Assembly: GCA_947460345.1 (NCBI GenBank)
Contig: CANHGM010000025.1
Span: 1 to 39,496 of the forward strand
Source: Bacteroidota bacterium
GTDB taxonomy: Bacteria; Bacteroidota; Bacteroidia; UKL13-3
DNA length: 39,496 bases
Direction of reading: 5' to 3'
How positions within the stretch are numbered: the first letter of the stretch is position 1; every line of letters begins with the position of its first letter. The translations under genes were made by a program, and so were the position numbers. A model generated the notes under the pieces. It saw only the letters and a program-made list of their open reading frames with translations. It made no database searches and had not been told where the DNA came from. Of the stretch, positions 1 to 39,496 are shown in pieces.

Positions 1-392
1 GTAAAGTGCGATATATATTGATTGTTTTTACTGATATATAACTTTGATTTTTCAATGCTGACTTCGTTTCCTTTAACTCCATCTTCCATATATTCTTCAT
101 ATATAATAGAATCAGGTAGTTCACGGTATTTATTGATGGGTATATATATACATGGGTCGTTTATTCCAGTGAATATGTTTGATTGGTTATTTAAATTTGT
201 ATCGTTTTTGATTTGAATCATATCCACCTCAAAACCAATTTTTTTTAAGGCCAGCGATACATGTATTCTGTTGGCATTGGGTGTAGCATCAGGTGAAAGT
301 ATATGTGAAAAAATGGCTATAAAAATCATAGCCAATATATATATACTAGCTATCCAAAAAATCAATCCAAACTTCTTTTGGTTTTGTGCCAT
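1..392 (-). CDS. ABC transporter permease, OppC/DppC type (N-terminal fragment)
   Basis: Reading from an ATG at 392 toward the window edge gives 130 open codons that run off position 1, so only the N-terminus is present. A basic start (MAQNQKK) is followed by one long hydrophobic segment at about residues 8-33, then the stretch SPDATPNANRIHVSLALKK. Bacteroidota OppC/DppC-like inner-membrane permeases have the same layout: one N-terminal helix, a 'PD.TPNAN' turn, then a large periplasmic insert rich in short beta strands. The family forms half of the channel for ATP-driven peptide or nickel uptake. The assignment comes from remembered family sequence, and the diagnostic permease loop lies outside the window. 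It is transcribed away from the window with its own promoter box just upstream. Confidence 0.6.
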   Translation of the reverse strand, partial: MAQNQKKFGLIFWIASIYILAMIFIAIFSHILSPDATPNANRIHVSLALKKIGFEVDMIQIKNDTNLNNQSNIFTGINDPCIYIPINKYRELPDSIIYEEYMEDGVKGNEVSIEKSKLYISKNNQYISHF

Positions 393-400
393 TTAGTTTT

Positions 401-432
401 CAAACCTACAATGTAAAATACAACCAAACAAA
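401..432 (-). promoter_or_regulatory. Bacteroidota-type promoter for the ABC permease gene
   Basis: On the minus strand the -7 box TAGGTTTG (408-401) fits TAnnTTTG. TTTG elements at 432-429 and 428-425 lie 20 and 16 bases upstream, in the range of the -33 element. The box ends 8 bases before the ATG at 392, so the predicted leader is only a few bases long. Confidence 0.5.
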
Positions 433-459
433 TAAAGCATATATTTATATAGACTTTTC

Positions 460-1383
460 TTACTCAAACGAACTGGCATCAGGTCTAAAGCCCACTAAAA
501 AACTCTTAATATCCATACGTTTTTTACCTTGTGCCTGAACTTCTGTAGGCAATATATATCCATCGTTACAAGCAATTTTAAGCATGTTTTTCTCGATGAT
601 AAATTCACCAGGTTTTAAGCTGTGTTGCTCTATAATTATGGTAGCACTATATATTTTAAAAACATCGTTTTTATATAAACAAAACGCTGCAGGATATGGA
701 CTTAATCCTCTTATTTGATTATATATAGACAATGCATTTTGAGTCCATTGTATTTTACAATCTTCTTTAAAAATTTTAGGTGCATGTTTTATATCCTCTG
801 AGGCCATTTGCTCAATTAATGGATATTCGCCAGCATTAACCATATCAAGGGTTTTTACTACTAAAGCGGCACCAGCTATCATCATTTTATCGTGAAGGGT
901 GCCAGCAGTTTCATCATTAGTGATTTCTACTTTTTCTTGAAGTACTATATTGCCTGTATCTATTTCATGTTTTAAGAAAAAAGTAGTTAAACCAGTATAA
1001 GTCTCGCCATTCATAATAGCTCTATTGATAGGGGCTGCTCCTCTGTATTGTGGAAGCAATGAAGCATGCAAATTAAAAGTGCCTAGTGGTGGCATATTCC
1101 ACACTATTTCAGGCATCATTCTAAAGGCTATGACAATCTGTAAATCGGCATGTAATGACTGAAGCTCTTCAATAAATTGTGGGTCTTTTAATTTTACTGG
1201 TTGAAGCACTTTAAGACCTATTGAAACGGCGAATTTTTTTACTGCACTTTCATTTAGTTGCAAACCTCTACCTGATGGTTTATCAGGAGCAGTTACAACA
1301 CCTACAACATCATAACCTGCTTCAATTACAGCTTCTAAAGAAGGTACCGCAAATTCAGGCGTTCCAAAAAAAACAATTTTCAA
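460..1383 (-). CDS. fmt: Methionyl-tRNA formyltransferase
   Basis: Formylates Met-tRNA(fMet) using 10-formyltetrahydrofolate, in the cytoplasm, for translation initiation. At 307 residues it is close to the usual bacterial length. The N-terminus MKIVFFGTPEFAVPSLEAV is the family hallmark. The formyl-folate site NLHASLLPQYRGAAPI starts at residue 104, giving the catalytic Asn104 and His106, with Asp142 in EIDTGNI. A C-terminal OB-like domain follows from about residue 205. The superoxide dismutase gene lies upstream on the same strand, and its rho-independent terminator ends only 13 bases before the fmt start. I see no TAnnTTTG box in that gap, so fmt may depend on read-through. Confidence 0.96.
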   Translation of the reverse strand: MKIVFFGTPEFAVPSLEAVIEAGYDVVGVVTAPDKPSGRGLQLNESAVKKFAVSIGLKVLQPVKLKDPQFIEELQSLHADLQIVIAFRMMPEIVWNMPPLGTFNLHASLLPQYRGAAPINRAIMNGETYTGLTTFFLKHEIDTGNIVLQEKVEITNDETAGTLHDKMMIAGAALVVKTLDMVNAGEYPLIEQMASEDIKHAPKIFKEDCKIQWTQNALSIYNQIRGLSPYPAAFCLYKNDVFKIYSATIIIEQHSLKPGEFIIEKNMLKIACNDGYILPTEVQAQGKKRMDIKSFLVGFRPDASSFE

Positions 1384-1396
1384 ATGAGTGCTTGTT

Positions 1397-1431
1397 AAAA
1401 AAACAGACTCCTGATTTCTGTCAGAAGTCTG
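1397..1431 (-). terminator. Rho-independent terminator after superoxide dismutase
   Basis: On the minus strand, CAGACT pairs with AGTCTG, then after one mismatch CTGA pairs with TCAG, closing a six-base loop. The hairpin (1431-1404) is followed at once by seven T (1403-1397). It lies 21 bases past the sod stop and 13 bases before the fmt start codon. Confidence 0.8.
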
Positions 1432-1452
1432 TATATATTCGTTGTGAAAAAA

Positions 1453-2058
1453 TTATAATGCGGCTGCGTATCTGTTAGAAACTTCGTTCCAATTAACCAC
1501 ATTCCACCAAGCATTGATATAGTCTGGTCTGCGGTTTTGATAATGAAGATAGTAAGCATGTTCCCAAACATCTAAACCTAAAACAGGAGTTCCTTTTACT
1601 TCGGCAACGTCCATTAATGGGTTGTCTTGATTTGGAGTTGAGCATATTGCCAATTCACCATCTTTTACTATTAACCAAGCCCAACCGCTTCCGAAACGGG
1701 TTGTTGCTGCTTTTGCAAATTCTTCTTTGAATGAATCAAATGAACCAAAAGATTTATTGATGGCTTCAGCCAATGCACCTATAGGAGTGCCACCAGCATT
1801 AGGGCCCATTACTGTCCAAAACAAGCTGTGGTTAAAATGTCCTCCTCCGTTGTTGCGAATAGCTGGAGAAAATTTTGAAATATTTTTACAAATGTCTTCA
1901 ATGCTCATATGTTCAGTATCTGTACCAGCAATAGCTGCATTCAAATTGGTTACATAAGCATTGTGGTGTTTGCCATGGTGTATTTCCATGGTTTGTGTGT
2001 CGATATACGTCTCTAAAGCGTTAGTAGCGTATGGTAATTCAGGTAAGGTAAATGCCAT
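1453..2058 (-). CDS. sodA: Superoxide dismutase, Fe/Mn family, Mn-type signature
   Basis: Dismutates superoxide to oxygen and hydrogen peroxide in the cytoplasm. It has 201 residues, the normal length. Metal ligands by family alignment are His27 (in [13 protein letters not shown]), His77 (in [11 protein letters not shown]), Asp163 and His167 (in [15 protein letters not shown]). GGGHFNH together with the active-site Gln in PNQDNPL (Gln144) is the pattern of Mn enzymes; Fe enzymes usually carry that Gln in the N-terminal domain. Cambialistic use of either metal cannot be excluded. It is a single gene with its own -7 box upstream and a terminator downstream. Confidence 0.95.
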
Positions 2059-2079
2059 TGTTTTTTAATTATTGGTGTG

Positions 2080-2087
2080 CAAATTTA
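2080..2087 (-). promoter_or_regulatory. -7 promoter box for superoxide dismutase
   Basis: TAAATTTG on the minus strand fits TAnnTTTG and ends 21 bases before the sod ATG. I found no convincing TTG element at the expected -33 distance, so support is partial. Confidence 0.4.
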
Positions 2088-2150
2088 AACAAGTATTTAT
2101 ATGTTTTTGTTTTTTATTTTGACTTTAAAAATGCTTCAGTTGATTAGGTG

Positions 2151-2158
2151 TATATTTG
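2151..2158 (+). promoter_or_regulatory. -7 promoter box for the NIF3-like gene
   Basis: TATATTTG fits TAnnTTTG and ends 12 bases before the ATG at 2171, predicting a leader of about 7 bases. The nearest TTG elements (2140 and 2119) are at unsuitable distances. Confidence 0.4.
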
Positions 2159-2170
2159 TAACGTCAATCT

Positions 2171-3268
2171 ATGTTTATATATCAAATTACTGATTTTTTA
2201 GAAACCTTAGCTCCACTTAGTTATCAAGAAAGCTACGACAATTGTGGGCTTATAATTGGAGATAAAAATGCTCAACTTCTCGGGGCTTTAATTACCCTTG
2301 ATGTTACGGAAGAAGTGATAGATGAAGCCATTCAAAAAAAATGTAATTTAATTTTAGCCCATCATCCTTTGGTGTTTTCTGGGTTAAAAAAAATTACAGG
2401 TAAAAATTATGTGGAAAGGGCTGTGATAAAAGCCATCAAGAACGATGTTGCAGTATATGCCATTCACACCAATCTCGACAATATGAGTGATGGCGTGAAT
2501 GCTAAAATTTGTCAGAAACTTGGTCTTGTTAAAACTAGCATTTTACAACCCAAGTCTCAGCTTTTTTCTAAACTGATCACTTTTGTGCCAAAGGACTTTA
2601 CTGCACAAGTTCAGCAAGCGATATGGCAAGCAGGAGCGGGAAATATTGGCAACTACAGCGAATGTTCTTTTGTGTCAGAAGGACAAGGTACTTTTACTGG
2701 AAACCAACAATCACAAGCATTTGTAGGCACTCCCAATTCAAGACATACTGAAAATGAACATAAATTAGACGTGATTTTCCCAACTTACTTGAAAACCAAA
2801 ATCATTGATGCTTTAGAAAATGCTCACCCATATGAAGAAGTAGCTTACGACATTTTTCAATTAAACAATGAAGCTAAGTTGATTGGAGCTGGCATGATTG
2901 GCCAATTGCCTTCACCTATCAAAACTACTGATTGGCTAGCTTACCTCAAAAAGCAAATGGATGTGACTTGCATTAGGTATACAAAATTTGATAAAGAATT
3001 CATACATACAGTTGCCGTATGTGGCGGAGCCGGTAGTTTTTTACTTGGAAATGCCATTGCACAAAAAGCAGATGTATTTGTAACAGGTGATTTTAAATAT
3101 CACGAATTTTTTAATGCTGAAAATGCCCTAATGATATGCGATATAGGACATTATGAAAGCGAAAGATTTACATCTGAAATGTTGATGGAGAAATTGTTAG
3201 AAAAATTCACTACATTTGCTCCCCAAATTTCTAGCATCAATACAAACCCAGTTAATTATTATATATAA
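2171..3268 (+). CDS. NIF3-like dinuclear metal-centre protein (YbgI/YqfO family)
   Basis: Member of the NIF3/YbgI/YqfO family ('GTP cyclohydrolase I type 2 homolog'), hexameric toroids with a two-metal site; the physiological substrate is unsettled. Metal-site residues are visible: His64-His65 in LAHHPLVF, His99 and Asp103 in HTNLDNMSDGVN, and His327 and Glu330 in DIGHYESE. At 365 residues it is the long form, with the extra PII/CutA-like domain inserted in the middle (about residues 125-235, containing GAGNIGNYSECSF and HPYEEVAYD). Gly-rich CGGAGSFL and ADVFVTGDFKYHEF complete the C-terminal half. The zinc-ribbon gene starts one base after its stop, so the two are almost certainly co-transcribed. 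Confidence 0.9.
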   Translation: MFIYQITDFLETLAPLSYQESYDNCGLIIGDKNAQLLGALITLDVTEEVIDEAIQKKCNLILAHHPLVFSGLKKITGKNYVERAVIKAIKNDVAVYAIHTNLDNMSDGVNAKICQKLGLVKTSILQPKSQLFSKLITFVPKDFTAQVQQAIWQAGAGNIGNYSECSFVSEGQGTFTGNQQSQAFVGTPNSRHTENEHKLDVIFPTYLKTKIIDALENAHPYEEVAYDIFQLNNEAKLIGAGMIGQLPSPIKTTDWLAYLKKQMDVTCIRYTKFDKEFIHTVAVCGGAGSFLLGNAIAQKADVFVTGDFKYHEFFNAENALMICDIGHYESERFTSEMLMEKLLEKFTTFAPQISSINTNPVNYYI

Positions 3269-3269
3269 A

Positions 3270-4022
3270 ATGGAAGCTACCGTTGAACAAAAATTAAAAG
3301 CACTTTACAAACTTCAAACAGTTGACTCTGAGATAGATAAACTTGCAGCTATGCGTGGTGAACTACCTTTAGAAGTAAGCGATTTAGAAGATGAAGTGGC
3401 TGGTATGGAAACCAGGTTAGAGCATTTGAATAACGATATTCAAGAGCTTGATAACCAAATTAGTTTTAATAAAATTAGCATCAAAGATTCTCAAGCTTTA
3501 ATTAAAAAGTATGAAGGTCAGTTAAACAACGTTAAAAACAACCGTGAGTATGATGCTTTAAACAAAGAAGTTGAACTTCAAAATTTAGAAATTCAAGCAT
3601 CTGAAAAACGTATCAAAGATTTTCAAGGTGAAGTAAAATACAAAAACGAACTTTTAGGAAAATTAAAAGAAGATATTGAAGGAAGAAAAGTTGATTTAGT
3701 AAACAAAAAGAAAGAGCTTGATACCATCGTTGAAGATACAGAAAAAGAAGAGAAAGATTTATTAAAGCAACGTGAAAAAGCTTCTTCTGTTATCGAAGAG
3801 AGGTTAATGACTGCTTATTTACGTATCAGAACTAATGTGGTAAACGGAATTGGCGTAGCTAAAATAGATCGTGACTCTTGTAATGGATGCTTTGCTTCTA
3901 TACCTCCACAAAGACAAATAGATATCAAACAACGTAAAAAAATAATCGTGTGTGAAAGCTGTGGTAGAATTTTAGTTGATGGTGAAATGGCTGATGAAAT
4001 CACCGGTGTTACGGTAGCTTAG
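3270..4022 (+). CDS. Coiled-coil protein with C4 zinc ribbon (COG1579 type)
   Basis: 250 residues from the ATG at 3270, chosen because it lies immediately after the NIF3 stop; the frame is open further upstream, but a start there would overlap the NIF3 gene. Residues about 5-180 are a long charged, heptad-rich coiled coil (QASEKRIKDFQGEVK, LKEDIEGRKVDLVNKKKEL). The C-terminus is a zinc ribbon with Cys204-x2-Cys207 and Cys228-x2-Cys231. This matches the COG1579 'C4-type zinc ribbon' family (Chlamydia CdsZ/CT398 type), thought to bind nucleic acid or act as an assembly factor; its role in Bacteroidota is not established. The tight pairing with the NIF3-like gene suggests a shared pathway. A strong terminator follows. 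Confidence 0.85.
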   Translation: MEATVEQKLKALYKLQTVDSEIDKLAAMRGELPLEVSDLEDEVAGMETRLEHLNNDIQELDNQISFNKISIKDSQALIKKYEGQLNNVKNNREYDALNKEVELQNLEIQASEKRIKDFQGEVKYKNELLGKLKEDIEGRKVDLVNKKKELDTIVEDTEKEEKDLLKQREKASSVIEERLMTAYLRIRTNVVNGIGVAKIDRDSCNGCFASIPPQRQIDIKQRKKIIVCESCGRILVDGEMADEITGVTVA

Positions 4023-4045
4023 TTTTTTACTTTTTATAATATTTC

Positions 4046-4079
4046 AAAAGCATCTGTCTTCATTGGCAGATGCTTTTTT
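4046..4079. terminator. Bidirectional rho-independent terminator
   Basis: AAAAGCATCTG (4046-4056) and CAGATGCTTTT (4067-4077) form a perfect 11-bp stem with a 10-base loop. T-runs lie on both strands (TTTTTT after the + strand stem; the opposing A-run serves the minus strand). It sits between the converging zinc-ribbon and upp genes and can serve both. Confidence 0.88.
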
Positions 4080-4085
4080 GTTTTG

Positions 4086-4736
4086 CTACATCTTCTCCCC
4101 AAAAGATAAATCACCAGCATCACCCAAGCCAGGCACTATATATGACTCTTGATTGAGTTTTTGATCAACAGCAGCTAGCCACAACGTAGCATCAGGCAAA
4201 TGTTGTTTTACATATGCAACCCCCTCTGGGCTGGCTATCACACTAGCTAAGTGTATATATTTAGGATGGCCATGTTCAAGAAGTGAATTACATCCTTCTA
4301 CCAAAGATTTTCCAGAAGCCAACATCGGGTCACATATAATAAGTGTTTTACCTGTGAGTGATGGACAGGCCACGTAATCTAAGTTGATGTCAAAGCTATG
4401 GTCTTCTTTATGTTTGCCTCTCATGGCACCTATAAAAGCAGCTTCAGCATGGTCAAATATTTTTAAGAATCCTTGCATAAACGGCATCCCTGCTCTGAGT
4501 ATAGTAGCCACCACCAATTCGTCAGTAGACAAAAACATAGTAGTATCAGCCAAAGGTGTGGTGATGTTTTTCTCTTGATAACTTAGTTTTTTAGATATTT
4601 CATAGGCCATCAACATGCCTAATCTTTCTATATTGGTTCTAAAACGCATACGGTCGTGTTGCACGCTTTTGTCTCTTAATTCAGCTAGAAATAAATTGGC
4701 TACAGAGTGTTGTTGGTTTAGTATATGTATGTTCAT
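4086..4736 (-). CDS. upp: Uracil phosphoribosyltransferase
   Basis: Pyrimidine salvage: uracil + PRPP to UMP + PPi, cytoplasmic. It has 216 residues. The PRPP-binding loop LIICDPMLASGKSL covers residues 132-145, ILRAGMPFMQGF is the second phosphate-binding element, and the uracil-binding tail YIVPGLGDAGDLSFG ends the protein. All are intact. The gene stands alone on its strand, with a TACATTTG promoter box upstream and the shared hairpin downstream. A nucleoside phosphorylase that could release uracil lies 5.4 kb away on the other strand. Confidence 0.96.
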   Translation of the reverse strand: MNIHILNQQHSVANLFLAELRDKSVQHDRMRFRTNIERLGMLMAYEISKKLSYQEKNITTPLADTTMFLSTDELVVATILRAGMPFMQGFLKIFDHAEAAFIGAMRGKHKEDHSFDINLDYVACPSLTGKTLIICDPMLASGKSLVEGCNSLLEHGHPKYIHLASVIASPEGVAYVKQHLPDATLWLAAVDQKLNQESYIVPGLGDAGDLSFGEKM

Positions 4737-4760
4737 AGTAATGGGTATCTATAATGAAGG

Positions 4761-4768
4761 CAAATGTA
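4761..4768 (-). promoter_or_regulatory. -7 promoter box for upp
   Basis: TACATTTG on the minus strand fits TAnnTTTG and is identical to the boxes at 4838 and 15918. It ends 24 bases upstream of the upp ATG. No clear -33 TTG. Confidence 0.4.
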
Positions 4769-4837
4769 TTAAAAGTTTTCATGTAGCTGTTATTAAAGTT
4801 ATTTTTTTTCATCACTTAGAATATATGTTTTAAAGAT

Positions 4838-4845
4838 TACATTTG
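4838..4845 (+). promoter_or_regulatory. -7 promoter box for the small secreted protein / T9SS propeller operon
   Basis: TACATTTG fits TAnnTTTG and ends 7 bases before the ATG at 4853, implying an almost leaderless transcript. No clear -33 TTG. Confidence 0.42.
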
Positions 4846-4852
4846 TATCTAG

Positions 4853-5320
4853 ATGAAAATATTATTTACTTATATATTTATAGTATTAGCTTATATAAGC
4901 TCAGCTCAGGTAAAGAAAAATAAACCTGTAAAAAATGTTGAAACCAATCATGTTGTTAGACCTGACTACCAAAAATATCCATACTGGATAGCTATGATGT
5001 ATGATACAACAGTGAAGTATAATGAAGCAAAATTTGCCTTTGAAGAATTTTGGAAAAACAGAGAATTACCCGAAGAAACGGAAGGTGAGGCAGCAGAACT
5101 ATATCCAGTAGTTGAAACAAAATCAATTGAAGATACTATTGCCAAAGAGTCTCCATCAAAAGGATTGCACTTCAAGAACAAAGAAACTTTTCAATATATA
5201 TATGAATATAAACGCATGAAATGGTGGTTAAAAGAAAACGAGGTTTGGGTGAACCCCAACACAGGGAAAGTGTATAGCCAACAAGAGAAGTATAACATAT
5301 TAACAAACAATAAAAAGTAA
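4853..5320 (+). CDS. Small secreted protein of unknown function, coupled to the T9SS propeller gene
   Basis: 155 residues. A signal peptide is clear: MKILFTYIFIVLAYISSAQ, with likely cleavage at SSA-Q. The mature part is hydrophilic, with a YPYWIAMMYDTTVKYNEAKF stretch (about residues 43-62), an acidic middle, and KEVW-like aromatic residues near WVNPNTGKVYSQQEKYNIL at the end. I do not recognise a family with a known activity. Its TAA shares its last A with the ATG of the following 1,613-residue T9SS protein, so the two are translationally coupled and probably act together at the cell surface. It could be a periplasmic partner or a surface co-factor; that is inference from context. Confidence 0.75.
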   Translation: MKILFTYIFIVLAYISSAQVKKNKPVKNVETNHVVRPDYQKYPYWIAMMYDTTVKYNEAKFAFEEFWKNRELPEETEGEAAELYPVVETKSIEDTIAKESPSKGLHFKNKETFQYIYEYKRMKWWLKENEVWVNPNTGKVYSQQEKYNILTNNKK

Positions 5321-8300
5321 TGAAATATATATATACATTTTTATCTCTCATTTCTTTTTTTGTTTCAAATGCACAAGTAAATCCTACTTGGTCTCAAACA
5401 AATCTCATTTCATTTCCAAAAAATGCTGTAGGCCAGCCAACAGGTATAGGAAGGGTTAGTCATATAGCCTATCACCCCACTGATAGTCATACGATGTTTG
5501 CAGTTGCTGCAAGTGGCGGGTTGTGGAAAACCACCAATGATGGACTTTCTTGGACATCTATGAATACAGATTCTTTTCCTCAACAAAGCATGGCTTGTAT
5601 CTTAATCAATTATAAGAATCCCAATACTATGTATATTGGAAGTGGAGATGCTGATTATTATGGAGGAGGTTATGCAGTATATAAAACTACTGATGGAGGA
5701 ATATCTTGGAAATTATTTAGTAATGGTCTTGGCTGGCGTTTGGTAAGACGGATGGTGATGAGCCCCACAGATACTTCTCTTATACTTGCAGTGACTGATA
5801 ATGGTATATATAAAACTTTGAATGGAGGTGCCAATTGGATAAAAAAATCTAATACGGATGCCTTTAGAGATATAGCATGGAAAGCCAATAAAAATAGCAA
5901 AACAGTATATGCTGTTTCTAGAAATGCCTATTATAGAAGCACCAATGCTGGCGATACATGGACTGATTTAACAGCATCTGCAAATGTTTATCCGGCTGAT
6001 GCACCAAACACTGTTATTACGGCTATGTGTTTGTCTGTTACACCAGCTGACTCACAAGTTGTATATATACTTGCAGTAGATAATTCAGCAACCAATAGAA
6101 CATTTAATGGATTGTTTAGGTCTAGTGATGGGGGGACAACTTTCACCAGAAAATCTGAAGCATCCAATCCACCAACTGCTCAATATCCCAATATACTTGG
6201 ATACGACAATACAACTGGAGCTCAAACGGGTAGTCAAGGTGGATATAATTTAACACTTATTGCTCATCCAAATAATGCCAATATTATATATACAGGTAGT
6301 CAAAACTGCTGGCGAAGTACAGACGGTGGCACCACTTGGAAACTTAGGAGTTGCTGGGGTTGTGGTAGTAAAAATGGTTTGCATGCTGATCACCACCAGC
6401 TTATGTTTAATCCTTTTAAAGCTAACCCTTGGCAATTATATATGGCACATGATGGTGGTGTGAGCAGAACATATACCGATGCGGATAGTATTTGGGAAGC
6501 GTGTAGTGACGGTATAGCTGCTACTGAATATTACAAAATGGGACAAAGTGCTAAATATAAAGAATTGGCCTATGGAGGCACACAAGACAACGGTCTTCAA
6601 TATTATTTTGATAAAGAAAATTATACCATACAAGGTGGCGATGTATCTGATGATTTTACTTTTGATGCTATAAACCCTTGGATTGCCTATAGAAATGCTC
6701 AAAGAAGTACCTATGAAACCAATGTGAATTATAATTACAATATTTATAACAAACAAAAATTACCAAACAACCAAGCTACAGGTAAGTGGGTTACTCACAA
6801 CAGTGATAGCAATGTGATGTTTTTATTTGATAATTATAATTTATTTAGAACATTAAACATCAGAGATACATTAACACTTATCAATTGGAGTTCTATTGCC
6901 AATGGATTAAACAACCCCAATTCTGGTGTATTTGTTGCTGGTGTTCAATGTTTGTCAAATAAAAATGTGATGTATATGTTGAGAAATGATAGTACACTAA
7001 TCAAAGTGTCAAACTGCCTATCAAACCCTTCGTTTACTGTATATAATTTACCATTTAGTACTTCAAATAATGTATCTATCGAAATGCATCCTCAAAAAGA
7101 TTCTGTGGTATATGTTTCAAGTAACGACCAAGTATATAGAATCTCGACACAAGTATTTAATGTAGTAAACATAACTAATAATTTGCCCAATCAAATTATA
7201 CGCAGGGTGATAGCGGATAGATTTGCTACTAATGAATTATTATATGTGGTTCAGGTGTTTAGTGTGAGCTATAAGCACGCTACATTGCAAAAGTGGCAAG
7301 ACTATTCTAAAGGATTACCATCCATTTGTAGAATTACAGATGGCGAAATTTTTAACGATGGAACCAATGAAAGTATATTGCGTGTGAGTATGTTTGGTAG
7401 GGGTATATGGCAAACAGAACTATATAGACCAGGTGGTACAAGGCCTGTTGCTAAATTTGATGCATATACTGTTCAACAAACTATTGGAGGAAACGGAAAT
7501 GTAAACAATCCATGCACTTATAATTATTTAATGAATGAGCAAAGTATAGGTAATCCAACCAAATGGAAATGGGTAGTTACACCAAGTACTGGCTGGAAAT
7601 GGCAAAACGGAACAACAGATACTAGTAGACTTCCTCAAATTAGGTTTTCAAATGCTGGTGATTATGAATTGAAATTAGTAGTTTCGAGAGGTATATATAG
7701 TGACTCCACTTCAAAAACAATTACTATTGGGTTCTTAAATATCTCACCCTCGTGCACACCTACTACCACCAATAATCCTGCTCCTTATGGTATGGGAATT
7801 AGTAAGTTTACCTTTGGCGATATGACTAATCAATCAAGCTTGAGTAGCGGCAATTCTCCTAATTTGCAAGATTTTAGTTGTTACAAAAATGTAACTTTAC
7901 AAGGAGGTCTTAGTCATTCATTTTCAGTTAAAACCAGTGGCAATTATAACGAACATGTGAGGATATATATTGACTATAACAATAACGGAATATTTGATAC
8001 AATCAATGAACGTGTATATAAAAGCACAACACCTGGAAGTAGTTTTAGTGGCAATATATTATTACCAGCTATTCCTTCAGTACAAGACACTTTTATAAGG
8101 TTAAGAGTGATGAGCGACTATTATACCAACAACATGCAAGACCCATGTGCCAACCAACAATATGGCTCAGTTGAAGATTATGCTTTGAGAATAAAAAGAT
8201 GGCCTATACCTACCTGTATCAATAATTTTAAGCCAAACAATCAAGACACAGTGAGTCAATCTGTAATAAAAAATATATCATGGGATAGCGTTGCTTATGC

Positions 8301-10161
8301 TCAAAAATATTATATATATATTGATACTACAACTAATTTTACAAAGAAAGACAGTACAACACTGTTGCAATATTCGTTAAGTAATTTACAATTGGGTAAA
8401 ACATATTATTGGAAAGTTGTTCCTTATAATTTTAGTGGAATTGCATCTAATTGTGCTATATATAGTTTTGTAGTTAAAGATACCAGTATAGGTGGGATAG
8501 TTACTGCAGATGATTCTATTTTATGCTTTGGAAGTTCAACAATATTAAGACTTAAAAACTATAAAGGAAATATACAATGGCAAACTATTTCAGGCTTGAA
8601 TTGGCAGAATATACAAAATGCTACAGCAGACACACTTGTTGTAAACACTATGGGCAGTGGTAGTTATAGAGCCATTGTAAATAATGGTATATGGGGACAA
8701 GCAATTTCTAACAATATTCATTTACATATATTGAATGGTCCGTCAGGCAACTGGACAGGTTTGGTTGATAGCCTTTGGAATAATTGTAAAAACTGGGCTG
8801 ATGGTAAAGTGCCTAATATCAACACAGATGTGGTTATTGATAGCAATAAAAATGTATATATAGATGCACCGGTTGGCTGCAGAAATATATATATGCATCG
8901 CAATGCAAACATCAATCATAATGGTTCTAATTTAACTGTATATAAAGATGCTGAATTTTATGGAAAGTATACTCTTGGAAACATACAATTGGCTGGCAAT
9001 GGCGGACTTTTATATACTATGTCTCCAATTAAGAATTTGTCAGTAAACAGAAAAGGTATTACGTATATCAAAAACAATACATATATAACAAATAATTTAT
9101 ATATGATCTCAGGACTAGTTCAAGTAAAAAATGATACGTTGTTTATTACAAATACAGGCTCTATCATTGGAGGCGATTCGTTAAGTTATATACAAACAGA
9201 TAGCAATGGTTGGTTGCAATTATATACAACAAATGCCAATACTTTCTTTCCAATCGGTACAGCAAAATATAGCCCTCTTTGGTGTAGTACAACTAATCAA
9301 ATCGATTTAAATGTAACATCGTTTGACGATGTTTTATCAAAAGGAGACAAAGGAAATTCAGTGGCTGACATTAATTATTATATAAATAAATCATGGCACA
9401 CAAGCACTAATGCTTCAAATGCAACGGGTCAAATAAAAGTGCAATGGAATTATGTAAATCAAAACAATTTATTTAATGAGAAATATTGCAGTATGAGATG
9501 GTATGATACCCTATGGAATATTGGTTACCCTCCACAAATTGCCATTAATAATTCTATCGTTCAAAACAATTTATCATTAAATAATATACTTACCGTAGGT
9601 AGCAATAGCTTTAAACCTTTTACGCAGTTCGATATATTTAACGTTACTCATTTAATAGGAAACCATGCACAATTAGACTGGTCTACATCACACGAGTTTA
9701 TGCTAGATAAATTTATTGTATATAGGGGCAAAGACTCTTCAAATTTATCTGCATTTGATAATATTAAAGTTTCAAGTAATTTTACCAATACAATAAGCAA
9801 TTATTCATTGAATGATTCGTTCTTATCTCAGTATGCAAGTCCGGTTATATATTACCAAGTGCAAGCATTAGATACATCAGGCAAAATGATACCTTCTTCT
9901 ATTAAAAATGTGAAATTAAACACAGGTATTCAAGAAATTGCTGATGGTGTATATATATGGCCTAATCCTTTTACCAATCAATTAGAAGTAACATCATTTC
10001 AAAAAAATGTACCTCAACTTTTCGACTTACAAGGCAAACTTATTATGAATGCTTCATTAAAAGCTGCAAATCAATATATATTCCAAACATCGCATATAGC
10101 TGCAGGTATATATTTTCTTAAACTTGGAGAAGTGACATATAAAATTGTTAAAGTAAATTAA
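5320..10161 (+). CDS. Giant T9SS-sorted surface protein: beta-propeller, PKD, GEVED and sorting domains
   Basis: 1,613 residues. The signal peptide is about 1-19 (ends FFVSNAQ). Residues about 40-700 form a sortilin/VPS10-like beta-propeller with repeated Asp-box-type motifs (GGLWKTTNDGLSW, YKTTDGGISW, FRSSDGGTTF, WRSTDGGTTW). A PKD-like domain starts near 709 (PVAKFDAYT). A GEVED domain covers about 868-955 (IYIDYNNNGIFD and GSVEDYALRI). A fibronectin III-like segment starts near 965, and a T9SS type A sorting domain lies at about 1540-1613 (VYIWPNPFTNQLEV, LFDLQGKLIM, IAAGIYFLKL). Propeller proteins of this kind are exported by T9SS and bind or degrade polymers, but no catalytic motif is visible here. 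It overlaps the preceding small secreted gene by one base. It is rich in TATATA hexamers. Confidence 0.88.
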   Translation: MKYIYTFLSLISFFVSNAQVNPTWSQTNLISFPKNAVGQPTGIGRVSHIAYHPTDSHTMFAVAASGGLWKTTNDGLSWTSMNTDSFPQQSMACILINYKNPNTMYIGSGDADYYGGGYAVYKTTDGGISWKLFSNGLGWRLVRRMVMSPTDTSLILAVTDNGIYKTLNGGANWIKKSNTDAFRDIAWKANKNSKTVYAVSRNAYYRSTNAGDTWTDLTASANVYPADAPNTVITAMCLSVTPADSQVVYILAVDNSATNRTFNGLFRSSDGGTTFTRKSEASNPPTAQYPNILGYDNTTGAQTGSQGGYNLTLIAHPNNANIIYTGSQNCWRSTDGGTTWKLRSCWGCGSKNGLHADHHQLMFNPFKANPWQLYMAHDGGVSRTYTDADSIWEACSDGIAATEYYKMGQSAKYKELAYGGTQDNGLQYYFDKENYTIQGGDVSDDFTFDAINPWIAYRNAQRSTYETNVNYNYNIYNKQKLPNNQATGKWVTHNSDSNVMFLFDNYNLFRTLNIRDTLTLINWSSIANGLNNPNSGVFVAGVQCLSNKNVMYMLRNDSTLIKVSNCLSNPSFTVYNLPFSTSNNVSIEMHPQKDSVVYVSSNDQVYRISTQVFNVVNITNNLPNQIIRRVIADRFATNELLYVVQVFSVSYKHATLQKWQDYSKGLPSICRITDGEIFNDGTNESILRVSMFGRGIWQTELYRPGGTRPVAKFDAYTVQQTIGGNGNVNNPCTYNYLMNEQSIGNPTKWKWVVTPSTGWKWQNGTTDTSRLPQIRFSNAGDYELKLVVSRGIYSDSTSKTITIGFLNISPSCTPTTTNNPAPYGMGISKFTFGDMTNQSSLSSGNSPNLQDFSCYKNVTLQGGLSHSFSVKTSGNYNEHVRIYIDYNNNGIFDTINERVYKSTTPGSSFSGNILLPAIPSVQDTFIRLRVMSDYYTNNMQDPCANQQYGSVEDYALRIKRWPIPTCINNFKPNNQDTVSQSVIKNISWDSVAYAQKYYIYIDTTTNFTKKDSTTLLQYSLSNLQLGKTYYWKVVPYNFSGIASNCAIYSFVVKDTSIGGIVTADDSILCFGSSTILRLKNYKGNIQWQTISGLNWQNIQNATADTLVVNTMGSGSYRAIVNNGIWGQAISNNIHLHILNGPSGNWTGLVDSLWNNCKNWADGKVPNINTDVVIDSNKNVYIDAPVGCRNIYMHRNANINHNGSNLTVYKDAEFYGKYTLGNIQLAGNGGLLYTMSPIKNLSVNRKGITYIKNNTYITNNLYMISGLVQVKNDTLFITNTGSIIGGDSLSYIQTDSNGWLQLYTTNANTFFPIGTAKYSPLWCSTTNQIDLNVTSFDDVLSKGDKGNSVADINYYINKSWHTSTNASNATGQIKVQWNYVNQNNLFNEKYCSMRWYDTLWNIGYPPQIAINNSIVQNNLSLNNILTVGSNSFKPFTQFDIFNVTHLIGNHAQLDWSTSHEFMLDKFIVYRGKDSSNLSAFDNIKVSSNFTNTISNYSLNDSFLSQYASPVIYYQVQALDTSGKMIPSSIKNVKLNTGIQEIADGVYIWPNPFTNQLEVTSFQKNVPQLFDLQGKLIMNASLKAANQYIFQTSHIAAGIYFLKLGEVTYKIVKVN

Positions 10162-10164
10162 ACC

Positions 10165-11028
10165 ATGCAAGACGCAACAAACTTAATTTTAAATGCCGAT
10201 GGCTCTGTATATCATTTAGGCCTTCTGCCTAATGAATTAGCACCCACTATCATTTTAGTTGGAGACCCTGAACGTGTTCCACATGTATCTAAATATTTTG
10301 ATACTATAACTACTAAGAAACATAGAAGAGAAATTTGTACCCACACCGGCATATATAAAGGTAATTTAGTTACATGTATTTCAACCGGAATGGGTACAGA
10401 CAATATTGATATAGTATTGAATGAACTTGATGCATTAGCTAATTTAGATTTACACACAGGAAAGCCATTAGATAGGTTTACAAAGCTTACATTTATTCGA
10501 TTAGGTACCTCAGGTACGTTGCAGCCAGAAATAAAAGTAGGAAGTGTCTTAGCATCGCAAACCGCCATTGGATTAGATGCCTTAGGTGCTTATTACAAGC
10601 ATCCATTATTACCCATTGCAGACGAGCTGTTCGACTATTTTATGAAAGCAAGTATTCCTATAAGTCCGTATGCGGTTGAAGGCAGTAATTTTTTGTTATC
10701 AAAACTTGATTCAACAATATATAAAGGAATAACAGCTACATGTCCTGGATTTTATGCACCTCAAGGTCGCAGACTCAGAGCACTTGAAACACATATACAA
10801 AAAAATATAATTGCATGTTTAGCTTCATTTACAAGTGCTGTAGGAAAAATCACTAACTTAGAAATGGAAACGGCAGGTATATATTTATTAGCTAAAACCT
10901 TGGGTCATGAAGCTTTATCAATGAATGCATTGCTTGCCAATAGGGTAACAGGCGAGTTTGCAACAAACCCAGAAAAGACAGTTGATAACATGATTGAATG
11001 GGCTTTTGCCAAACTAATCAATCAATAA
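10165..11028 (+). CDS. Nucleoside phosphorylase, uridine phosphorylase-like
   Basis: 287 residues of the PNP/UDP family: phosphorolysis of a nucleoside to free base and ribose-1-phosphate, in the cytoplasm. The N-terminal phosphate-binding motif ILVGDPERV is at about residues 30-38, a second phosphate contact is in RLGTSGTLQPE (about 111-121), and the base/ribose site is in EMETAGIYLLA (about 233-243). The family includes uridine, purine and MTA phosphorylases. The general layout suggests uridine, but specificity is not certain. It starts three bases after the T9SS giant gene's stop, so it may be in that transcription unit by position only. Together with Upp it would form a uridine-to-uracil-to-UMP salvage route. 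Confidence 0.85.
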   Translation: MQDATNLILNADGSVYHLGLLPNELAPTIILVGDPERVPHVSKYFDTITTKKHRREICTHTGIYKGNLVTCISTGMGTDNIDIVLNELDALANLDLHTGKPLDRFTKLTFIRLGTSGTLQPEIKVGSVLASQTAIGLDALGAYYKHPLLPIADELFDYFMKASIPISPYAVEGSNFLLSKLDSTIYKGITATCPGFYAPQGRRLRALETHIQKNIIACLASFTSAVGKITNLEMETAGIYLLAKTLGHEALSMNALLANRVTGEFATNPEKTVDNMIEWAFAKLINQ

Positions 11029-11038
11029 CCAAATAAAA

Positions 11039-11920
11039 TTAAGCGATTGTTTTTTCTAATGCTTTGACCATCATAGCACCTAGTTGAGCTGGAGACTCTA
11101 CTACGTGAATACCACACTCTCTCATAATTTTCATTTTGGCAGCAGCAGTATCATCTGCACCACCAACAATAGCACCAGCATGTCCCATTCTTCTTCCAGC
11201 AGGAGCAGTTTGACCAGCTATAAAACCTACTACTGGTTTAGTGCCATGTTCTTTAATCCAATAAGCAGCATCAGCTTCCATGGTTCCACCTATTTCACCT
11301 ATCATAATGATAGCATCGGTGTCAGGGTCGTTCATTAATAGCTCTACTGCTTCTTTGGTTGATGTGCCAATAATTGGGTCACCACCTATACCAATAGCTG
11401 TAGACTGACCAAGGCCAGCTTTAGTTAATTGGTCAACGGCTTCATAAGTTAAAGTTCCTGATTTAGAAACAATACCTATTCTACCTTCTTTAAATATAAA
11501 ACCTGGCATAATACCAACTTTAGCTCCACCTGGGGTCATTACACCTGGGCAATTAGGGCCTATCAATCTGCAATCTTTAGTTGCAATATAATTTTTTGCA
11601 ACCACCATATCGTTTACCGGAATGCCTTCTGTGATACAAACAATTACTTTAATACCAGCATCAGCAGCTTCCATAATGGCGTCAGCAGCAAATGCAGGTG
11701 GAACAAAAATAATAGAAACATCAGCGTCAGCTTTAACTACTGCATCTCTTACTGTGTTGAATACAGGGCGGTCTAAGTGCATGGTACCACCTTTACCAGG
11801 CGTAACACCACCAACCACGTTTGTACCGTATGCTATCATTTGCTCGGCGTGAAAAGAACCCTCACTACCTGTGAATCCTTGTACTATTACTTTTGAATTT
11901 TTTCCTACTAAAACTGACAT
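11039..11920 (-). CDS. sucD: Succinyl-CoA ligase (ADP/GDP-forming), alpha subunit
   Basis: TCA-cycle enzyme: succinyl-CoA + NDP + Pi to succinate + CoA + NTP. I chose the ATG at 11920 (293 residues), because family members begin [18 protein letters not shown]; a longer frame adds an unlikely N-terminal extension. The CoA-binding Rossmann fold is N-terminal ([13 protein letters not shown]). The phospho-histidine is His247 in [13 protein letters not shown], matching E. coli His246. The beta subunit gene sucC is not adjacent in this window. It converges on the nucleoside phosphorylase gene with a 10-base gap and no obvious terminator. Confidence 0.95.
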
Positions 11921-12104
11921 GTATGTATTATAAATTTTGCCGCAAATTAAAGGCAAAAGAATGAAAAATTACTGAATAAAATTAAAAATTGATGGATTGT
12001 AAATGAACTAACTGAATAACAACTACTCCTATGTAATTAGTTGAAATATACTAAAGCTAATTTATCATTTCAGTGTCTCGATAAAATTAAACTATGATAA
12101 TATA

Positions 12105-12112
12105 TATATTTG
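12105..12112 (+). promoter_or_regulatory. -7 promoter box for the DUF2809 gene
   Basis: TATATTTG fits TAnnTTTG and ends only 4 bases before the ATG at 12117. If used, the mRNA would be leaderless or nearly so. It sits inside an AT-rich run, so chance occurrence is possible. Confidence 0.3.
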
Positions 12113-12116
12113 CTAT

Positions 12117-12530
12117 ATGATAAAGCACCAATTTAAATCAAGAATTATATATGGAGCGATTACACTACTGGTGTTGATGGTTGGGTTTGGTAGTAGAAAA
12201 TTCGGTTTTATGCTTCCTCAATTTATAGCCACTTTCGCAGGAGATACCTTGTGGGCCATGATGATATATTGGGGTTGTAGAACACTTTTTATATTGAAAA
12301 AAAAATATGTTTCTGTATATATATCGTTAACTTTTTCAGTATTGATAGAAATATCCGAACTCTACCATGCTCCTTGGATAGATGCCATTAGAGCTACCAC
12401 CATTGGAGGTTTAATCTTAGGGTATGATTTCTATTGGCCTGATTTAGTTTGTTATTCAGTAGGAATATTTTTAAGTTGGTGTATTGATTATTTTATAGTT
12501 AAAAATGGTATATATAAGTTGTTTCATTAG
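12117..12530 (+). CDS. DUF2809 integral membrane protein
   Basis: 137 residues, with about four predicted membrane helices (about 9-28, 38-57, 62-80 and 105-128). It fits the DUF2809 family: the GDTLWAMMIYW motif (residues about 42-52), EISELYHAPWIDAIRATTIG (about 75-94), and a WPDLVCYSVG motif before the last helix. The family is found in many bacteria and its function is unknown. It appears monocistronic, between sucD (divergent) and a decayed gene. Confidence 0.8.
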   Translation: MIKHQFKSRIIYGAITLLVLMVGFGSRKFGFMLPQFIATFAGDTLWAMMIYWGCRTLFILKKKYVSVYISLTFSVLIEISELYHAPWIDAIRATTIGGLILGYDFYWPDLVCYSVGIFLSWCIDYFIVKNGIYKLFH

Positions 12531-12738
12531 AATACTAAATAAATTATAGTGAAGAGTACTTTCTAAATCGTGTCTTAGAATTACATAGAATTGTAAATAA
12601 TTTTCATTTTTTCGTTAATATATATGTTTTTATGAACTCGATATTTACTTTCATCACAACCATTATCCTATTAAAAGAAATTCAATAAAGATTAATATTT
12701 TCTTTTTTTATAATTGCTTGTAAATATTTTATTTTAAA

Positions 12739-13107
12739 ATGAAAAACATATACAAATTACTCTTTATTATTTGCTTAGGAACTGCATCTATAGGCAATTC
12801 AACTCCAACAGGTACTCAATTTTCTTTATCACCTTTCCAAACAGTTATTGATGAAAAAGTGGCTAAGATGACAGAGGTATTAAGCCTCACCAAAGAACAA
12901 CAAACCCAATAAAAAGTGCTACTTACCACCTTTGATGTAAAGAAAAAAAATTTAGTTAAAAAACTGAAAACGGCTACACCTTAATAGAAAAAGAAATTAC
13001 AAGTAGGCTATAAAACATCATACGAGACTGAATTGAAAAAAATTCTGAACAAAGAACAATATGCGAAACTTGATAAGTTAGCTAAAGAAAAAGGAAAGAA
13101 AGACTAA
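12739..13107 (+). pseudogene. Spy/CpxP-like (LTxxQ) periplasmic protein gene with three in-frame stops
   Basis: One frame runs from an ATG at 12739 to a TAA at 13105 (123 codons) with no frameshift. It is interrupted by TAA at codon 58 (12910) and TAA TAG at codons 82-83 (12982-12987). The product would start with a signal peptide (MKNIYKLLFIICLGTASIGN), then VAKMTEVLSLTKEQQTQ, then charged helices ending ILNKEQYAKLDKLAKEKGKK. That helical, LTxxQ-containing pattern resembles Spy/CpxP-like periplasmic chaperone-type proteins of Bacteroidota. All three stops sit where Gln would suit the context, and each can arise from CAA or CAG by one C-to-T change. A good terminator follows, so the gene was probably expressed until recently. 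The 208 bases upstream show no gene. Confidence 0.75.
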
Positions 13108-13132
13108 TATACACACTATAAAATCGATGATA

Positions 13133-13174
13133 AACCTGAAGTCTATTTCATATATGATTTCAGGTTTTTTTTAT
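13133..13174 (+). terminator. Rho-independent terminator after the decayed Spy/CpxP-like gene
   Basis: AACCTGAA (13133-13140) pairs with TTCAGGTT (13159-13166), with an 18-base loop and a run of T after the stem. It lies 25 bases past the pseudogene's final stop and before the converging minus-strand membrane protein gene. Confidence 0.65.
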
Positions 13175-13191
13175 TTTTAATTGTTAACTTT

Positions 13192-13659
13192 TTATTGCTT
13201 GACTAAACGAGCTAAAAACCTTTCAATAGGTTGAATTTCAGAATTAAAAAATCCCAAATTATATATATAAATCAACGGGAATGCTATTATTATAAAAAGT
13301 GATTCATATATATGCTGAAGTATTAAAAACACAGATATGACTGTGGCTAATATATATAAAATAATGGATAGATTTTTTACCAAATTCGACAGATATATTT
13401 CAATATATATATCACAACCTTCGTTAGTTTCTGTTATTTCGCCAAAACAAATCAATGAAAAATCACTGGGTCTGCTTCCTACACCTGATATTTCAAATGA
13501 ATTGTTTACTATATAACTTTGAAATTCTTTGTGTTTAGAAAATATATTGTAACTGTAGTTATAACTTATATTCTCAGTAGATTCTCTTAGTTTGTTTTTT
13601 AGTTCTTCTGCTGATAATGAAGTTTTTAAGATGTATTTCTTTTTAGGAAAGAAAGTCAT
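13192..13659 (-). CDS. Small membrane protein of unknown function, coupled to dxs
   Basis: 155 residues. The first ~90 are soluble and begin MTFFPKKKYILKTSLSAEEL, with alternating beta-like segments (FSLICFGEITETNEGCDIYI). Two hydrophobic segments follow at about 95-112 and 117-135, then a short charged tail (PIERFLARLVKQ). I recognise no characterised family; the layout is typical of Bacteroidota hypothetical membrane proteins. Its ATG overlaps the dxs stop by one base (TAATG), so translation is coupled to dxs. No isoprenoid role can be claimed from that alone. Confidence 0.7.
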   Translation of the reverse strand: MTFFPKKKYILKTSLSAEELKNKLRESTENISYNYSYNIFSKHKEFQSYIVNNSFEISGVGSRPSDFSLICFGEITETNEGCDIYIEIYLSNLVKNLSIILYILATVISVFLILQHIYESLFIIIAFPLIYIYNLGFFNSEIQPIERFLARLVKQ

Positions 13660-15581
13660 TATATTTTCTCAACCAACATTTTTTTAGCAGTCATCACCAT
13701 TGACTCAGTGTCAAAACCACAATCAGTATATAATTCGTCTTGCTCGCCATGTTCCACAATTGCATCAGGCATGCCTAACATTATTACTTCAGCTTTATAT
13801 CCATGTTCAGCCATAAATTCTAAAACAGCACTACCCATGCCACCTTTGATGGTACCATCTTCTACTGTTATTATTCTGCTATGGTTTGCAAAAACTTCAT
13901 GCAACATTTCTTCATCAAGTGGCTTTACAAATCTCATATCATAATGTGCCGCTGAAATATCATCTGCTTCAAGTATCTCAATAGCTGAAGTGGTGTAATT
14001 TCCAATATGGCCTATTGTTAAGAATGCTATATCAGTTCCGTGTTTTAGTTTTCTACCTGTACCAACTTTTATTTCTTTGAAAGCAGTTCTCCATTCAGGC
14101 ATCACCCCATTTCCTCTAGGATATCTGATGGTGAATGGTCCATCAAAGTTTCCAAGCTGGGCAGTATACATTAAGTTTCTTAACTCTTCTTCATTCATGG
14201 GTGCACTCACAACCATATTGGGTACACATCGCATATAAGCAATATCTAAAGCACCATGATGTGTAGGGCCATCGGCTCCGGCAAGCCCAGCACGGTCTAA
14301 GCAAAAAATCACTTTTAATTTTTGCAAAGCAGCATCATGTACCACTTGGTCATAAGCTCTTTGCATAAAACTGCTGTATATATTGCAAAATGGAATCATA
14401 CCTTGAGTGGCTAATCCGGCACTAAATGTAACAGCATGTTGTTCTGCAATTCCCACATCAAAAGCCCTGTCAGGCATGGCTTTCATCATAATGTTTAATG
14501 AACAACCACTTGGCATAGCAGGTGTAATCCCTACAATTTTATCGTTTTTCTCTGCTAATTCAACCATGGTATGTCCAAACACATCTTGGTATTTGGGCGG
14601 TTGAGGTGTGTCAAATGTTTTCTTAAGTATCTCTCCTGAAACTTTATCAAACAAACCAGGAGCATGCCATTTGGTTTGATCCTTTTCAGCTAATGCATAT
14701 CCTTTACCTTTAACGGTAAGCACATGTAATAATTTAGGTCCAGGTATGTGTTGTAAGTCTTTCATCACTTCCACCAAATGGTGGACATCATGCCCATCAA
14801 CTGGGCCAAAATATCTAAAGTTTAAACTTTCAAATAAGTTGCTGTGTTTAAGTAATAAGTTTTTTAAACTGTTTTCAATTTTACTGGCATATTGTTGGGC
14901 TTTAGGGCTCACTTTATTAAGTTTGCCTAGTACTTTCCAAATCTCATCTCTGAGTTTATTATAAGTTCCACTAGTAGTAATATCAGTTAAATAATCTTTA
15001 AGAGCACCTACGTTAGGATCTATGCTCATACAATTGTCGTTTAACACCACTAACAAATTAGCATTTTCGCTACCAGCGTGGTTTAAACCTTCAAAGGCCA
15101 TCCCAGCTGTCATAGAACCATCACCTATTACTGCTATATGTTGTCTGTCAAACTCACCTTTAAGTTTGCTTGCTACTGCCATTCCCAATGCAGCTGATAT
15201 AGAAGTGGATGAATGGCCAACACCAAAAGTATCATATTCACTTTCGCTTCGTTTAGGAAATCCAGAGATACCTCCATGTATACGGTTGGTATGAAATACA
15301 TCTCTTCTGCCAGTTAATATTTTATGGCCATAAGCTTGATGACCCACATCCCAAACCAATTGGTCATATGGAGTATTGTATGCATAATGAAGAGCAACTG
15401 TAAGTTCTACGACACCTAAACTAGCACCAAAATGCCCGCCGTATACTGAAACATTGTCTATTATAAACTGACGTAAATCTTTAGCAACATTTACTAATTC
15501 TTGCTCTTTAAATTTTCTTAAATCAGCAGGAGAATTTATTTTAGCTAAATATTTACCAGGATCAATTTCGTATTTGTTCAT
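13659..15581 (-). CDS. dxs: 1-deoxy-D-xylulose-5-phosphate synthase
   Basis: First enzyme of the MEP isoprenoid pathway: pyruvate + glyceraldehyde-3-phosphate to DXP, thiamine diphosphate-dependent. At 640 residues it is close to the usual ~620-640. The ThDP/Mg site is GDGSMTAG (153-160) with Asn181-Asp-Asn183. GGHFGASLG (48-56) and HQAYGHKILTGRR are typical of the N-terminal domain. DVGIAEQHAVTF supplies the catalytic Glu, and DRAGLAGADGPTHHG marks the middle domain. A transketolase C-terminal domain ends the protein. A candidate -7 box TAATTTTG (minus strand, 15656-15649) lies 67 bases upstream. The small membrane protein gene follows with a one-base overlap. Confidence 0.96.
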   Translation of the reverse strand: MNKYEIDPGKYLAKINSPADLRKFKEQELVNVAKDLRQFIIDNVSVYGGHFGASLGVVELTVALHYAYNTPYDQLVWDVGHQAYGHKILTGRRDVFHTNRIHGGISGFPKRSESEYDTFGVGHSSTSISAALGMAVASKLKGEFDRQHIAVIGDGSMTAGMAFEGLNHAGSENANLLVVLNDNCMSIDPNVGALKDYLTDITTSGTYNKLRDEIWKVLGKLNKVSPKAQQYASKIENSLKNLLLKHSNLFESLNFRYFGPVDGHDVHHLVEVMKDLQHIPGPKLLHVLTVKGKGYALAEKDQTKWHAPGLFDKVSGEILKKTFDTPQPPKYQDVFGHTMVELAEKNDKIVGITPAMPSGCSLNIMMKAMPDRAFDVGIAEQHAVTFSAGLATQGMIPFCNIYSSFMQRAYDQVVHDAALQKLKVIFCLDRAGLAGADGPTHHGALDIAYMRCVPNMVVSAPMNEEELRNLMYTAQLGNFDGPFTIRYPRGNGVMPEWRTAFKEIKVGTGRKLKHGTDIAFLTIGHIGNYTTSAIEILEADDISAAHYDMRFVKPLDEEMLHEVFANHSRIITVEDGTIKGGMGSAVLEFMAEHGYKAEVIMLGMPDAIVEHGEQDELYTDCGFDTESMVMTAKKMLVEKI

Positions 15582-15677
15582 GTATTTATGTTTGAAAGTT
15601 AAACAATAATACTATACGAATGTTTTCAAGAATTATTGTTTTGGGTTGCAAAATTATAAAACTAATAAGAAAAGAGA

Positions 15678-15779
15678 CTATTTGTTTTTCTTCTTTTCAC
15701 GTTTTTCTGCTTGTTTCTCTTTGGTAGTTTTTACAGGAGCTTTTTTTACCTCTTTTTGAACATTTTTTCCTTTTGCCAT
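15678..15779 (-). CDS. Lysine-rich microprotein (33 residues)
   Basis: A short ORF from ATG 15779 to TAG 15678. It begins MAKGKNVQKEVKKAPVKTTK and is extremely Lys/Glu-rich with no hydrophobic core. Short 'MAKG..xQKK..KKP' proteins are a recurrent feature of Bacteroidota genomes, with unknown function; nucleic-acid or ribosome association would be a guess from charge alone. It lies upstream of dxs on the same strand, 96 bases away. Codon use and a clean start support a real gene, but length limits certainty. Confidence 0.55.
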   Translation of the reverse strand: MAKGKNVQKEVKKAPVKTTKEKQAEKREKKKNK

Positions 15780-15896
15780 GATTGTAGTTTGTAATATGCA
15801 ATAATAGAGGTAAATAGTTGTCTTTTAAAATAATTTTACTATGCATAATATTGATGTATTGAATTTAATTAAAACCTCAGGTTAAAAATTCATCTC

Positions 15897-15925
15897 TTGT
15901 TCATCAAAAATCATAAGTACATTTG
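15897..15925 (+). promoter_or_regulatory. Complete -33/-7 promoter for the E1 dehydrogenase gene
   Basis: TTG at 15897-15899 and TACATTTG at 15918-15925 are separated by 18 bases, matching the Bacteroidota pattern TTG-N(~19)-TAnnTTTG. The box ends 12 bases before the ATG at 15938, so the leader should be about 7 bases. It contains the TTG at 15923 that would otherwise be read as an alternative start codon. Confidence 0.6.
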
Positions 15926-15937
15926 CCCGATTTTAAT

Positions 15938-17995
15938 ATGAGCGTAATAGATAGAAATATATTGATAGAAGCCTACGAACTAATGTGTTGTGTAGGATAT
16001 ATGGCTGAAACCTATGATAACAATAGAAATATTTGTAAATATGTACACAGCACTAGTAGAGGACACGAAGCAATTCAATTAGCAGTTGGATTTCTTCTTG
16101 AAAATTATGACTATATATGTCCATACTACAGAGATGAGAGTATTTTATTAGGTATTGGCTTAAGTCCATATGAGCTCATGTTGCAATTGTTGGCTAAAGC
16201 AGATGACCCTTTCAGTGGAGGACGTTCATATTATTCACACCCATCATTAAAAAGAAAAGGTTTCCCAACCATTCCGCATCAAAGCAGTGCAACGGGAATG
16301 CAAGCTATTCCTGCAACTGGTATTGCACATGGTATTTCTTATAAAGAATCAGCTGGACTCAACAACCCTGATGAATTTCCTATTTCAGTATGCTCACTTG
16401 GCGATGGGTCTGTTACCGAAGGCGAAGTATCTGAAGCCATGCAGATGGCAGTGTTAAAAAATTTACCTGTTATATTTTTAGTACAAGATAATAATTGGGG
16501 TATATCAGCTACTGGCGATGAAATGCGTGCGATGGATGCCTACCAGTTTGCTGAAGGATTTAAGGGTTTGAAAAGAGTGAGAGTTGATGGAAGTGATTTT
16601 GAAGAAAGTTATACAGCAGTGAAGAAAGCTTTTGAATGGGTAAGAGAGAAAAGAAAACCGATGCTCATTCATGCCAAAGTTCCATTACTTGGGCATCATA
16701 CATCAGGTGTTAGAAAAGAATGGTATAGAGGGGAAGAAGATTTAGCCCATCATTATAAAGATGACCCAAGACCTAAATTAAGGAATAGATTGTCAGAATT
16801 GGGTATTAGTGAAGCCGAGATATTTGAAATTGAAGAAGTAGCTAAAAGCAGAGTAGCCAATCATTTTCAGATGGCTGTTGAAGCAGCGGAGCCAAAAGCG
16901 GCAGAGGTGATGAGCCATGTTTTGGCAGAAACAACTATTACCAAAGAAGTAGGCAATAGAACTCCAAAAAGAGAAGAAACCACTTTAATGGTTGATGCAG
17001 CCTTACATGCAGTAGATGAGTTGATGCAGAAACATCCTGAATGTTTATTTTATGGTCAAGATGTGGGTGCTAGACTAGGAGGTGTGTTTAGAGAAGCAGC
17101 TACATTAGCTAAAAAATATGGCGACCATAGGGTATTTAATACACCCATTCAAGAAGCCTATATAGTAGGAAGCACAGCAGGTATGAGTTGTGTTGGATTA
17201 AAACCTATTGTAGAAATTCAGTTTGCTGACTATCATTGGACTGGTTTAAATCAATTGGTGACAGAGTTGTCAAAATCTTGTTATTTAACCATGGGTAAAT
17301 TTCCTGTGAGTTCAATTATCAGAATTCCTATAGGAGCATATGGTGGTGGAGGTCCATATCATTCAGGGAGTATAGAGTCAACGTTGTTAAATGTTAGAGG
17401 AATAAAAGTTTGTTATCCGTCAAATGCAGCTGATATGAAAGGTTTAATGAAATCAGCTTATTATGATCCAAACCCAGTGGTGATGCTCGAACACAAAGGT
17501 TTATATTGGAGCAAGAATCCAGGAACTGAAGATGCAAAATGTATAGAACCCGACGAAGAATATATATTGCCAATGGGTAAAGCAAATATAGTTTTGAGAG
17601 CAGGAGATGATGAAATAGAAAATGGCGAAAGTATTGGAATTATAACATATGGAATGGGTGTGTATTGGGCTAAATCAGCTGCTAAAAACTTTGAAGACCA
17701 AGTAGAAATTTTAGATTTAAGAACTTTATATCCATTAGATGAAGAAGCTGTAGACAAATTGGTTGAACGACATGGTAAATGCATTATTTTGACTGAAGAA
17801 CCGCTTCTAAATAGTTTTGCTGAAAGTTTAGCAGGTAGAGTCAGTTCAAGGAATTATACAAAACTTGATGCTCCAGTAAAAATAATAGGTTCTTTAAATC
17901 TACCTGCAGTGCCTATTAATTTAATTTCAGAAAAAGAGATGTTCCCCAACCCTGAAAAAGTTTCAGATGCAATAAATGAACTTTTAAATTGGTAG
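15938..17995 (+). CDS. 2-oxoacid dehydrogenase E1, fused alpha and beta subunits
   Basis: 685 residues from the ATG at 15938; the TTG 15 bases upstream lies inside the promoter box and is rejected as a start. Residues 1-~330 are E1 alpha with the ThDP motif GDGSVTEGEVSEAMQ (from 155) and NNWGIS near 186. Residues ~342-685 are E1 beta (TLMVDAALHAVDELM, GYG-like EAYIVGSTAGM, RIPIGAYGGGGPYHSG, and a transketolase-C domain with DLRTLYPLDEEAVDKLV). It decarboxylates a 2-oxoacid and passes the acyl group to an E2 lipoyl protein. Fused E1 proteins of this length in Bacteroidota are usually annotated as branched-chain (2-oxoisovalerate) or generic; substrate is not decided here. E2 and E3 are not in the window. 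Confidence 0.88.
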   Translation: MSVIDRNILIEAYELMCCVGYMAETYDNNRNICKYVHSTSRGHEAIQLAVGFLLENYDYICPYYRDESILLGIGLSPYELMLQLLAKADDPFSGGRSYYSHPSLKRKGFPTIPHQSSATGMQAIPATGIAHGISYKESAGLNNPDEFPISVCSLGDGSVTEGEVSEAMQMAVLKNLPVIFLVQDNNWGISATGDEMRAMDAYQFAEGFKGLKRVRVDGSDFEESYTAVKKAFEWVREKRKPMLIHAKVPLLGHHTSGVRKEWYRGEEDLAHHYKDDPRPKLRNRLSELGISEAEIFEIEEVAKSRVANHFQMAVEAAEPKAAEVMSHVLAETTITKEVGNRTPKREETTLMVDAALHAVDELMQKHPECLFYGQDVGARLGGVFREAATLAKKYGDHRVFNTPIQEAYIVGSTAGMSCVGLKPIVEIQFADYHWTGLNQLVTELSKSCYLTMGKFPVSSIIRIPIGAYGGGGPYHSGSIESTLLNVRGIKVCYPSNAADMKGLMKSAYYDPNPVVMLEHKGLYWSKNPGTEDAKCIEPDEEYILPMGKANIVLRAGDDEIENGESIGIITYGMGVYWAKSAAKNFEDQVEILDLRTLYPLDEEAVDKLVERHGKCIILTEEPLLNSFAESLAGRVSSRNYTKLDAPVKIIGSLNLPAVPINLISEKEMFPNPEKVSDAINELLNW

Positions 17996-18119
17996 AATTT
18001 TTAATTATATGCAACTAAATAAAAATTCATGTCGTTGAGTGATTTAAACTAAAACTACACGAAAAAATAATTCAAAAGTTACAACTTATTCAAAAATTCG
18101 CTTTATTTGTGGCCGAAAT

Positions 18120-18127
18120 TAGGTTTG
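18120..18127 (+). promoter_or_regulatory. Possible -7 box for the TonB receptor operon
   Basis: TAGGTTTG fits TAnnTTTG and lies 87 bases before the receptor ATG, giving a leader of about 80 bases, unlike the short leaders elsewhere. A TTTG at 18106 is too close to be its -33. The rest of the 219-base gap (17996-18214) holds nothing I can identify. Confidence 0.3.
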
Positions 18128-18214
18128 AACTGTTTGGAAACTGCTTACAACGTTGATTTTCAATATTTAAACCAAAACACAAAAAAATAGAATTATTACT
18201 AACCAAACGTAAGA

Positions 18215-21200
18215 ATGAAAAGAATTTACTTATTTACCATGTTTTGTTTAATGGCAGCAATGGTTTCAGCTCAATCTCAATTCGGAGAAATTCGTGGAGA
18301 GGTGAAAGACAAAGCTACTGGAAAACCTTTAGAAGATGCTTCTGTAGCATTAGAACTAAATGGAGTAGTAAAAGCAACAACGACTACCAATGAAAAAGGT
18401 AGCTTTAGTTTTAAAACACTTTCACCAGGAGAGTATACCATTAAATTGGTTTTGTTTGGATATGAGAAAATTCAATTAGAAGATGTAACTATCTCAGTTG
18501 ACCAAATCACCTATGTAAAATTAGAGCCAAGCTCTACATCAAACGAACTCAAAACATTTACCAAAAAAGGATATAAGGTACCTATTATAAATCCAGACGG
18601 TGTAAATGGTAGAACTACAACCAGCAAAGAACTTACAAATATTCCTACACGAAATATCAATGGAATTGTTGGTCAAAGTGCCAACGTAAACTCAATTGGT
18701 GGAGGTAATCCAAACTTTAGTGGAGCACGTTCTTCAGGTACAGCTTATTATATAGACGGAGTTAGGGTAATTGGTAGTTTTAACGTGCCACGTTCTGCTA
18801 TTGACCAAGTTCAAGTAGTAGTTGGAGGTACACCAGCACAATACGGTGACTTTGTTGGAGGAGTAATTAATATCACAACTAAAGGTCCTTCACGTAAACA
18901 TCAAGGTGGATTTGAAGCCATTTCATCAAGTATGTTTAATCCTTATCACTTCAATCAATTTGAGTATTCATTACAAGGGCCAATAAAAGTAATAAACAAA
19001 AAAAGTAAAGCAGAAAGAGTGCTACTTGGATATTCTACCAGTGGTAATGTAGCATATCAAAAAGATCAAGCTCCTTTATACGGAGGTTCATATTATTTAA
19101 AACCAGAAGTTTTAGCTAGCTTAGAACAAAATCCATTACGTCCTTCTCCTACAGGTACTGGATTTGTAAACAGTGCTGAATTTATAACCAAAGATGACAT
19201 GGTTAAATATAAAGCCAATAAAAACGACCCATTGTTAGATGTAAATTTAACAGGTAATATCAATTATCAACCAACAAAAAATATCAATATAGTATTAGGT
19301 GGAACCTTAAATTATAGAGATGTTATTGGATATAATTTTGGAAATACTTTATTCAATTATTCTAGTAATGCACATTCTGTAAGTAACACATTAAGAGGAT
19401 GGGTAAGATTTACTCATACTTTAAAGAAAGACGAAAGAAAAGCTAAAGATAAAGAAATCAAATCTAATGTTTCAAGTGCTTATTACACCATTCGTTTTGA
19501 CTACACTCAAACAAATTCATTGACTGAAGATGCTAGATATAAATCAGATATTTTTAGTTATGGTTACTTAGGAAACTTTACAACATATAGAGCACCAGCT
19601 TATCGTGTTGTAAACACAGGTCTTTATGGCCAACCTAGAAAATTCACTTACGTTGATAAAATCACTGGTCAAACTAAAACTATTGAACTATCACAATTTG
19701 TTGAGCAAACAGGTATGTCTGATACTTTACTTACTTTTGAAAGAGGTGGTAAAAACCCAATAAGAGAAAATTATACTCAGTATATATACGATTACTATAA
19801 AAATAAAAACCAAACAATTAGTAGTGGCGATGAATTGCGTTTCTACACAGGATTGTTAAACGGTGATGCTCCACAATCAGTATATTCTATGTGGAATAAT
19901 GTTGGAGCTCCAGGAGCAGGATATGGAAAAAGCCAAGTTGAGCAATATACATTATTTGCTATGAGTGAAATTACATTACGTAGCAAAAAAGATCCAGACA
20001 AAAAACATGACTTGTCATTTGGTTTACAATATGAACAACGTATACAAAGAGGTTATTCAGTTGCTTCAACGGGTATTTGGAGTTTGATGCGTCAATTAGC
20101 TGTAAAAGACCGTCCAGTTAGAGATTTAAGCAATCCTGTTTTGGTTTTTGATGACGCTGGAAATTTCTTAGATACAATAAAATATAATTTAACAGTAGAC
20201 CCTAACACAGAAGGTTCTTTTGTGAAAAACATGAGAAAACACTTAATGGAATCAGGAGCTAAAGATGCTAATGGTAATCCTATTACACAAAATTCTTATA
20301 TAGATGTTGACATGTATACCCCTGATAACTATAAGTTAAAATACTTTAGTCCAGATGAGTTGTTAAATAATGGTAGCAAATTCGTTGACTATTTTGGATA
20401 TGATGTATATGGAAACAGATTGAAAGGAAAGCCTGCAATTAATGACTTTTTTGATTCAACTAAAAGAACAATTGGGGCTTTCCAACCAATATATACTGCA
20501 TTCTTTATTCAAGATAAATTTGCGTTCAAAGACTTAATTTTTAGAATAGGGGTTCGTATTGATAGATATGATGCAAATACTTTTGTATTAAAAGATCCTT
20601 ATTCATTATATCCTGTTAAAACAGTTAGAGAAGTAAGATCAGAAAGTTCTCCAATTTCTCAACAATTAAACAGTTCAGTATCTGATGATGCTGTTGTATA
20701 TGTAAACGATGTAGAATCACCAACCAGTATCGTGGGATATAGAGAAACCAATACAAACAATGGAGTAACCAGGTGGTTTGATAAAAATGGTTCTTCAATC
20801 AATGATCCTCAATTAATTGCAAACGCTACATCAACAGGACAAATTGCCCCTTATTTAGTGAATAGAGCTAAAAGCGATAGAAAAATAACTTCTAACTCAT
20901 TTGCCGATTATAAACCTAAATTTTATATCAACCCACGTATTTGGTTTAAATTCCCTATATCAACTACTGCTCAGTTTTTTGCTAACTATGATGTACTAAG
21001 TCAAAGACCTGATGCAGGAAATATTACTACTATAGACGATTATTATTTCTTAATTGCAAATGCAACTGATGTGATTAATAACCCTGCACTTAAACCACAA
21101 CGTACAACAAGTTACGAATTGGGTTTCAAACAACAAATTGGAGACAATTCAGGTTTAAGTTTAATAGCTACTTATCGCGAAATGAGAGATATGGTTCAAA

Positions 21201-21994
21201 TCTTTAGATACAGCCAAGCATATCCATTAAACTACACAACTTTTGGAAACATTGACTTTGGAACTGTAAAAGGTTTCCGTGTTGAATATGAATTAAGAGA
21301 TGCAGGTACAAAAGGTAATATGAACATGAGTGCAAACTACTCTTTATTATTTGCTGACGGTACAGGTTCAAATGCTGGATCTCAACAATCATTAATTAAT
21401 GCAGGACAACCTAATTTACGTACATTGTTTCCATTAGACTTTGATATCAGACATACCATCAAAGGGAATTTTGATTTCCACTTTAAAGACAATGACGGAC
21501 CTATATATAAAGGTAAATATTGGTTGCAAAACGCTGGTATGAATGTAATAGTTCAAGCATTCTCAGGTACACCATACACTGCAAACTCTCAACCTATAAA
21601 TGAAGCACAAGGAGGTGTTGTTCAACGTTCTCAAGTAAGAGGTTCTATTAATGGTTCTCGTAAACCATGGATATATAATGGAGACATTACATTTGATAAA
21701 ACATGGAATTTAAATACAGGTAAAAAAGAACAAAGAGAAGGAAAAAGAGTGATGAATTTAAATGCATATATTTGGATTTCAAATGTATTAAATACAAAAA
21801 ATGTAACTGGAGTTTATAGATATACTGGCTCAGCAACAGATGATGGGTACTTAGCTTCAGCACAAGGTCAACAAGCAGTTCAAAGAGCTTTAAGTTCACA
21901 ATCTTTTATTGATTTATATTCAACTAGAGTTCAAAATCCAGGATTGTTTTTGCAACCACGTTTAATACGTTTAGGTTTCAGATTTAATTTCTAA
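18215..21994 (+). CDS. TonB-dependent outer-membrane receptor with carboxypeptidase-like N-terminal domain
   Basis: 1,259 residues. The signal peptide is about 1-20 (MAAMVSAQ). A carboxypeptidase regulatory-like beta-sandwich covers about 25-105 (GEIRGEVKDKATGKPLEDAS, ISVDQITYVKLEP). A plug domain lies at about 135-225 (YYIDGVRVIG, AIDQVQVVVGGTPAQYGD, GGVINITTKG). The rest is a 22-strand-type barrel ending in LIRLGFRFNF with a terminal Phe. It would import a substrate too large for porins, powered by TonB/ExbBD. It is first in a three-gene operon (19- and 20-base gaps) with a large secreted protein and a PorV-like barrel, not paired with a SusD homologue, so it is not a standard polysaccharide-utilisation locus. 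TATATA is much rarer here than in neighbouring genes. Confidence 0.9.
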   Translation: MKRIYLFTMFCLMAAMVSAQSQFGEIRGEVKDKATGKPLEDASVALELNGVVKATTTTNEKGSFSFKTLSPGEYTIKLVLFGYEKIQLEDVTISVDQITYVKLEPSSTSNELKTFTKKGYKVPIINPDGVNGRTTTSKELTNIPTRNINGIVGQSANVNSIGGGNPNFSGARSSGTAYYIDGVRVIGSFNVPRSAIDQVQVVVGGTPAQYGDFVGGVINITTKGPSRKHQGGFEAISSSMFNPYHFNQFEYSLQGPIKVINKKSKAERVLLGYSTSGNVAYQKDQAPLYGGSYYLKPEVLASLEQNPLRPSPTGTGFVNSAEFITKDDMVKYKANKNDPLLDVNLTGNINYQPTKNINIVLGGTLNYRDVIGYNFGNTLFNYSSNAHSVSNTLRGWVRFTHTLKKDERKAKDKEIKSNVSSAYYTIRFDYTQTNSLTEDARYKSDIFSYGYLGNFTTYRAPAYRVVNTGLYGQPRKFTYVDKITGQTKTIELSQFVEQTGMSDTLLTFERGGKNPIRENYTQYIYDYYKNKNQTISSGDELRFYTGLLNGDAPQSVYSMWNNVGAPGAGYGKSQVEQYTLFAMSEITLRSKKDPDKKHDLSFGLQYEQRIQRGYSVASTGIWSLMRQLAVKDRPVRDLSNPVLVFDDAGNFLDTIKYNLTVDPNTEGSFVKNMRKHLMESGAKDANGNPITQNSYIDVDMYTPDNYKLKYFSPDELLNNGSKFVDYFGYDVYGNRLKGKPAINDFFDSTKRTIGAFQPIYTAFFIQDKFAFKDLIFRIGVRIDRYDANTFVLKDPYSLYPVKTVREVRSESSPISQQLNSSVSDDAVVYVNDVESPTSIVGYRETNTNNGVTRWFDKNGSSINDPQLIANATSTGQIAPYLVNRAKSDRKITSNSFADYKPKFYINPRIWFKFPISTTAQFFANYDVLSQRPDAGNITTIDDYYFLIANATDVINNPALKPQRTTSYELGFKQQIGDNSGLSLIATYREMRDMVQIFRYSQAYPLNYTTFGNIDFGTVKGFRVEYELRDAGTKGNMNMSANYSLLFADGTGSNAGSQQSLINAGQPNLRTLFPLDFDIRHTIKGNFDFHFKDNDGPIYKGKYWLQNAGMNVIVQAFSGTPYTANSQPINEAQGGVVQRSQVRGSINGSRKPWIYNGDITFDKTWNLNTGKKEQREGKRVMNLNAYIWISNVLNTKNVTGVYRYTGSATDDGYLASAQGQQAVQRALSSQSFIDLYSTRVQNPGLFLQPRLIRLGFRFNF

Positions 21995-22013
21995 TTATAA
22001 AAATATTACCAAG

Positions 22014-25000
22014 ATGAAAAAGATGAATACATTAAGTAAACTGTGGGTAGTATGCATATTTGTTGCATATACAACTATACAGACGGTAGTTGCCCGTGAA
22101 ATTATAGGCACACCACCTAAAGGGAACGGAAATATTAACACATCTAACAGCCGCATGCAAACTATGGCTGCTGGTTGTAAGCAACCTACAGCACAAGTAG
22201 ATTTAGATATAAACAATGTCAGAACTACCATTATGAATGGTGGTGATATGTGGTGGAATTTAGTGAGTGCAAAATATGAAATTCCGAAAGTAACAGACCC
22301 TAATGGTGTGAGAAAGCACTCAATTTTTGCTGGTTCTTTATGGATTGGAGGAGTAGATGCAGGAAAAAACTTAAAATTAGCAGCAATGACTTATCGTCAA
22401 AGTGGTGTTGATTTTTATGCAGGTCCTTTAGATACTTCAACTACACCAAATCCTATAATTGACCCACAACGATGTGATTATTACGATAAAATATATAAAG
22501 TTTCTAGAGAAGAAATAGACGCATTCATTCAATTTGGAAGTGCTAAAATTACAAAAGCTATTTTAGAATGGCCTGGAAATGGGTCTAGAGCTTTTGGAGA
22601 ATCTCAATACTTAGCCCCGTTTGTAGATGTTGATAATGATGGACAATACTCACCTCTTAATGGAGATTACCCAGATATTCCGGGTGACCAAGCTTTATGG
22701 TTTGTGTATAATGATAGAGGAAATATACACACTGAAACTCAAGGTGTGCCTATTGGTTTAGAATTGAGAACAACTGCTTTTGCATTTGCTACCAATGATG
22801 AAATTAATAATATGACCTTCTATACCACTCAAGTTATTAATAGAGGTGAACCTGTAGAGCAAGTTTATTTTGGCCAATGGATTGATCCAGATTTAGGAAA
22901 CTATTCTGATGACTACGTTGGTTGTGATACTACACGTCAACTTGGATATTGCTATAATGCTGATGATGATGATGAAGGAATATTAGGTTATGGTAAAAAT
23001 CCTCCTACAGTAGGATTAGACTTTTTTAAAGGTCCAATTGGCGATTCAGGTTTAGAATTAGGCATGTCTTATTTTGTTTATTATAATAATGACTTCACCA
23101 ATATTGGTAATCCATTCAGACCAGCTCATTTTTATAATTTCTTAAAAGGATTATGGCATGATGGAAGTCCAATGACATTTGGTGGAAATGGCACCGGTGG
23201 ATCTATTGCTACTAAATATATGTTCTCAGGAGACCCGGTTGCAAATACAGGTTGGACAGAAAAAACAGCTGGAAATCAAAAAGGAGATAGAAGATTTATT
23301 CAAAGTTCTGGACCATTCACATTAAAAACAGGAGCTGTAAATGAAGTAACTGTTGGGTCTGTTTGGGCTAGAAGTTCTGCCGGTGGTGCAACAGGTTCTT
23401 TAAACTTATTAAGATTAGCTGACGATAAAGCTCAAACATTGTTTAATAATAAATTCAAAATATTTGACGGTCCTGCAGCTCCAGATTTAGCTTTAAAAGA
23501 ATTAGACAATCAAATAATTATTACTTTAGAAAACACTCTTGAAATTGAAGGATATAATAAAAAAATTAGAAATCCTTTGAATGGCGTTACTCCAGATTCA
23601 TTCAATTACAAATTCCAAGGATATATGGTTTACCAATTAAAAGATGGCGGTGTATCAAATGGTGAATTAGATAATACTGAAAGAGCCAGATTGGTTGCAC
23701 AATTTGATTTGAAAGATAACACCATTCAATTAGTAAATAAAGTATACGACCCAGTGGTAAGTCAGTATGTTCCTGTTTCTAAAGTAATAGGAAACAACGA
23801 AGGCATCAAACATACATTTACTGTTAAAGAAGACTTATTTGCAGCTGGAGATAAGAAGTTAGTAAATTATAAATCATACTACTATTTAATACTTTCATAT
23901 TCAAATGTAGTAAATGACCCTGTTTCTTCAAATCCAGATCAATTTTTAGCAGGACGTAAAAATGTTAAAATATATTCAGCAATTCCACATAAATCAAAAA
24001 TGAACCTTGGTGGGTCTGATATTAATTCAGACTATGGTTCAGGTCCAAAAATCACTCAGATAGAAGGTATGGGAAATGGAGGAAATAATTTAGAATTAAG
24101 CAAATCTAGTTTGACTTTATTGATGGGAAAACCTGGAGAAAAACCAACTATTAATAAACTTTCTACTGTAGAATATGATAATGCTAATGGACCAGTTTCA
24201 ATAAAAGTAGTTGATCCAATGAAAGTAGGTAGCTATGAATTTGAATTAAAGATTATAGAAGATACAATAAGAAGTGCTAGAAATCTTAAAAAGACACGAG
24301 ATTTTTTAAATGATACTTTTACAACTTGGATTTTAACTAATAAAACTACAGGTGAAGTGATTAAATCTGATACTACTATTTTGACTGCTAATGAACAGTT
24401 AATTTCTAAATGGGGTATTTCTGTTACTATTAATCAATCTAATATACCAGGAACTAATACTGACGAATTTGACAAAACAAATGGTTTTTTAACTTCTTCT
24501 ATAACCTTTGAGAATAATAGCAAACAATGGCTTGCGGGTTTACCTGATATCGATGGTCATCCTTATTATAATTGGATAAGATCAGGAAATACCGGCAAAC
24601 AAGATGGTTTTGGTGGCCGTACCAATGATCCATATTTATATTCATATGATTATGCTAGAAATACTGCTAGCGGATTAGAATCGTGGGATCCATTTGAAAA
24701 TTATGAAAAAATATGTAACAGAACATGGGGACCATATAAATTAGTGTCAAGAGCAGTTAGGAAAGCTGACGCCAATGGAAATGGAACCAATTCAGTTACC
24801 TACGGACCAGGATGGGGAGGTTTTTATAAAGGAGCATTCCCAACGTCATCAATCAATGGTAATAATGAAAATAGAATTGAAGAACTTGCAAGTGTAAATA
24901 TAGTTCTTACTCCAGATAAGAGTAAATGGACAAGATGTGTGGTTCTTGAAATGTGTGAAGATTCGATGCTAAGTGAAGGCAATAGAAATAAGTTTTTTAT

Positions 25001-25946
25001 CAGAAAACATGCTTCATGGACTGGCGAATTTGATGCAAATGGAAAACCAATTTATGATGCAAATGATCAAGGTAGAAGTTGGTTCCCAGGATATGCAATT
25101 AATGTAGAAACAGGTGAAAGATTAAATATCATGTTTGGAGAAGATTCATGGTTAAAAAGCGAAAATGGAGATGATATGATTTGGAATCCAACCAGTAATG
25201 TAGAAGACAATAGAGGACCATTGTTTGGTGGTAAACATCATATATTTGTGTGTGGCTCAACTACAATACCTGCTACAGGTAGTGGTAATGCTTCTGTTAC
25301 ATTTGCCGGAACAATATATGACGAAGGGAATTTATATAAGTCTATTCTAGACAATATTGCAAAAACGGCAAGTTCTCCTTCAGCTTCTTCTGAAATGCTT
25401 AAGATTACTTCTCAAATCCAATGGGTTATGATGCCATTTTTAGCGCAAAATTTCAAGTTAGATCCTAAAACAATTGTACCTGCTGATGGAGAGGTTACTT
25501 ATAGAATTAGATTGACTAAACCATATGCCAGATTTAATTATCTACGTCAAAGTATTGGTTTCCCTAGATATACTTTTAAAACGGATGAAATAGCTAGAGT
25601 TGCTTCTACTGAAACTGGCAAAAAAGGATTACTTGAATTAACTAATATAGTTCCAAATCCATATTATGCATCTTCTGGATATGAAAGTAATCAATTAGAC
25701 ACTCGTGTTAAATTAATTAATTTGCCACCTAAATGTATAATTTCAATATATACATTAAACGGTAACTTAGTAAGAAGAATTAAGAAAGATGATCCGGCTA
25801 CTTGGCTAGATTGGGATATGAAAAATTCGGCACAAGTTCCAATTTCAAGTGGTATTTATTTGATACATATAGATGCTGGTGAGCTTGGTGAGCGTACGCT
25901 TAAATGGGTTGGAATTATGAGGCCAATAGATTTAGATACTTTCTAA
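22014..25946 (+). CDS. Large secreted protein with T9SS-type C-terminal domain, partner of TonB receptor and PorV-like barrel
   Basis: 1,310 residues. Signal peptide about 1-28 (ends TIQTVVA). The N-terminal part contains GGDMWWNLVSAKYEIPK and HSIFAGSLWIGGVDAG, features I associate with a widespread, uncharacterised Bacteroidota surface-protein family. The middle is Asp/Asn/Gly-rich, with possible calcium-binding turns (DVDNDGQYSPLNGDYPD). The last ~90 residues form a FlgD/T9SS type A-like sandwich (LTNIVPNPYYASSGYES, ISIYTLNGNLVRRI, SSGIYLIHIDAGELGERTLKW), but the chain ends RPIDLDTF, not the usual basic tail. That suggests a variant sorting signal. No enzyme motif is visible. The neighbours suggest it is exported by T9SS and held at the surface with the adjacent barrels. 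Confidence 0.8.
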   Translation: MKKMNTLSKLWVVCIFVAYTTIQTVVAREIIGTPPKGNGNINTSNSRMQTMAAGCKQPTAQVDLDINNVRTTIMNGGDMWWNLVSAKYEIPKVTDPNGVRKHSIFAGSLWIGGVDAGKNLKLAAMTYRQSGVDFYAGPLDTSTTPNPIIDPQRCDYYDKIYKVSREEIDAFIQFGSAKITKAILEWPGNGSRAFGESQYLAPFVDVDNDGQYSPLNGDYPDIPGDQALWFVYNDRGNIHTETQGVPIGLELRTTAFAFATNDEINNMTFYTTQVINRGEPVEQVYFGQWIDPDLGNYSDDYVGCDTTRQLGYCYNADDDDEGILGYGKNPPTVGLDFFKGPIGDSGLELGMSYFVYYNNDFTNIGNPFRPAHFYNFLKGLWHDGSPMTFGGNGTGGSIATKYMFSGDPVANTGWTEKTAGNQKGDRRFIQSSGPFTLKTGAVNEVTVGSVWARSSAGGATGSLNLLRLADDKAQTLFNNKFKIFDGPAAPDLALKELDNQIIITLENTLEIEGYNKKIRNPLNGVTPDSFNYKFQGYMVYQLKDGGVSNGELDNTERARLVAQFDLKDNTIQLVNKVYDPVVSQYVPVSKVIGNNEGIKHTFTVKEDLFAAGDKKLVNYKSYYYLILSYSNVVNDPVSSNPDQFLAGRKNVKIYSAIPHKSKMNLGGSDINSDYGSGPKITQIEGMGNGGNNLELSKSSLTLLMGKPGEKPTINKLSTVEYDNANGPVSIKVVDPMKVGSYEFELKIIEDTIRSARNLKKTRDFLNDTFTTWILTNKTTGEVIKSDTTILTANEQLISKWGISVTINQSNIPGTNTDEFDKTNGFLTSSITFENNSKQWLAGLPDIDGHPYYNWIRSGNTGKQDGFGGRTNDPYLYSYDYARNTASGLESWDPFENYEKICNRTWGPYKLVSRAVRKADANGNGTNSVTYGPGWGGFYKGAFPTSSINGNNENRIEELASVNIVLTPDKSKWTRCVVLEMCEDSMLSEGNRNKFFIRKHASWTGEFDANGKPIYDANDQGRSWFPGYAINVETGERLNIMFGEDSWLKSENGDDMIWNPTSNVEDNRGPLFGGKHHIFVCGSTTIPATGSGNASVTFAGTIYDEGNLYKSILDNIAKTASSPSASSEMLKITSQIQWVMMPFLAQNFKLDPKTIVPADGEVTYRIRLTKPYARFNYLRQSIGFPRYTFKTDEIARVASTETGKKGLLELTNIVPNPYYASSGYESNQLDTRVKLINLPPKCIISIYTLNGNLVRRIKKDDPATWLDWDMKNSAQVPISSGIYLIHIDAGELGERTLKWVGIMRPIDLDTF

Positions 25947-25966
25947 TTTTTAAAACAAATTACAAA

Positions 25967-27082
25967 ATGAAAAAAACTTTAAAAATATTTATATTTGGGG
26001 CATTATTAGTAGGTTCTAGTCAATCATATGCTGGAAATCCTGATAGAACAGGAACATCAGGTGCCGCACAACTTCAAATAAATCCTTGGGCTAGAAGTTC
26101 AGGATGGGGGGGGGCTAATGTCTCTGGAGTACAAGGTATTGAAGCTTCCTATTTGAATATTGCAGGATTAGCCTTTACAAAGAAAACGGAATTGTTATTT
26201 AACCACACCAATTTATTTCAAGGTACTGGACAATCATTTAATACACTTGGGTTTTCTCAAGCAGTCGGTAAAAAAAGCAATGGTGGTGTTATGGGAGTGT
26301 ATATTAACAATTACTCATCAGGAGATATTGAACGTACAACTTACTCGCAACCAGAAGGTGGCTTGGGAACTTTTAATTATCAAACATTAGATTTAGGAGT
26401 TTCATACGCTAAAAGTTTTTCTAAAAGTATATTTGGAGGAATGAATTGCAAAGTAGTTTCTATGGGGATGAGTGATTCAAGAGCTTCAGGATTTGCATTA
26501 GACGCAGGAATTCAATACCGTACTTCCTCTAATAAAAAAACGGAGAGAATTAAAGGTCAAGATGTAAAATTCGGAATTTCAATAAAAAATATTGGACCTG
26601 ATTTGTCATACAGAGGTGATGGTTTATCGCTTCGTGGTACCTCTGACGATAAAACGTATAGCCAAACATTAGAACAAAGATCTGCAGGTTTTAATTTGCC
26701 TTCTATGGTAAATATTGGTGCTTCATATGATTTTAGATTAGATGGAAAAAATGCTGAAACATATTATCATAGACTTACCCTAGCTTCAAATTTTACTTCA
26801 AATTCTTTTAACTATGACCAAACATCTATAGGTTTAGAATATGCATATAAAAGCTTTTTGATGGTGAGAGCAGGATACCAATATGAAAAAAATATAGGAA
26901 CAACTTTATCTACATCAGCATTTAATGGCTATTCAACTGGAATTACTTTAGAGTTGCCTTTTTCAAAAAATAAATCTACCTTTGCCATGGATTATTCGTA
27001 TAGGTTAACTCAAGTATGGGGAGGTGTACATACATTAGGAGTGCGAATTAATTTAGGAGCATCAGTAACGGATGAAGATTAA
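25967..27082 (+). CDS. PorV/PorQ-family outer-membrane barrel protein
   Basis: 371 residues from the ATG at 25967; the frame is open upstream but overlaps the previous gene. Signal peptide about 1-23 (SSQSYAG). The mature start NPDRTGTSGAAQLQINPWAR is the hallmark of the PorV/PorQ family (FadL-like barrels), followed by EASYLNIAGLAFTKKTEL and many amphipathic strands. PorV shuttles T9SS cargo from the secretion pore to the PorU attachment complex. This copy sits in an operon with a TonB receptor and one large cargo-like protein, which suggests a dedicated paralogue; the canonical porV is usually elsewhere. The operon ends at a strong terminator 25 bases downstream. Confidence 0.82.
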   Translation: MKKTLKIFIFGALLVGSSQSYAGNPDRTGTSGAAQLQINPWARSSGWGGANVSGVQGIEASYLNIAGLAFTKKTELLFNHTNLFQGTGQSFNTLGFSQAVGKKSNGGVMGVYINNYSSGDIERTTYSQPEGGLGTFNYQTLDLGVSYAKSFSKSIFGGMNCKVVSMGMSDSRASGFALDAGIQYRTSSNKKTERIKGQDVKFGISIKNIGPDLSYRGDGLSLRGTSDDKTYSQTLEQRSAGFNLPSMVNIGASYDFRLDGKNAETYYHRLTLASNFTSNSFNYDQTSIGLEYAYKSFLMVRAGYQYEKNIGTTLSTSAFNGYSTGITLELPFSKNKSTFAMDYSYRLTQVWGGVHTLGVRINLGASVTDED

Positions 27083-27107
27083 TTAAAAAAACTAAAATAT
27101 AATACCT

Positions 27108-27147
27108 CAAACGTTTCGACCATCAAAGTCGAAACGTTTGTGTTTTT
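27108..27147 (+). terminator. Perfect-stem rho-independent terminator ending the TonB/PorV-like operon
   Basis: CAAACGTTTCGAC (27108-27120) and GTCGAAACGTTTG (27128-27140) form a perfect 13-bp stem with a 7-base loop, followed by TGTTTTT. It separates the operon from greA. Confidence 0.88.
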
Positions 27148-27175
27148 ATACAACATCAACAAAATATAATTTGAT

Positions 27176-27646
27176 ATGGCATTACAATATTTTTCCAAAG
27201 AAGGATTAGAAAATCTTAAAAATGAATTACATCAACTAAAGACTGTTGAACGTCCAAAGATTTCACAACAAATTGCTGAAGCAAGAGATAAAGGAGATTT
27301 GTCTGAAAACGCAGAGTACGATGCAGCTAAAGAAGCACAAGGGCTTCTTGAACATAAAATATCTCAGATGCAACAAATACTTGGCAACGCAAGGGTAATA
27401 GATGAGAGCCAAATGGATATAAGCAAAGTAATGGTTTTGAACAAAGTAAAAGTTAAAAACCATAAAACAAATGCAGTTGTTAATTACCAATTAGTTTCAG
27501 AAAAAGAAGCTGACTTAAAAACAGGTAAAATTTCAGTAAAGTCGCCAATAGGCATTGCATTACTTGGGAAAGTAGTGGGTGAAAAAGTAGATGTAACTGT
27601 ACCAGCCGGAGTTATAACTCTAGAGATACTCGAAATATCTATCTAA
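27176..27646 (+). CDS. greA: Transcription elongation factor GreA
   Basis: 156 residues. It rescues backtracked RNA polymerase by stimulating transcript cleavage. An N-terminal coiled coil carries the acidic tip DKGDLSENAEYDAAKEAQ, with catalytic-type Asp41 and Glu44. A C-terminal FKBP-like domain follows (residues about 80-156, with KISVKSPIGIALLGKVVGE and a final beta strand). Length and motifs are typical. The HIT-family gene starts 2 bases after its stop, so they form an operon. An imperfect -7-like ATAATTTG lies just before the start. Confidence 0.95.
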   Translation: MALQYFSKEGLENLKNELHQLKTVERPKISQQIAEARDKGDLSENAEYDAAKEAQGLLEHKISQMQQILGNARVIDESQMDISKVMVLNKVKVKNHKTNAVVNYQLVSEKEADLKTGKISVKSPIGIALLGKVVGEKVDVTVPAGVITLEILEISI

Positions 27647-27648
27647 TA

Positions 27649-28041
27649 ATGAGTACTATTTTCTCAAAGATTATTTCTGGTGATATTACTTGTATCAAAA
27701 TTGCTGAAGACGAAAATTATTTAGCTTTTTTAGATATAAATCCACTTGTAATGGGGCACACCTTGGTAATTCCAAAAGTAGAAGAGCCATATATATTTAA
27801 CCTGTCAGATGAACAGCTATCAGGATTAATATTGTTTGCTAAAAAAATAGCTCCAGCTATAGAGCAAGCAGTTCCATGTAAAAGAATTGGAATAGCTGTA
27901 ATTGGTCTAGAAGTTCCGCATACTCATATACATTTAGTGCCTTTAAACCATGTAGGAGATATTAACTTTGAAAAACCTAAAATGAACCCAAGTATGGATA
28001 TGTTGCAACAAATGTGTAACAACATAAAACAACATATATAA
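27649..28041 (+). CDS. HIT (histidine triad) family nucleotide hydrolase/transferase
   Basis: 130 residues. It starts SKIISGDITCIKIAEDENYL, typical of Hint-type HIT proteins, with DINPLVMGHTLVIPK at about 29-43 and the catalytic triad His91-x-His93-x-His95 in VPHTHIHLVPL. Such proteins hydrolyse nucleoside phosphoramidates or related nucleotide adducts in the cytoplasm. Pairing of greA with a HIT gene is common in Bacteroidota. Its TAA shares its last A with the ATG of the methyltransferase gene. Confidence 0.93.
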   Translation: MSTIFSKIISGDITCIKIAEDENYLAFLDINPLVMGHTLVIPKVEEPYIFNLSDEQLSGLILFAKKIAPAIEQAVPCKRIGIAVIGLEVPHTHIHLVPLNHVGDINFEKPKMNPSMDMLQQMCNNIKQHI

Positions 28042-29225
28042 TGCTCCCAATATTAGAATTAAAATCAGGTAGAGAGCGAAGTCTTAACAACAAACATCCT
28101 TGGATTTTTTCAGGTGCAGTTAAAAATTTATTGACTATAGAAACTGGAACAATAATCAAAGTTGTAGATAATAAAAAGACACCCATAGCATATGGTTTTT
28201 ATGATAAGCAAAGCCAGATTGTATGTAAAATATTTTTGTTTTCGAATCAAGAATTGTTGATAGAATATTTTGACGAACAGTTTTGGTTTCACAAAATACA
28301 AAAAGCATTTATGCTAAGGAGAGAACTAGTATTAAATGAGAATACCAATTGTTGTAGATTGTTACATGCAGAAGGTGATGAAATGCCAGGGGTCATAGCA
28401 GACATATATAACAATGCAGTGGTTTTGCAAATATTGCATAAAGGGTCTGAGTTTATACTAGATCATATAGTCGCATCGTTGAATAAATTAGGTTTTGAAT
28501 ATATATATATTAAAAGCAAAGAGAGTTCAAAACATATAGAATATATATCTGTTGCTTCAGGTTGGATAAATAAGGCTTTGCCTCAACCTATAGAAGTAAT
28601 TGAAAATGGTTGTAAATTTAATGTGAATGTAGAGTCAGGTCAAAAAACAGGTTTTTTTCTAGACCAGCGTGACAACAGACTTTTAGTTAAAACTATGTCT
28701 AAAGGTAAAACTGTTTTGAATGCCTTTTCTTATACTGCTGGCTTTAGTGTATATGCTGCGAAAGGAGAAGCAAAACATGTAGTTTCAGTTGATATTTCAA
28801 AGGACGCAATAGAGGCTGCTAATATCAATATGCAATTAAACAATGTTGATCATATGCATGTGTCAAAAGCTGAAGATTGTTTTAAATATCTAAAAGATAT
28901 GGAAGATAATTATTATGATTTAATTATATTAGATCCACCTGCTTTTGCAAAATCAGCTAAGATGGTAAACAATGCTGCAAGAGGATATAAGGAAATTAAC
29001 TTAATGGCATTGAAAAAAATAAAAGAAGGTGGAATTTTATTCACTTATTCATGTTCTAAAAATATAGACAGAGATTTGTTTAGAAAAATAGTCTTTGGAG
29101 CAGCAGCTGATAGTGGAAGAACAGTTCAAATAATATATCAACTTACACAGCCATCAGATCACCCAATAAGTATATATCATCCTGAAGGCGAATATTTAAA
29201 AGGGTTGGTTTTAAAGGTGACTTAA
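28041..29225 (+). CDS. Class I SAM-dependent rRNA methyltransferase, RlmI-like
   Basis: 394 residues with the RlmI (YccW) architecture: N-terminal PUA domain (LKSGRERSLNNKHPWIFSGA, residues about 6-80), central RNA-binding part, and a Rossmann methyltransferase domain. ESGQKTGFFLDQRDNR lies near 198-213, the SAM-binding LNAFSYTAGFSVYAA near 227-241, and the catalytic DPPAFAKS at 298-305. A conserved-type Cys occurs in TYSCSKNID. E. coli RlmI methylates 23S rRNA C1962 to m5C; the same role is likely but position-level specificity is inferred. It overlaps the HIT gene by one base and is last in the greA operon. Confidence 0.9.
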   Translation: MLPILELKSGRERSLNNKHPWIFSGAVKNLLTIETGTIIKVVDNKKTPIAYGFYDKQSQIVCKIFLFSNQELLIEYFDEQFWFHKIQKAFMLRRELVLNENTNCCRLLHAEGDEMPGVIADIYNNAVVLQILHKGSEFILDHIVASLNKLGFEYIYIKSKESSKHIEYISVASGWINKALPQPIEVIENGCKFNVNVESGQKTGFFLDQRDNRLLVKTMSKGKTVLNAFSYTAGFSVYAAKGEAKHVVSVDISKDAIEAANINMQLNNVDHMHVSKAEDCFKYLKDMEDNYYDLIILDPPAFAKSAKMVNNAARGYKEINLMALKKIKEGGILFTYSCSKNIDRDLFRKIVFGAAADSGRTVQIIYQLTQPSDHPISIYHPEGEYLKGLVLKVT

Positions 29226-29256
29226 TATAAGTCATAGATTGATTATAAATAGTAAA

Positions 29257-29300
29257 AATACCATACTAATGGTATTAGATTTCAACTAAAATAATTGAAA
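29257..29300. other. Two adjacent hairpins after the methyltransferase gene
   Basis: AATACCAT-acta-ATGGTATT (29257-29276) is a perfect 8-bp stem with a 4-base loop. TTTCAA and TTGAAA (29280-29285 and 29295-29300) form a second, weaker one. Neither has a T-run on the + strand; the first has TTTT on the minus strand. They may stabilise the 3' end of the greA operon transcript or mark a processed terminator. Confidence 0.4.
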
Positions 29301-29326
29301 TTTCCAACACAACACCTGACAATAAT

Positions 29327-30371
29327 ATGAAACGTTACTTTTACATTTAACAATTGCAACACTATCAGTTCTTAAAGTAAATGCACAGTCGGTTACATAA
29401 AAACAACACTTGACGACCCCTATGATATTAAAGCATTGCAAGTACATTTAGTTCCATTTTATATGGATATGTGCAGAGCTAATTTAATAGATATGGGTTG
29501 GGAGCTTTGGTCTACTTGCGATATTAAGAAAAGATTTAGATTGATGACCAGTTTTAGACATTCATATTTTAGTATGAACACTCCTACAGCAATTAGTTAT
29601 ACTTTGGCGTCATTTTCAGGAGTACAAACACAAAAATCTATTGGTAAGTCATGGAAATTTGAAGCCATTGGTCAGTTTAATTTTGCTGATTACACCAAAA
29701 ATAGAAGTGTAAAAATTATTTTAGAACAATACACTTCAGGGTATGGTAGCTACAGAACTACGCACACTAAATATATCATGGTTCCAGGTACTGTAAGAAA
29801 GTCATTTGGAGTAAGAGGCGGATTTTATAATTTATTTAGCCCAATTAATATTGGAGAGACCAAGGCTGAAAATGGAAGAAAAGCTTTTTATGGTAATAGA
29901 AGCACTGGCACATCAGATTCATTGCTGTTTGGAGCAAATACAAATTCAGGTAGTGGTGTAATAAGTCAAAGTGGTGGATATACATCCATGAACTCATTAG
30001 TTTTAGCAGCAGGTTTAGATATGAGAACCGTAACAAACCTAGTTGTTAATACTGATTCATACGGAACACGTTCTAACAGATTGTCGTCAAATATATATAT
30101 AGATGTTCTTTTAGCAGTTTTCAATAATTATAAAACTATGTATGTATCAAATTATAATGACAGCAGTGCATTTGATATAAAGCCATATGGCAAAAGACCT
30201 ATAGGTTGGGGATTTGGATGGCAGTTCGCTAACCCTCAACATGCTTGGATGAGTATGAAGATGGAATTTGGTAAAAGACCTGAATGGAAAAGCAATGGAT
30301 TTAGTGGAGCTTTCTTCGATTTTAACTTTGGTATCAACATACCATTCCATATTAAAAAGTTAGAAAACTAA
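29327..30371 (+). pseudogene. Outer-membrane barrel-like protein with frameshifted signal peptide
   Basis: From ATG 29327 the frame reads MKRYFYI and stops. One base off, LTIATLSVLKVNAQSVT continues as a normal signal peptide; a second one-base slip near 29391-29398 leads into the long open frame (YIKTTLDDPYDIKALQVHLVPF onward) to 30371. Total length is 1,045 bases, so restoring two bases gives exactly 349 codons. The mature part is rich in alternating strands and ends FDFNFGINIPFHIKKLEN, consistent with an outer-membrane barrel of unknown function. Both slips lie at or near T/A runs, so sequencing error is a real alternative. If real, the product lacks an export signal. Internal starts could only yield an unexported protein. 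Confidence 0.65.
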
Positions 30372-30388
30372 AATAATATTGAATTTCT

Positions 30389-30424
30389 AAAAAGTAACTA
30401 TAGACAACTATTGTAACTTTTTTT
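30389..30424 (+). terminator. Possible weak terminator after the barrel-like gene
   Basis: AAAAAGT (30389-30395) pairs with ACTTTTT (30416-30422), with extra T to 30424. The stem is nearly all A-T and the 20-base loop is long, so support is modest. Confidence 0.35.
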
Positions 30425-30487
30425 ATGTCATATATTGCAGGTGTAAATCAATAAATTAATTTTACAAAAACTTAAAACAAACAAACT

Positions 30488-33379
30488 ATGAAAAAACTTT
30501 ACTTAATTCTAAGCTTCATTCTTATGTTTATTCTTAATACATCAAAAACAAATGCATCTAATATGATGGGTGCTGATATTGAGTATACATGTATAGGCGT
30601 GGATTCATTTAAAATAATTGTAAAAATATATAAAGACTGCAAAGGTGCTAGTGTAACTCCATTAAGTATTTCCATTAATCCTCTTTCATTTGGGTGCAGT
30701 TGGGGCATATCAGGTGCCATCATGCAGCAATTGAGTTGCGAGGACGTAACCCCAGTTTGTTCAACTTCTTGTTCTAAATGTGATAAAAATAGTTGCAATA
30801 CCAACGGGTATCCTAATGGCAATAATTGTGTATTTCAATTTGGAATAGAGAAAATCACTTTTTCATACTTATTGGTCTTTCCTAGCAATATAAATTTGAA
30901 ATGTTGTAAGTTTAGAATTTCCTTTGAGCAATGCTGCCGTAATGGTCAAATCACTACTTGTTGTGCTGGTGGGAATTTATATTCATATGCTGAGTTAAAT
31001 AGATGCATAGCACCTTGTAATTCTTCACCTAAATTTATCAAAGACCCTGATGCCATTATATGTGCAGGGAAGTGTGTTTGCTTAAATAATGGTGCAATTG
31101 ACACTACAGATTTTGACTCTATGTCATATAGTCTAGAACCTCCTTTAATTGCTCATGGTTCAAATGTATCATATAATGGAACATATTCATATTTAAATCC
31201 ATTATCATACAAAGGTTTCCCAAAAAACAAACCCAATCCTCAACAAAAATGTAGTGGATTTTTGATAGATTCTACAGATGGGAGTATCTGTTTTACACCT
31301 ACAATTCAACAAGTTTCAAATATGGCAGTTGCAGTTAAGGAATGGAGGAAAGATACCATTACAGGAAAAATGGTAAATATTGGTATGGTGAGGAGGGATT
31401 TTCAATTAATAGTTACTGCTAATTGTTCCAATGTGCCTCCAATTATTAGTGGACCATATTCACAAAAAGTATGTGTAGGCGATTCCGTTAAGTTTTCAAA
31501 TATGAAAGTTACCGATAGCGATATATCAGGCGGGGTACAAAGAGATTCAGTAAAAATATCAATCTCCAATACTTTTTCGAACGCTGTGTTTACAAAGTAT
31601 CAAAATGGGAAAAATGAAAATTGGAATTTAGATTGGTTAACTACTGCAGCTGATATTCCCAACGGAGTTCCTAAAACCTATTATTTTAATATTATTGCCG
31701 ATGATAATAATTGCCCAGCTGTTGGACGAACCTTTCAACAATTTGCTATCACTGTTTCACCACAACCAACTGACACACATTCGTTAAGATTAAATACTTG
31801 TGGTAAACTTGCGATGAATGCTTTTCCAACATTTTCATATAAAGTAAAACCAACCTATACTTGGCAGGTACCTTACCCTGGTGGAAATATATACAATTCA
31901 AAAGATACTACGGTGCAAGTAAACCAAATTGGTTGGACTAAAGTACTACATACCATTACCAATAATAATTGCTCAAATTCTTATATTGATTCTATATATG
32001 TGAGTTCATTTCCATTAATTTCTTTACCATCAGATACCACTATTTGTAAAGGTGATTCTTTACATATAAAAGCTAGTTATTCGAATACATCAAACCAATT
32101 CAAAATTTATTGGAATAACGATACTGCTATAAAAGGAACTTTGTTGCCAATAAAAGTATTCAAAGACACCACTATAATGATAACGTTAGAAGATAGCAGT
32201 GGTTGTGTGGTAAATGATTATATAAATGTATATATAAGTAAATCCATCGCTTTAAATTTAGATCCGGATAAAGTTGCTTGCCAAGGTGATACCATCAATA
32301 TCCTTGTAAAACAACCAATAGGTGCCTACTCATCGATAAAATGGTATGAAGCCAGTACAGGCAATTTAGTTGATACAGGAATGGTAATAAGAACAACTAA
32401 AACCAATAGTTATATAGCTATTAAAACGGATATATATGGATGTAAAGTTTATGATAGCATCAATACAAATATATATGACCCCAAAGTTTCTATTTCAGAC
32501 ACCACTATATGTGAAGGAGATTCTATTGTATATACAGCAGCAGGATTTGCTTCATACAATTGGAATAACCAATCAATAAAACCAGCATTTACAGTATTTA
32601 AATCAGGAAAATATTTTGTTACAGTGCAAGAAATACATGGCTGTTTTGCGAGCGATACCTTTAGTTTGAGCACCAATCCTAAGAATAATTTTAGTTTAGG
32701 GAATGATACTGTTGTGTGTAAAGGAGTGCCAGTGTTTTTTACCATACCTAAAATGGCAGGTGCCAAATACTATTATAACAATATATTATTTTCTGATACA
32801 CATACGGTATATACGCCTGGTAATTATATAGTTTCATGTATTACATCAGCTGGTTGTGTATCACAAGATGCTATAAACATTACAAACCTTCCATCGCCTG
32901 ATGCCTCATTTGTAATGATACCAAGTTCAACATGGAATAATTATTATTTTATATCGAATGACTCAAACTTAAAAAGCTATTTGTGGTTGTTTGGAGATAA
33001 TACCAATTCAACTAAAAAGAACCCACAACACAGTTACAACTCAAGCGGGAACTATATTATATATGCAATAGTAACCGATAGTAATAATTGTACCTCAACT
33101 TTTACAGATACTTTAGTAGTAATAAATGGGATAAAATCAGCAGGAGGACGAATTCCAATATATATAGTACCCAATCCAGCATCAACCTCATTTAGTATCA
33201 TGGGAATGGAGTATGGACAATATATACTTACTGATATTCAAGGCAGAATAGTATTGAATGGAACAGTACAGAGCAATCAAAGTATTGATATATCTCAAAT
33301 ACCAACAGGAGTATATATATTATTGCTAAACAATGAAGCGTTGAAAATCACAGGAAGAACTTTGTTAATAAAAGAGTAA
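30488..33379 (+). CDS. Cys-rich T9SS-sorted surface protein with Ig-like repeats and PKD domain
   Basis: 963 residues. Signal peptide about 1-24 (SKTNAS). The N-terminal domain opens MMGADIEYTCIGVDSFKIIV, as in a common class of Bacteroidota adhesin-like proteins that start with a 'GG.I.Y.C.G...Y.I....Y.DC' pattern. Residues about 70-200 are unusually Cys-rich (CSTSCSKCDKNSCNTNGY, CCKF, QCC, TCC). Ig-like repeats follow, each opening with a 'D.T.C.GDS' motif (SDTTICKGDSLHI, DKVACQGDTINI, SDTTICEGDSIVY, NDTVVCKGVPVFF). A PKD domain covers about 804-880 (SYLWLFGDNTNSTKKNPQHSY), and a T9SS type A sorting domain about 888-963 (VPNPASTSFSI, IPTGVYILLL). Likely a surface structural or adhesive protein. 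Confidence 0.85.
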   Translation: MKKLYLILSFILMFILNTSKTNASNMMGADIEYTCIGVDSFKIIVKIYKDCKGASVTPLSISINPLSFGCSWGISGAIMQQLSCEDVTPVCSTSCSKCDKNSCNTNGYPNGNNCVFQFGIEKITFSYLLVFPSNINLKCCKFRISFEQCCRNGQITTCCAGGNLYSYAELNRCIAPCNSSPKFIKDPDAIICAGKCVCLNNGAIDTTDFDSMSYSLEPPLIAHGSNVSYNGTYSYLNPLSYKGFPKNKPNPQQKCSGFLIDSTDGSICFTPTIQQVSNMAVAVKEWRKDTITGKMVNIGMVRRDFQLIVTANCSNVPPIISGPYSQKVCVGDSVKFSNMKVTDSDISGGVQRDSVKISISNTFSNAVFTKYQNGKNENWNLDWLTTAADIPNGVPKTYYFNIIADDNNCPAVGRTFQQFAITVSPQPTDTHSLRLNTCGKLAMNAFPTFSYKVKPTYTWQVPYPGGNIYNSKDTTVQVNQIGWTKVLHTITNNNCSNSYIDSIYVSSFPLISLPSDTTICKGDSLHIKASYSNTSNQFKIYWNNDTAIKGTLLPIKVFKDTTIMITLEDSSGCVVNDYINVYISKSIALNLDPDKVACQGDTINILVKQPIGAYSSIKWYEASTGNLVDTGMVIRTTKTNSYIAIKTDIYGCKVYDSINTNIYDPKVSISDTTICEGDSIVYTAAGFASYNWNNQSIKPAFTVFKSGKYFVTVQEIHGCFASDTFSLSTNPKNNFSLGNDTVVCKGVPVFFTIPKMAGAKYYYNNILFSDTHTVYTPGNYIVSCITSAGCVSQDAINITNLPSPDASFVMIPSSTWNNYYFISNDSNLKSYLWLFGDNTNSTKKNPQHSYNSSGNYIIYAIVTDSNNCTSTFTDTLVVINGIKSAGGRIPIYIVPNPASTSFSIMGMEYGQYILTDIQGRIVLNGTVQSNQSIDISQIPTGVYILLLNNEALKITGRTLLIKE

Positions 33380-33397
33380 TAAAGCGTATATATAAAT

Positions 33398-33430
33398 CAG
33401 GTTTTGGTTTAAATAAGAAACTAAAACCTG
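33398..33430. other. Hairpin at the converging 3' ends
   Basis: CAGGTTTT (33398-33405) pairs with AAAACCTG (33423-33430), extended inside by GTTT/AAAC after a bulge. It overlaps the minus-strand pseudogene stop codon (33421-33423) and lies 18 bases past the + strand T9SS gene. No T-run follows on either strand, so it is not a classical terminator. Confidence 0.4.
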
Positions 33431-34172
33431 ACACCAAGTGACATAATCATTTCGTAACAAGTGAGGTTTTGCGAGGCTTTGCCTTCGTATATTCTTAAAT
33501 TTCTATACAAGGCATAAACTGCTTTGTTGCTATATTCAATATATATTCTTTTATAAAAGGTAACATTTAATGCTGCTTCAACTCCTGTATCAAACCCACC
33601 AAATTGAAAATGTGGTTTGTTGTTTTGACCCATTATTGTGTTTTCTACGTGTGGAACTACAAATCCTAAACCGCCTTTTAGATGGAGTTTTACATTGATG
33701 TTTTCTTTTTTGTCGGCATATATATTATATTTTCTAACTAAATTAAATAAAAAGAAATTGGCCCCATTATTTAATTGGTAAGACAGGTTATTTCTGCTTC
33801 TTGTAAATGTAGAATCAATAGTTCTTCCTTCGTAAACGCCTTTGATGCGAAGTTCCTGGTCAGGTATTTGGTGTGGTCAAAATTGAGCTCTACCGCCCAA
33901 TTATTGTTTAGGTTATAACCCAATCTGTAATTGTATTGGGGTATAGTAAGTTCTTTATCAAAAATACCTGTTTCCCAGCCTGGTTTGTCTACACCTTTAG
34001 CTTGAACAAACATATAATTATTGTTTAATGATGGTTGGTTTATTTTGATATTATTGTTGGTATACCATTCTTTATTATATCCCCATGAGAAATATAATTT
34101 ACCTTTGATTTTGCCAGCATATATATATGTAAACTGACAAATGAGTAACAGTATAAAAGTAGTTTTTTTCAT
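33421..34172 (-). pseudogene. Outer-membrane barrel-like protein with one frameshift
   Basis: Two minus-strand pieces form one gene. The first opens with a signal peptide (MKKTTFILLLICQFTYIYA) and reads through about codon 103 (NFDHTKY); the second continues as PDQELRIKGVYEGRTIDSTF to GVRF and the TAG at 33421. The 752-base span plus one restored base is exactly 251 codons. The slip lies near 33862-33864, plausibly a CCC shortened to CC. TIPQYNYRLGYNLNNNWAVELNFDH and the closing aromatic Phe suggest an outer-membrane barrel of the kind found in many Bacteroidota; function is unknown. It follows the SDR gene by 6 bases and ends the eno operon. Sequencing error remains possible. Confidence 0.7.
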
Positions 34173-34178
34173 TAAATA

Positions 34179-34874
34179 TTAACTAATGCCTCCTAAGTAT
34201 ATCACTTGACCTGTTATAAAATCAGCATCATCACTTATTAAGAAGTCGAGTGTATGGGTGATGTCTTTAAGTTTACCATGGCGTTTGATGGTTTGCATGT
34301 TTACTACATTTTCTAACCATTGGTCAGGTATGCCTTTTATGAGTCCCATGTCCATAGGTGTAGGTCCAATTGCATTTACTGTTATATTAAAGGGTCCTAG
34401 TTCTTTAGCAGATGTTTTGGTTAGTGATTCGATAGCTGCTTTTGTAGCCGCATATACTGATTGAGTTTCTAAATGAAGAGCAGCTGAAATGCTTGTGAAA
34501 TTGATGATTCTACCTCTTTTTTGTTTAATCATTTGTTTGGCTACTTCTCTTGATAGTATATAGGTACCAAAGAAATTAACTTCGGTTACTTTTTTCAAAC
34601 TATCATAAGGCGTTGTAAGCATATGGTTCATGTTGGCCAATGCAGCATTGTTTATTAGCACATCAATAGTTTTATATATTTTTTTGATTTGTTTAATAGC
34701 AGAAACTATTTCAGATTCAATAGCTATATCACATACTAAATGAAAATAATTTGAATGCTCTATACTAGCTTTACTTCTAGCTAACCCAACTACTTGGTAA
34801 TTATTTGCTATGTAATATAATGCTAGTTCTTTGCCAATACCTTTGCTAGTGCCACTTATAACAATTGTTTTCAA
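34179..34874 (-). CDS. Short-chain dehydrogenase/reductase (SDR)
   Basis: 231 residues, classical SDR. The dinucleotide site is TSKGIGKE (9-16), NNAALAN lies at about 75-81, and the catalytic set is Ser128/Ser130, Tyr141 and Lys145 (YAATK). NAIGPTPMDMG matches the usual post-catalytic 'N.I.PG' region with Gly-Pro reversed, and DFITGQVIYLGG closes the fold. It resembles FabG-like 3-oxoacyl reductases, but the short length and odd N..GPT motif leave substrate and cofactor open. It sits between ftsB and the frameshifted barrel gene with short gaps (11 and 6 bases), so it is part of the lipoprotein-eno-ftsB transcript. Confidence 0.85.
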   Translation of the reverse strand: MKTIVISGTSKGIGKELALYYIANNYQVVGLARSKASIEHSNYFHLVCDIAIESEIVSAIKQIKKIYKTIDVLINNAALANMNHMLTTPYDSLKKVTEVNFFGTYILSREVAKQMIKQKRGRIINFTSISAALHLETQSVYAATKAAIESLTKTSAKELGPFNITVNAIGPTPMDMGLIKGIPDQWLENVVNMQTIKRHGKLKDITHTLDFLISDDADFITGQVIYLGGIS

Positions 34875-34885
34875 TTTCTTATATT

Positions 34886-35185
34886 TTAATTGTCTTTCGC
34901 ACTGGTGTCAACCATAATAAAAAGTTCTTCGTTGTCTTTTTTCATGAAGTACTTTTCGCGGGCAAATTTTTCGAGAGTAGAAGTATTGGTAAAAAGTTCT
35001 TCTCTTTCACTTTTTGCTTTTTCTATTTCTTTTTCATAATAATCAGCTTCAGCTTTTAGTTTCATGTAGTCTTTTCTACGCTGATATTGGTCTATCATAT
35101 TATTTTTATCAAACAATACAAGCCATACTATAAAAATAAGAGTAGCGTATACATATCTATTTTTAAGTAGTTTTAATAACTTCAT
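34886..35185 (-). CDS. ftsB: Septum formation initiator, FtsB/DivIC family
   Basis: 99 residues. A short basic cytoplasmic N-terminus (MKLLKLLKNRYV), a single membrane helix at about 11-26, then a periplasmic coiled coil from about 30 to 65 (RRKDYMKLKAEADYYEKEIE). The end REKYFMKKDNEELFIMVD matches the conserved FtsB/DivIC 'E..AR..y.m...gE..y.i' tail (here EKFAREKYFMKKDNEELF). It acts in the divisome as partner of FtsL/FtsQ (DivIB). Position directly after eno is conserved in many bacteria, including E. coli, and supports the call. Confidence 0.88.
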   Translation of the reverse strand: MKLLKLLKNRYVYATLIFIVWLVLFDKNNMIDQYQRRKDYMKLKAEADYYEKEIEKAKSEREELFTNTSTLEKFAREKYFMKKDNEELFIMVDTSAKDN

Positions 35186-35190
35186 GTAAA

Positions 35191-35210
35191 ATGGATATGA
35201 ATGGATATGA
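35191..35210. repeat. Tandem 10-bp repeat between ftsB and eno
   Basis: ATGGATATGA occurs twice in a row (35191-35200, 35201-35210), filling most of the 26-base gap between the two genes. On the transcribed minus strand this gives TCATATCCAT twice. A recent 10-base duplication would change the spacing of the ftsB start. Confidence 0.6.
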
Positions 35211-35211
35211 A

Positions 35212-36510
<1,299 letters not shown>

Positions 36511-36519
36511 TTAATTTTG

Positions 36520-36933
36520 TTAAAATTCTATTCCATGTTCACCCACAAAGTCCATTCTGAGGCCAGATTGTTGAGATTTGAGTTTGCCATCAATATATAC
36601 TTTTAGGGTGAGTTTACTTGTTTTTTTTACTTCGGCAGTAAGGGCATAGTTATACGAATCGTATTTTGGAATGCCAGAAATTTTTACTTCAAATACAAAA
36701 GGAAGCGGCACATCTTTTTGAGGAGTGTTGGCTATAATTTCGTCACCTCCTTGGCCAAAGTTTTTGATTAGTTGTACCGTGAGACTATATGCATAAGCCG
36801 TATCACTGGTAACTTCATATTTAAGTGTATGATACACAGCGTCACCTCTTTTTTTGCAACTACCCAAAGAGCAAAATATGCTAGCGGCAGCTACAATTAA
36901 TATGATAAAGGTTAACTTTTGTTTGGGCATCAT
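36520..36933 (-). CDS. Small lipoprotein of unknown function
   Basis: 137 residues from ATG 36933 (another ATG follows at 36930). A TTG further upstream at 36948 lies in the promoter box and is rejected. A lipoprotein signal peptide ends in the lipobox LGSC with Cys26, followed by KKRGD. The mature ~110 residues are beta-strand-like with no motif I recognise (VYHTLKYEVTSDTAYAYSLT, RMDFVGEHGIEF). It is first in the operon with eno and ftsB. Confidence 0.8.
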   Translation of the reverse strand: MMPKQKLTFIILIVAAASIFCSLGSCKKRGDAVYHTLKYEVTSDTAYAYSLTVQLIKNFGQGGDEIIANTPQKDVPLPFVFEVKISGIPKYDSYNYALTAEVKKTSKLTLKVYIDGKLKSQQSGLRMDFVGEHGIEF

Positions 36934-36945
36934 TTGTTTGCAGGG

Positions 36946-36953
36946 CAAATATA
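36946..36953 (-). promoter_or_regulatory. -7 promoter box of the lipoprotein-eno-ftsB operon
   Basis: TATATTTG on the minus strand fits TAnnTTTG and ends 12 bases before the ATG at 36933, the same spacing as at 2158/2171 and 15925/15938. No clear -33 TTG is visible. Confidence 0.45.
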
Positions 36954-36994
36954 AGAATTAGATGTGATTGTCTGAAATTGATTTTTTTAGATTC

Positions 36995-37008
36995 ATAGGT
37001 TTACCTAT
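36995..37008. promoter_or_regulatory. Inverted repeat ATAGGT-tt-ACCTAT in the divergent lipoprotein/tnaA region
   Basis: A perfect 6-bp inverted repeat with a 2-base spacer, the size of a small dimeric regulator's site. It lies 42 bases upstream of the minus-strand -7 box and 231 bases upstream of tnaA. A single instance could be chance. The rest of the 306-base gap holds only the short ORF at 37110. Confidence 0.3.
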
Positions 37009-37109
37009 AGACCCAAATGTGAATATATTGATAAATATAGACATGAGCTCTCAACAAATGATTTTAATCATGTTTTGTATATAAGTTAGGTTGTAGCATT
37101 GCGGCTCAA

Positions 37110-37151
37110 ATGAGCACCCTCTGGATTAATATTATTAGAAAGCCTTCTTGA
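37110..37151 (+). CDS. Possible 13-residue leader peptide upstream of tryptophanase
   Basis: ATG AGC ACC CTC TGG onward encodes MSTLWINIIRKPS and stops at TGA 37151, 88 bases before tnaA. It has one Trp (residue 5) and a Pro near the end (residue 12). E. coli TnaC has a Trp followed by FNI and a terminal Pro that together stall the ribosome. The W-x-N-I...P similarity is suggestive only: the Trp-Pro distance differs (7 against 12) and short ORFs are common by chance. Confidence 0.25.
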   Translation: MSTLWINIIRKPS

Positions 37152-37239
37152 AATAAAGTATAACTCTATATATGTATTTTGGCATATATATATACGCATT
37201 TTTTTTAATTCAACTTTATAAACTCAACTTCAATTATTT

Positions 37240-38631
37240 ATGAAAACCATTATAGAACCTTTTAAAATAAAATCGGTAGAACCTATATATTTTACCACCC
37301 TTGAACAACGCAAAAAAATACTTTTTGATGCGTTTTATAACCCTTTTCTCATCAAAGCACAAGATGTAATAATTGATTTACTAACTGATAGTGGCACTAG
37401 TGCTATGAGTAGTGCACAGTGGGCAGGTATTATGCTTGGCGACGAATCCTATGCCGGCAGCAATAGTTTTTTTCATTTTGAGAAAACCATACAAGACATT
37501 ACAGGTTTGCCAATAGTTATACCCACCCATCAAGGTAGGGCTTCAGAGAAGATATTATTTTCCGTTATTGGAGCTCTGGGAAAATATATAGTAAGCAATA
37601 CATTGTTTGATACTACCCGAGCCAATATAGAAGCGAGTGGTGCCCAAGGCATAGATTTACTTTGTGCTGAAGGTAAAATTCCATCTACACCTGCACCCTT
37701 TAAGGGCAATATGGATGTAGATGCGTTTAGAAATTTTATCAAAGAAAAAGGAGCTGAAAATATACCTTTATGTATTGTTACTGTTACAAACAATTCAGGT
37801 GGTGGACAGCCAGTAAGTATGCAAAATATAAGAGAGGTAAGAGCTGTTTGTGATGAATATAAGATACCTATGTTTATTGATGCTTGTAGGTTTGCTGAGA
37901 ATTGTTACTTTATAAAACTGAGAGAAAAAGAATTTGAGCATGTGCCTGTTCATGCTATAGTTGGAGAATTATTTTCCTATGCTGACGGTTGCACCATGAG
38001 TGCCAAGAAAGATGCTTTTGCTAATATTGGTGGGTTTATAGCTTTAAGAAATGAAGAGTTAGCCATGCAATGTAGAAATCTTTTGATAATCACTGAAGGT
38101 TTCCCAACATATGGAGGATTGGCAGGCAGAGATTTAGAAGCTATAGCCATAGGACTTAAAGAGGTAATGGATGAAAACTATTTACAATACAGAATCAGAA
38201 CTACAGAATATTTAACTGAAAAGCTTGCAGCTGCAGGTGTTCCGGTGATGCAGCCTGCGGGTGGGCATGCGGTGTATCTTGATGCCAAAGCATTTTTAAA
38301 CCATATACCTGTTACTCAATATCCAGGTCAAGCGTTGGTGGCAGCATTGTATTTAGCAGGTGGAATTAGAAGTTGTGAAATTGGTTCGTTAATGTTTGGT
38401 AAATATGATGAGAATGGCAACTTAGTTGAAGCCATGATGGAGTTAGTCAGACTAGCCATTCCGAGAAGGGTATATACTCAAAGTCATATAGATTATGTAG
38501 CTGAAGTCATTATAGAGGTATATAATAATAGACATCAAATAAAAGGACTAGAAGTTACTTATGAAGCACCGGCCTTGAGGCACTTTACAGCTAGACTTAA
38601 AGAAGTAGATTTTTTATTTCTTTACAATTAG
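37240..38631 (+). CDS. tnaA: Tryptophanase (tryptophan indole-lyase)
   Basis: PLP enzyme: L-tryptophan to indole + pyruvate + ammonia, cytoplasmic. 463 residues of the beta-eliminating lyase family. EPFKIKSVEPI, IDLLTDSGTSAMS and PTHQGRASEK are conserved; the PLP lysine is Lys257 in MSAKKDAF. It must be told apart from tyrosine phenol-lyase (TPL). TPL has Thr124 and Arg381 at the substrate site; this protein has Asp124 (FDTTR) and Ile381 (CEIGSL), the residues of tryptophanase (Asp137 and Ile396 in E. coli). The C-terminus RHFTARLKEVDF also matches tryptophanase. No Trp permease is adjacent. A 306-base upstream gap holds a possible leader peptide. Confidence 0.9.
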   Translation: MKTIIEPFKIKSVEPIYFTTLEQRKKILFDAFYNPFLIKAQDVIIDLLTDSGTSAMSSAQWAGIMLGDESYAGSNSFFHFEKTIQDITGLPIVIPTHQGRASEKILFSVIGALGKYIVSNTLFDTTRANIEASGAQGIDLLCAEGKIPSTPAPFKGNMDVDAFRNFIKEKGAENIPLCIVTVTNNSGGGQPVSMQNIREVRAVCDEYKIPMFIDACRFAENCYFIKLREKEFEHVPVHAIVGELFSYADGCTMSAKKDAFANIGGFIALRNEELAMQCRNLLIITEGFPTYGGLAGRDLEAIAIGLKEVMDENYLQYRIRTTEYLTEKLAAAGVPVMQPAGGHAVYLDAKAFLNHIPVTQYPGQALVAALYLAGGIRSCEIGSLMFGKYDENGNLVEAMMELVRLAIPRRVYTQSHIDYVAEVIIEVYNNRHQIKGLEVTYEAPALRHFTARLKEVDFLFLYN

Positions 38632-38701
38632 ATAAATATGAGTTTGCATAAACTTGATATTATATATGTTAATTTGCCACTACTAAAGATAAACAATATA
38701 T

Positions 38702-38977
38702 ATGAAGATTACAGAAATTTTGACAGCTGAGTTTTTAATCAATGAGTTTTTGTTTGTTCTGAAAGGAATGGAAAAAATAAAGTTGATGACACAAAAACAA
38801 TGGGCAAAATTTAAAGATTTGAAATCTAAATATATAAACGCTAAGATTATGCTAGATGGTATGGAAACCAATGTTTTATTTAATACTTCCGAGAATCAAG
38901 TTTACTTTAAAATTGGTAAAGAATTAAGTAAAAAAATTGTAGAGAAAATAGATTTAACACAAAATCTTTATCTATAA
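38702..38977 (+). CDS. Hypothetical protein, 91 residues
   Basis: ATG at 38702, 70 bases after tnaA. The sequence is Lys- and Ile-rich (MTQKQWAKFKDLKSKYINAK, KIGKELSKKIVEKIDLTQNL), with a predicted helical first half and a short strand pair (MLDGMETNVLFNTSENQVYFKI). No signal peptide or membrane helix. I recognise no family. A 62-codon frame on the opposite strand is less convincing. It borders the AbiE remnant region and may be part of an accessory segment. Confidence 0.45.
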   Translation: MKITEILTAEFLINEFLFVLKGMEKIKLMTQKQWAKFKDLKSKYINAKIMLDGMETNVLFNTSENQVYFKIGKELSKKIVEKIDLTQNLYL

Positions 38978-38996
38978 ATAATAAGTTTATAAATTA

Positions 38997-39134
38997 TTAT
39001 TTGGTTTTATATACCCCATCTTTTTTCATACATTCAATCAGTTTAGAGGTAAATCCATTTTTGAAAAAATCGGGAGGGGTTTTTGATTTTGGGGTGAAAA
39101 AATATAGAATTGCCTTTAACCAAGCTGAAATCAT
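38997..39134 (-). CDS. Possible 45-residue ORF or gene remnant
   Basis: ATG 39134 to TAA 38997 on the minus strand reads MISAWLKAILYFFTPKSKTP then a Lys-rich tail (KLIECMKKDGVYKTK). The sequence looks protein-like, and the frame is open for some codons upstream of the ATG, so it may be the end of a decayed gene. It overlaps the plus-strand AbiEi-like tail by 37 bases. I recognise no family. Confidence 0.25.
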   Translation of the reverse strand: MISAWLKAILYFFTPKSKTPPDFFKNGFTSKLIECMKKDGVYKTK

Positions 39135-39211
39135 TGGGTACAACCAAAGGAAATCCGATTGATAAAAAATGGAATATCATCATTAATGCAGAAATAGAAA
39201 CAGACCTATGA
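39098..39211 (+). pseudogene. Possible C-terminal remnant of AbiEi-type antitoxin
   Basis: 37 open codons end in KWNIIINAEIETDL and a TGA that overlaps the next ATG by four bases (ATGA, 39208-39211). Antitoxin-toxin pairs of the AbiE type are often coupled this way, and the tail resembles the end of some antitoxin-side proteins of that system. Upstream the frame is closed by stops. Support is mostly positional. Confidence 0.35.
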
Positions 39212-39339
39212 TTAATCAAAGATATATAAGCGAATGGAGTCACCATGTTCCATGGAAAACAAATGAGCAGGTGGAGCAAGACCTTGTCATTTGCAGAGCA
39301 TTGGTTGAAATATTCCTCTATAGCGGATATATTGTATAA
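39208..39339 (+). pseudogene. AbiEii-type nucleotidyltransferase toxin, N-terminal remnant
   Basis: 43 codons: MINQRYISEWSHHVPWKTNE, then QVEQDLVICRALVEIF. This is the characteristic opening of AbiEii/AbiGii-type toxins (minimal nucleotidyltransferases, type IV toxin-antitoxin), which should continue into the LAFRGGTAL nucleotidyltransferase core. Here the match ends at about 39315, and after LYSGYIV a TAA follows; the catalytic domain is absent. The remaining ~20 bases lead directly into a minus-strand gene end, so a deletion joined unrelated sequence. The family call is from memory of the N-terminal motif. Confidence 0.65.
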
Positions 39340-39358
39340 ATTGTTTTGGTAACTTTAT

Positions 39359-39496
39359 TCAATTCTCTAAGTTTCTCACCATGGTAAATAAAATTTTAGA
39401 CAACTCCTCCGCATCTGTATATAGTTTCTGATGAAGTTGTGGCGAGATTAAGTTTACTGAAATAAGGAAATCTATTATTGAAACACATTCAAAAAC
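39359..39496 (-). CDS. Four-helix-bundle protein (S23/IVP-like), C-terminal fragment
   Basis: Minus-strand open frame entering from the window edge and ending at TGA 39359; 45 residues are visible: VFECVSIIDFLISVNLIS, then PQLHQKLYTDAEELSKILF and TMVRNLEN. The order helix-turn-helix with 'LY..AEELSKIL..M...L' matches the C-terminal half of the small four-helix-bundle proteins related to the 23S rRNA intervening-sequence proteins, common in Bacteroidota as free-standing genes. Function is unknown. No rRNA lies nearby in the window. Confidence 0.6.
   Translation of the reverse strand, partial: VFECVSIIDFLISVNLISPQLHQKLYTDAEELSKILFTMVRNLEN

Follow-up and report, generated by a model that had tools for sequence, protein, structure and literature searches.

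Three genes for envelope proteins lie in one operon within the window, the whole stretch of 39,496 nucleotides analysed here (contig CANHGM010000025.1 of a Bacteroidota bacterium, GTDB lineage UKL13-3). They encode a TonB receptor, a 1,310-aa secreted protein (the cargo) and a PorV-family barrel, with gaps of 19 bases between receptor and cargo and 20 bases between cargo and barrel, and they end at a 13-bp terminator (Table 1). The first-pass annotation had claimed this arrangement, and both the coordinates and a fold test confirm it: the terminator has a fold z of -4.55, and 0 of 200 shuffles folded equally well. A promoter scan gave about what shuffled sequence gives (60 found; shuffle mean 57.6). 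In the list of open reading frames, the barrel's frame opens at 25904, overlapping the cargo, and is longer than the reading from 25967; the later start gives an N-terminus that, judged by eye, resembles a signal peptide. The surroundings of this copy are housekeeping genes, with no adjacent sugar enzymes.

Table 1. Features of the operon and its 3' neighbour (positions in the window).
Feature	Position	Strand	Description
TonB-dependent receptor	18215..21994	+	1,259 aa; CarboxypepD_reg and plug domains, OMP-type C-terminus
Secreted cargo	22014..25946	+	1,310 aa; no Pfam/NCBIfam model for its family
Cargo N-terminal domain (about residues 55-484)	22176..23465	+	Predicted super-beta-sandwich, as in the N-terminal domains of GH94/GH65/GH116/GH15
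Cargo C-terminal domain (residues 1203-1310)	25620..25943	+	PorZ/PorU-like Ig fold
C-terminal tag RPIDLDTF	25920..25943	+	Follows the final strand of the C-terminal domain; sequence and end point are conserved
PorV/PorQ-family outer-membrane barrel	25967..27082	+	371 aa; proposed private cargo anchor
Intrinsic terminator	27108..27140	+	13 pairs, loop 7, T-rich tail
greA	27176..27646	+	Outside operon; conserved gene 3' of the trio

The three gene products

The first gene is a TonB-dependent receptor by its plug domain (Pfam; residues 135-217, E 2.2e-5, 25.4 bits against a cut-off of 23.9), which follows a CarboxypepD_reg domain (residues 26-101, E 1.1e-14). Its plug and a TonB-box-like segment were matched by eye with other trio receptors, and a PDB sequence search returned matches to the small N-terminal domain only (carboxypeptidase D, cellulosomal scaffoldin). 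The receptor had been described as lacking SusD, and this holds: there is none in the operon, and PF07980, the one model searched, is unmatched across the genome.

The cargo has no match in Pfam or NCBIfam at E up to 1, nor to the type B C-terminal domain (TIGR04131/CHU_C) at the same threshold; single-sequence PDB searches with cargo and barrel gave nothing convincing, and no lipobox was seen by eye. The model of its N-terminal domain (pLDDT 87.6) aligns with super-sandwich folds in VIA (Z 18.9, 253 aligned, rmsd 3.3), and SusD, beta-propeller and lectin folds are not among the best 50 matches listed for it; the fold searches barely covered the middle of the protein (about residues 700-1190). 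The modelled super-sandwich points to kinship of fold and would be no proof of sugar binding. It could also be the remnant of a glycoside phosphorylase or hydrolase, in which case the cargo would be an exported enzyme whose products the receptor imports. The kinship with GH94/65/116/15 N-terminal domains speaks for this, as do acidic motifs conserved in the N-terminal half of the cargo family, but no catalytic (alpha/alpha)6 barrel can be recognised from the secondary structure of the two cargo models and neither this cargo nor the others scanned match an enzyme family, and we regard an enzyme as very improbable.

The cargo's C-terminal domain (CTD) belongs to the Ig-like fold of PorZ and PorU. 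In a profile search of the PDB, PorZ was nearest (E 6.8e-4) and PorU third (0.21); adiponectin, in second place (0.0028), was taken as a chance match, with no stretch passing by itself. Foldseek ranked PorZ best (8.3e-6) and PorU next, and VIA gave Z 10.9 for PorZ and Z 8.2 for PorU, the latter level with the unrelated fibril protein Vpr (Z 8.3). This kinship strengthens the earlier suggestion that the cargo has an attachment barrel to itself. The PorZ equivalog NF052228 gives the cargo 20.8 bits, over the CTD only and short of the cut-off of 260, and the genome's own PorZ (on contig C40) 603.8 bits. By TIGR04183 the cargo is not a T9SS type A protein (no match at E up to 1), it is absent from the genome's at least 140 TIGR04183 matches (150 of 176 candidates scored), and an ordinary type A substrate was rejected on that ground; some relatives do pass the model, such as L182 (28.1 bits, cut-off 23).

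The annotation had also called the cargo's end T9SS-like with an unusual terminal RPIDLDTF. The first part stands, extended by the PorZ/PorU-like CTD. As for the second, the tag, which has no predicted secondary structure, is a feature of the family: position -5 is D in 69 of 70 trios of a named set of Bacteroidota, where 49 cargos end in F and 21 in Y. Because untailed cargos end like PorZ, the tag would be dispensable for pairing as such.

The barrel belongs to the PorV/PorQ family (NF033709, 129.6 bits; cut-off 90) and falls below the equivalog cut-offs for PorV (59.1 of 250 bits), PorQ (56.9 of 220) and PorV2 (48.6 of 325). Five PorV-family proteins in the genome pass the cut-off, this barrel among them, and PorV, PorQ and PorV2 are separate genes, so it is not the genome's only PorV, in agreement with its earlier description as a paralogue. 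A tree was built that included 57 of the 149 trio barrels. In it the partners of tailed cargos group into a single clade of 30 rows (support 99/98), apart from PorV and PorQ. The group of untailed barrels has weak support (81/63); the C16 barrel of this genome branches at its base and PorV2 lies next to the trio groups, and for these reasons a single clade of all trio barrels is not demonstrated (2 changes). Two tree labels, L198 and L211, read tailed although the actual ends (VLK, IVR) are untailed, and the L231 branch (over 5) probably reflects a wrong reading frame.

Recurrence, co-evolution and chromosomal site

The trio is a phylum-wide, often multi-copy module. Where both flanks are readable, relatives of the cargo have the receptor upstream and the barrel downstream at 69 of 74 loci in the named set and, in a further 54 genomes, for 45 of 49 cargo genes. 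The homologues are usually together, and the finding that the first-pass annotation named as refuting its idea, homologues mostly apart, was not obtained. Order and strand are also kept in 34 of 40 regions at CTD matches in eight genomes (by eye; 33 by the tree rule). Lone cargos exist in the 54-genome set (L071, L082, L086, L094, with L046 and L098 missing the downstream barrel) and in the named set (L129, L138, L139 and the second cargo of L158), so the barrel is not constant at the cargo locus; a relative of about 700 aa occurs without partners in four genomes, this one included (L218-L221). A plasmid search returned one record, from Rhodothermus marinus, matching over the CTD only.

Partners also evolve together. 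Among 36 trios from seven genomes, the tightest pair tested was the cargo front and the receptor (r 0.90), followed by receptor and barrel (0.89) and by CTD and barrel (0.79); within-genome shuffles gave r 0.03-0.07, and 0 of 2000 matched the real partner correlations. In 36 of 36 cases, 9 of them tailed, the closest barrel from a different genome is paired with a cargo of the same end class. Recurrence across genomes and co-evolution together reject chance neighbours; correlated evolution is also seen, and may be here, in linked genes that are passed on together as a block.

In the named set the trio occupies a fixed chromosomal site, a core-gene pattern, with greA directly downstream in 68 of 69 scanned rows and a 2-hydroxyacid dehydrogenase directly upstream in 28 of 40. 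Together with the lack of degradative enzymes among the scanned neighbours in the window, this site favours an anchoring pair only: cargo and barrel would form a fixed PorZ-PorQ-like complex (structural, adhesive or for envelope biogenesis), and the receptor would serve recycling or signalling, not import. Against it stand the tight co-evolution of receptor and cargo front, the inverse relation to SusD described below, the listing of a trio in an alginate utilisation locus (PMC9530828, Figure 2 legend) and the neighbours of multi-copy trios, where the 47 scanned include CBM20 (4) and GH16/malectin (2); that scan covered 47 of 49 neighbours found and, for the cargo genes of the 54 other genomes, 4 of 18 upstream neighbours. 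An anchoring role alone seems unlikely, if a serious alternative.

Secretion, SusD and a proposed mechanism

The SprA translocon is present in this genome and in 148 of 150 cargo-positive genomes. The first-pass annotation had spoken of a "self-contained" machine, which is too strong because export presumably depends on SprA. Genomes with more cargo candidates also have more PorV-family candidates (rho 0.82, 150 genomes); these first-look counts are of candidates, 2 to 7 per genome scored, and hence proxies for copy number. Could the cargo simply be handled by the general PorV, with the barrel a plain porin or lipid channel sharing the operon by accident? The genome does have a full PorV, PorU and its many type A CTD matches, and type A CTDs are all PorV-recognised according to passages of PMC12618676. 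We judge this improbable, as the cargo CTD is missing among the TIGR04183 matches, barrel similarity tracks the cargo-end class across genomes without exception, and PorV-family candidates climb with cargo numbers.

SusCD is the textbook model of how Bacteroidota take up nutrients. Across 229 SprA-positive genomes, cargo and SusD are anti-correlated (rho -0.71, on first-look candidate counts that are again proxies for copy number); the inverse relation also holds within one family, f24 (p 1.4e-5), and among the means of 49 families (rho -0.49, with one f2 value entered twice, 230 entries for 229 genomes). It follows clades and may be partly phylogenetic. The trio is most frequent in lineages where classical SusD-based uptake is scarce or absent.

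The operon, its co-inheritance, the kinship of the domains in fold and sequence, the tie to T9SS genomes and the inverse relation to SusD are established. On balance the trio probably imports in the manner of SusCD, with a capture protein that the T9SS exports and that a private PorV-family barrel holds in place. The cargo would be made with a Sec signal and cross the outer membrane through the shared SprA translocon, using its PorZ-like CTD. Its own barrel, not the general PorV, would collect it at the surface, where it would remain bound and uncleaved, the conserved tag forming part of the contact in a physical complex. The super-sandwich and neighbouring domains could then catch a ligand (in many copies probably a glycan or similar oligomer) and hand it to the receptor for import with TonB energy. 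More tentatively, and at slightly less than even chances, the trio could be a further main type of energised importer in Bacteroidota, with a T9SS-exported, barrel-pinned capture protein replacing SusD; it would be common and present in several copies beyond the window's class, and SusCD would have expanded where it was lost. On that reading PorV would also be only one among a large set of one-cargo anchors. If the trio imports, much of the phylum takes up nutrients by another machine, one built by a secretion system. The trio is also a natural experiment on how T9SS C-terminal signals choose a barrel, for which several faithful cargo-barrel pairs within single genomes are useful.

Comparison with known systems

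Among open papers in PubMed Central, published accounts of this system consist of the bare gene labels of PMC9530828, whose Figure 2 legend lists a TonB receptor, a T9SS protein and a PorV/PorQ protein in the R. marinus alginate locus. That locus and plasmid pRMAR01 carry a TonB receptor, a hypothetical protein and a PorV/PorQ protein in the trio's order; the R. marinus genes are annotated only, and the passages on them do not say what the set does. In type B systems the cargo is likewise followed by a gene for its own shuttle and anchor barrel, PorP/SprF (passages of PMC12618676 and PMC9143113), whereas the trio has a PorZ/type A-like CTD, a PorV-like barrel and a linked TonB receptor.

SusCD and RagAB resemble the trio in co-encoding a TonB receptor with a large surface protein. 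They differ in that the trio has no SusD, its surface partner is of T9SS type, not a lipoprotein, and its third partner is a barrel; the distributions of the two are inverse, and one trio copy is listed in the alginate utilisation locus of that legend. The closest parallel in anchoring is offered by PorU, anchored via PorV, and PorZ, anchored via PorQ (as stated in PMC5562754), whose CTDs are retained (as stated in PMC10202324) and akin to that of the cargo: in both pairs a PorV-family barrel is the dedicated anchor of one uncleaved CTD protein, as proposed for the trio. Unlike PorZ-PorQ, the trio has a cargo with a predicted super-sandwich front and, in the tailed class, a C-terminal tag, it is linked to a TonB receptor, and its genome encodes its own PorZ and PorQ besides.

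Gene order in the window and its recurrence

The trio comprises a gene for a TonB-dependent receptor, one for a large secreted protein (the cargo) and one for a PorV/PorQ-family barrel, and lies on contig C25 of a 3.0-Mb, 76-contig, 99.3% complete genome. The first-pass annotation had placed these envelope genes 19 bases (receptor to cargo) and 20 bases (cargo to barrel) apart, ending at a 13-bp terminator; coordinates, gaps and terminator are all confirmed. The barrel scores below the equivalog cut-offs of PorV, PorQ and PorV2. Neither Pfam nor NCBIfam gives a match to the cargo at E up to 1, and ordinary T9SS domains of type A are present in two further window proteins.

Coordinates of the trio, its neighbours and other loci discussed in the text
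Feature	Record	Coordinates	Remarks
2-Oxoacid dehydrogenase E1 component	window	15923-17995	690 aa, fused alpha-beta; upstream gene
TonB-dependent receptor	window	18215-21994	CarboxypepD_reg domain and plug; same strand as cargo and barrel
Cargo	window	22014-25946	1,310-aa secreted protein; same strand as receptor and barrel
PorV/PorQ-family barrel	window	25967-27082	129.6 bits against family model (cut-off 90); same strand as receptor and cargo
Terminator	window	27108-27140	13-pair; closes the trio
greA	window	27176-27646	next downstream gene
Second PorU-like protein	G000:C6 (L044)	57712-63798	1,714-aa frame; 121.7 bits, below cut-off
Cargo relative, ~700 aa	G000:C34 (L221)	2947-5064	window genome
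Split cargo	L123	9971-13897	two frames
Two successive cargos	L158	9878-19287	
GWxTD-domain protein	L074	2218-3573	after barrel

Cargo relatives (E up to 0.001) are present in 150 of 296 genomes sampled across the phylum, and the trio, which the first-pass annotation had taken for a unit, proved to be conserved across Bacteroidota in two surveys. First, 55 regions around listed cargo matches in 54 genomes, picked mostly down the ranking, held 56 cargo frames: a related receptor directly precedes and a related barrel directly follows 45 of the 49 with both flanks readable, and the other four have neither partner (L071, L082, L086 and L094; the lone cargos L082 and L094 terminate in an ordinary type A domain). 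L046 and L098 have a contig edge upstream and no barrel downstream. Second, named genomes were searched with the cargo alignment, and among the best 80 Bacteroidota loci of a longer list (79 labelled MAG) the full trio stands at 69 of 74 with both flanks readable. This search was not biased toward loci with neighbours because its probe was drawn from the cargo C-terminal domain (CTD). L137 has the barrel and no receptor within 800 bases, and L129, L138 and L139 have neither partner. L123 is a full trio except that its cargo, flanked by receptor and barrel, is divided into two frames; it is a decaying, rearranged or misassembled copy. Of six named loci at contig edges, five have the expected partner on the readable side, and the sixth, L170, lacks a receptor within 1.5 kb upstream. 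L158 has one barrel between its two cargos and one receptor ahead of the first.

In the named set and same-class genomes, the next downstream gene was scanned wherever it lay on the same strand no more than 300 bases away, as in 63 of the 70 named-set trios; it is greA in 68 of 69 rows, the sole exception being the second cargo in L158. A 2-hydroxyacid dehydrogenase is upstream in 28 of 40 scanned; the window's own upstream gene differs (see table). The site is a single old fixed locus with the air of a core gene.

Multiple copies, cargo classes and co-inheritance

At E 1e-8 the CTD profile finds 64 matches in total, two of them in the window genome and between 2 and 13 in each of seven others. 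Receptor, cargo and barrel occur in order in 34 of 40 fetched regions around these matches (33 by the script rule); of the remaining six, L184 and L185 show one and the same tandem cargo pair, and L218-L221, from four genomes including the window's, each hold a solitary cargo relative of about 700 aa that lacks receptor and barrel. The cargos fall into a tailed class, which extends some ten residues beyond the last strand to an aromatic or aliphatic last residue (RPIDLDTF in the window), and an untailed class ending much like PorZ (GKFAIIK). A first look at cargo and PorV-family candidate numbers gave a positive relation (rho 0.82, 150 cargo-positive genomes).

Distance matrices were compared pairwise over 36 trios of seven genomes: those of CTD, cargo front, receptor and barrel correlate at 0.79 to 0.90; within-genome partner shuffles average 0.03 to 0.07 and reached the observed value in 0 of 2000 trials. 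In a 72-row tree covering 57 of 149 trio barrels, the tailed cargos' barrels fall into a single supported clade (99/98), separate from canonical PorV (100/99) and PorQ, and the untailed cargos' barrels into a weaker group (81/63), which has the window genome's C16 barrel at its base and PorV2 nearby. The nearest barrel from another genome pairs with the same cargo-end class in 36 of 36 cases (nine tailed). Given these correlations, the tree and the end-class match, the trio is inherited as a unit, which by itself does not prove contact between its products.

The 47 neighbours of multi-copy trios include T9SS proteins (22), CBM20 (4), RpiR regulators (3), GH16 (2) and malectin (2). In other classes a GWxTD-domain protein gene follows the barrel in 11 of 31 scanned trios. 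A plasmid record of the cultured Rhodothermus marinus is annotated, in order, with a TonB receptor, a 1,132-aa hypothetical protein, a PorV/PorQ protein, a peptidoglycan-recognition protein and a serine hydrolase. The Figure 2 legend of PMC9530828 places a TonB receptor, a T9SS type A protein that may belong to the cargo family, and a PorV/PorQ protein in the alginate utilisation locus of R. marinus.

Cargo structure and ties to SprA and SusD

Both AlphaFold models of the cargo are of good quality (residues 50-700, pLDDT 87.6, 63 sequences; residues 690-1310, pLDDT 84.8, 68 sequences). The front (about 55-484) resembles the N-terminal super-beta-sandwich of GH94, GH65, GH116 and GH15 (VIA Z 18.9, 253 aligned, rmsd 3.3), and no catalytic helical barrel like that of these enzymes is apparent in the two models. 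Three methods agree on PorZ as the nearest relative of the CTD: profile search (E 6.8e-4; PorU 0.21), Foldseek (8.3e-6; next PorU 2.5e-4) and VIA (Z 10.9; unrelated Vpr 8.3, PorU 8.2, solved type A domains 7.1-7.9). Adiponectin, second in the profile search (0.0028), was taken as chance. The NCBIfam PorZ model matches the window's CTD weakly (20.8 bits) and those of other trio cargos at 3.1e-13 (L182) and 3.1e-7 (L211). In the tailed class, the end beyond the last strand is predicted to have no secondary structure (model residues 611-620, mean pLDDT 66) but is conserved in both sequence and end point, much as a partner-binding peptide might be expected to look.

SprA, the T9SS translocon, is found in 148 of the 150 cargo-positive genomes, and the other two have marginal cargo matches only (G032, 1.3e-4; G114, 5.7e-4). 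Among 229 SprA-positive genomes, SusD (PF07980) is present in all 81 without cargo versus 74 of 148 with it, and candidate numbers are inversely related (rho -0.71); the window genome has no PF07980 match. Family-level comparisons show that this relation is more than a difference between classes: it holds within family f24 (19 genomes with and 16 without cargo; more SusD candidates in the latter, p 1.4e-5) and across the means of 49 families (rho -0.49), though shared ancestry may account for part of it.

A proposed importer and its precedents

We somewhat favour reading the trio as a SusCD-like importer: the cargo would be a capture protein exported through the T9SS, its own PorV-family barrel would pin it at the surface, and import would proceed in a SusCD-like manner. 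Within this reading, private anchoring is rated above import. A search of open PubMed Central papers found no account of receptor, cargo and barrel as one system.

According to PMC5562754, PorV is the surface anchor of PorU, and PorQ that of PorZ. Passages of PMC10202324 have the PorU and PorZ CTDs retained and suggest that cognate PorV-like barrels may shield retained CTDs; type A domains are gripped by PorV loops within the SprA pore in PMC10994853. In the window genome, the second PorU-like protein lies just before the PorV2 gene on C6, parallel to PorU directly ahead of PorV on C12, and a CTD protein lies within about 250 bases upstream of three of six PorV-family matches. The nearest precedents are divided: PorZ-PorQ for the anchor, type B cargos with PorP/SprF for the cargo-plus-barrel gene order (PMC12618676 and PMC9143113), and SusCD for the task.
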